Source of the DNA: Lachnospiraceae bacterium | Lineage (GTDB): Bacteria > Bacillota > Clostridia > Lachnospirales > Lachnospiraceae | NCBI GenBank assembly: GCA_022776305.1 | Contig: JALFIB010000123.1 | Location: 1-42,298, forward strand | DNA: 42,298 nt | Direction of reading: 5' to 3' | Shown here: positions 1 to 42,298 of the stretch, piece by piece | How the letters are laid out: the number at the start of each line of letters is the position of its first letter | How positions within the stretch are numbered: position 1 is the first letter of the stretch | Program-made: the position numbers and the translations under genes | The notes under the pieces: model-generated | Told to the model about the DNA's origin: nothing | What the model saw: only the letters and a program-made list of their open reading frames with translations | Databases searched by the model: none

Positions 1-933
1 GATAACAATAAGTTGTCTGAATTTGTTGACACAAGCGATGAGTGGATCAAAGAGCGCACCGGTGTGGCCAGACGCCATATTGTGGCGGATGAGACCACTT
101 CATTCATGGCCGCTGAGGCGGCAAAAAAAGCTGTTGAGGATGCGGATCTTACGCCGGATCAGATAGACCTGATCCTCGTCTCAACGATTTCTTCGGACGT
201 TATCTTGCCCTGTACGGCATGTGAAGTCCAGCGCATTCTTGGAGCAGTAAATGCTACATGCTTCGATCTGAATGCAGCATGTACTGGTTTTGTGCTTGCT
301 TACAATACGGCAAACGCCTACATACAGAGCGGTGTATATAAAAATGCCCTGGTCATAGGAAGTGAGAGCCTCTCTAATCTTACCAACTGGAAAGACAGGG
401 GGACTTGTATCTTGTTTGGTGATGGGGCGGGAGCAGTTGTCCTCACTGCTGAAGAGAAAGCATCCTATGTACCTGCCACTCATTCAGAGGGGGCAAAGGG
501 AGAAGCGCTCACGTTAAAAAGCAGGCATGACAGCAATGGGATCACAAAGGAAATTGAACCGAATCGGATGATGGACGCAGAATACTTTATGCAGATGGAC
601 GGTCAGGCAGTTTTCAAATTTGCTGTAAAAAAAGTACCGGAAGCCATTTTAGAGGTACTTGATAAAAACAATATAAAAAAAGAAGATATTGACTGTTATC
701 TTTTGCATCAGGCCAACCGCCGTATTGTGGAAGCCGTAGCCAAAAGAATGGGGGAACCCATTGAAAAATTTCCCATGAACCTGCAGGAATATGGGAACAC
801 ATCATCGGCAAGTATTCCGATACTTTTGGATGAATTAAGCCGGGAAGGAAAATTAAAAAGCGGTAAGCATATTGTGCTGGCAGGATTCGGAGCAGGACTT
901 ACCTGGGGAGCTTCCATCATGGATTGGAAGTAA
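1..933 (+). CDS. fabH: 3-oxoacyl-ACP synthase III (FabH), 5' end missing
   Basis: Condenses an acyl-CoA primer with malonyl-ACP to start each round of type II fatty-acid synthesis in the cytoplasm. The frame is open from base 1 and no start codon is seen, so about 15 N-terminal residues lie outside the window; 310 residues remain of the usual 320-330. The thiolase-fold catalytic triad is visible: Cys in NAACTGF (fragment residue 94), His in LLHQANRR (236) and Asn in YGNTSS (266). The FGDGAGA glycine-rich segment typical of the family is also present. It is the first gene seen of an operon that runs to about 10.9 kb; the operon promoter must lie upstream of the window. A TTG at 13 is in frame but is internal, because the residues before it also fit the family. 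Identification is secure; primer preference (straight or branched) cannot be read from the sequence. Confidence 0.96.
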   Translation, partial: DNNKLSEFVDTSDEWIKERTGVARRHIVADETTSFMAAEAAKKAVEDADLTPDQIDLILVSTISSDVILPCTACEVQRILGAVNATCFDLNAACTGFVLAYNTANAYIQSGVYKNALVIGSESLSNLTNWKDRGTCILFGDGAGAVVLTAEEKASYVPATHSEGAKGEALTLKSRHDSNGITKEIEPNRMMDAEYFMQMDGQAVFKFAVKKVPEAILEVLDKNNIKKEDIDCYLLHQANRRIVEAVAKRMGEPIEKFPMNLQEYGNTSSASIPILLDELSREGKLKSGKHIVLAGFGAGLTWGASIMDWK

Positions 934-941
934 AAAAAGAG

Positions 942-964
942 ATAAACATCATAAAGGTGTTTAT
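942..964 (+). promoter_or_regulatory. Hairpin in the fabH-acpP gap
   Basis: The arms ATAAACATC (942-950) and GGTGTTTAT (956-964) can pair over nine positions, one of them a G-U pair, around a five-base loop. No T-run follows, so it is not an intrinsic terminator. It lies in the 69-base gap before acpP. A role as an mRNA stabiliser or processing point that gives extra ACP message is an inference. Confidence 0.4.
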
Positions 965-1002
965 ATAAAATGAAAAGCTTAAAAAGAAAAAGGAGAAAAA
1001 AG

Positions 1003-1227
1003 ATGTTAGAGAGAATAAAAGAAATGGTTGCAGAAAATCTTGGAGCAGACGTAGAAACACTGACAGAGGCTACTTCCTTTAAAGAAGACCTTGGAGCTGA
1101 TTCTCTGGATCTCTTCGAACTTGTTATGGCACTGGAAGAGGAATATGAAGTTGAGATCCCCACAGAGGATCTTGAAAAGATCGTGACCATCGGCGATGTG
1201 ATCGCATACATCGAGGAACATAAATAA
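1003..1227 (+). CDS. acpP: Acyl carrier protein
   Basis: Small acidic carrier that holds growing acyl chains on a 4'-phosphopantetheine arm for every enzyme of the operon. The product is 74 residues, the usual length. The attachment site is Ser34 in GADSLD, followed by the acidic helix II ([15 protein letters not shown]) that docks with partner enzymes. An in-frame ATG at 970 would add eleven very basic residues ([10 protein letters not shown]) unlike any ACP; the ATG at 1003 has AGGAGA at 991-996 at correct spacing, so 1003 is chosen. It sits between fabH and fabK, as in many Firmicutes fab clusters. Activation needs a holo-ACP synthase that is not in this window. Confidence 0.96.
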
Positions 1228-1293
1228 AGAAAACCTTTTGCCGATGCAATGATCTACAAGGGAGAATAAAAAAAGAAAGGTCGTATATAGCGT

Positions 1294-2232
1294 ATGAAGA
1301 CAGAAGTAACAGAGCTGTTGGGAATTGAATATCCGATTATTCAGGGCGGTATGGCCTGGGTCGCTGAGCATCATCTGGCGGCTGGAGTATCGGAAGCTGG
1401 CGGATTAGGACTGATCGCGGCTGCCAGCGCGCCTGCACAGTGGGTGAGAGATCAGATCCACGCTGCAAGAAAATTAACAGATAAGCCTTTTGGTGTAAAT
1501 ATCATGCTGATGAGTCCTGAAGCAGACGAGGTGGCGAAAGTCATAGTAGAAGAAGGCGTAAAGGTTGTAACTACCGGAGCCGGAAGCCCGGAAAAATACA
1601 TGAAAATGTGGAAAGAGGCAGGTGTGAAGGTGATCCCTGTGGTTGCTTCCGTTGCACTTGCAAAGCGTATGGAGCGGTGCGGTGCAGATGCCGTGGTAGC
1701 AGAAGGCTGTGAAGCAGGGGGCCATATCGGTGAGAGCACAACTATGACACTTGTGCCTCAGGTTGTGGATGCAGTAAAAATCCCGGTGATCGCTGCAGGT
1801 GGAATTGCAGACGGAAGAGGAATCGCAGCCGCATTTATGCTGGGGGCAAGAGGTGTACAGATGGGTACCCATTTTGTTGTAACAGATGAGTCCCAAGTAC
1901 ACGAGAATTACAAAGACAGGATCATCAAAGCAAAAGATATTGATACACGTGTGACCGGAAGGACCACCGGACATCCTGTCCGTGCTCTTCGCAATGAAAT
2001 GACGAGAAAATACATTGAATTGGAAAAGAAAGGCGCAGGTTTTGAAGAACTGGAGAAGCTCACCCTTGGAGGCCTTCGAAAGGCAGTTGTTGACGGAGAT
2101 GTGGCAAATGGCAGTGTAATGTCCGGTCAGATCGCAGGACTGGTAAAGGAAAGAATGTCTTGTCAGGCGCTGATCCAAAAACTTGTATCTGAGACAGACC
2201 AATTGATGAAAGGCATGGGCTTCTATGAATAA
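1294..2232 (+). CDS. fabK: Enoyl-ACP reductase II (FabK), FMN-dependent
   Basis: Reduces trans-2-enoyl-ACP to acyl-ACP, the last step of each elongation cycle, using FMN and NAD(P)H in a TIM barrel of the nitronate-monooxygenase superfamily. The 312-residue protein has the usual FabK length. It shows the N-terminal IIQGGMAWVAEHHLAAGVS segment, GGLGLI (36-41), the conserved His144 in AGGHIG, and the FMN-phosphate glycine segments IAAGGIADGRG and LGARGVQMGT. No FabI or FabL lies in the window. An in-frame stop just upstream (1288-1290) fixes the start at 1294, although the Shine-Dalgarno sequence (AAAGG near 1276-1280) is weak and distant. Its end overlaps fabD by eight bases, suggesting translational coupling. 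A second member of the superfamily is encoded at 9290, so this one is called FabK because of its length, motifs and place in the cluster. Confidence 0.93.
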   Translation: MKTEVTELLGIEYPIIQGGMAWVAEHHLAAGVSEAGGLGLIAAASAPAQWVRDQIHAARKLTDKPFGVNIMLMSPEADEVAKVIVEEGVKVVTTGAGSPEKYMKMWKEAGVKVIPVVASVALAKRMERCGADAVVAEGCEAGGHIGESTTMTLVPQVVDAVKIPVIAAGGIADGRGIAAAFMLGARGVQMGTHFVVTDESQVHENYKDRIIKAKDIDTRVTGRTTGHPVRALRNEMTRKYIELEKKGAGFEELEKLTLGGLRKAVVDGDVANGSVMSGQIAGLVKERMSCQALIQKLVSETDQLMKGMGFYE

Positions 2233-3145
2233 GATCGCATTTATTTATCCGGGTCAAGGTGCACAGAAAGCAGGGATGGGCGCTGATTTTTATGAAAAGA
2301 GTGAGAAGTCCCGTGCCCTTTATGAAAAAGCAAGGGATATGCTTGACCTCGATTTAAAAGCTCTCTGTTTTGAAGAAAATGATAAGCTGGATCTCACAGA
2401 ATATACACAGGCAGCCCTTGTTACTACTTGCCTTGCCATGACCGGTGTGGTGATGGAAAAAGGGCTGAAGCCTGATATTACCGCAGGCCTTAGCCTTGGG
2501 GAGTATGCGGCAATCTCCGCAGCAGGCGGGATGGATCCTCTCGATGCCATTCGACTTGTAAGAAAAAGAGGTATCTTGATGGCATCTACCGTACCATCAG
2601 GCGTGGGAGCCATGTGTGCCGTAATGGCGATGGACAGCGACAAAATTGAAGAAGTGATAAAAGACATTCCCGATGTGACCATTGCCAATTATAACTGTCC
2701 GGGACAGATCGTCCTTACAGGGAAAAAAGAAGGGGTGGAGACTGCAGCTGAGAATTTGAAGGCGGCTGGGGCAAAACGCACGGTAATGCTCAATGTGAGC
2801 GGCCCTTTCCATTCCCCCCTGTTGAAACCGGCAGGAGACGAATTGGCCAAAGCGCTTGACGAAGTAGTTTTGCATCCTCTATCTGTTCCCTATGTGACAA
2901 ATGTAGATGCAAGTATTGTTGAGGAAGTTGATAAGACGAAAGATCTGCTAAGACGCCAAGTGTATTCTCCGGTACGCTGGATGCAGAGCATGGAGCGTAT
3001 GATCGAAGAAGGCGTAGATACTTTTCTGGAGATAGGGCCGGGGAAGACTCTGGCAGGATTTATGAGAAAGATCAACAGGGATGTGAAAGTATATAATATC
3101 GCCACATGGGAAGATGTGGAGAAAGTAACAGGTGAATTATGCTAG
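2225..3145 (+). CDS. fabD: Malonyl-CoA:ACP transacylase
   Basis: Transfers malonyl from CoA to ACP to supply the extender unit. The 306 residues match the family length. The oxyanion-forming GQGAQ is at residues 10-14, the nucleophile Ser90 in GLSLGEY, and the catalytic His196 in GPFHSPLL. The C-terminal segment ending in the [10 protein letters not shown] motif is intact. The ATG lies within the end of fabK and the stop overlaps fabG by seven bases, so fabK, fabD and fabG form a tightly coupled block. No anomalies seen. Confidence 0.96.
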
Positions 3146-3879
3146 ATGGAAAAATTGCTGTAGTGACAGGTGCATCCAGAGGAATCGGGAGTGCCATTGC
3201 ACGAAAGCTTGCAGATGAAGGAGCCACTGTAGTGATCAATTACAACGGGTCAGAAGAGCGGGCTAACGCAGTAAAGGCGGAAATTGAAGGGAAAGGCCAG
3301 AAGGCAGTGGTCCGCAAGTGTGACGTGTCGGATTTTGCATCATGTGAAACCTTTATCCAAGGCGTGATCAAGGAGTTTGGCAGGATCGATATCCTTGTAA
3401 ACAATGCAGGGATCACAAGGGACGGGCTCCTGATGAAAATGTCAGAAGAAGATTTTGACCAGGTATTAGATACGAACCTGAAAGGTGCATTTCATACCAT
3501 ACGTTTTGCTTCAAGGCAGATGCTTCGCCAAAAGTCAGGAAGGATCATCAATATGGCCTCCGTGGTAGGCGTCAGCGGAAATGCAGGGCAGGCAAATTAT
3601 GCGGCATCGAAAGCAGGTGTGATCGGTCTGACAAAAGCCACAGCAAAAGAACTGGCTTCCAGAGGTATCACAGTCAATGCCATTGCACCTGGATTTATTG
3701 AGACGGAAATGACGGCAGTGCTTTCCGATAAAGTGAAAGAAGCCACCGCTGCACAGATTCCGCTGGGCACTTTCGGGCAGCCGGAGGATGTGGCAAATGC
3801 AGTTGCATTTCTGGCATCTGACGAGGCCAGATATATTACAGGACAGGTGCTTCACGTAGATGGAGGGCTTGTCTGCTAA
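3139..3879 (+). CDS. fabG: 3-oxoacyl-ACP reductase
   Basis: NADPH-dependent short-chain dehydrogenase that reduces 3-oxoacyl-ACP to 3-hydroxyacyl-ACP, the first reduction of the cycle. It has 246 residues, typical of FabG. The cofactor motif TGASRGIG is at residues 10-17, NNAG at 88-91, and the catalytic Ser141, Tyr154 and Lys158 (YAASK) are all present. The C-terminal [11 protein letters not shown] segment matches the family. It overlaps fabD by seven bases and is followed by fabF after 16 bases. Many short-chain dehydrogenases look alike; operon position makes FabG the firm choice. Confidence 0.96.
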
Positions 3880-3895
3880 GGTAAAGGAGCAGGAA

Positions 3896-5134
3896 ATGAA
3901 AAGAAGAGTAGTGGTTACCGGCCTTGGAGCAGTCACTCCTATAGGAAACACTGTGGAGGAATTCTGGGCAGGAATTAAAACAGGAAAGGTGGGCATTGGC
4001 CCGATTACAAAATTTGACACCACAGAATATAAAGTGAAGCTGGCAGCAGAAGTAAAAGATTTTTCTGCGAAAGAGCGCATGGATTTTAAATCGGCAAAAA
4101 GAATGGAGCCTTTTGCACAGTATGCGGTAGCCGCTGCGAAGGAAGCTTTTGCGGACGCGGGGATCTCCATGGAACAGGAAGACCCGTATCGCGTAGGAGT
4201 GACAGTGGGATCCGGTATCGGAAGTTTGCAGGTAGTTGAACGGGAATACGAAAAGATCAGGACGAAAGGCCCTTCCAGAGTAAATCCTTTAATGGTGCCC
4301 CTTATGATCTCCAATATGGCAGCCGGAAATATCTCTATCCAGCTGGGGCTGAAAGGGAAATGTACCAATGTGGTAACAGCATGCGCTTCAGGAACCCATT
4401 GTATCGGTGACGCATTTCGCGCCATCCAGTACGGTGATGCAGATGTCATGTTGGCAGGGGGAGCAGAGAGCTGTATCTGTCCCACAGGGGTAGCAGGATT
4501 TACCAGCCTGACTGCACTGTCAACGTCGGAGGATCCGCTGCGGGCATCCATTCCTTTTGATAAAGACAGGGATGGATTTGTCCTTGGGGAGGGTGCTGGC
4601 ATTGTGGTGCTGGAAGAGCTGGAGCATGCAAAGGCCCGCGGAGCTAAAATTTATGCGGAACTGGTGGGATACGGCGCCACAGGAGATGCATACCACATCA
4701 CCTCTCCCGCAGAAGACGGAAGCGGAGCAGCCAAAGCGATGTCACTGGCTCTGGAAGAGGCTGGAGTTTCACCTGAACAGGTAGATTATGTCAATGCACA
4801 CGGTACGAGCACTCACCACAATGACCTCTTTGAGACAAAAGCCATTAAGCTTGCTCTTGGCGAAGCAGCAAAGAACGTTGTGGTAAACTCCACAAAATCC
4901 ATGATCGGCCATCTTTTGGGAGCGGCAGGCGGCGTGGAATTCATTGTCTGCGTAAAATCCATTCAGGATAATTTCATCCATCAGACAGTAGGAACCCAGA
5001 CAGCGGATGAAGAGTGCGATCTGAACTATGCGATCGGAGCGCCGGTAGAGAAAAAAGTGGATTATGTGCTAACAAATTCCCTTGGATTTGGTGGACATAA
5101 TGCAACTCTTCTTGTAAAACGGTACGAGGATTAG
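3896..5134 (+). CDS. fabF: 3-oxoacyl-ACP synthase II
   Basis: Elongating condensing enzyme that adds two carbons from malonyl-ACP to acyl-ACP. From the ATG at 3896 it is 412 residues, the normal FabF length. The catalytic Cys163 lies in TACASGTH, His302 in [11 protein letters not shown] and His339 in [13 protein letters not shown]. The longest frame begins at 3860 inside fabG, but AAAGGAG at 3883-3889 points to 3896 and the protein then starts with the family-typical [10 protein letters not shown]. It is the only FabF/FabB-type synthase seen here, so it would also have to extend any unsaturated intermediates. Confidence 0.96.
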
Positions 5135-5150
5135 AAAGGACGTTCACGGT

Positions 5151-5621
5151 ATGGATTTTGAACAGGTATTAAAAGTGATAGAAGCTGTGTCAAAATCAGA
5201 ATTGACACGTTTCAAATATGAGGAGAATGGAGTCAAGCTCCAGCTCTCAAAAGAAAAAGAGCAGGTGCGTATCCTTCAGGGGGAACCTTGTGTACAGCCA
5301 ATCAATAACGGTGAAAGAACTGTAGAGGCTGTGACGGCAGACGTAAAAAAACAAGAGAAGGAGAGGGTATCTGGGGACGGGGAGACAGGAAATTTCGTAA
5401 AATCTCCTCTTGTAGGTATGTTTTACGCAGCTCCCTCAGAAGACGCCCAGCCTTTTGTAAAGGTTGGAGATACTGTTAAGAAAGGCCAGACTCTTGCAAT
5501 CGTAGAGGCAATGAAGCTGATGAATGAGATTGAGAGTGAATTTGATGGTGAGATTGCAGAAATTCTGGTAGAAAACGGACAGCCTGTAGAATACGGACAG
5601 CCGCTGTTCCGTATTTGTTAA
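5151..5621 (+). CDS. accB: Biotin carboxyl carrier protein of acetyl-CoA carboxylase
   Basis: Carries the carboxylated biotin between biotin carboxylase and carboxyltransferase. The 156-residue protein has a short N-terminal domain (1-40), a charged flexible linker (about 50-80) and a C-terminal biotinyl domain (about 82-156). The biotinylated Lys122 is in EAMKLMN, the universal attachment motif. It begins 16 bases after fabF. The 99-base gap after it, before fabZ, is one of the longer gaps inside the operon. Biotin attachment requires a BirA-type ligase encoded elsewhere. Confidence 0.95.
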
Positions 5622-5720
5622 AAAATCATGGGATTTCCATCGTAATAATATTTGTTTTTTGTAACTATTTGGTTTTCGTAACTTGGAAACAATATGGACT
5701 TTAACGAAAAAGGAGGCAAT

Positions 5721-6155
5721 ATGGAAGGCAGACATTTGACAATCAATGAGATTAAAGAAATCATTCCCCATCGTCATCCGTTCCTTTTGATCGATTATAT
5801 AGAAGATTACCAGCCGGGGGAATTTGCGGTGGGATATAAATGCGTAACGTACCGCGAGGACTTTTTTGCGGGACATTTTCCGCAGGAACCGGTCATGCCA
5901 GGCGTATTGACGGTAGAAGCCCTTGCTCAGGTGGGTGCTGTGGCGATTTTGAGTATGGAAGAATACAAAGGAAAAACTGCGTATTTTGCAGGTATTAACA
6001 AGTGCAAATTCAAAGGCAAGATCGTCCCGGGTGACAAGGTACGTCTGGAAACCAGAATCATAAAGAAAAAAGGGCCGATCGGTGTAGGGGAAGCAGTTGC
6101 AAGTGTTGACGGCAAAACAGTGGTCAGCGCAGAACTGACTTTTGCCATCGGCTAG
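5721..6155 (+). CDS. fabZ: 3-hydroxyacyl-ACP dehydratase
   Basis: Hot-dog fold enzyme that dehydrates 3-hydroxyacyl-ACP to trans-2-enoyl-ACP. From the ATG at 5721 the product is 144 residues, as expected. The catalytic pair is visible: His52 in [11 protein letters not shown] and Glu66 in LTVEALAQ, and the N-terminal [12 protein letters not shown] segment is intact. An in-frame ATG at 5694 would add nine residues, but AAAAAGGAGG immediately before 5721 and family alignment favour the later start. It is the only dehydratase in the operon: no FabA or FabM is present. Whether it can also isomerise the double bond cannot be told from sequence. Confidence 0.95.
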
Positions 6156-6166
6156 AGGGCAGGACC

Positions 6167-7516
6167 ATGATTAAAAAAGTTTTGATCGCAAACCGGGGGG
6201 AAATCGCTGTGCGCATTATTCGCGCCTGCAGGGAACTTGGAATCGAGACCGTGGCGGTCTACTCGGAAGCGGATAGAGATGCCCTGCACACCAAGCTGGC
6301 AGATGAAGCGATCTGTGTCGGCCCGGCCCCCTCATCGGAGAGCTATCTCAGTATGGACCGGATTATAAGCGCTACCATTGTGACAGGTGCAGACGCCATT
6401 CATCCGGGATTTGGATTTTTGTCAGAGAACAGTAAATTTGCAGAATTGTGTGAAAAATGCAACATTACTTTCATCGGGCCTAATTCAAAAGTGATTGCCA
6501 GTCTGGGAAACAAGCAGGAGGCGAGAAATACCATGATCCGGGCAGGAGTGCCGGTGATTCCGGGCAGCAATGAAGCTGTCTATGACGCTGCCACAGGTGC
6601 CTCTGTTGCAAAAAAGATTGGTTATCCGGTAATCGTGAAAGCAGCCCTTGGAGGCGGGGGAAAAGGAATGCGCGTGGCAAATACACCGGAAGAGTTTGAA
6701 CAAAGTTTCCTTACAGCCCAAAAAGAGACACAGATGGCTTTCGGTGACAATACCATGTACATTGAACATTTTGTGCAGCATCCAAGACACATCGAGTTCC
6801 AGATTCTGGCTGATGCTTATGGAAATGTGGTACATCTGGGAGAGCGGGACTGCTCTATCCAGAGGAACCACCAGAAAATGATCGAGGAATCTCCCTCTGC
6901 AGCCCTTGATGAAGAGCTTCGCAGAAAAATGGGAGATGCTGCAGTAAAAGCTGCAAAGGCTGCCGGATACGTAAATGCCGGTACCATCGAATTTTTGCTG
7001 GAAAAAACAGGCGATTTTTATTTTATGGAAATGAATACACGGATTCAGGTGGAACATCCGGTGACTGAATGGGTGACAGGCATTGACTTGATCAAAGAAC
7101 AGATCCGGATTGCTTCCGGGCAGAGACTGGCATTTACCCAGAAGGATATCCATATGGAAGGCCATGCCATTGAATGCCGTATTAATGCGGAAAATCCGGA
7201 AAAGGGATTCCGCCCATCTCCGGGCACTATCACAGATTTGTACCTCCCGGGAGGAAAGGGGATCCGGATCGACACCGCGATCTATACGGGCTACACAATT
7301 CCTCCTTATTATGATTCCATGATTGCAAAATTGATCGTATGGGCCAAGAACAGGAAGGAAGCCATACGTAAAATGCAGAGTGCCCTGGGGGAAGTCATTA
7401 TTGAAGGTGTAGATACGAATATTAATTATCAGTATGAGATCCTGTCTGACCCTGACTTTTTGTCAGGGAATATCGACATCAATTATATAGAAGATAGGGA
7501 AAACAGGAACAGATAG
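6167..7516 (+). CDS. accC: Biotin carboxylase of acetyl-CoA carboxylase
   Basis: ATP-grasp enzyme that carboxylates the biotin of AccB using bicarbonate. The 449 residues match AccC exactly. The N-terminal KVLIANRGEIAVRIIRA segment is present, followed by the ATP-binding glycine loop GGGGKGM (162-168) and the catalytic region MEMNTRIQVEHPVTE, whose Arg falls at residue 292. The C-terminal biotin-carboxylase domain follows (GHAIECRINAE, then FRPSPG). It starts 11 bases after fabZ and ends 19 bases before accDA, so the carboxylase subunits are made together. Confidence 0.97.
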   Translation: MIKKVLIANRGEIAVRIIRACRELGIETVAVYSEADRDALHTKLADEAICVGPAPSSESYLSMDRIISATIVTGADAIHPGFGFLSENSKFAELCEKCNITFIGPNSKVIASLGNKQEARNTMIRAGVPVIPGSNEAVYDAATGASVAKKIGYPVIVKAALGGGGKGMRVANTPEEFEQSFLTAQKETQMAFGDNTMYIEHFVQHPRHIEFQILADAYGNVVHLGERDCSIQRNHQKMIEESPSAALDEELRRKMGDAAVKAAKAAGYVNAGTIEFLLEKTGDFYFMEMNTRIQVEHPVTEWVTGIDLIKEQIRIASGQRLAFTQKDIHMEGHAIECRINAENPEKGFRPSPGTITDLYLPGGKGIRIDTAIYTGYTIPPYYDSMIAKLIVWAKNRKEAIRKMQSALGEVIIEGVDTNINYQYEILSDPDFLSGNIDINYIEDRENRNR

Positions 7517-7535
7517 ACGGCAAGGGTGACAAGCT

Positions 7536-9278
7536 ATGAATTTGGATAATGTTTTTAAAAAGACAAGGCAAATGATGGGAAAGAATTATATTTCCCTGAA
7601 TCCTCTGAAGCCGGAGGTTCCCAGAGGACTTCTGCGTAAATGTAATAAGTGCGGCGGGGCGATCATAGCGGAGGATGTGAAAAAATCCTATTATATCTGT
7701 CCGAAATGCGGCGGCTATTTCCGGGTGCATGCCTACCGGCGTATTGAGATGCTGGCAGATGAAGGTACCTTTGAGGAATGGGACAAGGGACTCTCCACGA
7801 AGAACCCTCTGGAATATAAAGGGTACATGGAAAAAATCGATGACCTGAAGGAAAAAACGAAGCTGGATGAGGCTATCGTAACAGGAAAAGCAAAAATTGA
7901 CGGTCATGAAGCAGTCCTTGGAGTCTGTGACGGCCGTTTCCTGATGGCCAGTATGGGAAGTGTTGTGGGAGAGAAGATAGCCAGAGCTTTTGAACGCGCA
8001 ACGCAGGAAAAGCTTCCTGTGATCTTATTTGCCTGTTCCGGAGGAGCCAGAATGCAGGAGGGGATCGTTTCTCTGATGCAGATGGCAAAAACCTCAGCAG
8101 CCGTAAAGAGGCACAGTGATGCCGGCCTTTTGTATATCAGTGTATTGACAGACCCCACAACAGGAGGTGTGACAGCAAGTTTTGCAATGCTTGGGGATAT
8201 TATCCTTGCGGAGCCCAATGCACTCATAGGATTTGCCGGCCCCCGCGTCATTGAGCAGACCATCGGACAGAAGCTGCCCAAAGGATTCCAGAGGTCTGAG
8301 TTTTTGCTGGAACATGGATTTGTAGATGCCATCGTTGCCAGAGAAGAACAAAAAGAAACCATATCCAAGATCCTCCGTCTCCATGAGGGCGCAGAGGAAG
8401 GACAAAAGGAAAAGTTATTTTCAGATAAAAAGGATTTAGGTGACTTTGACGATAACAGGATATCCGTGGAACCGTCTTTCAGACAAAAGGAAAAGGATCT
8501 CACTCCATGGGAACGGGTTCAGATTTCCAGAGAAAAAACACGTCCTACAGGAACAGAATATCTGGAGCGCCTTTTTGATGATTTCACAGAATTCCACGGG
8601 GACCGTTATTTTGCCGATGACAAGGCTATTGTGGGAGGCGTTGCAAGCTTTCAGGGAATTCCAGTAACAGTCATTGCCCAGGCAAAAGGAAAAAACACAA
8701 AAGAAAATATTGAGCGCAATTTCGGCATGCCTTCTCCTGAGGGATACCGGAAAGCCTTGCGCCTTATGAAAGAAGCAGAAAAATTCCACCGGCCTGTAAT
8801 CTGCTTTGTGGATACTCCGGGAGCATTTTGCGGATTGGAAGCAGAAGAGCGGGGACAAGGCGAGGCAATCGCAAGAAACCTTTACGAAATGTCAGGACTT
8901 TCAGTCCCCATCCTTTCTATTGTGATAGGGGAAGGGGGAAGCGGAGGAGCCCTTGCCATGGCCACGGCAGATGAAGTCTGGATGCTGGAAAACTCTGTTT
9001 ATTCCATTCTTTCTCCGGAAGGTTTTGCAACCATCCTCTGGAAAGACAGCAGCAAAGCAAAAGAGGCGGCAGGGGTTATGAAGCTCACTGCCTCAGATCT
9101 TCAAAAGCTGGGGATTGTAGAGTATGTATTTCCGGAGCCGGACCATTACACGCCGGATACCATGGATGAAATGGTGGACATGCTGACAAAAAGCATCGTC
9201 CGTTTTTTAAGCGTTTATGGATCCATGGAAAAAGAAGAACTGCTGGAACACCGCTATAGAAGATTTCGTGAAATGTAG
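7536..9278 (+). CDS. accDA: Acetyl-CoA carboxyltransferase, fused beta-alpha subunits (AccD-AccA)
   Basis: Transfers the carboxyl group from biotin to acetyl-CoA to give malonyl-CoA. In many bacteria the beta (AccD) and alpha (AccA) subunits are separate; here one 580-residue frame holds both. Residues 1 to about 285 are AccD-like, with the four-Cys zinc ribbon (Cys36, Cys39, Cys55, Cys58) and the crotonase-fold segments [11 protein letters not shown] and [16 protein letters not shown] charged linker of about 35 residues follows. Residues from about 323 are AccA-like, starting at [11 protein letters not shown], with [20 protein letters not shown] and [12 protein letters not shown]. No stop or frameshift separates the halves. 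The alpha half is near 258 residues, shorter than the enterobacterial subunit. This is a fusion rather than a sequencing join, because both halves are complete and in one frame. Confidence 0.93.
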
Positions 9279-9289
9279 GAGCAGGAAGT

Positions 9290-10381
9290 ATGTTGATGAA
9301 ACCGTTGAAAATTGGAGATATTGAGGCAAGGCTGCCCATTATCCAGGGCGGCATGGGGATTGGCATCAGCCTTGGAGGGCTTGCAGGCGCAGTGGCGAAA
9401 GAAGGCGGTGTTGGGATCATATCTACCGCACAGATCGGGTTTCGTGAGGAAGATTTTGACCAGAATCCGAAGGCTGCTAATCTGCGGGCTTTGAAAAAGG
9501 AGTATGAAAAGGCAAGATCCATTGCGCCCCATGGCATAATCGGATTTAACATCATGGTTGCTACACGGTGCTATGAGGAATACGTAAAAGCTGCTGTAGA
9601 TGCAGGAGCTGACCTGATCATCTCCGGAGCAGGATTGCCGACGGATCTTCCGCAGATCACAAATGGAAGCCGTGTCAAGATCGCGCCTATCGTCTCTACA
9701 GAAAAATCGGCCAAGGTAATATTGAAATATTGGGATAAAAAATACCATAGGGTTCCTGACCTTGTGGTAGTGGAAGGCCCGAAAGCGGGAGGCCATCTGG
9801 GCTTTACCAGAGAACAGCTTTTATCCTACGGTATCGGCGGGCAGGAAAAGGATGCAAGGTCCGGGCAAGCTCTGTACGATGAGGAAGTAAAGTATATTCT
9901 GGCTGCTGTAAAAGCTTATGAAGAAAAATATGAAAAGAAGATCCCGGTGGTGCTTGCAGGAGGGATTGACAGCAAAGAAGAGGCTGTCAACGCCCTGTCA
10001 CTGGGGGCAGATGGTATACAAGTAGCTTCAAGATTTGTCACTACCGAAGAATGTGATGCGGACATCCGATATAAAGAAATGTATCTGAAAGCAGAAAAAG
10101 AAGATATTGTTATTGTGAAAAGCCCGGTGGGAATGCCGGGACGGGCGATTTTAAATCCCTTTATGAAAAAAGTTATGGCAGGAGAAAAAATCCCACACAG
10201 TGCGTGCCATTGCTGTCTGCACAAGTGCAGTCCTACAGAAATACCGTATTGTATTACGGATGCTTTGATCCACGCAGCAAAAGGAGAGGTGGATGAAGCA
10301 CTTCTTTTTTGCGGCGCCAATGCATATAAAGCAAAAAAAATTGAAAAAGTAAAAGAAGTGATTGATTCTTTGGTATGTTAA
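9290..10381 (+). CDS. FabK/nitronate-monooxygenase-superfamily flavoenzyme with C-terminal Cys cluster (FabX-like candidate)
   Basis: A 363-residue FMN TIM-barrel protein. Visible family motifs are LPIIQGGMGIGIS (15-27), GGVGIIST (39-46), the conserved His169 in AGGHLG, and the FMN-phosphate segments VLAGGIDS and LGADGIQVASRF. Unlike the shorter fabK product in the same operon, it has a C-terminal extension with Cys306, Cys308, Cys309, Cys313 and Cys321. The spacing C-x2-C-x3-C-x7-C (306, 309, 313, 321) suits an iron-sulfur cluster. Automated annotation would probably say nitronate monooxygenase. The length, Cys cluster and operon position recall FabX of Helicobacter pylori, an FMN and 4Fe-4S enzyme that introduces the double bond for unsaturated fatty acids; this assignment is an inference. 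It starts 11 bases after accDA with AGGAG at 9277-9281, so it is cotranscribed. Confidence 0.8.
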   Translation: MLMKPLKIGDIEARLPIIQGGMGIGISLGGLAGAVAKEGGVGIISTAQIGFREEDFDQNPKAANLRALKKEYEKARSIAPHGIIGFNIMVATRCYEEYVKAAVDAGADLIISGAGLPTDLPQITNGSRVKIAPIVSTEKSAKVILKYWDKKYHRVPDLVVVEGPKAGGHLGFTREQLLSYGIGGQEKDARSGQALYDEEVKYILAAVKAYEEKYEKKIPVVLAGGIDSKEEAVNALSLGADGIQVASRFVTTEECDADIRYKEMYLKAEKEDIVIVKSPVGMPGRAILNPFMKKVMAGEKIPHSACHCCLHKCSPTEIPYCITDALIHAAKGEVDEALLFCGANAYKAKKIEKVKEVIDSLVC

Positions 10382-10450
10382 AGGTTAGAATAGAGGAAAA
10401 GAAAGAATAGCGTTGCAGGTAGAAAATACGGAAAGGACAGCAAAAGACAG

Positions 10451-10909
10451 ATGAGTGATACGTACAGGACCATCAACGATGTGCTGGTGGAATTGATCAA
10501 TAATATATGGGAACTTGAAGGAAATGCAGTGATCACAGACGAATTCAAGGATATCACCAACAACGATATGCATGTCATTGAGGCAATTGGTATCGGAAAA
10601 GGTAAAAATATGTCAGCGGTTGCGAAAAAGCTGAACATTACACTGAGCTCTCTCACCACAGCCGTCAACAGTCTTGTACGCAAAGCGTATGTAGAGCGCC
10701 AAAGGAGCAGCGAGGACCGTCGCATCGTAGAGATCAGGCTGACAGAAAAGGGGGAGAAAGCGTATCTCCACCATGAAGAATACCATAACCAGATGATTAA
10801 AGCCGCTATTTCGGAGATGAGTCCTGAGGAGATCCCCATACTGGTCAAAATGCTGAAAAACCTAAAAGTGTTTTTCGAAACCTACGGTCAAAATAAAGAT
10901 GGTAATTGA
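10451..10909 (+). CDS. MarR-family transcriptional regulator (FabT-like candidate)
   Basis: A 152-residue winged-helix regulator. The helix-turn-helix is seen in MSAVAKKLNITLSSLTTAVN (about 56-75), followed by the wing with EDRRIVEIRLTEKG. Flanking N- and C-terminal helices form the usual MarR dimer interface. It is the last gene of the fatty-acid operon, 69 bases after the flavoenzyme gene. FabT, the MarR repressor of Firmicutes fab genes, usually sits at or near the head of the cluster; here the place is the tail, which would give feedback on its own transcription if the same promoter is used. The fab promoter is outside the window, so no operator could be inspected. The Shine-Dalgarno sequence (AAAGGA near 10432) is rather distant. 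Confidence 0.85.
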   Translation: MSDTYRTINDVLVELINNIWELEGNAVITDEFKDITNNDMHVIEAIGIGKGKNMSAVAKKLNITLSSLTTAVNSLVRKAYVERQRSSEDRRIVEIRLTEKGEKAYLHHEEYHNQMIKAAISEMSPEEIPILVKMLKNLKVFFETYGQNKDGN

Positions 10910-10963
10910 TCTAGAAAAGACGAGAAAACATATATAATAAAAATCTTATTTCTGACAGAAAGA

Positions 10964-11020
10964 AGTGTGCTGCCCATGCCCCCCGGACAAATCCGGTGAT
11001 TGGGTATGCACACTTTTTTT
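10964..11020 (+). terminator. Intrinsic terminator of the fatty-acid operon
   Basis: Outer arms AGTGTGC (10964-10970) and GCACACT (11008-11014) pair perfectly. Inner pairing continues through TGCCCA with TGGGTA and CCGGA with TCCGG. A run of T (11014-11020) follows on the plus strand. It lies between the convergent fab operon and aroA; the minus-strand reading has only a broken T-rich run, so it may also help end tyrA-aroA transcription, but less well. Confidence 0.9.
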
Positions 11021-11038
11021 ACGTTATAGGAGAGTGTT

Positions 11039-12316
11039 TCATTGTTCCAATGCGTGTAGGTCTTTGTAGAAATCAGGATAACTGATCTTGACACAGTCAT
11101 CGTCACGGATATCCATTTCCCCCTCACAGGCCAGAGCTGCTACGGCAAAGCTCATGGCAATACGATGGTCTTTTTTTGTATCGATCACGGCTCCGTGGAG
11201 CGGTTTACCGCCGCGGATGACCATGCCATCCTTTGTAGCCTGTACATCACAGCCGATCCGGGAAAGGTTTTCTGTCATTACGGCGATCCGGTCAGACTCC
11301 TTTACTTTCAGCTCGGCTGCGTCACGGATCACGGTAGTGCCTTGGGCGAACGCGCCCAGCACTGCAATGACAGGAAGCTCGTCGATCAAAGTGGGGATAA
11401 TTTCCCCCTCGATGGTGGCCCCTTTTAAATTGCTGCTTCGGATCAGGATATCCGCACAGGGTTCTGCCCCGGAACGGTTTTCGTTCACAAAGGTGATATC
11501 AGCCCCCATGGCTTTGCACACACGGAGCATGCCGTCGCGGGTGGGGTTGATGCCCACGTTGCGCAGCAGCACTTCAGAATTTGGAACCAGAAGGGCAGCT
11601 GCGATGAAATATGCGGCGGAAGAAATATCTCCCGGCACATTTACTTTCTGTCCGATAAGTCGTGGATTTGGAACGATGGAAGCTGTTGTTCCCTCTGTCC
11701 GTACATCTGCGCCAAAATACCGGAGCATCAGTTCAGAATGGTTTCGGGATATGACAGGCTCTGTCACCTTCGTAATTCCCTCTGCGTATAACCCGGCAAG
11801 CAGCACACAGGATTTCACCTGGGCAGATGCTACCGGTGATTCATAATGGATCCCCTGAAGGTTTCCGCCTCCGATCTCAAGAGGGGCACATCCATTTTGG
11901 CGGATAGAAGATATATCTGCATGCATCATAGTGAGAGGGGTCATGATACGTTTCATGGGCCGCTTCTGAATGGAAGCGTCCCCGGTGATAACAGAGCGAA
12001 ACGGCTGCCCAGCCAGAATACCTGACATAAGGCGGACTGTGGTCCCACTATTGCCGGCATCAAGAATGGTACCCGGCGCTTTCAGGCCGTGGAGGCCTTT
12101 CCCGTAAATTTTTACATGGGTGCCTTCCTGCACAATATCAATGCCCATCTGACGGAAACAAGAGATCGTGGAAAGGCAGTCGGCACCGGTGAGAAAGTTA
12201 TCGACTTCTGTCAATCCTTCAGAAAGGGCACCGAACATCACACTGCGGTGGGAGATGGATTTATCTCCCGGAACGGAAAGCTCGCCTTTTAAAGGCGCTG
12301 TATATTTTAATATCAT
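11039..12316 (-). CDS. aroA: 3-phosphoshikimate 1-carboxyvinyltransferase (EPSP synthase)
   Basis: Joins shikimate-3-phosphate and phosphoenolpyruvate in the sixth step of the shikimate pathway, which leads to chorismate. The 425-residue protein has the N-terminal substrate motif VPGDKSISHRS with Lys19, Ser20 and Arg24, the central LDAGNSGTTVRLM segment, and the C-terminal DHRIAMSFAVAAL motif. Length is normal. On the minus strand the ATG is preceded by AAAGGAG. It follows tyrA after 17 bases, so chorismate supply and tyrosine synthesis share a transcript. The LDAGNSGT stretch has the Gly common to glyphosate-sensitive and insensitive forms; class was not resolved. Confidence 0.96.
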   Translation of the reverse strand: MILKYTAPLKGELSVPGDKSISHRSVMFGALSEGLTEVDNFLTGADCLSTISCFRQMGIDIVQEGTHVKIYGKGLHGLKAPGTILDAGNSGTTVRLMSGILAGQPFRSVITGDASIQKRPMKRIMTPLTMMHADISSIRQNGCAPLEIGGGNLQGIHYESPVASAQVKSCVLLAGLYAEGITKVTEPVISRNHSELMLRYFGADVRTEGTTASIVPNPRLIGQKVNVPGDISSAAYFIAAALLVPNSEVLLRNVGINPTRDGMLRVCKAMGADITFVNENRSGAEPCADILIRSSNLKGATIEGEIIPTLIDELPVIAVLGAFAQGTTVIRDAAELKVKESDRIAVMTENLSRIGCDVQATKDGMVIRGGKPLHGAVIDTKKDHRIAMSFAVAALACEGEMDIRDDDCVKISYPDFYKDLHALEQ

Positions 12317-12333
12317 GGGAAAACTCCTTTCTG

Positions 12334-13434
12334 CTAGCGGATCCAGATCTGGTAGCGGTGCTGGCGAAGAATCTCAGCAGCTTTCAAAGAAGGCTCTTCT
12401 TCATAAAATTCAATGCGGAGCACTCCTTCTTCAAACTCGCGGTTGTGTACGATTCCGATATTTTTAATGTTAATGCCGTTAACGGCCAGTGTGGTTGCGA
12501 TGGTGGCGATAGCTCCCGATTCATCTACAATATCACAGTAAATGCGGTACGTTTTTTTGATAGAACCAAGGGATGTGGAAGAAAAGGAATCACGGTAATC
12601 CCGTGACCGTTCAAAGGTTTTGTAGATAGCGGAGCCATTTCCTGCGGCCATTTCTGTCCGGCATTCTTCCAGCAGGCGGATAAATGTATCCATAACAAGT
12701 GATATATTGTTACTGTTTGCCACACAGATGTGTTCCCACATTTCCGGGGAAGAGGATGCAATTCTGGTAATATCCTTGAATCCGCCGGCAGCGATCATTT
12801 TCATGACTTCATCCTTTGAGTCAAGGTCATGTACTGTGTTTACCAGTGAGGAAGCAATCAGGTGGGGCAGATGGCTCACAGCCGCTGTCACATAGTCATG
12901 CTGGCGGTAATCCAGTACAAGGGGAATTGATCCCAGCGATGAAGCCAGTGTACGGTACGCATCGATGGATTCTTTTGGTGCTCCTTCGGAAGGGGTGATG
13001 ACGTAATAAGCATTTTCAAAAAGATGGGCCTGAGCGTTTGAGAAGCCTGATTTTTCTGAGCCGGCCATAGGATGGCCTCCGATAAACCTTCCGTCCAGCC
13101 CCATTTCGCTGGCCGCCTGATGGATGTCTGTCTTGACACTTCCCACATCGGTCAGGATACAGTCTTTTCTTACGATGTTTTTTAAATCACTGAGGGCTGC
13201 AATATTGCTCCCTACCGGTGCACACAAAAAGACGCAGTCGCACTTAGAAAACTGCGGGTCTTTGGAAGATTCACAAATCATATCGATGGCGTGGCAGTCA
13301 AGAGCCTGTTCTGCCGAAGCCCGGGTACGTGTATATGCCATGATCTGGCAGCCGGGATCTGATCGCTTCAGAGCGAGGGCAAGAGAGCCTCCGATCAGTC
13401 CCAGCCCGATAAAACCAAATGTATGTAATTCCAT
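12334..13434 (-). CDS. tyrA: Prephenate dehydrogenase with C-terminal ACT domain
   Basis: Oxidatively decarboxylates prephenate to 4-hydroxyphenylpyruvate in tyrosine synthesis. From the ATG ending at 13434 the protein is 366 residues. A Rossmann NAD(P) motif GLGLIGGS is near residues 10-17, and the catalytic-domain segments IGGHPMAGSEKSG and SHLPHLIASSL are conserved. The last 70 residues form an ACT domain (KTYRIYCDIVDESGAIATI onward), implying allosteric control, probably by an aromatic amino acid. A frame starting seven codons earlier exists, but GAAGGA lies between the two ATGs and supports the later one. There is no chorismate mutase domain; that activity is in pheA at 27212. It is first gene of tyrA-aroA. 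Confidence 0.94.
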   Translation of the reverse strand: MELHTFGFIGLGLIGGSLALALKRSDPGCQIMAYTRTRASAEQALDCHAIDMICESSKDPQFSKCDCVFLCAPVGSNIAALSDLKNIVRKDCILTDVGSVKTDIHQAASEMGLDGRFIGGHPMAGSEKSGFSNAQAHLFENAYYVITPSEGAPKESIDAYRTLASSLGSIPLVLDYRQHDYVTAAVSHLPHLIASSLVNTVHDLDSKDEVMKMIAAGGFKDITRIASSSPEMWEHICVANSNNISLVMDTFIRLLEECRTEMAAGNGSAIYKTFERSRDYRDSFSSTSLGSIKKTYRIYCDIVDESGAIATIATTLAVNGINIKNIGIVHNREFEEGVLRIEFYEEEPSLKAAEILRQHRYQIWIR

Positions 13435-13475
13435 AAAGCAAAATCCTTCTTTCATTTTGTGGAAAATCCACAGTC

Positions 13476-13504
13476 ATTTTACTATTAAAAAAAATGCCTG
13501 TCAA
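13476..13504 (-). promoter_or_regulatory. Promoter of tyrA-aroA
   Basis: Read on the minus strand, TTGACA (13499-13504) and TAAAAT (13476-13481) are separated by 17 bases, a near-consensus sigma-A promoter. It lies about 42 bases upstream of the tyrA ATG. A perfect palindrome, TGTGGA-AAA-TCCACA (13458-13472), sits at the expected transcription start and could be an operator or a 5' hairpin. Confidence 0.8.
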
Positions 13505-13562
13505 ATACTGCATCACTTTAAAGCATGAAAAATAAAAAGATTGTTAATAATGAATAAAATAC

Positions 13563-13591
13563 TTGAAATATATCTGCAATTTTAGTAAAAT
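13563..13591 (+). promoter_or_regulatory. Promoter of the EF-G-like gene
   Basis: TTGAAA (13563-13568) and TAAAAT (13586-13591) with a 17-base spacer fit a sigma-A promoter. It is divergent from the tyrA promoter, and the two are about 60 bases apart. The predicted leader to the ATG at 13646 is about 48 bases and contains GGAGGA at 13633-13638. Confidence 0.75.
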
Positions 13592-13645
13592 ATATCTATG
13601 TGGGTAGTTGTGTCCACGGACTAACTAGTATTGGAGGAAAAAGCT

Positions 13646-15727
13646 ATGAATGTTTACACAACGGACAAAATACGCAATGTCGTAATTCTGGGGCACGGTG
13701 GTGCCGGAAAGACAAGTCTTGTAGAGTCCATGGCATATCTGTCAGGTATTACGAGCAGATTAGGAAATGTAGCTGAAGGAAATACACTCAGCGATTTTGA
13801 TAAAGAAGAGATTAAGAGAAAATTCTCAATCAGTACGACAATGGTTCCGATCATTTGGGGAGATACAAAGATCAACGTTCTGGACACACCTGGATACTTC
13901 GATTTTGCAGGTGAGGCTGAAGAAGCAGCAGCAGCGGCAGATGCAGCTATCATCGTTGTAAATGGAAAGAACGGCGTAGAAGTAGGTACACAGAAGGCAT
14001 GGGACCTTTGTGAGAAATATAAACTTCCGAGAACCTTCTACGTTTCAAATATGGACTTTGACAATGCCAGCTTCAGAGAAGTAGTTGAGACTCTCACAGA
14101 GCTGTACGGAAAGAAAATCGCACCGCTCCATCTGCCGATCCGTGAAAATGAAAAATTCGTCGGCTACGTAAATGTTGTAAAGATGGCAGCAAGACGTTAT
14201 GTAAATAAACAGGAAAAGGTTGAGTGCGAGATTCCGGATTACCTGCAGGATTATCTGGAAAGTTACAGGGAAAACCTGATGGAAGCAGTTGCTGAGACAA
14301 GTGAAGAGTTTATGGATCGTTATTTCAGCGGTGATGAATTCACAGAAGCTGAGATCATGGCAGCACTCCACACAAACGTAGCAGATTGTTCCATCGTACC
14401 GGTTACTATGGGTGCCAGCCTGAACCTTCAGGGTATCATGATCCTTTTGGACGATATCATCAATTACATGCCGTCACCGGAGAAACGGAAGATTGCCGGT
14501 GTCAACATGAAGACAAAAGAAGTATTCGAGGCAGATTACAACTTTGCAAAAGCAAAATCAGCTTTCGTATGGAAGACCATCGTGGATCCTTTCATTGGTA
14601 AGTATTCTATGATCAAAGTTGCTTCCGGAGTTATCAAAAATGATGATGTGCTTTATAATGAAGCAAAAGATTCCGAGGAGCGTATCAATAAGCTCTATGT
14701 GATGGAAGGAAGCAAGACCATCGAAGTAAAAGAACTCCATGCAGGCGATATCGGTGCCATCGGCAAGCTGAATGCATCCACAGGAGATACATTATCCACC
14801 AAGGCTACACCGATCGCATACGGCAAGATCGATGCTCCGGTTCCGTATACATACAAGAGATTCCGCGCAAAGGTAAAAGGCGAGGAAGACAAGGTTTCTC
14901 AGGCACTTGCAAAGATGGCACAGGAAGACCTGACCATGCGTGTGGTAAATGACGGTGAAAACCGCCAGACACTCCTTTATGGTCTGGGTGACCAGCACCT
15001 TGATATTATCGCAAGCAAGCTGCTGACAAAGTATAAAGTAGACATTGAACTGGAAAAACCGAAGGTAGCTTTCCGGGAGACGATCCGCAAGAGCTCTGAC
15101 GTTGATTCCAAGTATAAGAAACAGTCAGGCGGACATGGCCAGTACGGACATGTAAAGATGCGCTTCTCACCTCTTGATACACTGGATAAACCTTATGAAT
15201 TCGAGCAGGAAGTTGTAGGCGGTGCTGTTCCGAAGAACTACTTCCCGGCAGTTGAAAAGGGTATTCAGGATTCTACCCAGAAAGGGCCTTTGGCAGGATA
15301 TCCTGTTGTTGGTGTAAAGGCTGTCCTTTACGATGGTTCTTACCATCCGGTAGATTCATCTGAAATGGCATTTAAGACGGCTGCAAGCCAGGCATTCAAG
15401 AAAGGCTTCATGGAAGCAGGGCCTGTTCTTCTTGAGCCGATCGCATCTTTGAAGGTTACGGTTCCGGATAAATTCACTGGTGACGTTATGGGCGATCTGA
15501 ATAAAAAACGCGGCCGTATCCTCGGTATGAATCCTGACCACAAAGGAAATACCATAATTGAAGCTGATATTCCGATGTCTGAGCTTTATGGATATTCCAC
15601 ACAGCTCCGTTCCATGACAGGAGGAAGCGGTTCCTATTCTTATGAGTTTGCACGTTATGAGCAGGCTCCGAACGATGTTCAGGAAAGAGAGATCGCTGCG
15701 CGCCAGAAAGCGGAAGAAGAGGCTTAA
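13646..15727 (+). CDS. EF-G-like translational GTPase paralogue
   Basis: A 693-residue protein with the full EF-G architecture: G domain, domain II, then domains III-V (for example GGHGQYGHVKMRFSP and the C-terminal YGYSTQLRSMTGG). The P-loop GHGGAGKT is at 16-23. Several GTPase motifs differ from housekeeping EF-G. Switch II reads DTPGY (80-84) where EF-G has DTPGH, so the catalytic His is Tyr, and the base-specificity motif NKMD is SNMD (134-137). The effector loop is also diverged. This marks an accessory EF-G-like family rather than fusA, which normally lies with the str operon. Its role is not established; ribosome recycling, stress or a regulatory function are possible. The start at 13646 is preceded by GGAGGA; a TTG at 13631 overlaps that site and is unlikely. 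It has its own promoter and is followed by a hairpin. Confidence 0.88.
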   Translation: MNVYTTDKIRNVVILGHGGAGKTSLVESMAYLSGITSRLGNVAEGNTLSDFDKEEIKRKFSISTTMVPIIWGDTKINVLDTPGYFDFAGEAEEAAAAADAAIIVVNGKNGVEVGTQKAWDLCEKYKLPRTFYVSNMDFDNASFREVVETLTELYGKKIAPLHLPIRENEKFVGYVNVVKMAARRYVNKQEKVECEIPDYLQDYLESYRENLMEAVAETSEEFMDRYFSGDEFTEAEIMAALHTNVADCSIVPVTMGASLNLQGIMILLDDIINYMPSPEKRKIAGVNMKTKEVFEADYNFAKAKSAFVWKTIVDPFIGKYSMIKVASGVIKNDDVLYNEAKDSEERINKLYVMEGSKTIEVKELHAGDIGAIGKLNASTGDTLSTKATPIAYGKIDAPVPYTYKRFRAKVKGEEDKVSQALAKMAQEDLTMRVVNDGENRQTLLYGLGDQHLDIIASKLLTKYKVDIELEKPKVAFRETIRKSSDVDSKYKKQSGGHGQYGHVKMRFSPLDTLDKPYEFEQEVVGGAVPKNYFPAVEKGIQDSTQKGPLAGYPVVGVKAVLYDGSYHPVDSSEMAFKTAASQAFKKGFMEAGPVLLEPIASLKVTVPDKFTGDVMGDLNKKRGRILGMNPDHKGNTIIEADIPMSELYGYSTQLRSMTGGSGSYSYEFARYEQAPNDVQEREIAARQKAEEEA

Positions 15728-15775
15728 AAAGGATGGAGACATCCGTGATTGGCAAATAAATATTGACACACATGC

Positions 15776-15810
15776 AGGCCGCCTGCTCCAAGTTGGAAAG
15801 GGCGGCCTTT
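15776..15810 (+). terminator. GC-rich hairpin after the EF-G-like gene
   Basis: AGGCCGCC (15776-15783) and GGCGGCCT (15801-15808) pair perfectly around a 17-base loop. Only TTT follows before CC, so termination is probably partial, and some transcription may read into the HAD gene 27 bases further on. Confidence 0.6.
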
Positions 15811-15836
15811 CCATGCGATAGATAAAGGAGGAAAAA

Positions 15837-16559
15837 GTGACAGCGATTTTTTTTGATATGGATGACACACTGTATGACCAGATCGAACCTTTTAAAAAAG
15901 CATATGATACTTTGTTTGGTGACAGGTTCCATGTAGACATATACGATCTTTTTGAAGCCAGATCCGTGCGGGGGGATGAAGTGTTTGAACTGGCGGCAAC
16001 TGGAAAAATGCCTATGGATGAGATGCATATTTACCGTATCCAGAAAGCCTTTGAAGATCTGGGTTATGAGGTGAGTGCAGAAGAATCTCTGGCATACCAG
16101 AGGCTATACGCTGAAAACCAGAAAAAAATCTCTATGACAGACACTATCATTGAAATGTTGGATCAATGTGTTTCCTGCGGGGTGCCCATCGGCATGGTGA
16201 CCAACGGGCCTTCAAACCATCAGTGGAACAAAGCTGCTGCCCTTGATGTGACCAAATGGATCCCCAGAGAGAACATTATTGTGTCCGGTGACTGTGGAGT
16301 GGCGAAACCGGATGCAGGTATCTTCCGCTGTGCACAGAGTAAGCTTGGAGTGAAAGCAGAGGACTGTATTTTAGTGGGAGATAACTACCAGAATGATATT
16401 TTGGGCGCAAAGAAAGCGGGATGGAAAGCCCTCTGGATCAATAAACGCGGGCAGGATATCTCAGAAGAGAGTGTTCAGCCGGATTACACCGTCACCGATG
16501 AACAGGAACTGAAATCATGCATTACTTCGATATTAAAGGATGAAGGGTATCTAAAATAA
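15837..16559 (+). CDS. HAD-family hydrolase (YjjG/nucleotidase-like)
   Basis: A 240-residue haloacid-dehalogenase phosphatase. Motif I is FFDMDDTLYD with Asp7 as nucleophile and Asp9 as acid/base, motif II is MVTNG, and motif IV is ILVGDNYQNDILGAKKAG. A helical cap domain lies between motifs I and II (about 15-90). The family includes the 5'-nucleotidase YjjG and other small-phosphate phosphatases; the substrate cannot be named. The start is GTG with AAAGGAGG at 15825-15832. Its last 38 bases overlap the tail of the convergent SGNH hydrolase gene. Confidence 0.88.
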   Translation: MTAIFFDMDDTLYDQIEPFKKAYDTLFGDRFHVDIYDLFEARSVRGDEVFELAATGKMPMDEMHIYRIQKAFEDLGYEVSAEESLAYQRLYAENQKKISMTDTIIEMLDQCVSCGVPIGMVTNGPSNHQWNKAAALDVTKWIPRENIIVSGDCGVAKPDAGIFRCAQSKLGVKAEDCILVGDNYQNDILGAKKAGWKALWINKRGQDISEESVQPDYTVTDEQELKSCITSILKDEGYLK

Positions 16560-17196
16560 GGCGTGACAGCTGCCTATGCCCAAGATCCGTGAGATGGATG
16601 CCATCCGAGGTGAGGGCAGATATGCCTTTCTCTAAAGCAATCTCATCAAGGAATGGCTGGGGAGATAAGAGATGTACATGGGGATAAGGGAAAGCTGCAG
16701 ACCGGATGCGTTTTCGCATATCTTCAAGCGCCCCCTGCCAAAGTGACAGAAAAGCAGGATTAGGAAAGAGAAAAGGTTCTATCAGGATGATATGGGAAGT
16801 TCCTGCAGTAAAAACCTTATTTATCAGATTAAAAAGGGCAGATTCTGACTGGGCCAGAATATCAGGGTCATAAGCAGACTGTTTTGGTGATTCGGAATAA
16901 GAAGATGAAGCAGAGGGATAGACAGGGGCGAAGGCATAAGAAGCTCCGTCGATTGCTTCGGCTACATCGTTTATACCTCCCAAAACCACTACGATGTCAT
17001 AAGGTTTGTGGGAATAAAACTGTTCCCATTTTTTGAGGATCCGGGGAAAGGTAAAGCCGTCTGTTCCCCCGTTTTCCACCATACAGGAAGGCAAAAGCCC
17101 CATGGATACATGTTTTACGTAGCCGTTTCCAAGATTGTCAGCAGTAAAACAATGGCCACAGTCTGTAATACTGTCACCTAAAAACAAAAGTTTCAT
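16522..17196 (-). CDS. SGNH/GDSL-family hydrolase
   Basis: A 224-residue esterase or lipase of the SGNH fold. Block I is FLGDSITDCG with the nucleophile Ser9, block III is GGIND (73-77), and block V is SDGIHLTDLGH with Asp198 and His201. No signal peptide is seen, so the protein is probably cytoplasmic. Substrates in this family include acetylated sugars, lipids and thioesters; none can be chosen here. On the minus strand the ATG has AAGGAGG upstream, and a promoter can be proposed. It overlaps the HAD gene tail to tail by 38 bases. Confidence 0.9.
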   Translation of the reverse strand: MKLLFLGDSITDCGHCFTADNLGNGYVKHVSMGLLPSCMVENGGTDGFTFPRILKKWEQFYSHKPYDIVVVLGGINDVAEAIDGASYAFAPVYPSASSSYSESPKQSAYDPDILAQSESALFNLINKVFTAGTSHIILIEPFLFPNPAFLSLWQGALEDMRKRIRSAAFPYPHVHLLSPQPFLDEIALEKGISALTSDGIHLTDLGHRQLSRLILDTLHPLISK

Positions 17197-17235
17197 TTCA
17201 GGGACCTCCTTTTTAAAGGTATATTTTCTGTCTTT

Positions 17236-17264
17236 ATTTTAGCGGAAGCACCTGTGATCCACAA
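17236..17264 (-). promoter_or_regulatory. Candidate promoter of the SGNH hydrolase gene
   Basis: On the minus strand TTGTGG (17259-17264) and TAAAAT (17236-17241) are 17 bases apart. The -10 box is good and the -35 box moderate. The leader to the ATG would be about 33 bases. Confidence 0.5.
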
Positions 17265-17287
17265 GGGCAAAAGTTTTAAGAAACCCC

Positions 17288-17316
17288 TTTTATTTTCAAA
17301 CGTTCTGTGTTACAAT
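17288..17316 (+). promoter_or_regulatory. Candidate promoter of scfA
   Basis: TACAAT (17311-17316) is a good -10 box; the -35 box at 17-base spacing, TTTTAT (17288-17293), is poor. The predicted leader before scfA is about 60 bases. Divergent with the SGNH hydrolase promoter. Confidence 0.4.
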
Positions 17317-17382
17317 AGCAAACAGAGTCGGGTAAAATGGATTTTACCTACTGGAATTTACGAGGATAAGGAGAGTGCAGAC

Positions 17383-17526
17383 ATGAAACATATCAAAACA
17401 CTGAATACAAAACCGTTGCAGGATACATTAAAGAAGGGTGGATGCGGCGAGTGCCAGACATCTTGCCAGTCCGCATGTAAGACATCTTGTACAGTTGGAA
17501 ACCAGACATGTGAGAATCATAAATAA
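17383..17526 (+). CDS. scfA: SCIFF peptide precursor (six Cys in forty-five residues)
   Basis: A 47-residue ribosomal peptide that is nearly universal in Clostridia. It carries a leader (MKHIKTLNTKPLQDTLKKGG) followed by a core with exactly six Cys in the pattern C-x2-C-x3-C-x3-C-x3-C-x6-C. Family knowledge: the cognate radical-SAM maturase forms a thioether bond between a core Cys and a Thr, and the final biological role is unknown. Its size, Cys count and adjacency to the maturase gene make the call firm. An AAGGAGAG ribosome site lies about seven bases upstream. A hairpin follows before scfB. Confidence 0.97.
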   Translation: MKHIKTLNTKPLQDTLKKGGCGECQTSCQSACKTSCTVGNQTCENHK

Positions 17527-17540
17527 GAAAGTTTAAGATG

Positions 17541-17569
17541 ATAAGCAGCGGACATGCTTCGCTGCTTAT
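17541..17569 (+). terminator. Attenuator-like hairpin between scfA and scfB
   Basis: ATAAGCAGCG (17541-17550) and CGCTGCTTAT (17560-17569) pair perfectly over ten bases with a nine-base loop. A weak T-rich stretch (ATCTTTTG) follows. It would let part of the transcription stop after scfA, giving excess peptide over maturase. Termination strength was not measured. Confidence 0.6.
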
Positions 17570-17640
17570 ATCTTTTGTCATGGAGACGTGAAATTCTAAT
17601 CTTGTCTCTGTGGTGATATTGGAAAGAGAGGAGCATGGAT

Positions 17641-18996
17641 GTGATCCATCAATACAAAAATAATGGATACAACATCGTTTTAGATGTAAACAGTGGTTCC
17701 GTACATGTGGTGGACGATTTAGTCTACGATGTGATCGCGAAACTGGATCAGGGAGCGACAGAAGAAGAAACCACAGCTGCGCTGAAAGCAGTTTACCCGG
17801 AGCAGGAGATTGCTGAAGCAATGGAGGAGTGCCGGGAGCTGAAAGACGCAGGTGTGCTGTTTACAGAAGATGTATATGAAAAAGCAATCATTGATTATAA
17901 AGCGCGTAAGACTGTAGTAAAGGCACTTTGCCTGCATATCGCACACGATTGTAATCTGGCCTGCAAATATTGTTTTGCAGAAGAAGGAGAGTATCACGGC
18001 AGAAGGGCTTTGATGAGCTTTGAGGTAGGAAAGAAAGCACTTGATTTCCTCATTGCAAATTCAGGGCAGCGGCGGAATCTGGAAGTGGATTTTTTTGGCG
18101 GCGAACCTCTGATGAACTGGCAGGTAGTAAAAGATCTGGTAGCATACGGAAGGGAACAGGAAAAGATACACAACAAAAATTTCCGTTTTACCTTGACTAC
18201 AAATGGTGTGCTGTTAAATGACGAGATCATGGATTTTTGCAATAAAGAAATGGCAAATGTGGTGCTCAGTGTGGACGGCCGTAAGGAAGTACATGACCGG
18301 ATGCGTCCATTCCGCAGCGGGGCAGGAAGCTATGACCTTGTAATGCCTAAATTTAAAAAATTTGCAGACAGCAGAAATCAGGAGCGCTATTATGTAAGAG
18401 GTACTTTTACCCACCACAATCTTGATTTTTCCAAGGATGTTCTCGACCTTGCAGACCAGGGCTTCAAGCAGATATCTGTGGAGCCTGTGGTGGCACAGGA
18501 TTCAGAAGAATATGCGCTGAAAAAAGAGGATATTCCCAAAATCTGCGAAGAGTATGATAAGCTTGCAGCCGAGATGGTAAAGCGTGAAAAAGAGGGAAAA
18601 GGATTTACCTTTTTCCATTATATGATCGACCTGACAGGCGGGCCCTGTGTATACAAAAGGCTTTCTGGCTGTGGATCAGGCACGGAGTACCTTGCGGTAA
18701 CTCCATGGGGGGACTTATACCCCTGCCATCAGTTTGTGGGCAATGAAAAATATCTCATGGGAAATGTTGACGAAGGAATCACAAAAACGGAGATCGTTGA
18801 CGAATTCAAATGCTGCAATGTTTATACAAAAGAAAAATGCCGCAATTGTTTTGCTAAGTTTTACTGCAGCGGCGGCTGTGCGGCAAATTCTTACAATTTC
18901 CACGGGACGATACAGGATGCTTACGATATTGGCTGTGAACTCCAGCGGAAACGTGTGGAGTGTGCAATAATGATAAAAGCGGCGTTAGCTGAATAA
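17641..18996 (+). CDS. scfB: SCIFF radical-SAM maturase
   Basis: A 451-residue radical S-adenosylmethionine enzyme that installs the thioether link in the SCIFF peptide. An N-terminal peptide-recognition region (about 1-90, with VLDVNSGSVHVVDD) precedes the SAM domain with the CNLACKYC motif (Cys104, Cys108, Cys111) and FFGGEPLMNW. The C-terminal SPASM region carries many Cys residues for two auxiliary 4Fe-4S clusters (CGSGTEYLAVTPWGDLYPC, then CRNCFAKFYCSGGC). A GTG at 17641 is preferred over the ATG at 17635: the protein then begins MIHQYK, as I recall for homologues, and GAGAGGAG (17625-17633) is well spaced. It is followed by secDF after 18 bases. Confidence 0.95.
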   Translation: MIHQYKNNGYNIVLDVNSGSVHVVDDLVYDVIAKLDQGATEEETTAALKAVYPEQEIAEAMEECRELKDAGVLFTEDVYEKAIIDYKARKTVVKALCLHIAHDCNLACKYCFAEEGEYHGRRALMSFEVGKKALDFLIANSGQRRNLEVDFFGGEPLMNWQVVKDLVAYGREQEKIHNKNFRFTLTTNGVLLNDEIMDFCNKEMANVVLSVDGRKEVHDRMRPFRSGAGSYDLVMPKFKKFADSRNQERYYVRGTFTHHNLDFSKDVLDLADQGFKQISVEPVVAQDSEEYALKKEDIPKICEEYDKLAAEMVKREKEGKGFTFFHYMIDLTGGPCVYKRLSGCGSGTEYLAVTPWGDLYPCHQFVGNEKYLMGNVDEGITKTEIVDEFKCCNVYTKEKCRNCFAKFYCSGGCAANSYNFHGTIQDAYDIGCELQRKRVECAIMIKAALAE

Positions 18997-19014
18997 AAAT
19001 AAAGGAGAGATATC

Positions 19015-21153
19015 ATGAACAAGAAAAAAGCAAGGATTGTTCTTGTCGGCATGATTGCCCTGCTTGCTGTATTGGTGTATACAACAGTATTTGGCATCGG
19101 AAAGACAGGAACAGGTTCAGTGAAGAATATTATTCTCGGACTGGACCTTTCAGGTGGTGTGAGTATCACCTATGAAGCAAAGGGTGACCAATCACCTACA
19201 GACGAGCAGATGAAAGATACGGTTTATAAGCTGCAGCAGCGTGTACAGGGCTACAGCACAGAGGCTCAGGTATATCAGGAAGGTTCTGACCGTATCAATA
19301 TCGAGATTCCGGGTGTCAGCGATGCTAATGCGATCCTGACTGAGCTTGGAAAACCAGGTTCTCTGGAATTCAGGCTGACAGACGGTACAGTGGTCCTGAC
19401 CGGAAACCAGGTACAGACTGCCACGGCAAAGACACAGCAAAATGAGATGGGCAACCGCGAATACGTGGTACAGCTTGAGCTGAATAAAGAAGGTACAGAA
19501 GCTTTTGCCACTGCAACTTCTGAAAATGTCGGCAATGTGATCGAGATCGTGTATGATGACAATGTAATCAGCTCCCCGAGGGTAAATGAGGCTATCACAG
19601 GAGGAACAGCATACATATCAGGTATGTCTTCCGCAGAAGAAGCACAGAATCTTGCATCTTCTATCCGTATCGGTTCCCTTTCCCTCGAACTGGAAGAGAT
19701 CCGTTCCAACGTTGTAGGTGCACAGCTTGGTGAAGACGCTATCAAGACGAGCCTTATCGCAGGCGGCATCGGTATCGTGATCGTTATGCTGTTCATGATC
19801 TGGGCGTACGCACTTCCGGGTGTTGTGGCAGCTATTTCCCTGCTGATCTATGTAGGCCTTGACCTTGTGTTGCTGAATGCCTTTGATATGACACTGACAC
19901 TGCCCGGTATTGCAGGTATTATCCTTTCCATTGGTATGGCAGTAGATGCAAACGTTATTATCTACGCACGTATCCGTGAAGAGATTTCTGCCGGAAAATC
20001 AGTAAAAGCATCCATTAAGACAGGATTTCAGAAAGCTTTATCCGCTATCTTAGACGGCAATATTACGACGCTGATCGCTGCTTTCGTATTAAACCTGATG
20101 GGTACCGGAAGCGTAAAAGGATTTGCACAGACACTTGCACTTGGTATCGTTCTTTCCATGATCACAGCCCTTCTTATTTCAAGGCTCCTTGTGAATGCTT
20201 TTTATGAGCTGGGATTCAAAGATGAAAAATATTATGGAAAAGCAAAAGAGCTTAAGACCATCAACTTTGTAGGTAAGAAAAATATCTGCTTTATTATTTC
20301 TTTAGTCCTGATCCTTGTGGGTCCTGTTTCCATGGCTATCAATTCAGCTGCCGGCAACGGTGCCCTGAACCTGAGCATGGACTTTAAGGGTGGTACATCC
20401 ACAAGTGTAACCTTTGACGAAGACATGAGTATTGAGCAGCTGGATTCTGATGTAAAACCAATTATCCGTGATATCACAGGTGATGCGGAGATCCAGACAC
20501 AGAAAGTAGCCGGCTCCAATCAGGTATATATCAAGACGAGAGTCCTGTCTGTAGACGAGCGTGAACAGGTTTCCGCAGCCCTTCAGGATGCATACGGACT
20601 GGAAGAGAAGGATATCTCATTTGAGACCATTTCCTCCACAGTAAGTAATGAGATGCGCCGTGACGCAGTAGTTGCTGTGATTATTGCAGCACTTTGCATG
20701 CTGGTTTATATCTGGTTCCGTTTCAAGGATATTCGTTTCGCAGGCAGTGCTGTACTTGCCCTGCTCCATGACGTGCTTGTTGTATTCGCATGCTATGCCC
20801 TGGTTCGTATCTCAGTGGGCAATACCTTTATTGCATGTATGTTGACCATCGTTGGTTACTCTATCAACGCAACCATCGTTATTTTCGACCGGATCAGGGA
20901 GAACTTGGCACTGATGAAGAAAGCATCATTGTCAGAGATCGTAAATGCAAGTATTACCCAGACTTTGACAAGAAGTATTTATACCACATTTACGACTTTC
21001 GTTATGATTTTAGTGCTTTATATCCTTGGCGTTGCCACGATCAAAGAGTTTGCACTTCCGCTGATTGTAGGTGTTCTTGCAGGAGGATATTCTTCCGTAT
21101 GTATTACAGGTTCCTTGTGGTACGTCATGAAAAAAGGTGTGAAAAGCAAGTAG
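19015..21153 (+). CDS. secDF: Fused protein translocase subunit SecDF
   Basis: A 712-residue membrane protein that uses the proton gradient to help the Sec translocase move proteins across the membrane. SecD occupies about residues 1-400: one N-terminal membrane helix, the external P1 domain (LDLSGGVSITYE onward), then five helices with GMAVDANVIIYARIREE near 306-322. SecF begins near residue 413 with another helix, the MDFKGGTS segment and five more helices. The fusion is common in Firmicutes. The gene follows scfB by 18 bases and is probably cotranscribed, which raises the possibility that the SCIFF product is exported or monitors secretion; that link is an inference. AAAGGAGAG precedes the ATG. 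Confidence 0.95.
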   Translation: MNKKKARIVLVGMIALLAVLVYTTVFGIGKTGTGSVKNIILGLDLSGGVSITYEAKGDQSPTDEQMKDTVYKLQQRVQGYSTEAQVYQEGSDRINIEIPGVSDANAILTELGKPGSLEFRLTDGTVVLTGNQVQTATAKTQQNEMGNREYVVQLELNKEGTEAFATATSENVGNVIEIVYDDNVISSPRVNEAITGGTAYISGMSSAEEAQNLASSIRIGSLSLELEEIRSNVVGAQLGEDAIKTSLIAGGIGIVIVMLFMIWAYALPGVVAAISLLIYVGLDLVLLNAFDMTLTLPGIAGIILSIGMAVDANVIIYARIREEISAGKSVKASIKTGFQKALSAILDGNITTLIAAFVLNLMGTGSVKGFAQTLALGIVLSMITALLISRLLVNAFYELGFKDEKYYGKAKELKTINFVGKKNICFIISLVLILVGPVSMAINSAAGNGALNLSMDFKGGTSTSVTFDEDMSIEQLDSDVKPIIRDITGDAEIQTQKVAGSNQVYIKTRVLSVDEREQVSAALQDAYGLEEKDISFETISSTVSNEMRRDAVVAVIIAALCMLVYIWFRFKDIRFAGSAVLALLHDVLVVFACYALVRISVGNTFIACMLTIVGYSINATIVIFDRIRENLALMKKASLSEIVNASITQTLTRSIYTTFTTFVMILVLYILGVATIKEFALPLIVGVLAGGYSSVCITGSLWYVMKKGVKSK

Positions 21154-21166
21154 AGAGTAAATTGAC

Positions 21167-21195
21167 AAAGGGTGCTGCTTTGCGGCACCCTTTTA
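21167..21195 (+). terminator. Terminator after secDF
   Basis: GGGTGC (21170-21175) pairs with GCACCC (21185-21190), with AAA and TTT extending the stem and TTTT following. A weaker second hairpin, AAGAAG (21203-21208) with CTTCTT (21220-21225) and a T-run to 21232, lies just downstream. Together they probably end the scf-sec transcript. The rest of the gap to recJ shows no clear promoter. Confidence 0.8.
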
Positions 21196-21288
21196 TCGTA
21201 TGAAGAAGAATGCAGCAGCCTTCTTGTTTTTTGGATAAAAAGACAAAAAGACACAGGCTTCTTCGGCAGTTGTTAGGATGGATCAATA

Positions 21289-23064
21289 ATGAGCGCAGTG
21301 AGAAGAGAAAAATGGTATGTTGCTGCAAAAAAAGCAGATTTTAAAGGGATTTCTGAAAAATTTGGTATTGATCAGGTGACGGCACGATTGATCCGCAACC
21401 GTGATGTGGTAGGGGATGAGGCCATCGGCGAATATTTGAACGGAGGGCTGGAGCATCTCCATTCCCCGGAATTGCTAAAAGGCTGTCCGGATGCGGCAAA
21501 GCTGCTGGAAAACAAGATCAGGGAGAAGAAAAAGATCCGTATCATCGGGGACTACGACATAGACGGTGTGAATGCGACGTATATTTTATACAAAGGGATC
21601 CTTGCCTGTGGCGGCATAGTGGATTATGAGATACCGGATCGGATGAAAGACGGATATGGTTTGAATATCTATCTGATCCAACTGGCAGTACAGGAAAATA
21701 TTGACACGATCCTTACATGCGATAACGGGATCGCTGCCATTGATGAGATCGAATACGCAAAAGAACATGGACTGACAGTGATCGTTACAGACCATCACGA
21801 ACCAAGATTTGAAGATCAAGAAGAGGGAAGGAAGTACATACTTCCGAACGCGGATGTGGTAGTAAACCCCAAACAGCCTGACTGCACATATCCGTATAAA
21901 AAGCTTTGTGGAGCCGCTGTGGCCTGGAAGGTAATATGCCAGCTTTATCAGGCATTTAGATTATCGGAAGAAGCATCAAGAGAGTTTTTGGTATTTGCCG
22001 CATTTGCTACGGTAGGTGATGTGATGGATCTGGATGGGGAAAACAGGATTATTGTGAAAGAAGGTTTAAAACGGCTTCCGGATACGGATAATAAAGGACT
22101 TAGAGCTTTAGTACAAGTAAACGGATTGGATATTCAAATGATTACTTCCTACCATATCGGTTTTGTCCTTGGACCCTGCATTAATGCAAGCGGACGTCTG
22201 GATACGGCCCGGCTGTCCATGCGTCTTCTTCTGGCAGAAAACCAGAGGGAAGCAGGTGATCTGGCTTTGCAGCTTAAGGAACTGAACGATGAGAGGAAGG
22301 TACTGACGCAGGAAGCGGTGGAAGATGCATGTGCCATGATTGAAAGAGGAGATTTTGAAGGGGACCGTGTACTTGTGGTCTATCTTCCAACATGCCATGA
22401 AAGCATAGCAGGGATTGTGGCGGGAAGGCTGCGGGAAAGATATTATAAACCCACATTTGTAGTTACAGATACCAATGAGGGGGCAAAAGGCTCAGGACGT
22501 TCTATTGAAGGGTATTCTATGTTTGAAGAAATGGTAAAATGCAAGGATGTGTTCACAAAATTCGGTGGACATCCCATGGCGGCAGGATTTTCTCTGGAAC
22601 GTGGAAGGATCTCTGAGATGAGGCAGAGGTTAAATGAGAATTGTACCCTCACAGAAGATGACCTGATGGAAAAAGTATCCATTGATGTACCAATGCCCAT
22701 CGATTACATAACGGAATCCTTGATCCAAGAGCTTTCCTTGTTGGAACCCTTCGGAAAAGGAAATGAAAAACCGCTGTTTGCAGAAAAAGGACTTTCCCTT
22801 TTGGGAGCGCGCATTCTGGGAAAAAGCGGTAATGTAGTAAAACTACAGGTGATGAACAAATCTGGGAGAATGATGGAAGCCATGTATTTTGGGGAACCTG
22901 ATTATTTAAAAGATTACTTGCAAGAAAAGTATGGGGAAAGGAAAGTACAGGAACTTTTTTGGGGACGGGGAACCCAGATGGAACTGGATATGACTTATTA
23001 TCCATCTGTCAATGAATATATGGGAAGAAAGACATTACAGATCGTCGTAAAAGGTTTTAGGTAA
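21289..23064 (+). CDS. recJ: Single-stranded-DNA-specific exonuclease RecJ
   Basis: A 591-residue 5'-3' exonuclease of the DHH phosphoesterase family that acts in recombination and mismatch or base-excision repair. Motif I is GDYDIDGV (87-94), motif II TCDNG (143-147), and motif III TDHHE with DHH at 168-170; these bind two metal ions. The DHHA1 segment KFGGHPMAAGFSLE follows near residue 430 and a C-terminal OB-like domain completes the protein. The length is within the family range and lacks the long C-terminal extension of some Firmicutes RecJ proteins. The Shine-Dalgarno sequence (AGGATGG) is moderate. No other repair genes adjoin it. Confidence 0.94.
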   Translation: MSAVRREKWYVAAKKADFKGISEKFGIDQVTARLIRNRDVVGDEAIGEYLNGGLEHLHSPELLKGCPDAAKLLENKIREKKKIRIIGDYDIDGVNATYILYKGILACGGIVDYEIPDRMKDGYGLNIYLIQLAVQENIDTILTCDNGIAAIDEIEYAKEHGLTVIVTDHHEPRFEDQEEGRKYILPNADVVVNPKQPDCTYPYKKLCGAAVAWKVICQLYQAFRLSEEASREFLVFAAFATVGDVMDLDGENRIIVKEGLKRLPDTDNKGLRALVQVNGLDIQMITSYHIGFVLGPCINASGRLDTARLSMRLLLAENQREAGDLALQLKELNDERKVLTQEAVEDACAMIERGDFEGDRVLVVYLPTCHESIAGIVAGRLRERYYKPTFVVTDTNEGAKGSGRSIEGYSMFEEMVKCKDVFTKFGGHPMAAGFSLERGRISEMRQRLNENCTLTEDDLMEKVSIDVPMPIDYITESLIQELSLLEPFGKGNEKPLFAEKGLSLLGARILGKSGNVVKLQVMNKSGRMMEAMYFGEPDYLKDYLQEKYGERKVQELFWGRGTQMELDMTYYPSVNEYMGRKTLQIVVKGFR

Positions 23065-23087
23065 GGACCCAAAGGCCCTTACCTTAT
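23059..23087 (+). terminator. Hairpin between convergent recJ and histidine phosphatase
   Basis: AGGTAAGG (23059-23066) pairs with CCTTACCT (23077-23084); the recJ stop codon is inside the stem. The following T-run is short (TTATTT), so it is a moderate terminator. The gap between the two genes is only 27 bases. Confidence 0.5.
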
Positions 23088-23091
23088 TTAC

Positions 23092-23820
23092 TTAGTCGTG
23101 GCGTTCCTCTTTATTGTCATAAGATTCGCAGAAACGTGCCGCAAAGGCAGGTTCTTCATCGTGTGCGTAAAGGTGGGATGTGTCGCCGTATGCATTCACA
23201 CGGAAACATGCGATTCCTTTGCGCCGTTCTTCTGAAGTGATGGTTGTCACTGAGGTGGGGGCAGCACAGAATCCGTGCCACAATACCATAGGGGAAATCC
23301 CCAGCAGATGGCCGATGATCACACATCCCACCCCGAAATGGCAGAATAATACGATGGTATCGTTATTTGCCTTTTCAACCTGATACAGATGGCCCTTGCG
23401 GACATATCCATATTTGGCAAGCAGATGGTCGAAGTTTGAGGTGACGTGTTCAAAAGCTTCTTTCACATGGCCGTCTTTCATGATTTTCGTGTTGTACCAA
23501 TTATCGTATTGGTAATACGCCTCTTCTTTTGTCCAATCCTGAGGAAGCCAATCCCAGCACACCGGAGCATTTGGATTATCCGGTCTGAGAATCTTAGGAG
23601 GAAATTCCTGAAGCCATTCACATTCAATTCCTGTTCGGCCCAGCTTTTGGAGCGTAAAAGAGGCAGTGTCCTTTGCACGCCCAAGGGGCGAAAGGTAGAA
23701 TTCTTTTACATCCAGCTTTGTGATGCGTTCTGACAACAATTCTGCTTCACGCCATCCTTTTTCCGTAAGAGAATCAATTTCATAATTGGGATCCCCATGC
23801 CGCACGATCAATATTTTCAT
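23092..23820 (-). CDS. Histidine phosphatase (phosphoglycerate-mutase-like) family protein
   Basis: A 242-residue member of the histidine phosphatase superfamily. The N-terminal VRHGDPNYEIDSLTEKGW has the phosphorylated His8 in RHG; LSPLGRAKDTA follows, and the second His is in VLFCHFGVGCVI. The known family acts on small phosphorylated compounds such as sugar phosphates or nucleotide precursors; no substrate is evident. No signal peptide is seen. On the minus strand the ATG is preceded by GGAGGAG. A weak promoter (TTTTCA, 17 bases, TATGAT) may lie near 23850-23880. It stands alone, convergent with recJ. Confidence 0.9.
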   Translation of the reverse strand: MKILIVRHGDPNYEIDSLTEKGWREAELLSERITKLDVKEFYLSPLGRAKDTASFTLQKLGRTGIECEWLQEFPPKILRPDNPNAPVCWDWLPQDWTKEEAYYQYDNWYNTKIMKDGHVKEAFEHVTSNFDHLLAKYGYVRKGHLYQVEKANNDTIVLFCHFGVGCVIIGHLLGISPMVLWHGFCAAPTSVTTITSEERRKGIACFRVNAYGDTSHLYAHDEEPAFAARFCESYDNKEERHD

Positions 23821-23985
23821 AATACTCCTCCAAAACTATCATTGACATTTTTCTTCATCATAACGCAAATTGGAGGGTTTGAAAAGAAAAACTATATCTG
23901 TAAAGTGAAATCGTAAAAAAGAGATGGAAAAAGAATTGAAAAAATGAACAAAATGTAAATATATCTTTAAAAATTGTGTATAGTG

Positions 23986-24014
23986 TTGAAATAGGGCACA
24001 AGATTCTGTATAAT
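23986..24014 (+). promoter_or_regulatory. Promoter of the HPr-like gene
   Basis: TTGAAA (23986-23991) and TATAAT (24009-24014) are 17 bases apart, close to the sigma-A consensus. The sequence upstream is strongly A+T-rich with A-tracts, as in an UP element. The leader to the ATG at 24054 is about 33 bases. Confidence 0.85.
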
Positions 24015-24053
24015 ACTGTCGAATGTGACAGATAAATGGGAGATGAAAATGAG

Positions 24054-24311
24054 ATGGTCAGCAAAAAATTAATTGTGACAAATAAGTCAGGATTCCATGT
24101 GAGACCTGCAGGAGTCTTAGCGAGGGCCGCAGAGAATTGTAATTCAAAAGTTGAGATATTGTATAAATATAATATTGTAAACGCAAAAAGCTTACTCAAT
24201 ATATTATCCGCATCCATAGCGAAGGGGGATGAAATAGAGCTTCGCTGCATTGGACCGGAAGAAGAAGAGGATATGGAAAAATTATTAGAAGTAATTGCAC
24301 ATTTGGAATGA
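24054..24311 (+). CDS. HPr-family phosphocarrier protein
   Basis: An 85-residue protein of the HPr fold used in sugar phosphotransferase transport and catabolite control. Starting at the ATG at 24054 places the phosphorylated His at position 15 (KSGFHVRPAG) and the regulatory Ser at position 46 (NAKSLLNILS), the same numbering as Bacillus HPr; this is why the ATG at 24036 was not used. The active loop reads FHVRPAG rather than the common LHARPA, and the core after Ser46 is also diverged (SASIAKGDEIEL). No ptsI or PTS permease gene is adjacent. It could be the main HPr or a specialised paralogue. Own promoter and terminator make it a single-gene unit. Confidence 0.85.
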   Translation: MVSKKLIVTNKSGFHVRPAGVLARAAENCNSKVEILYKYNIVNAKSLLNILSASIAKGDEIELRCIGPEEEEDMEKLLEVIAHLE

Positions 24312-24318
24312 TCACTGC

Positions 24319-24361
24319 AAAGGCTGGGCAGGAGTAGAGACTACTGCTTCAGCCTTTTTTC
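24319..24361 (+). terminator. Intrinsic terminator after the HPr-like gene
   Basis: AAGGCTG (24320-24326) pairs with CAGCCTT (24350-24356), and an inner stem forms between GAGTAG (24332-24337) and CTACT (24341-24345). A run of six T (24355-24360) follows. The 3' half overlaps the last codons of the convergent minus-strand gene. Confidence 0.85.
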
Positions 24362-24721
24362 ATAGAAAAGGCCGGTTAAAAACCAAAGAGGTGCATAATC
24401 AAGACGGATCACGCCGTTGACCTGCAGTGGCGCATCGCTGTAATCCCAAGGACAGCAGCCCCGTTTTTTTAAATAGGTTCCGGATGTATACTCCACCATG
24501 AATATACAGATCATATAAATGATCCCCCGCGTAAATGTCCTGCATTTTTTCAGGCAGGAGGATAGGGGAGAGATAAAGGCAGCCATGCCGTAGATTGGAA
24601 ACATGCGAAGGGAAGAAAACCCCATGAGTTTTGGATCGTGATGGATCAGGGAATTTAAGCCCGTCCATAGAACTTCCATACACCATCCATACATTCCGCA
24701 TTGGATAAATTTCAATCTCAT
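24341..24721 (-). CDS. Small membrane protein of the putative ABC-transporter type IV (CmpB) family
   Basis: A 126-residue protein that resembles the ABC_trans_CmpB family, whose function is unproven. Matching points are MEVLWTG near the start, FPIYGMAAFI, a hydrophobic helix leading to VEYTSGTYLKK, then the WDYSDAPLQVNGVIRLDYAPLWFLTGL block. About four hydrophobic segments suggest an integral membrane protein. On the minus strand the ATG at 24721 follows GAGGA; a GTG at 24733 is an alternative that adds four residues. Its stop codon lies inside the terminator of the HPr-like gene. No ATPase gene adjoins it. Confidence 0.72.
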   Translation of the reverse strand: MRLKFIQCGMYGWCMEVLWTGLNSLIHHDPKLMGFSSLRMFPIYGMAAFISPLSSCLKKCRTFTRGIIYMICIFMVEYTSGTYLKKRGCCPWDYSDAPLQVNGVIRLDYAPLWFLTGLFYEKRLKQ

Positions 24722-24827
24722 GTCATTCCTCACTTTCCAGAAACGGCTGCAAAAATCCTTTTAAGCCAGTGTTGCGTTGATAATGTAATATCTTTGCCTA
24801 AAGTGGCTAAAATATGTATGCATTATC

Positions 24828-24855
24828 TTGCAATCTAAGAAAAGTATGCTATAAT
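24828..24855 (+). promoter_or_regulatory. Promoter of the folT riboswitch transcript
   Basis: TTGCAA (24828-24833) and TATAAT (24850-24855) with a 16-base spacer. Transcription would begin near 24862, just before the aptamer. Confidence 0.75.
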
Positions 24856-24870
24856 GTGTCTAAATAAATA

Positions 24871-24984
24871 ATAGCGAAGTAGGAAATTGCGCGTTAAGTT
24901 GTCAGCGGCTGGGGAGTCGCCCTGAACCGAAAAGCCATTCAGACCGGGATGCGCTTGCGATGCTTTTTCCGCACCCGTTGCTAC
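24871..24984 (+). ncRNA. THF (tetrahydrofolate) riboswitch aptamer
   Basis: The leader of the folate transporter gene carries the characteristic 5' block AAATTGCGCGTTAAGT (24884-24899), and the 3' block CCGCACCCGTTGCTAC (24969-24984). The closing stem can form between TAGC (24872-24875) and GCTA (24980-24983), and internal stems fit the GC-rich centre (for example GGCGA-type pairing around 24906-24921). These resemble the THF riboswitch family known upstream of folT in Firmicutes. Boundaries are by eye. Ligand and fold need covariance-model confirmation. Confidence 0.82.
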
Positions 24985-24987
24985 AAT

Positions 24988-25060
24988 ATGAGGACACCTC
25001 ATAATGTGGAGCGAATATTATTTATCGTTACTATTTTTTATTACTCACATTGTGGAGGTG
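24988..25060 (+). promoter_or_regulatory. Shine-Dalgarno switch of folT (expression platform)
   Basis: Two mutually exclusive pairings are visible. CCTCAT (24997-25002) can pair with ATGAGG (24988-24993) in a short local hairpin. Alternatively CACCTC (24995-25000) pairs with GAGGTG (25055-25060), the folT ribosome site, and AATGTG (25003-25008) pairs with CACATT (25046-25051), giving a 12-pair helix that hides the site. This points to control of translation, with no terminator T-run after the helix. Confidence 0.7.
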
Positions 25061-25067
25061 CTTTATT

Positions 25068-25631
25068 ATGCAAAAAAATAAGAAAATGACATGGGATACC
25101 CGTACACTTGTTTTTCTTGGATTGCTTGTGGCTATGCATATTGTATTAGTCCGTCTGGTAGTGATCGATCTGGGCTCATACCGGATCACCATCGGCAGCG
25201 TATGTACCATTCTGGCAGGACTGTGGTTCGGTCCGGTAGCCGGAGGCGTAAGCGGTCTTATATCGGATGTATTGGGCTGTATTTTAAAAGGTTATGCGAT
25301 CAATCCGCTGATCACTGTGGCTGCTATCCTCTGGGGCGTGATTCCGGCTCTGATGCGTCCGCTGATGACAGGCAGCAAAGTAAAGAAGACAGGTATGCTC
25401 TGGCTTTCCGTAGTGGTCACATCTATTCTGGCTACCCTTGTTTTTACAACGGCAGGGCTTGTGCTTCTTCTGGGATATAATTTCTATGCGATCATGCCGG
25501 GACGTATCGTACAGTGGGCGATCATGACACCAATCTACTGTGTATTGACTTCCGTGCTTTACTACAGTCCTCTTACCAATATGGTCCTCAATGCTACGAC
25601 CCGCAAAGAGGGACGAGCTGCGAACGCTTAA
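25068..25631 (+). CDS. folT: Folate ECF transporter substrate-binding (S) component
   Basis: A 187-residue integral membrane protein that binds folate and works with the shared ECF energising module (EcfA, EcfA', EcfT), which is not in the window. About six hydrophobic helices are visible. The ECF-type segment SYRITIGSVCTILAGLWFGPVAGGVSGLISDVLG and the later MPGRIVQWAIMTPIYCVL are typical of FolT. The THF riboswitch directly upstream and folC downstream strengthen the folate assignment. The ATG at 25068 is seven bases after GGAGGTG; a longer frame from 25050 would include the ribosome site and is rejected. Confidence 0.9.
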   Translation: MQKNKKMTWDTRTLVFLGLLVAMHIVLVRLVVIDLGSYRITIGSVCTILAGLWFGPVAGGVSGLISDVLGCILKGYAINPLITVAAILWGVIPALMRPLMTGSKVKKTGMLWLSVVVTSILATLVFTTAGLVLLLGYNFYAIMPGRIVQWAIMTPIYCVLTSVLYYSPLTNMVLNATTRKEGRAANA

Positions 25632-25690
25632 GCAGGAAATACATAAAAAAGAATAAATGCAGTCCCGTTGATTCCCCATGGGGCTGGTAG

Positions 25691-25723
25691 GCGGGGGCGC
25701 TGCGGAATCTGCAGCGCCCCCGC
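25691..25723 (+). repeat. GC-rich perfect inverted repeat after folT
   Basis: GCGGGGGCGCTGC (25691-25703) and its exact complement GCAGCGCCCCCGC (25711-25723) flank a seven-base loop. No T-run follows (AATAGTATG), so simple intrinsic termination is unlikely. The block is far richer in GC than its surroundings, and a small palindrome CCCCATGGGG lies just before it (25675-25684). Confidence 0.75.
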
Positions 25724-25735
25724 AATAGTATGAAA

Positions 25736-25800
25736 ATGATACCTGTTCAGAGCGAAGTATTTTGGAGGTTGGCTCTGAATAGGTACTGAAAATGTATCAT
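25736..25800 (+). repeat. Long imperfect inverted repeat before folC
   Basis: ACCTGTTCAGAGC (25741-25753) pairs with GCTCTGAATAGGT (25772-25784), 13 pairs including one G-U. ATGATAC (25736-25742) can pair further out with GTATCAT (25794-25800). The loop holds GGAGG. It ends one base before the AAAGGAG ribosome site of folC, so it could affect folC expression; that is an inference. Confidence 0.6.
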
Positions 25801-25814
25801 AAAGGAGAAAAATA

Positions 25815-27107
25815 ATGGATTATCAGGAAGCGCGAGGGTTTATTGAAAAAATATCAGCAGGAGGAAGCAAGCTGGGGCTAGATACCATCGCCAGCCTGCT
25901 TGAACTTTTGGAAAACCCGCAGGATCAGTTAAAATTTATACATATTGCAGGAACGAACGGAAAGGGGTCTGTTTTGGCGTATCTGTCTTCTGTTTTGGAA
26001 AAGTCAGGTTACCGGGTGGGAAGGTACATCTCGCCCACACTCTTTTCCTACCGTGAGAGGATCCAGATCAATGGAGAATATATCAGCAGGGAAGAGTTCG
26101 CAAAACTGACAGAGTTGGTGGCAGAAGCCTATGGAAAGATGGAAGAAAGGGGAATGGATCTTCCTACCGTTTTTGAGATAGAGACAGCCATTTCATTTTT
26201 GTATTTTCTGGAGAAAAAATGTGATATTGTACTGCTGGAGACAGGAATGGGCGGCAGGATGGATGCAACCAATATAGTGAAAACTTCTATTTTGACGGTG
26301 ATCGCTTCCATTAGTATGGACCATATGGAATTTTTAGGAAATTCTATCGCAGAAATTGCCTGGAACAAAGCCGGGATCCTGAAACCGGGAGTACCGGTGG
26401 TATCTGCACAGCAGGAAAAGGAAGCGGAAAAGGTCATTGAAGAAGAAGCGCAAAAAAAAGGTTGTCCTGCTGTTTTTGTAGACAGAAACCAGTTTGCGGA
26501 GGTACATTTCGGACTGGAAGAGCAGAGCTTTTGTTATAAAGAGTTCGGAAAAACTGTGATCCATCTGGCAGGGGAACACCAGATTGAAAATGCAGCATTG
26601 GCTTTGGAATGTATCGGAGTGCTTCGAAGACAGGGATATCGGATAGGGGAAGATGCAGTTAAACGCGGGATGGAAGAAACGAGATGGAAAGGGCGTTTTT
26701 CGGTCATTCATGAGAAACCTTTGGTGGTGATTGACGGGGCACACAACCCGGATGCAGCGCTGAGGCTGCGTGATTCCATACTGCAATATTTTAAAAATCG
26801 AAAAAAATATTATATCTTTGGAGTGTTTTCTGATAAAGAATATGATAAAATTATAGAAATTACCGCGGGTCTGGCAGAGCATATTTACACCATTGAAACG
26901 CCGGGCAATCCAAGGGCTTTACCCAAGGAAGCATTGGCGGAAGCGGTACGCAGGAAGAATCCTTCTGTGGAGGCCGCTGACAGTATAGCAGATGCAGTGG
27001 AGAAAAGTTTTCAGGCTGCATCAAAGGACGATGTTATCATAGCGTTTGGTTCCCTCTCCTTTTTAGGGGAAATTGAAAAGGCAGTGGAAGCATATCGGGA
27101 TAAATGA
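25815..27107 (+). CDS. folC: Folylpolyglutamate synthase / dihydrofolate synthase
   Basis: Adds glutamate residues to folates so that they are retained in the cell and used by folate enzymes; many FolC proteins also make dihydrofolate from dihydropteroate. It has 430 residues, normal for the Mur-ligase-like family. The ATP-binding loop is HIAGTNGKGS (43-52), followed by the MDATNIV segment and the central ISMDHMEFLGNSIAEIAWNKAGI block, and the C-terminal domain has VVIDGAHNPDA. Whether it has dihydrofolate synthase activity cannot be told; no folP or folK is nearby. AAAGGAG precedes the ATG. It follows folT, so uptake and retention of folate may be linked. Confidence 0.94.
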   Translation: MDYQEARGFIEKISAGGSKLGLDTIASLLELLENPQDQLKFIHIAGTNGKGSVLAYLSSVLEKSGYRVGRYISPTLFSYRERIQINGEYISREEFAKLTELVAEAYGKMEERGMDLPTVFEIETAISFLYFLEKKCDIVLLETGMGGRMDATNIVKTSILTVIASISMDHMEFLGNSIAEIAWNKAGILKPGVPVVSAQQEKEAEKVIEEEAQKKGCPAVFVDRNQFAEVHFGLEEQSFCYKEFGKTVIHLAGEHQIENAALALECIGVLRRQGYRIGEDAVKRGMEETRWKGRFSVIHEKPLVVIDGAHNPDAALRLRDSILQYFKNRKKYYIFGVFSDKEYDKIIEITAGLAEHIYTIETPGNPRALPKEALAEAVRRKNPSVEAADSIADAVEKSFQAASKDDVIIAFGSLSFLGEIEKAVEAYRDK

Positions 27108-27128
27108 TATGGATGATGAAAATTGGAT

Positions 27129-27159
27129 GCTGCAAAGGCTGAAGATCAGATGATGCAGC
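27129..27159 (+). other. Two-tier hairpin between folC and pheA
   Basis: GCTGCA (27129-27134) pairs with TGCAGC (27154-27159), and inside it CTGA (27139-27142) pairs with TCAG (27146-27149). No T-run follows. The 104-base gap shows no convincing promoter, so pheA may be transcribed from upstream. Confidence 0.4.
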
Positions 27160-27211
27160 CGCAGAAAATAAAGTGAACAGATGCGGGAAATAAGATGGAT
27201 GGAGAGTACAG

Positions 27212-28342
27212 ATGAAAGATTTACTGGAACTGAGAGAAAAGATTGATAAAGTGGATAAGCAGATCGTAGCCCTTTTTGAAGAGCGGATGCAGATCAGCGA
27301 GGATGTGGCGAAGTATAAGATCGCAAATGGGAAAAAGGTATTTGATAAGGACAGGGAAAGGTCCAAATTAGAAACGTTGAAAGGCCTTGCCGATAATGAT
27401 TTTAACCGCCACGGGATAGAAGAATTGTTTCAGCAGATTATGTCAATGAGCAGGAAGCTGCAGTACCAGCTTTTGACAGAAAATGGGGCAGCGGGCCGTC
27501 TTCCTTTTATTGCGGTGGATGATATTGAAAGAGAAAATATCCGTGTGGTTTATCAAGGAGTGGAAGGTGCATACAGCCATGCTGCTATGCGGGAATATTT
27601 CGGAAAAGATGTCAACTGTTTCCACGTGAAAAAATGGAGGGATGCCATGGAGGCCATCGCGGAGGGTGCGGCAGATTATGCAGTGCTCCCCATCGAAAAT
27701 TCTTCTGCGGGGATCGTGGCAGATAATTACGATCTTTTAGTAAACTTTGAGAATTATATTGTTGGGGAACAGATCATTAAATGTGAACATGCGCTCCTTG
27801 GACTTCCAGGTACAAAGTTGGAGGACATACGCACTGTGTATTCCCATCAGCAGGCTCTCTCCCAGTGCGAGGAATATTTGGACCAGCATAGGGAGTGGCA
27901 GCAGATCCCGTATGATAATACAGCCCGCGCGGCAAAGAAGGTTGCAGAAGAGAAAGATCCTTCTCAGGCAGCTATCGGCAGTAAGTTTGCGGCAGAATAT
28001 TTTGGCTTGGAGATCCTTGCAGAGCACGTTTATTATAATGAAGCCAATTCTACAAGATTCATCATAGTCACGAACCAGAGAATCTTTAGGCGAGATGCCA
28101 CGAAGATCAGTATTTGCTTTGAAGTGCCCCACCACAGCGGAGCCCTTTACAATATTTTGTCCCATTTCATTTACAACAACCTGAATATGAATAAGATCGA
28201 ATCACGTCCTATTCCGGGAAGAAACTGGGAGTACCGTTTCTTCGTTGATTTTGATGGGAATTTAAACGACAGTGCAGTGAAAAACGCACTTCGCGGTATC
28301 CGTGAGGAAGCTACCAATATGAAGATTTTAGGAAATTATTAA
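27212..28342 (+). CDS. pheA: Bifunctional chorismate mutase / prephenate dehydratase (P-protein)
   Basis: Converts chorismate to prephenate and then to phenylpyruvate in phenylalanine synthesis. The 376-residue protein has an AroQ-type chorismate mutase domain (1 to about 88, LREKIDKVDKQIVALFEERM), a prephenate dehydratase domain (about 108-285, VYQGVEGAYSHAA to NSTRFIIV with the catalytic Thr-Arg-Phe), and a C-terminal ACT domain (about 295-376). The ACT region shows SGALYNIL and IESRPIP, the motifs that bind phenylalanine for feedback inhibition. GGAGAG precedes the ATG. It supplies the chorismate mutase missing from the tyrA product at 12334, so prephenate from this enzyme may feed both branches. 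Confidence 0.95.
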   Translation: MKDLLELREKIDKVDKQIVALFEERMQISEDVAKYKIANGKKVFDKDRERSKLETLKGLADNDFNRHGIEELFQQIMSMSRKLQYQLLTENGAAGRLPFIAVDDIERENIRVVYQGVEGAYSHAAMREYFGKDVNCFHVKKWRDAMEAIAEGAADYAVLPIENSSAGIVADNYDLLVNFENYIVGEQIIKCEHALLGLPGTKLEDIRTVYSHQQALSQCEEYLDQHREWQQIPYDNTARAAKKVAEEKDPSQAAIGSKFAAEYFGLEILAEHVYYNEANSTRFIIVTNQRIFRRDATKISICFEVPHHSGALYNILSHFIYNNLNMNKIESRPIPGRNWEYRFFVDFDGNLNDSAVKNALRGIREEATNMKILGNY

Positions 28343-28365
28343 AGACAGGCAGAAGAGGAGTTAAC

Positions 28366-29661
28366 ATGGCAAGAATTGATGAATTGATCCTATATCGGGA
28401 TTTTGAAAAGGGAGAATTGTTGCGGGGCATGAACTGGATCATGGAGCATTACAAAGACTGCCAGTACCGCGGAGAGGTCAGGGAGCGTTTCTTTGGATGC
28501 ATGCATGAACTGGTGGATCTGGCAGGAAATTATGGATTTGAAAATAATCTGTGGCATGCATACCTGACTTATTTACTGGTGAACAATGAGAATGTTTTCA
28601 GCACGTCCTGCGAGATTAAAGGTGTCACCGAGGGAAGCCTTCTACAGCTGGCAAAGCATGATTTTGAGATTTTCCGTGAACTGTTTTCCTACGATTTTAC
28701 GGAACTGGAACAGACTCTGAAAGCAGGTTTTTTTGAAGAAATACTGAATTACCAGAGTGCAGGAGCCGGAAGCAAAGTATTCAATAAACGGATCCGTAAC
28801 AGGATCTGTGAATTAAGTGACCAGCTGGGAAACGCCAAGGACCTTGAAGAATTCACACAGAATATGATCCATTTTTACCGTGAATTCGGAGTGGGAAAAC
28901 TCGGGCTCCATAAGGCCTTCCGTGTCGTCCATGAGGAGGAAGGGGTTCAGATACGTCCCATCACCAATATTGCCCATGTCAATCTGGATGATCTGGTGGG
29001 ATATGAGATCGCAAAGAAAAAGCTGATCGACAATACAGAAGCTTTTGTACAGGGGCGTAAAGCAAATAACTGCCTTCTTTTCGGTGATGCGGGAACAGGA
29101 AAATCTTCCAGCATCAAAGCCATTTTAAACCAGTATTATGATCAGGGCCTTCGGATCATTGAGATCTACAAACACCAATTTCAGGATATGAATGATGTGA
29201 TCGCCCAGATTAAAAATAGGAATTACAAATTTATTATTTATATGGATGACCTTTCCTTTGAGGAGTTTGAGATTGAATATAAATACTTAAAAGCGGTGAT
29301 CGAAGGCGGGCTGGAGAAAAAGCCGGATAATATTTTGATCTACGCGACTTCAAACAGGAGAAATCTCATCCGTGAAAAATTCAGTGATAACCAGGAAGAG
29401 CGTGACGGTGACATCCATACCTCTGACACGATCCAAGAGAAGATGTCTCTTGTCTCAAGATTTGGTGTCACGATCTATTTTGGTTCACCAAGTAAAAAGG
29501 AATTCCAGATCATTGTTAAGACACTTGCAGAGCGTTACGGCGTGGTTATGCCGGAAGAAGAGCTTTTGCTGGAAGCAAACAAGTGGGAATTAAACCATGG
29601 AGGTTTGTCAGGCCGTACAGCACAGCAATTTATTGATTACTTGCTTGGCCAAAGGAGATAG
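28366..29661 (+). CDS. DUF815-family AAA+ ATP-binding protein
   Basis: A 431-residue protein of the DUF815 family with no established function. The N-terminal 190 residues are helical and specific to the family. The AAA+ core follows: Walker A FGDAGTGKSSS near 239-249, Walker B IIYMDDLSFEEFE (Asp-Asp, near 302), a sensor-1-like segment IYATSNRRNL, and an arginine-bearing region FGVTIYFGSPSK. No signal or membrane helix is seen. It starts 23 bases after pheA and ends 11 bases before the Ppx-like gene, so it belongs to the same transcript. A role as a chaperone-like or regulatory ATPase is a guess. Confidence 0.88.
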   Translation: MARIDELILYRDFEKGELLRGMNWIMEHYKDCQYRGEVRERFFGCMHELVDLAGNYGFENNLWHAYLTYLLVNNENVFSTSCEIKGVTEGSLLQLAKHDFEIFRELFSYDFTELEQTLKAGFFEEILNYQSAGAGSKVFNKRIRNRICELSDQLGNAKDLEEFTQNMIHFYREFGVGKLGLHKAFRVVHEEEGVQIRPITNIAHVNLDDLVGYEIAKKKLIDNTEAFVQGRKANNCLLFGDAGTGKSSSIKAILNQYYDQGLRIIEIYKHQFQDMNDVIAQIKNRNYKFIIYMDDLSFEEFEIEYKYLKAVIEGGLEKKPDNILIYATSNRRNLIREKFSDNQEERDGDIHTSDTIQEKMSLVSRFGVTIYFGSPSKKEFQIIVKTLAERYGVVMPEEELLLEANKWELNHGGLSGRTAQQFIDYLLGQRR

Positions 29662-29672
29662 GGGGAATTTAT

Positions 29673-31217
29673 ATGGCAGTAAAATATTTTGCGGCCATCG
29701 GTATCGGTTCAATGGTAACTGATATGAAAATCTATGAATGGGGCAGCAGAAAAACCATGCGCACCGTGGAGTGGCTCAGCGCTCGTATCAATCTGGGCCT
29801 TGATGTATACAAAAGGGGGCGCATTGACAGTAAACACGTAGAAGAACTATGCGAGGTACTTCTTGATTATAAGAAGATCATGCAGGCATACAAAGTAGAA
29901 TCCTATAAAGTATGTGCAACCAGTGCTTTTCGGGAATCCAGAAATATGTTGATCATGAGGGATTACGTGGAAAAACAGACGGGACTGCACATTGATGTCC
30001 TGAGCAATTCAGAGCAGCGATTTGTAGATTATAAGTCTATCGCATCTGTCACCACAGAATTTGAATCTATCATACAGAATGCGGCAGCCATCGTGGATAT
30101 CGGCGGAAGCAGCATGCAGATCTCGCTTTTCGACAAAGCCAAATTGATCACTACACAGAATTTCCGCATCGGAAGTGTTACCACACGTGAAAAGCTTGCG
30201 CCGCTGACGAAAAACAGTGAGCATTTTGAAAAAATGGTGATGGAGATCTTAAACCATGAACTGGCAGGGTTCGGTAAGCTTTACCAAAAAGACAGACAGA
30301 TCAAAAACCTTATTGTGGTAGGCGGAAACCTCCTATCTTTAATGGGGGGATACCAGAATGAGAAGCAGGATATCATGTCTGTAAACCATAAGCAGTTTCT
30401 GGATGTCTACGATCAGGTGGTGCCATTAAGTCAGGAGGAGATTTCTGAGAAATATAATATTTCTTATGACCAGACAGGAGTGATCGTGCCATCCGCTATC
30501 TTTTGCAGGTGCCTGATGGAGAATCTCGGTGCGGAAACACTCTGGCTTCCCACTTACAGCCTCTGCGACGGTCTGGCATATGATTATGGAGTGAAAAACA
30601 AATATATCACAAACTGCCATAATTTTGAGGAGGATATTATTGCGGCTGCCCGCAGCATCGCGAAGCGCTATAAATGCAACCAGGCCCACATCCGCAATCT
30701 GGAAGAGATCGCGCTTTTAGTATTTGACCGGATGAAAAAGATACATGGGATGGGCAAAAGAGAACGGCTTCTTCTGCAGATCTCCATTATCCTGCACAAC
30801 TGTGGAAAGTTCATAAGTCTGGAGGATGTGTCTGAGTGCGCATTTAACATCATCATGGCAACGGAGATCATCGGTTTGTCCCATGCGGAACGGGAGATGA
30901 TCGCTTACACTGTCAAGTTTAATACAAGCCGTTTCCTGTATTATGATGAGCTGTCCATGAGGACTGCCTTAAGTAAAGAAGAATACATGGTGGTAGCGAA
31001 GATGACAGCTATACTCCGTATGGTCAATGCTCTGGACCGCACCCACCAGCAGAAGTGCAAAAATGTGACGGTTACTTTAAAAGAGCATGAGCTGAAGATC
31101 GCAGTGGCCAGTCAGGCAGACCTTTCCCTTGAGATCGGCACATTCAATGAGAAAGCAGAATTTTTTGAAGAGATTTTTAATGTACATCCTGTATTCAAAC
31201 AAAGAAAACAGATTTAA
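29673..31217 (+). CDS. Ppx/GppA-family phosphatase-like protein with degenerate HD domain
   Basis: A 514-residue protein of the exopolyphosphatase / guanosine-pentaphosphate phosphatase family. The N-terminal half has the actin-like fold, with ATSAFRESRN and IVDIGGSSMQISLF (about 140-153). The first phosphate loop is unusual (AAIGIGSMVTDMKIYE rather than a GSNS type). The C-terminal half corresponds to the HD-like domain, but the motif reads ILHNCGKF, with His375 and Asn376 where many homologues have His-Asp. It may still bind polyphosphate or act as a sensor. Its gene lies directly before ppk1, 14 bases away, so a polyphosphate role is likely. Whether it hydrolyses polyphosphate or (p)ppGpp is unknown. 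Confidence 0.85.
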   Translation: MAVKYFAAIGIGSMVTDMKIYEWGSRKTMRTVEWLSARINLGLDVYKRGRIDSKHVEELCEVLLDYKKIMQAYKVESYKVCATSAFRESRNMLIMRDYVEKQTGLHIDVLSNSEQRFVDYKSIASVTTEFESIIQNAAAIVDIGGSSMQISLFDKAKLITTQNFRIGSVTTREKLAPLTKNSEHFEKMVMEILNHELAGFGKLYQKDRQIKNLIVVGGNLLSLMGGYQNEKQDIMSVNHKQFLDVYDQVVPLSQEEISEKYNISYDQTGVIVPSAIFCRCLMENLGAETLWLPTYSLCDGLAYDYGVKNKYITNCHNFEEDIIAAARSIAKRYKCNQAHIRNLEEIALLVFDRMKKIHGMGKRERLLLQISIILHNCGKFISLEDVSECAFNIIMATEIIGLSHAEREMIAYTVKFNTSRFLYYDELSMRTALSKEEYMVVAKMTAILRMVNALDRTHQQKCKNVTVTLKEHELKIAVASQADLSLEIGTFNEKAEFFEEIFNVHPVFKQRKQI

Positions 31218-31231
31218 GAGGAGGCGTAAAG

Positions 31232-33361
31232 ATGGCAGAAATGGATTTTGAAAAGCCTGAATATTATACCAACAGAGAGTGTAGCTGGCTGGGATTTAAC
31301 AGCAGAGTACTCAGTGAGGCGCGGGATAAAAGCCTTCCGCTTTTAGAGCGTTTGAAGTTTTTGAGCATCACTTCCTCAAATCTGGACGAGTTTTTTATGA
31401 TTCGTGTAGCGTCCTTAAAGGATATGGTGCATGCAAAATATACGAAAAAAGACATTGCAGGAATGACGCCTCAGGAGCAGCTTGTGGTGATCGGGGAAAA
31501 AGCACATGAACTGGTAAACGTCCAGTATTCTACTTACAACCGTTCCCTGCTCCCGCTGATGAAGCAGGCCGGCCTTGAGATCGTGACAGAACATGAAAAG
31601 ATGACAAAGAGCCAGAAAGCGTATGCAGACCAGTATTTTGAAGAAAATGTTTACCCTGTCCTTACGCCTATGGCGATGGACTCTTCCCGCCCATTTCCGC
31701 TGGTCCGGAATAAGACGCTGAATATAGGTGCCCTGATCTCTAAAAAGGGGGAGAAAGGGAAAGCGGAGTTTGCCACTGTCCAGGTGCCTTCCGTATTGCC
31801 CAGGATCGTCCAGCTTCCGGATTCTGAAGAAGGGCATAAGTGCGTGATCCTTTTGGAAGAGCTCATCGAAAGGAATATTGATAAATTATTTTTAAATTAC
31901 GATGTGGTTTGCGCCCATCCCTACAGGATCATGAGAAATGCGGACCTGTCCTATGATGAGGACGAGGCAGCAGACCTTTTAAAAGAGATCCAGAAACAGC
32001 TGAAAAAACGCCAGTGGGGTGAGGTGATCCGCCTTGAGATAGAAGACAAGATGGACCCCAAACTTTTGAAGATCCTGAAAGTGGAATTTAATGTAAAAGA
32101 GGAAGACATTTACAAGATCAATGGACCACTTGACCTTACATTTTTAATGAAACTCTATGGACTTGAGGGCTTTGACCAGTACCGCTACCAGCCTTACCGG
32201 CCGCAGCCTGTACCGGGTATGAATGAGGAAGAGGATATATTTACTCAGATCCGCAAAGGAGATATTCTGCTCCACCATCCATATATGACCTTTGAACCTG
32301 TTGTCCAGTTTGTAAAACAAGCTGCAGCTGATCCGGACGTGCTGGCTATCAAACAGACGCTGTACCGTGTCAGCGGCAATTCCCCTATCGTGGCGGCGCT
32401 GGCACAGGCGGCAGAAAACGGAAAACAAGTTTCCGTTCTTGTGGAATTGAAAGCTAGGTTTGATGAGGAAAACAATATCATTTGGGCAAAGATGCTTGAG
32501 AAAGCAGGCTGCCATGTTATTTATGGGCTTCTTGGATTGAAGACCCACAGTAAGATCACATTGGTGGTGCGACGTGAAGAGGACGGCATCCGCAGATACG
32601 TCCATCTCGGTACCGGAAACTACAATGATTCCACGGCGAAGCTGTATACGGACTGCGGCATCCTGACTTGTTCAGAAGCCATCGGAGAGGATGCGACAGC
32701 TGTATTTAACATGCTTTCCGGTTATTCAGAACCAAAGCATTGGAACCGTCTTGTCCTGGCCCCAATCTGGATGAGAAGCGCATTTATGCGTTTGATCCAA
32801 AGAGAGACGGACCATGCAAAAGCCGGTGAGCCGGCAAGGATCATTGCAAAGATGAATTCCCTCTGTGACAAAGAGATCATAGCAGCGCTTTACGAGGCTT
32901 CTGCAGCCGGGGTAGAGATCGACCTGATCATCCGTGGCATATGCTGTTTGAAAACAGGGATACCTAAAGTCAGTGAGCATATCCATGTACGTTCCATCGT
33001 AGGCAATTTCTTGGAGCATGCCCGGATCTTCTATTTCTTAAACGGCGGCGACGAGGAATTCTATATGGCAAGTGCAGACTGGATGCCGCGAAATCTGGAC
33101 AAACGTGTGGAAATCTTATTCCCTATTGAATCTCCGGAGATTCAGGAGAGAGTACGCCATATTCTGCAAATCCAGCTGGATGACAATGTGAAAGCCCATA
33201 TCCTGCAGCCAGACGGAAGCTATGAGAAAATTGATAAAAGAGGAAAAGTACTGCTCTGTGCACAGGAGTATTTCTGTGAAGAAGCAATGGCTGCCGCAAA
33301 GGGAGAACCGGAGGTACTCCAAAGCCACGTCTTCATACCGGCAGAGCCTATCGAAGATTAA
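31232..33361 (+). CDS. ppk1: Polyphosphate kinase 1
   Basis: Reversibly polymerises the gamma phosphate of ATP into inorganic polyphosphate. The 709-residue protein has the PPK1 layout: N-terminal domain (YYTNRECSWLGFNSRVLSEA), head domain, and two phospholipase-D-like C-terminal domains. The catalytic His lies in GLKTHSKITLVVRRE, with YVHLGTGNYNDSTAKLYTD after it, and the second domain has FLEHARIFYFLNGGDEEFYMASADWMPRNLDKRVE. AGGAGG precedes the ATG. With the Ppx-like gene before it, the pair forms a polyphosphate module inside a longer transcript. Family members may associate with membranes; no helix is seen here. Confidence 0.95.
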   Translation: MAEMDFEKPEYYTNRECSWLGFNSRVLSEARDKSLPLLERLKFLSITSSNLDEFFMIRVASLKDMVHAKYTKKDIAGMTPQEQLVVIGEKAHELVNVQYSTYNRSLLPLMKQAGLEIVTEHEKMTKSQKAYADQYFEENVYPVLTPMAMDSSRPFPLVRNKTLNIGALISKKGEKGKAEFATVQVPSVLPRIVQLPDSEEGHKCVILLEELIERNIDKLFLNYDVVCAHPYRIMRNADLSYDEDEAADLLKEIQKQLKKRQWGEVIRLEIEDKMDPKLLKILKVEFNVKEEDIYKINGPLDLTFLMKLYGLEGFDQYRYQPYRPQPVPGMNEEEDIFTQIRKGDILLHHPYMTFEPVVQFVKQAAADPDVLAIKQTLYRVSGNSPIVAALAQAAENGKQVSVLVELKARFDEENNIIWAKMLEKAGCHVIYGLLGLKTHSKITLVVRREEDGIRRYVHLGTGNYNDSTAKLYTDCGILTCSEAIGEDATAVFNMLSGYSEPKHWNRLVLAPIWMRSAFMRLIQRETDHAKAGEPARIIAKMNSLCDKEIIAALYEASAAGVEIDLIIRGICCLKTGIPKVSEHIHVRSIVGNFLEHARIFYFLNGGDEEFYMASADWMPRNLDKRVEILFPIESPEIQERVRHILQIQLDDNVKAHILQPDGSYEKIDKRGKVLLCAQEYFCEEAMAAAKGEPEVLQSHVFIPAEPIED

Positions 33362-33382
33362 TTTCGCAGTAGGGGGTATTTT

Positions 33383-34441
33383 ATGTATCGTGACCATACA
33401 AAAACAGTAAAAATAGGAGACCGGGTGATCGGGGGAGGCAATCCTATCCTGATCCAGTCTATGACGAATACAAAAACAGAGGATGTGACGGCGACAGTTG
33501 CCCAGATTAAGGGGCTTACAGCTGCAGGCTGTGATATTATCCGCTGCGCCGTTCCTACTATGGAAGCAGCACAGGCTTTAAAAGAAATAAAAAAGCAGAT
33601 ATCTATTCCCCTTGTGGCGGATATTCATTTTGATTATAGGCTGGCTATCGCAGCCATGGAAGCTGGAGCCGATAAGATCAGGATCAATCCCGGCAATATC
33701 GGCAGTGCAGAGAGAGTAAAGGCCGTCGTAGATGTGGCGAAAGAGCGCAATATTCCCATCCGTGTAGGTGTCAATGGAGGTTCCCTCGAAAAAGAGATCG
33801 TTGAGAGAGACCATGGAGTAACCGCAGAAGGAATCGTGGAGAGTGCACTGCGCCAGACTGCAGTGATTGAGGACATGGGATATGATAATCTGGTGATCAG
33901 TATTAAATCTTCAGATGTACTTCTCTGTACGGCTGCCCATAAGCTTTTAGTGCAGAAAACAGACCATCCTCTCCACGTGGGTATAACAGAAGCCGGTACA
34001 CTGCTGTCAGGAAATATTAAATCTGCGGTGGGCCTTGGAATGATACTCTCAGAAGGTATCGGAGATACCATCCGTGTTTCCCTGACAGGAGATCCCCGTG
34101 AGGAGGTAAAATCCGCAAAACTTATTTTGCGTACGCTGGGCCTGCGAAAAGGAGGCATTGAAGTGGTTTCCTGTCCCACTTGCGGACGTACACAGATCGA
34201 TCTGATCGGTCTTGCAAATAAAGTAGAAACCATGGTGGAAGACATCCCACTTGACCTAAAAGTGGCTGTGATGGGATGTGTGGTAAACGGGCCGGGTGAG
34301 GCCAAGGAAGCAGACATTGGTATTGCAGGCGGCAAGGGCGAAGGTCTTTTGATCAAAAAAGGAGAGATCATCCGGAAAGTGCCGGAAAGTGAACTGCTGG
34401 GCGTGCTGCGTGAAGAGCTTTTGAATTGGAATAAGGAGTAG
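33383..34441 (+). CDS. ispG: 4-hydroxy-3-methylbut-2-en-1-yl diphosphate synthase (flavodoxin)
   Basis: Iron-sulfur enzyme of the non-mevalonate (MEP) isoprenoid pathway that opens the cyclic diphosphate to HMBPP. The protein has 352 residues, the usual bacterial length. A TIM-barrel domain (to about 240) precedes the ferredoxin-like domain that carries the cluster ligands Cys264 and Cys267 (SCPTCGRT) and Cys299 (VMGCVVNGPGEA), with the conserved Glu just after. It follows ppk1 by 21 bases and precedes polC by six bases. In many Firmicutes ispG lies after dxr and rseP; those genes are absent here, and the ppk1 module takes their place. Confidence 0.96.
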   Translation: MYRDHTKTVKIGDRVIGGGNPILIQSMTNTKTEDVTATVAQIKGLTAAGCDIIRCAVPTMEAAQALKEIKKQISIPLVADIHFDYRLAIAAMEAGADKIRINPGNIGSAERVKAVVDVAKERNIPIRVGVNGGSLEKEIVERDHGVTAEGIVESALRQTAVIEDMGYDNLVISIKSSDVLLCTAAHKLLVQKTDHPLHVGITEAGTLLSGNIKSAVGLGMILSEGIGDTIRVSLTGDPREEVKSAKLILRTLGLRKGGIEVVSCPTCGRTQIDLIGLANKVETMVEDIPLDLKVAVMGCVVNGPGEAKEADIGIAGGKGEGLLIKKGEIIRKVPESELLGVLREELLNWNKE

Positions 34442-34447
34442 TTTTGC

Positions 34448-37400
34448 ATGCTGAAATCTTTTTTTGATGTTTTCCCGGTTTTGGATCTTAGCGACAGTTT
34501 AAAGAGCCTGCTGGAATTTGTTCAGGTGGGCAAGGTGACTTTAAACCGGGAACACACTTTCATGCGTGTGTATCTGGAAAGTGAAAAACTGATTTATAAA
34601 AAAGATATTATCGAGATCGAAGATGCCATCAAAAACCAGTTGTTTTACGATGTACCCATGACGGTCAAGATCATTGAAAAATTCCATTTATCCCGACAGT
34701 ATACACCCCGCAACCTTATGTCTGTATACGAAGACAGTATTTTGCTGGAATTAAAAAACTATAATGCATTGCTGTACAGCCTGTTAAGAGAGTCGGAAAA
34801 AGAATTTTCCAATGATGATACATTGTGCTTGAAAATTCCGGATACCGTCGTGGCAGACGGAAAAGAAAATGAGCTTCTTTCTATTCTTGAAAAGATTTTC
34901 TGTGAGCGCTGCGGGATGGATTTCCATGTAAGCGCCCAGAGGATAGCTCCGAAGACAAATAAAAAACGAAAGTTACAGGAGTTAGAACTGGAGCAGGAGG
35001 TTGCCGCCATTGCAGAGAATTATGCTGCGGCGAAAGAAGAAGAGAATAATAGTAAAGTTGAAGAGGCGCAGGAGAAAAAGCAGGATTCCGCAAAATCCGG
35101 ACAAGGCAAATCTTCCGGAGAGAAGAAGACTACAGAAACCTCAGGCGGATCCAAAGATGCACCGAAGAAAAAGAGCTTTTACCAGTCCGGGGATCGCTTT
35201 GCCACAAAACGTTCAGATAATCCAGATGTCCTCTATGGACGTGATTTTGATGGCGAAGTCATTACCATTGAATCGATCACGGGAGAGATCGGCAGCGTGA
35301 TCGTAAGGGGACAGGTTCTTTCTGTGGAACAACGTGAATTGAGAAATGAAAAAATCCTGTTTATATTTAACATAACGGATTTTACAGATTCTATCGGGAT
35401 TAAGCTTTTTACAGGCAAGGATCAGGCTGAGGAGCTTTCCGGAGCCATAAAAGCCGGAGCTTTTTTGATGCTGAATGGTGTCACCACCATTGACCGTTTT
35501 GACAGCCAGCTGACCATAGGAAATATCCGTGGCATTAAAAAAATTGCTGATTTCCGGGAAAAACGTATTGATACGTATGCTGAGAAGCGGGTGGAGCTCC
35601 ATTGCCATACGAAAATGAGTGATATGGATGGCGTTTCTGATGTGAAGGACATCATCAAGCGTGCCATGAGTTGGGGCCATCAGGCCATCGCCATTACAGA
35701 CCACGGAGCAGTGCAGGCCTTTCCTGATGCAAACCATACCGTGCCGGGTGATGGAAGTTTTAAAGTAATCTATGGGATGGAAGCGTATCTTGTAGATGAT
35801 TTGAAAGAGATTGCAACAAACACCAAGGGACAGGACATCGAGGAGCAGTTTGTGGTGTTTGACCTTGAGACAACGGGATTTTCCCCGGAACAAAACAGGA
35901 TCATTGAGATCGGTGCAATAAAAGTAGTTGAAGGGAAAATTACTGATAGGTTCAGTACCTTTGTGAACCCCGAGACTCCCATTCCTTTCCGGATAGAGGA
36001 ACTGACCGGTATCAATGACAATATGGTGCTGGATGCGCCGGTGATCGGTGAGATCCTTCCTGAATTTATGAAGTTTTGCGAGGGATGCATCATGGTAGCG
36101 CACAATGCATCCTTTGATATGAGTTTTATAGATGCCAACTGCCAGCGTCTTGGAATAGAATGTGACAAAACGGTGGTTGACACAGTGGCTATGGCCAGGG
36201 TGCTGCTGCCAAACCTGAATCGTTTTAAGCTGGATACAGTAGCGAAAGCTCTGGGGGTATCATTGGAAAACCATCACAGGGCAGTGGATGACGCTGCCTG
36301 TACGGCAAATATTTTTGTGAAATTTATTGAGATGCTGCGCAAGCAGGGAATCCATACGCTGGACGAGCTGAATGAACTTGGAAAATCATCGGAAAACCAG
36401 ATTAAAAAGCTGCCTACATACCATGCGATCATTCTTGCAAAAAATGATGTAGGCCGTGTGAATCTTTACCGCCTCGTCTCATGGTCCCATTTACAGTATT
36501 ATAATCGGCGTCCTCGTGTGCCGAAAAGCGTTCTGCAAAAATACAGGGAGGGACTGATCCTTGGGTCTGCCTGTGAGGCGGGAGAGTTGTATCAGGCTTT
36601 ACTGAGGGGCAGCCCGGAGCAGGAGATAGCAAGGCTTGTGAATTTCTACGATTATCTGGAGATCCAGCCGCTGGGGAACAACATGTTCATGACGAAAGAG
36701 GAGCGGGAAGACAGGAAAACGGTGGAAGACCTGATCGACCTAAATAAACAGATCGTCGAACTGGGAGAGCGATATCAGAAACCTGTGGTAGCTACCTGCG
36801 ATGTTCACTTTCTGGATCCTCAAGATGAGGTATACCGCAGGATCATCATGGCCAGCAAGGGCTTTAAGGATGCGGATGAACAGGCACCCCTCTATCTGCG
36901 CACAACGGAGGAAATGCTGAAAGAATTTGAGTATCTGGGAGAAGAAAAAGCACATGAGGTGGTCATTGACAATACCATAAAAATCGCAAATATGTGTGAG
37001 CGGATCTCTCCGGTCCGCCCTGATAAATGTCCGCCTATCATCGAAAATTCAGACCAGATCCTTAGAAACCTCTGCTATGAGAAAGCCCATGAGATCTATG
37101 GGGAAGAGCTTCCGGAGGTAGTATTAGAGCGTCTGGAGCGTGAACTGAATTCCATCATATCAAACGGGTTTGCCGTTATGTATATCATTGCCCAGAAACT
37201 TGTGTGGAAGTCCAATGCAGACGGATATCTGGTGGGATCACGAGGATCGGTAGGATCTTCTTTTGTTGCTACCATGTCCGGTATCACGGAGGTAAACCCT
37301 TTAAGTCCCCATTATTACTGTCCGAATTGCCATTACAGTGATTTTGACTCTGAGGAGGTAAAAAAATATGCCGGAATGGCAGGCTGCGATATGCCGGATA

Positions 37401-38926
37401 AAGACTGCCCGAAATGCGGGACGAAGCTGAAAAAAGAGGGATTTGACATTCCCTTTGAGACCTTTTTGGGATTTAAAGGAAACAAGGAGCCTGATATCGA
37501 CTTGAATTTCTCCGGTGAATACCAGAGTAAAGCTCATAAGTATACGGAGGTAATTTTCGGAGCAGGGCAGACCTTCCGTGCAGGAACGATCGGTACGCTG
37601 GCTGATAAAACTGCATTTGGCTATGTAAAAAAATATTATGAAGAGCGGGATCAGCGGAAGCGAAATTGTGAGATTGACAGGATCGTACAGGGGTGCGTGG
37701 GTGTGAGAAGAACCACGGGACAGCACCCGGGTGGTATTATCGTACTTCCTATCGGAGAAGAAATCTACTCCTTCACACCGGTACAGCATCCGGCAAATGA
37801 TACGACTACGGATATCATCACCACACATTTTGATTACCATTCCATTGATCATAACTTGTTAAAACTTGATATTCTCGGTCATGATGATCCAACCATGATC
37901 CGCATGCTGGAGGATTTGACGGGGATTGATGCAAAGAAGATCCCACTGGACGATAAGCAGGTTATGTCGCTTTTTTCCAGCACAGAAGCCCTTGGAGTTA
38001 CTCCGGAAGAGATAGGTGGGGTTCCCCTTGGCTCCCTTGGCATCCCGGAATTTGGTACAGAATTTGCCATGCAGATGCTGATCGATACGAAACCGACCCA
38101 TTTCTCGGATCTTGTGCGTATTGCAGGACTTGCCCACGGTACAGACGTTTGGCTTGGAAATGCCCAGACTTTGATTCAGGAAGGAAAGGCGACCATTTCC
38201 ACTGCAATCTGTACCCGTGATGATATTATGGTATATCTCATCGGAAAAGGGATGGACAGCGAACAGTCCTTTACCATCATGGAAAGCGTGCGTAAAGGAA
38301 AAGGATTGAAGCCGGAATGGGAAGAAGAGATGAAAAAGCACGATGTGCCGGATTGGTACATATGGTCCTGCAAAAAGATCAAATACATGTTCCCCAAAGC
38401 CCATGCTGCAGCTTACGTTATGATGGCTTGGCGAATCGCTTACTGTAAGATCAATTATCCCCTCGCCTACTATGCCGCATATTTCAGTATCCGAGCTTCC
38501 GGATTCGATTATGAGCTCATGTGTCTGGGAAAAGAAAAACTGTTGTTCCACATGCATGACTACGAAAAAAGAATGGATACTTTAAGCAAGAAGGAACAAG
38601 ATACGTATAAAGATATGAAGAGTGTTCTGGAAATGTACGCCCGTGGGTTTGAGTTTATGCCCATTGATATTTACCGTGCTCAGGCAGTGCGTTTTCAAGT
38701 CATAGACGGAAAGCTGATGCCTTCCCTCAGCTCCATATCGGGACTGGGGGATAAAGCTGCCGCCGCCATTGTGGATGCGGCAAAAGACGGCCCATTTCTA
38801 TCAAAAGACGATTTTCAGGCCCGCACCAAAGTCAGCAAGACCGTAACAGACCTTCTGTCAGACCTGAAGATCCTCGACCAGCTGCCCGAATCCAACCAGC
38901 TCTCCATCTTTGATTATGCGGTGTAG
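34448..38926 (+). CDS. polC: DNA polymerase III alpha subunit, PolC type
   Basis: Replicative polymerase of low-GC Gram-positive bacteria. The 1492 residues hold, in order: an N-terminal domain (1 to about 190), a charged low-complexity linker (about 190-245), an OB fold (about 265-370), a PHP domain starting near residue 381 (VELHCHTKMSDMDGV), the DEDDh proofreading exonuclease (FDLETTGF near 469, VAHNASFDMSF, HRAVDDA), the second half of the PHP domain, a Cys4 zinc site (CPNC near 957 and CPKC near 979), and the palm with KEPDIDLNFSGEYQ near 1015. A helix-hairpin-helix region (SSISGLGDKAAAAIVDA) lies near the end, with the clamp-binding segment QLSIFDY at the C terminus. AAGGAG precedes the ATG. 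The stop codon overlaps the edge of a repeat element. Confidence 0.96.
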   Translation: MLKSFFDVFPVLDLSDSLKSLLEFVQVGKVTLNREHTFMRVYLESEKLIYKKDIIEIEDAIKNQLFYDVPMTVKIIEKFHLSRQYTPRNLMSVYEDSILLELKNYNALLYSLLRESEKEFSNDDTLCLKIPDTVVADGKENELLSILEKIFCERCGMDFHVSAQRIAPKTNKKRKLQELELEQEVAAIAENYAAAKEEENNSKVEEAQEKKQDSAKSGQGKSSGEKKTTETSGGSKDAPKKKSFYQSGDRFATKRSDNPDVLYGRDFDGEVITIESITGEIGSVIVRGQVLSVEQRELRNEKILFIFNITDFTDSIGIKLFTGKDQAEELSGAIKAGAFLMLNGVTTIDRFDSQLTIGNIRGIKKIADFREKRIDTYAEKRVELHCHTKMSDMDGVSDVKDIIKRAMSWGHQAIAITDHGAVQAFPDANHTVPGDGSFKVIYGMEAYLVDDLKEIATNTKGQDIEEQFVVFDLETTGFSPEQNRIIEIGAIKVVEGKITDRFSTFVNPETPIPFRIEELTGINDNMVLDAPVIGEILPEFMKFCEGCIMVAHNASFDMSFIDANCQRLGIECDKTVVDTVAMARVLLPNLNRFKLDTVAKALGVSLENHHRAVDDAACTANIFVKFIEMLRKQGIHTLDELNELGKSSENQIKKLPTYHAIILAKNDVGRVNLYRLVSWSHLQYYNRRPRVPKSVLQKYREGLILGSACEAGELYQALLRGSPEQEIARLVNFYDYLEIQPLGNNMFMTKEEREDRKTVEDLIDLNKQIVELGERYQKPVVATCDVHFLDPQDEVYRRIIMASKGFKDADEQAPLYLRTTEEMLKEFEYLGEEKAHEVVIDNTIKIANMCERISPVRPDKCPPIIENSDQILRNLCYEKAHEIYGEELPEVVLERLERELNSIISNGFAVMYIIAQKLVWKSNADGYLVGSRGSVGSSFVATMSGITEVNPLSPHYYCPNCHYSDFDSEEVKKYAGMAGCDMPDKDCPKCGTKLKKEGFDIPFETFLGFKGNKEPDIDLNFSGEYQSKAHKYTEVIFGAGQTFRAGTIGTLADKTAFGYVKKYYEERDQRKRNCEIDRIVQGCVGVRRTTGQHPGGIIVLPIGEEIYSFTPVQHPANDTTTDIITTHFDYHSIDHNLLKLDILGHDDPTMIRMLEDLTGIDAKKIPLDDKQVMSLFSSTEALGVTPEEIGGVPLGSLGIPEFGTEFAMQMLIDTKPTHFSDLVRIAGLAHGTDVWLGNAQTLIQEGKATISTAICTRDDIMVYLIGKGMDSEQSFTIMESVRKGKGLKPEWEEEMKKHDVPDWYIWSCKKIKYMFPKAHAAAYVMMAWRIAYCKINYPLAYYAAYFSIRASGFDYELMCLGKEKLLFHMHDYEKRMDTLSKKEQDTYKDMKSVLEMYARGFEFMPIDIYRAQAVRFQVIDGKLMPSLSSISGLGDKAAAAIVDAAKDGPFLSKDDFQARTKVSKTVTDLLSDLKILDQLPESNQLSIFDYAV

Positions 38927-39015
38927 GCACGAGCCCTGCCATAAGCCGAAGGTCTTCCGCGTATCAGCTTGCTAAATACGCGGAAAGAATTCGGCTTATG
39001 ATTGGGCGACGCCCA
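38926..39015 (+). repeat. Composite inverted-repeat element after polC
   Basis: The block begins at the polC stop with GGCACGAGCCC (38926-38936), whose exact complement GGGCTCGTGCC occurs at 39052-39062. Inside it lies a two-tier hairpin: CATAAGCCGAA (38940-38950) with TTCGGCTTATG (38990-39000), a 4-by-4 internal loop, then TTCCGCGTAT (38955-38964) with ATACGCGGAA (38976-38985). TGGGC-GAC-GCCCA (39003-39015) forms a third hairpin. No T-run follows. It resembles a mobile or dispersed palindromic unit, but only this copy can be seen here. Confidence 0.85.
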
Positions 39016-39028
39016 GCGACCGAGATGG

Positions 39029-39139
39029 AGCGAAGCGGAATCGAGGTGCGGGGCTCGTGCCGTAAGAGGCACGAAGATCAGGACAAGAGAGAAAAGCGAA
39101 GCGGAATCGAGGTGCGGGGCTCGTGCCGTAAGAGGCACG
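39029..39139 (+). repeat. Two identical 45-base direct repeats, period 66
   Basis: Copies at 39029-39073 and 39095-39139 are identical over 45 bases and begin AGCGAAGCGG. Each ends with CGTGCC-GTAAGA-GGCACG, itself a hairpin. The period of 66 is a multiple of three, so the yqeG reading frame stays open across both copies, although no codon there is expected to be translated. The 21 bases between copies are not repeated. Confidence 0.95.
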
Positions 39140-39162
39140 GGAAGCAACGAAAGGAGACCCAT

Positions 39163-39666
39163 ATGCTTCAACAGTTTTACCCGGATGAATATTTGGAATC
39201 CACTTACAAGATTGATTTTGACAACCTCTATAGAAAAGGTTATCGAGGAATTATTTTTGATATTGACAATACTCTTGTGCCCCATGGCGCTCCTGCCGAT
39301 GAGCGGGCGAAAAAGCTGTTTGCACATTTGAAGGAATTGGGATTTCGATGCTGTCTGTTATCCAACAACCAGCGTCCGCGTGTTGAGATGTTTAATGAAG
39401 AGATCCAAGTGAATTTTATCGAAAATGCACACAAACCTTCCGTTAAGAATTACCGAAAAGCTATGGAGCTCATGGAGACGAACCAAGACACTACATTATT
39501 TGTAGGAGACCAGCTCTTTACGGATGTCTACGGCGCAAGAAGAACAGGAATCTATTCTATTTTAGTGCAGCCGATCCATCCGAAAGAGGAGATCCAGATT
39601 GTGCTAAAGCGATATCTTGAAAAAATCGTTTTATTCTTTTACAAGAGAAAATGTGCTAAGAAATAA
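39163..39666 (+). CDS. yqeG: YqeG-family HAD phosphatase (subfamily IIIA)
   Basis: A 167-residue HAD phosphatase. Motif I is GIIFDIDNTLVPHGAP with Asp33 and Asp35; motif II is LLSNN, and the later FVGDQLFTDVYGARRTG carries the metal-binding Asp residues. YqeG proteins are widespread in Firmicutes and resemble phosphatidylglycerophosphate phosphatases; the substrate is not proven here. The frame is open back to 38998 through the repeat element, but AAAGGAG (39150-39156) and family alignment fix the ATG at 39163. Only two bases separate its stop from the stop of the convergent pyrC. Confidence 0.92.
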   Translation: MLQQFYPDEYLESTYKIDFDNLYRKGYRGIIFDIDNTLVPHGAPADERAKKLFAHLKELGFRCCLLSNNQRPRVEMFNEEIQVNFIENAHKPSVKNYRKAMELMETNQDTTLFVGDQLFTDVYGARRTGIYSILVQPIHPKEEIQIVLKRYLEKIVLFFYKRKCAKK

Positions 39667-39668
39667 GA

Positions 39669-41009
39669 TTAACCTTCCCATACGATCTTGCCTCGGCAGA
39701 TCGTATATTTTATTTTTCCGTACAATTCCATTCCTGTAAAAGGCGTGTTTTCAGATTTTGACTGGTAATTGCCGGCAATAAATGTCTCTTCCGGATCAAA
39801 GATCACAAGATCAGCAGCTGTATCGGTTTCAATAGCCCCATATGGACGAAGAACGTTTTCTTTTCCGCAGGATGCAGCACCTGAATGAGAGAGAATAGAA
39901 GATTCTTTTGAGGCCACATCAGCCAGTGCAGTGTCCTGCTGGCCATAACAGTTCAAAGAGTATAATTTCGCCGGGTTGACAGACATTTTTTCCATAAGCT
40001 CCATCAGCGTAAGATGCCCGGGACGGACAAGATTGGTGATGCCAAGGGCGAGGGAAGTTTCAAGTCCGATGATGCCGCTAGGGCAGGCAAAAAAATCCTC
40101 TTTTTTCTTTTCCTCTGTACTGTGGGGGGCATGGTCCGTGGCGATCATATCAATGGTACCGTCTTTCAGTCCCTCAATAATGGCAAGGCGGTCTTCCTCG
40201 GTCCGAAGCGGCGGATTCATTTTTGCATATGTGCCGTATTGCTCTACGGCGTTCTCAGTGAGAGAAAAATGGTGGGGTGTCGCCTCGGCATAAACAGGTG
40301 CACCCAGAGACTTTGCAAGCCGTACAAGTGATACACTGTTTTTGGAACTGATATGCTGAATATTGATCGTGGCACCTGTGTGAAGAGAAAGCATACAATC
40401 TCTGGCTACCATAATATCCTCCGCAATGGATGGAGCTGTGCGGTGGGTACCACTTTTTTCAATAAAGGAAGGATCTTCCTCATGGAAAGAGAGCGGAAGT
40501 TTCAAGGATTTTGCGCGTACCATTGCTTCCTCAGTAAGCTTTTCATCCAGCAGAGGGATTCCATCATCTGTAAAACCGCATGCCCCGGCTTCAAAAAGGT
40601 TTTCAAAATCTGTGAGCTCTTTACCCTGCAGCCCTTTTGTGACAGCAGCCGTAAACCGGATGTTGACCGGCTCATTTTTGGCACGGGTGACCAGATCCTT
40701 TAATACCTCAGTACTGTCTACCGTTGGCTTTGTGTTTGCCATGCAGACTACCGTTGTAAATCCACCTGCAGCAGCAGACATGGCTCCTGTATGCAGGTCT
40801 TCTTTCCAAGTCTGGCCCGGATCCCGGAAATGTACATGTACATCTATAAGCCCCGGCGCAATGAAGCAGTGCTCTGCATTGAGTACCTGTTCTCCATCCT
40901 TAGGAGAAAGTGTGCCGATCTCCGTAATCCTGTCATTTTCGATACGCAGGTCGGCTTTTTGCTGTTTATGGGTAGCGGGTGAAAGAATAGTTCCGTTTTT
41001 TATTAACAT
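39669..41009 (-). CDS. pyrC: Dihydroorotase
   Basis: Zinc amidohydrolase that closes carbamoyl-aspartate to dihydroorotate in pyrimidine synthesis. From the ATG ending at 41009 it has 446 residues, fitting type I dihydroorotase. The metal site is visible: DVHVHFRDPG with His58 and His60, GFTDDGIP with its Asp, QHISS (His219), HH at 246-247, and ATDHAPH with Asp292. A longer frame begins 28 codons upstream, but TGAGGG lies just before the chosen ATG and the protein then starts with the typical LIKNGTIL. The gene is alone here; the other pyr genes are not in the window. A terminator for the opposite strand lies in its 3' end. Confidence 0.94.
   Translation of the reverse strand: MLIKNGTILSPATHKQQKADLRIENDRITEIGTLSPKDGEQVLNAEHCFIAPGLIDVHVHFRDPGQTWKEDLHTGAMSAAAGGFTTVVCMANTKPTVDSTEVLKDLVTRAKNEPVNIRFTAAVTKGLQGKELTDFENLFEAGACGFTDDGIPLLDEKLTEEAMVRAKSLKLPLSFHEEDPSFIEKSGTHRTAPSIAEDIMVARDCMLSLHTGATINIQHISSKNSVSLVRLAKSLGAPVYAEATPHHFSLTENAVEQYGTYAKMNPPLRTEEDRLAIIEGLKDGTIDMIATDHAPHSTEEKKKEDFFACPSGIIGLETSLALGITNLVRPGHLTLMELMEKMSVNPAKLYSLNCYGQQDTALADVASKESSILSHSGAASCGKENVLRPYGAIETDTAADLVIFDPEETFIAGNYQSKSENTPFTGMELYGKIKYTICRGKIVWEG
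39680..39717 (+). terminator. Plus-strand terminator of yqeG inside the 3' end of pyrC
   Basis: ATACGATC (39680-39687) pairs with GATCGTAT (39699-39706), extended inward by TGCC and GGCA, and is followed by ATTTTATTTTT (39707-39717). It is a good intrinsic terminator for yqeG located within the coding sequence of the convergent gene. Confidence 0.75.
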
Positions 41010-41055
41010 AAAATCCCTCATTTCCAGATAAAATATAGGTGTAACTTTTGACCCT

Positions 41056-41084
41056 ATTTTATGGGACATGACAAGTGATGTCAA
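41056..41084 (-). promoter_or_regulatory. Promoter of pyrC with an overlapping palindrome
   Basis: On the minus strand TTGACA (41079-41084) and TAAAAT (41056-41061) are 17 bases apart, near consensus. A near-palindrome ACATGACAAGTGATGT (41066-41081, one mismatched pair plus the centre) covers the spacer and part of the -35 box and could be an operator. The leader to the ATG is only about 40 bases, so a PyrR-type attenuator is not seen. Confidence 0.75.
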
Positions 41085-41101
41085 GCTTCGCAAAAAAACA
41101 G

Positions 41102-41130
41102 TTGAAAAATGCTGATAGATACGGTAGAAT
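41102..41130 (+). promoter_or_regulatory. Promoter of efp
   Basis: TTGAAA (41102-41107) and TAGAAT (41125-41130) are separated by 17 bases. It is divergent from the pyrC promoter, the two -35 boxes being 17 bases apart. The leader to efp is about 54 bases and contains AAGGAGG at 41176-41182. Confidence 0.7.
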
Positions 41131-41191
41131 ATTACAGATAATGTGATTCGATAAAATCCTGTTCGGATAATTTTAAGGAGGAATAATAGAC

Positions 41192-41749
41192 ATGATTTCA
41201 GCAGGCGATTTTAGAAACGGTGTTACTCTGGAGATGGAGGGCAATATTTACCAGATTATCGAGTTCCAGCACGTTAAGCCGGGCAAAGGAGCTGCATTTG
41301 TCAGAACAAAATTAAAAAATATCATCAATGGCGGCGTAGTAGAAAAAACTTTCCGTCCTACTGAGAAATTCCCGCAGGCACGTATTGACCGTGTTGAGAT
41401 GCAGTACCTTTATACAGACGGAGATCTGTTCCATTTCATGAATACAGAGACATACGACCAAATTGCTCTGAATAAAGACGCTATTGGCGATGCTCTTAAA
41501 TTTGTAAAAGAAAATGAGATGGTTAAGATTTGTTCCCACAATGGAAATGTATTTGCAGTAGAGCCGCCTCTTTTTGTTGAGCTTGAAGTAACTGAGACAG
41601 AACCGGGATTCAAAGGTGATACAGCAACTGGAGCTACAAAACCGGCAACTGTTGAGACAGGTGCGGTTGTATACGTTCCGCTTTTTGTAGAGACAGGGGA
41701 TAAGCTGAAGATCGATACAAGATCAGGTGAGTACCTTTCCAGAGTATAA
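41192..41749 (+). CDS. efp: Elongation factor P
   Basis: Translation factor that relieves ribosomes stalled at consecutive prolines. It has 185 residues, the family length, with a KOW-like N-terminal domain and two OB folds. The tip loop is [13 protein letters not shown] with Lys32, the residue that is modified in Bacillus (5-aminopentanol) and in other bacteria by different enzymes; no modification gene lies nearby. The C-terminal signature [13 protein letters not shown] is present. It has its own promoter and terminator. Confidence 0.96.
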
Positions 41750-41787
41750 TATTTCAAGATATCTAGAAAGTATTATAAGGTGACTTT

Positions 41788-41826
41788 AGGGATGCCGCAC
41801 GAATTACTGGTGTGACATCCCTTTTT
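41788..41826 (+). terminator. Intrinsic terminator of efp
   Basis: AGGGATG (41788-41794) pairs with CATCCCT (41816-41822), and CGCAC (41796-41800) partly with GTGTG (41810-41814). Five T (41822-41826) follow. Confidence 0.85.
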
Positions 41827-41871
41827 GTTATGGCTACGATTCATGAATTCCATAAAATAAAGATAAATAAC

Positions 41872-41900
41872 TTGCAATATGTGATATTATATAATATAAT
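41872..41900 (+). promoter_or_regulatory. Promoter of the DUF5688-like gene
   Basis: TTGCAA (41872-41877) and TATAAT (41895-41900) with a 17-base spacer. An alternative overlapping TATAAT sits at 41890-41895. A small hairpin, TGTGC-GTTC-GCACA, lies in the leader near 41926-41939. Confidence 0.75.
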
Positions 41901-41978
41901 TAGAGATGCCATATCTGTGATTCTTGTGCGTTCGCACATAAATTCCAATAGAAATAGAAAAAGAAAGGTGGTTATTTA

Positions 41979-42298
41979 TTGGAGTACACGGAATTCATTG
42001 AGAAAGTAAAGCTGGGACTGGAGGAAAAAGGAGGTGATACACTTCAAGTAACAATGACTAATCTGATAAAAACAAATAGAAATAAAGAACCTAGTCTGGC
42101 GCTGTCTAAAGCGGGAGAGACTGTGGTACCTGTAATTTATCTCAGGCCACATTATGAAGAGTATAAAAAAGGAAAAACATTGGAGCATATTGTGGATGAA
42201 ATTTATTACATATACTGTACACAGAACAGGAAAAAACAGATTGATATGTCTTTTTTCAAAGATTATGAAAAAGTGAAAGACCATATTGCTTTTAAATT
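41979..42298 (+). CDS. DUF5688-like protein, 3' end missing
   Basis: The first 106 codons of a gene cut by the window end. It starts at TTG, seven bases after AAAGGTGG (41964-41971); no nearer ATG fits until codon 26. The product begins MEYTEFIEKVKLGLEEKGG and contains VVPVIYLRPHYEEYKKGKTLEHIVDEIYYIY, which resembles DUF5688 proteins, a family frequent and often duplicated in Lachnospiraceae. Its function is unknown. The fragment is hydrophilic with no signal peptide. The assignment rests on my recollection of the family pattern and is moderate. Confidence 0.65.
   Translation, partial: MEYTEFIEKVKLGLEEKGGDTLQVTMTNLIKTNRNKEPSLALSKAGETVVPVIYLRPHYEEYKKGKTLEHIVDEIYYIYCTQNRKKQIDMSFFKDYEKVKDHIAFK

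Follow-up and report, generated by a model that had tools for sequence, protein, structure and literature searches.

The window, a stretch of 42,298 nucleotides from a Lachnospiraceae bacterium, carries at the end of a fatty acid synthesis operon the gene for a predicted flavoenzyme that, judged by its sequence, is a member of the FabX family and not a second FabK. With a probability of roughly three in four, this gene encodes a clostridial FabX that would introduce the cis double bond into unsaturated fatty acids, and its product is the best candidate for the clostridial double-bond step among the enzymes considered here; we infer its FMN and cluster content, substrate and reaction. It was in Clostridium that an anaerobic pathway of unsaturated fatty acid synthesis was originally proposed. 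FabZ of C. acetobutylicum cannot isomerise, and the double-bond enzyme of this species was termed 'novel and unknown' (PMC2700279, 2009); the C. acetobutylicum fab cluster, as given in that report, names no FabX. Clostridia have since been described as lacking the known double-bond enzymes (PMC6362236, 2019). The FabX family itself is known, and although a clostridial FabX is not named in the open-licence literature that was searched, the assignment may already exist in print elsewhere.

The fabX-like reading frame starts with ATG 11 bases downstream of the stop codon of an accDA-like gene, and is the last enzyme gene in a same-strand fab run that is closed by a gene for a MarR-family regulator. 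The run comprises the following features, in which names without a scan come from sequence recognition:

1..933, + strand: fabH-like gene, truncated by the window start
970..1227, + strand: acpP-like gene
1294..2232, + strand: fabK, enoyl-ACP reductase II (NCBIfam TIGR03151)
2225..3145, + strand: fabD-like gene
3139..3879, + strand: fabG-like gene
3860..5134, + strand: fabF-like gene, start uncertain
5151..5621, + strand: accB-like gene
5694..6155, + strand: fabZ, FabA-domain protein (Pfam scan)
6167..7516, + strand: accC-like gene
7536..9278, + strand: fused accD-accA-like gene
9290..10381, + strand: fabX-like gene; product of 363 aa, an FMN barrel followed by a four-Cys domain at the C-terminus
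10451..10909, + strand: MarR-family regulator (Pfam scan)

The Pfam scan in the window covered the FabX-like protein, FabK, FabZ and MarR, and the NCBIfam scan covered the FabX-like protein and FabK. The initial annotation had described fabK together with a second FMN-barrel protein of 363 residues, and both the reading frame and fabK (by TIGR03151) are borne out; it had also stated that FabA and a second FabZ are missing from the operon, where the sole FabA-domain protein is indeed fabZ. A consensus scan of 9000-11100 placed a single promoter-like site on the plus strand, at 10362-10391, and detected no terminator-like site on that strand; the 2 promoter-like sites observed in this region are fewer than expected by chance (mean 3.1 in shuffles). 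No gene for an electron carrier or acceptor was seen within the fab operon. Elsewhere in the window lies a THF riboswitch aptamer (24873-24982; RF01831, 56.7 bits).

Several comparisons place the protein in the FabX family. A phmmer search of PDB sequences matched residues 3-361 to four distinct chains with an E-value of 2.6e-66 (about 3e-66); these chains, deposited as 2-nitropropane dioxygenase, were recognised as FabX of Helicobacter pylori (HpFabX) by the residue numbers in PMC8626469, which fit them. The best FabK (enoyl-ACP reductase) chain in the same search reached 1.1e-22. The homology with HpFabX (PDB 7e1q and others; PMC8626469) is full-length, at 41% identity over 340 aligned positions, and identity to the FabK of the window is 30%. 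Against TIGR03151, which has a cut-off of 453.1 bits, the operon fabK scores 488.8 and the FabX-like protein 117.9, below the cut-off. The whole-protein tree sets 44 FabX rows, with HpFabX and the window protein among them, on one side of a branch that has an SH-aLRT of 98. The same FabX branch was recovered from the barrel alone, with the Cys domain removed, both in a quick tree (support 100) and in a careful tree leaving out one divergent row, N_L148 (99/99, and 100% of 200 bootstrap trees). A phylogeny had been suggested in the initial annotation, and in these trees the protein groups with HpFabX, apart from FabK; its proposal of a FabX-like identity is thus upheld by the PDB search, the trees and the residues that separate FabX from FabK. 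That Helicobacter acquired its FabX from clostridia was considered and set aside: the quick whole-protein tree nests HpFabX, but clostridial monophyly without HpFabX is acceptable (p-AU 0.555).

A shorter FabX-related family (315-327 aa) forms a separate branch adjoining FabX in the tree. Its members have the motif C-x2-C-x3-C-x4-C and the FabX-type Ser and Phe but lack the R164 insert, and fab genes were not recognised in the surroundings of the five loci:

L133, 7536-8489: short FabX relative
L134, 7185-8132: short FabX relative
L135, 6976-7923: short FabX relative
L136, 7057-8010: short FabX relative
L137, 7391-8374: short FabX relative

The window protein was compared with HpFabX at functional residues in an alignment that sets 42 FabX rows beside 5 rows of short relatives and 10 of FabK, with positions taken from PMC8626469. 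The corresponding features are:

9704..9745, + strand: helix and insert, codons 139-152, aligned to the HpFabX ACP-binding helix (K152, K159, R164)
9794..9796, + strand: His, codon 169, aligned to the catalytic His182 of HpFabX
10121..10123, + strand: Ser, codon 278, aligned to HpFabX Ser273
10205..10252, + strand: predicted [4Fe-4S] ligands, codons 306-321, aligned to HpFabX C300, C304, C308 and C320

The protein has Cys residues at positions 94, 255, 306, 308, 309, 313, 321, 341 and 363. The five that had been singled out before (306, 308, 309, 313 and 321) are correct, and the conserved set among them is C306-x2-C309-x3-C313-x7-C321, invariant in 52/52 aligned rows, with C308 outside the invariant columns. 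As this four-Cys motif was found in all of 116 collected homologues (L008-L036, L037-L116, L138-L143 and L152; the count omits the window protein, HpFabX, the five short relatives and genes that are partial or split [G120, G172, G175, G176]), it is not a product of chance. Spacing among the 116 is x2-x3-x7 in 100, x3-x3-x7 in 14 and of other kinds in 2. Cys255, in the motif T-x-E-C-D-A, is also invariant in 52/52 rows and present in HpFabX, where it is not a cluster ligand.

All 42 FabX rows have the four cluster Cys, Ser273 and F339, together with a Lys or Arg at K152. FabK (TIGR03151) shares the FMN barrel and the catalytic His but differs at these positions, since its rows (n=10) contain none of the four Cys, have Lys, Arg or Asn in place of Ser273 (Ser in 0/10), Ala for K152 in 7 and Met for F339 in 10. 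A Lys or Arg at K152 also occurs in four further NMO-family rows and is therefore not confined to FabX. At the R164 position, Lys or Arg is present in 34/42 FabX rows, His in 6 and Asn in 2, and there is a gap in all 10 FabK rows and in the short-relative rows. R164 is needed for ACP binding in HpFabX (PMC8626469).

The likeness of the window protein to HpFabX thus extends over the FMN residues, His182, Ser273, the four cluster Cys, K152, K159 and an R164-type insert. In detail, the FMN-residue positions N99, E175, Q240 and T243 are N, E, Q and Ser in the window protein, and the ACP-binding positions K152, K159, R160, R164 and T130 are K, K, Tyr, Lys and Thr; the insert is retained with most of its charges, R160 being the exception. 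The tunnel residues G127, S149, G184, I321, L325 and F339 are kept, whereas V49, G50 and Y277 are changed; Y277 is Met in the window protein and Met, Leu or Phe across the FabX rows. The loop with F74 and Y75 is missing, and a counterpart of these two residues is absent in 42/42 rows. The Cys spacing also differs, being x3-x3-x11 in HpFabX and x2-x3-x7 in the window protein, which has shorter first and last gaps. An AlphaFold2 model (me8a38cde8e28; 52 rows, window and locus proteins) has a mean pLDDT of 93.9, block means between 88 and 98 across residues 271-363, and a pTM of 0.93.

Among the best 80 named loci of at least 570 confirmed, a set that leans to near relatives of the window protein, 54 have at least two kinds of fab or acc gene within 10 kb of FabX; the fab/acc cluster is on the same strand in 49 and on the other strand in 5, and 26 loci have none, although some of these are contig ends and two (L051 and L054) have accDA beside fabX. 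Many Lachnospiraceae have the gene at the operon end, Clostridium tyrobutyricum has it ahead of marR-fabH, in Clostridium saudiense it is divergent, and in three genomes from two families it lies between fabK and fabD. This repeated association of fabX with fab genes, in varied layouts, points to a functional link. A second FabX-like protein of Clostridium saudiense (L152 in genome G220; 351 aa, with the Cys motif) is encoded on a contig apart from the fab cluster. In same-family fab operons without fabX, a gene for an AMP-binding (PF00501) ligase follows instead (L130, 2590-4248; L131, 11489-13162), and in another genome of the family (G175; L128, 8064-9256) the fabX-like gene runs across two overlapping frames, by sequencing error or decay.

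In a sample of the class, FabX was detected at 190 bits or more in 39/196 genomes, a count leaving out one genome with a split match of 127.9 bits (G102), whose protein (L138) groups with FabX in the whole-protein tree, and five genomes with the short relative. FabX was present in 37/145 genomes with FabZ vs 2/51 without (Fisher p 0.0004), and both FabX genomes that gave no FabZ match (G083, G137) are drafts in a fragmented state. FabX is widespread in the Clostridium acidisoli family (68/79 genomes; 5/5 in the C. acidisoli genus) and was found in 2/8 genomes of the window's own family in the class sample, in one of them split. In the window's genus, where some genomes are incomplete drafts, only 4/36 genomes carry FabX, the window included. 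Of the other three same-genus proteins, two share 54% and 55% identity with the window protein and the third, which is in two pieces, shares 61% and 49%; all are below the FabX of Dorea sp. D27 (70%). A same-genus genome that is 99% complete (G356) has fabK, fabZ, accDA and marR at 82%, 87%, 68% and 60% identity to the window, and its accDA is followed directly by marR, with no fabX between (L177, 1767-4059). The window and this genome are a natural pair with and without fabX, and it follows that fabX is dispensable across the genus while the remaining pathway is kept.

FabM, FabA and FabN would yield the product proposed here, cis-3-decenoyl-ACP, from folds unrelated to FabX; FabM belongs to the ECH family. 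The window genome (G000) is a draft, 89% complete with 6.4% contamination, to which the window contig is assigned. A genome search returned one FabA-domain protein in all, the operon fabZ, and no match to an ECH-family protein, a PF00487 desaturase or FabV in this draft; its NMO proteins of the FabX/FabK kind are one FabK and one FabX only. Because the genome is 89% complete, the absence of alternative enzymes is likely but not certain. The proposal that the gene supplies a missing step therefore stands insofar as it is the sole candidate of a known double-bond type detected in the draft. In a search of nine genomes, three had no ECH match, one had a weak match only and five had ECH proteins; desaturases were matched in 0/9. 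Of the 145 genomes with FabZ in the class sample, 143 encode just one FabA-domain protein, which makes additional copies of the FabA/FabN type rare. The idea that a further FabZ or a FabN forms the double bond was accordingly rejected, since only 2/145 genomes encode two such proteins, and one of these two (G061) carries FabX.

It could be argued that the protein is a second or specialised FabK-like enoyl-ACP reductase that forms no double bond, as FabX and FabK share a superfamily and the catalytic His. Furthermore, Fusobacterium nucleatum has both FabK and a putative FabX (C4N14_08920) with the cluster Cys kept, which has been proposed to act in unsaturated fatty acid synthesis, and overexpression of its fabX partly offsets FabK inhibition, as the inhibitor's MIC went up from 0.4 to 3.1 ug/mL (PMC11091888). 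This shift hints at some reductase activity of FabX. The F. nucleatum protein is reported as 50.8% identical to HpFabX, vs 41% for the window protein, and its gene is described in an operon with a hypothetical protein, whereas the window gene is in a fab operon (PMC11091888). Against a reductase, the cluster domain of HpFabX replaces the NAD(P)H-binding motif of FabK (PMC8626469), and the window protein has the Cys domain. In addition, a separate reductase is present in 15/15 FabX genomes tested (10 with FabV, 5 with a FabK-type enzyme). Several Blautia-type fab operons show no fabK, and ten FabX genomes were found to be without FabK, seven by PF03060 (one NMO protein of the FabX/FabK kind) and three by TIGR03151 (no match above the FabX level). 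FabV occurs in 10/10 of these and in 0/5 FabX genomes with FabK, that of the window included (Fisher p 0.0003; FabK was called from PF03060 score and length in four of the five). The reading that Blautia-type genomes use FabX as their only enoyl reductase was rejected, since all ten FabK-less genomes carry FabV; for the same reason FabX is not simply the enoyl reductase, and we consider a FabK-like role quite unlikely. FabX with FabV and without FabK is seen in Blautia-type and Butyribacter genomes (L061, L063, L065, L070, L072, L084, L106 and others), and FabK and FabV were never found together among the 15 genomes. An E. coli FabI query of 14 genomes, run without an E. coli positive control and covering nine of the ten FabK-less FabX genomes (all but that of L100), gave only hits of 21-31% identity, read as FabG-type dehydrogenases.

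An enzyme of the FabX fold might also act on another acyl chain, for example on plasmalogen precursors or on the position of unsaturation, and not be the main source of unsaturated fatty acids. The patchy presence within the genus would fit this, as would the tunnel residues unlike those of HpFabX and the composition of Suipraeoptans intestinalis 68-1-5, which has an intact FabX-like reading frame (L086) and for which neither C16:1 nor C18:1 is named among the published fatty acids, with 17:1 and 19:1 as the sole features of this kind (PMC7738495). The absence of any further known double-bond enzyme from the draft genome and the presence of FabX in 68 of the 79 C. acidisoli family genomes speak against it, and it appears unlikely. 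The same observations weigh on the main reading, against which stand the patchy presence in the genus (4/36, with G356 among those without) and in the family (2/8), the absent F74/Y75, the Met and Tyr at Y277 and R160, and the MIC shift in F. nucleatum; the S. intestinalis composition also speaks against a double-bond role, with the identity of its 17:1 and 19:1 features uncertain. A link between FabX and fatty acid phenotype was sought and abandoned: reports for related genera are mixed, media may supply oleate, and the one FabX-bearing species matched goes against the reading. Least credible by far is a nitronate monooxygenase or detoxifying oxidase. The protein does fall in Pfam PF03060 NMO (146 bits), a family that also holds FabK, and 3bo9, a 'putative nitroalkan dioxygenase', is among the PDB matches (5.6e-19). 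However, the remaining chains under the names 2-nitropropane dioxygenase or nitronate monooxygenase score much worse than HpFabX (1.5e-7 or weaker; those named nitronate monooxygenase align over ~80 residues at best), the gene is in a fab operon, the protein has the cluster motif, and an oxygenase would be of little use to an anaerobe. The view in the initial annotation that this is not a nitronate detoxifier therefore agrees with the PDB search, trees and residues, as far as sequence can tell.

If the gene is a clostridial FabX, a medium-chain acyl-ACP (about C10) would enter a tunnel lying between FMN and His169, lose a proton from C2 and be steered by the bend of this tunnel to cis-3-decenoyl-ACP, which FabF would then elongate. 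In HpFabX, His182 takes the C2 proton of decanoyl-ACP and the electrons pass to FMN and the cluster; the enzyme also converts trans-2 to cis-3, and O2 serves to reoxidise it (PMC8626469). Isomerisation by HpFabX needs no oxygen, and according to the same paper none but O2 has been found as acceptor (PMC8626469). The window differs from H. pylori in that O2 is presumably unavailable as acceptor and the gene lies in a fab operon with fabK. Since HpFabX needs O2 and clostridia with FabX are presumably strict anaerobes, there would have to be either another acceptor or isomerisation without net redox. In mode (a), saturated decanoyl-ACP would be dehydrogenated as by FabX, with electrons going to an acceptor other than O2; in mode (b), trans-2-decenoyl-ACP made by FabZ would undergo a redox-neutral isomerisation, while FMN and the cluster keep their positions. 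The initial annotation had put forward a FabX-type dehydrogenation with isomerisation, but mode (b) agrees with the findings no less well. Mode (b) is slightly preferred to mode (a) (about 55:45), because the hosts are presumably anaerobes, the operon has no electron carrier gene and FabZ would supply trans-2-decenoyl-ACP. In C. butyricum, a labelling study of 1961 reportedly found that label from decanoate enters delta-7 16:1 and delta-9 18:1; such a pattern would speak for mode (b). More tentatively, and with some doubt, the clostridial double-bond enzyme could be an O2-independent FabX, an FMN/[4Fe-4S] isomerase in the forward cycle, with the O2-using H. pylori FabX derived from an enzyme common in clostridia, including those of the gut.

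These findings may also have a bearing on the use of FabX as a drug target. Four-Cys FabX-like proteins were found in records of Dorea, Blautia, Butyribacter, Dialister and [Clostridium] asparagiforme, which live in people. FabX homologues of >50% identity have been reported from 1650 species in 7 phyla, mostly anaerobes and rarely healthy human gut flora (PMC8626469), and the rarity in human-associated bacteria is repeated in PMC12079444. The Dorea, Blautia and other loci, as FabX-like by sequence, put this rarity in human gut bacteria in doubt, and FabX inhibitors may not spare gut commensals, because such proteins occur in these genera and the rarity count took >50% identity only. Studying the window gene would address an operon-linked candidate for an old open step in clostridial unsaturated fatty acid synthesis, and raises the chemical question of what replaces O2 in an anaerobic FabX.
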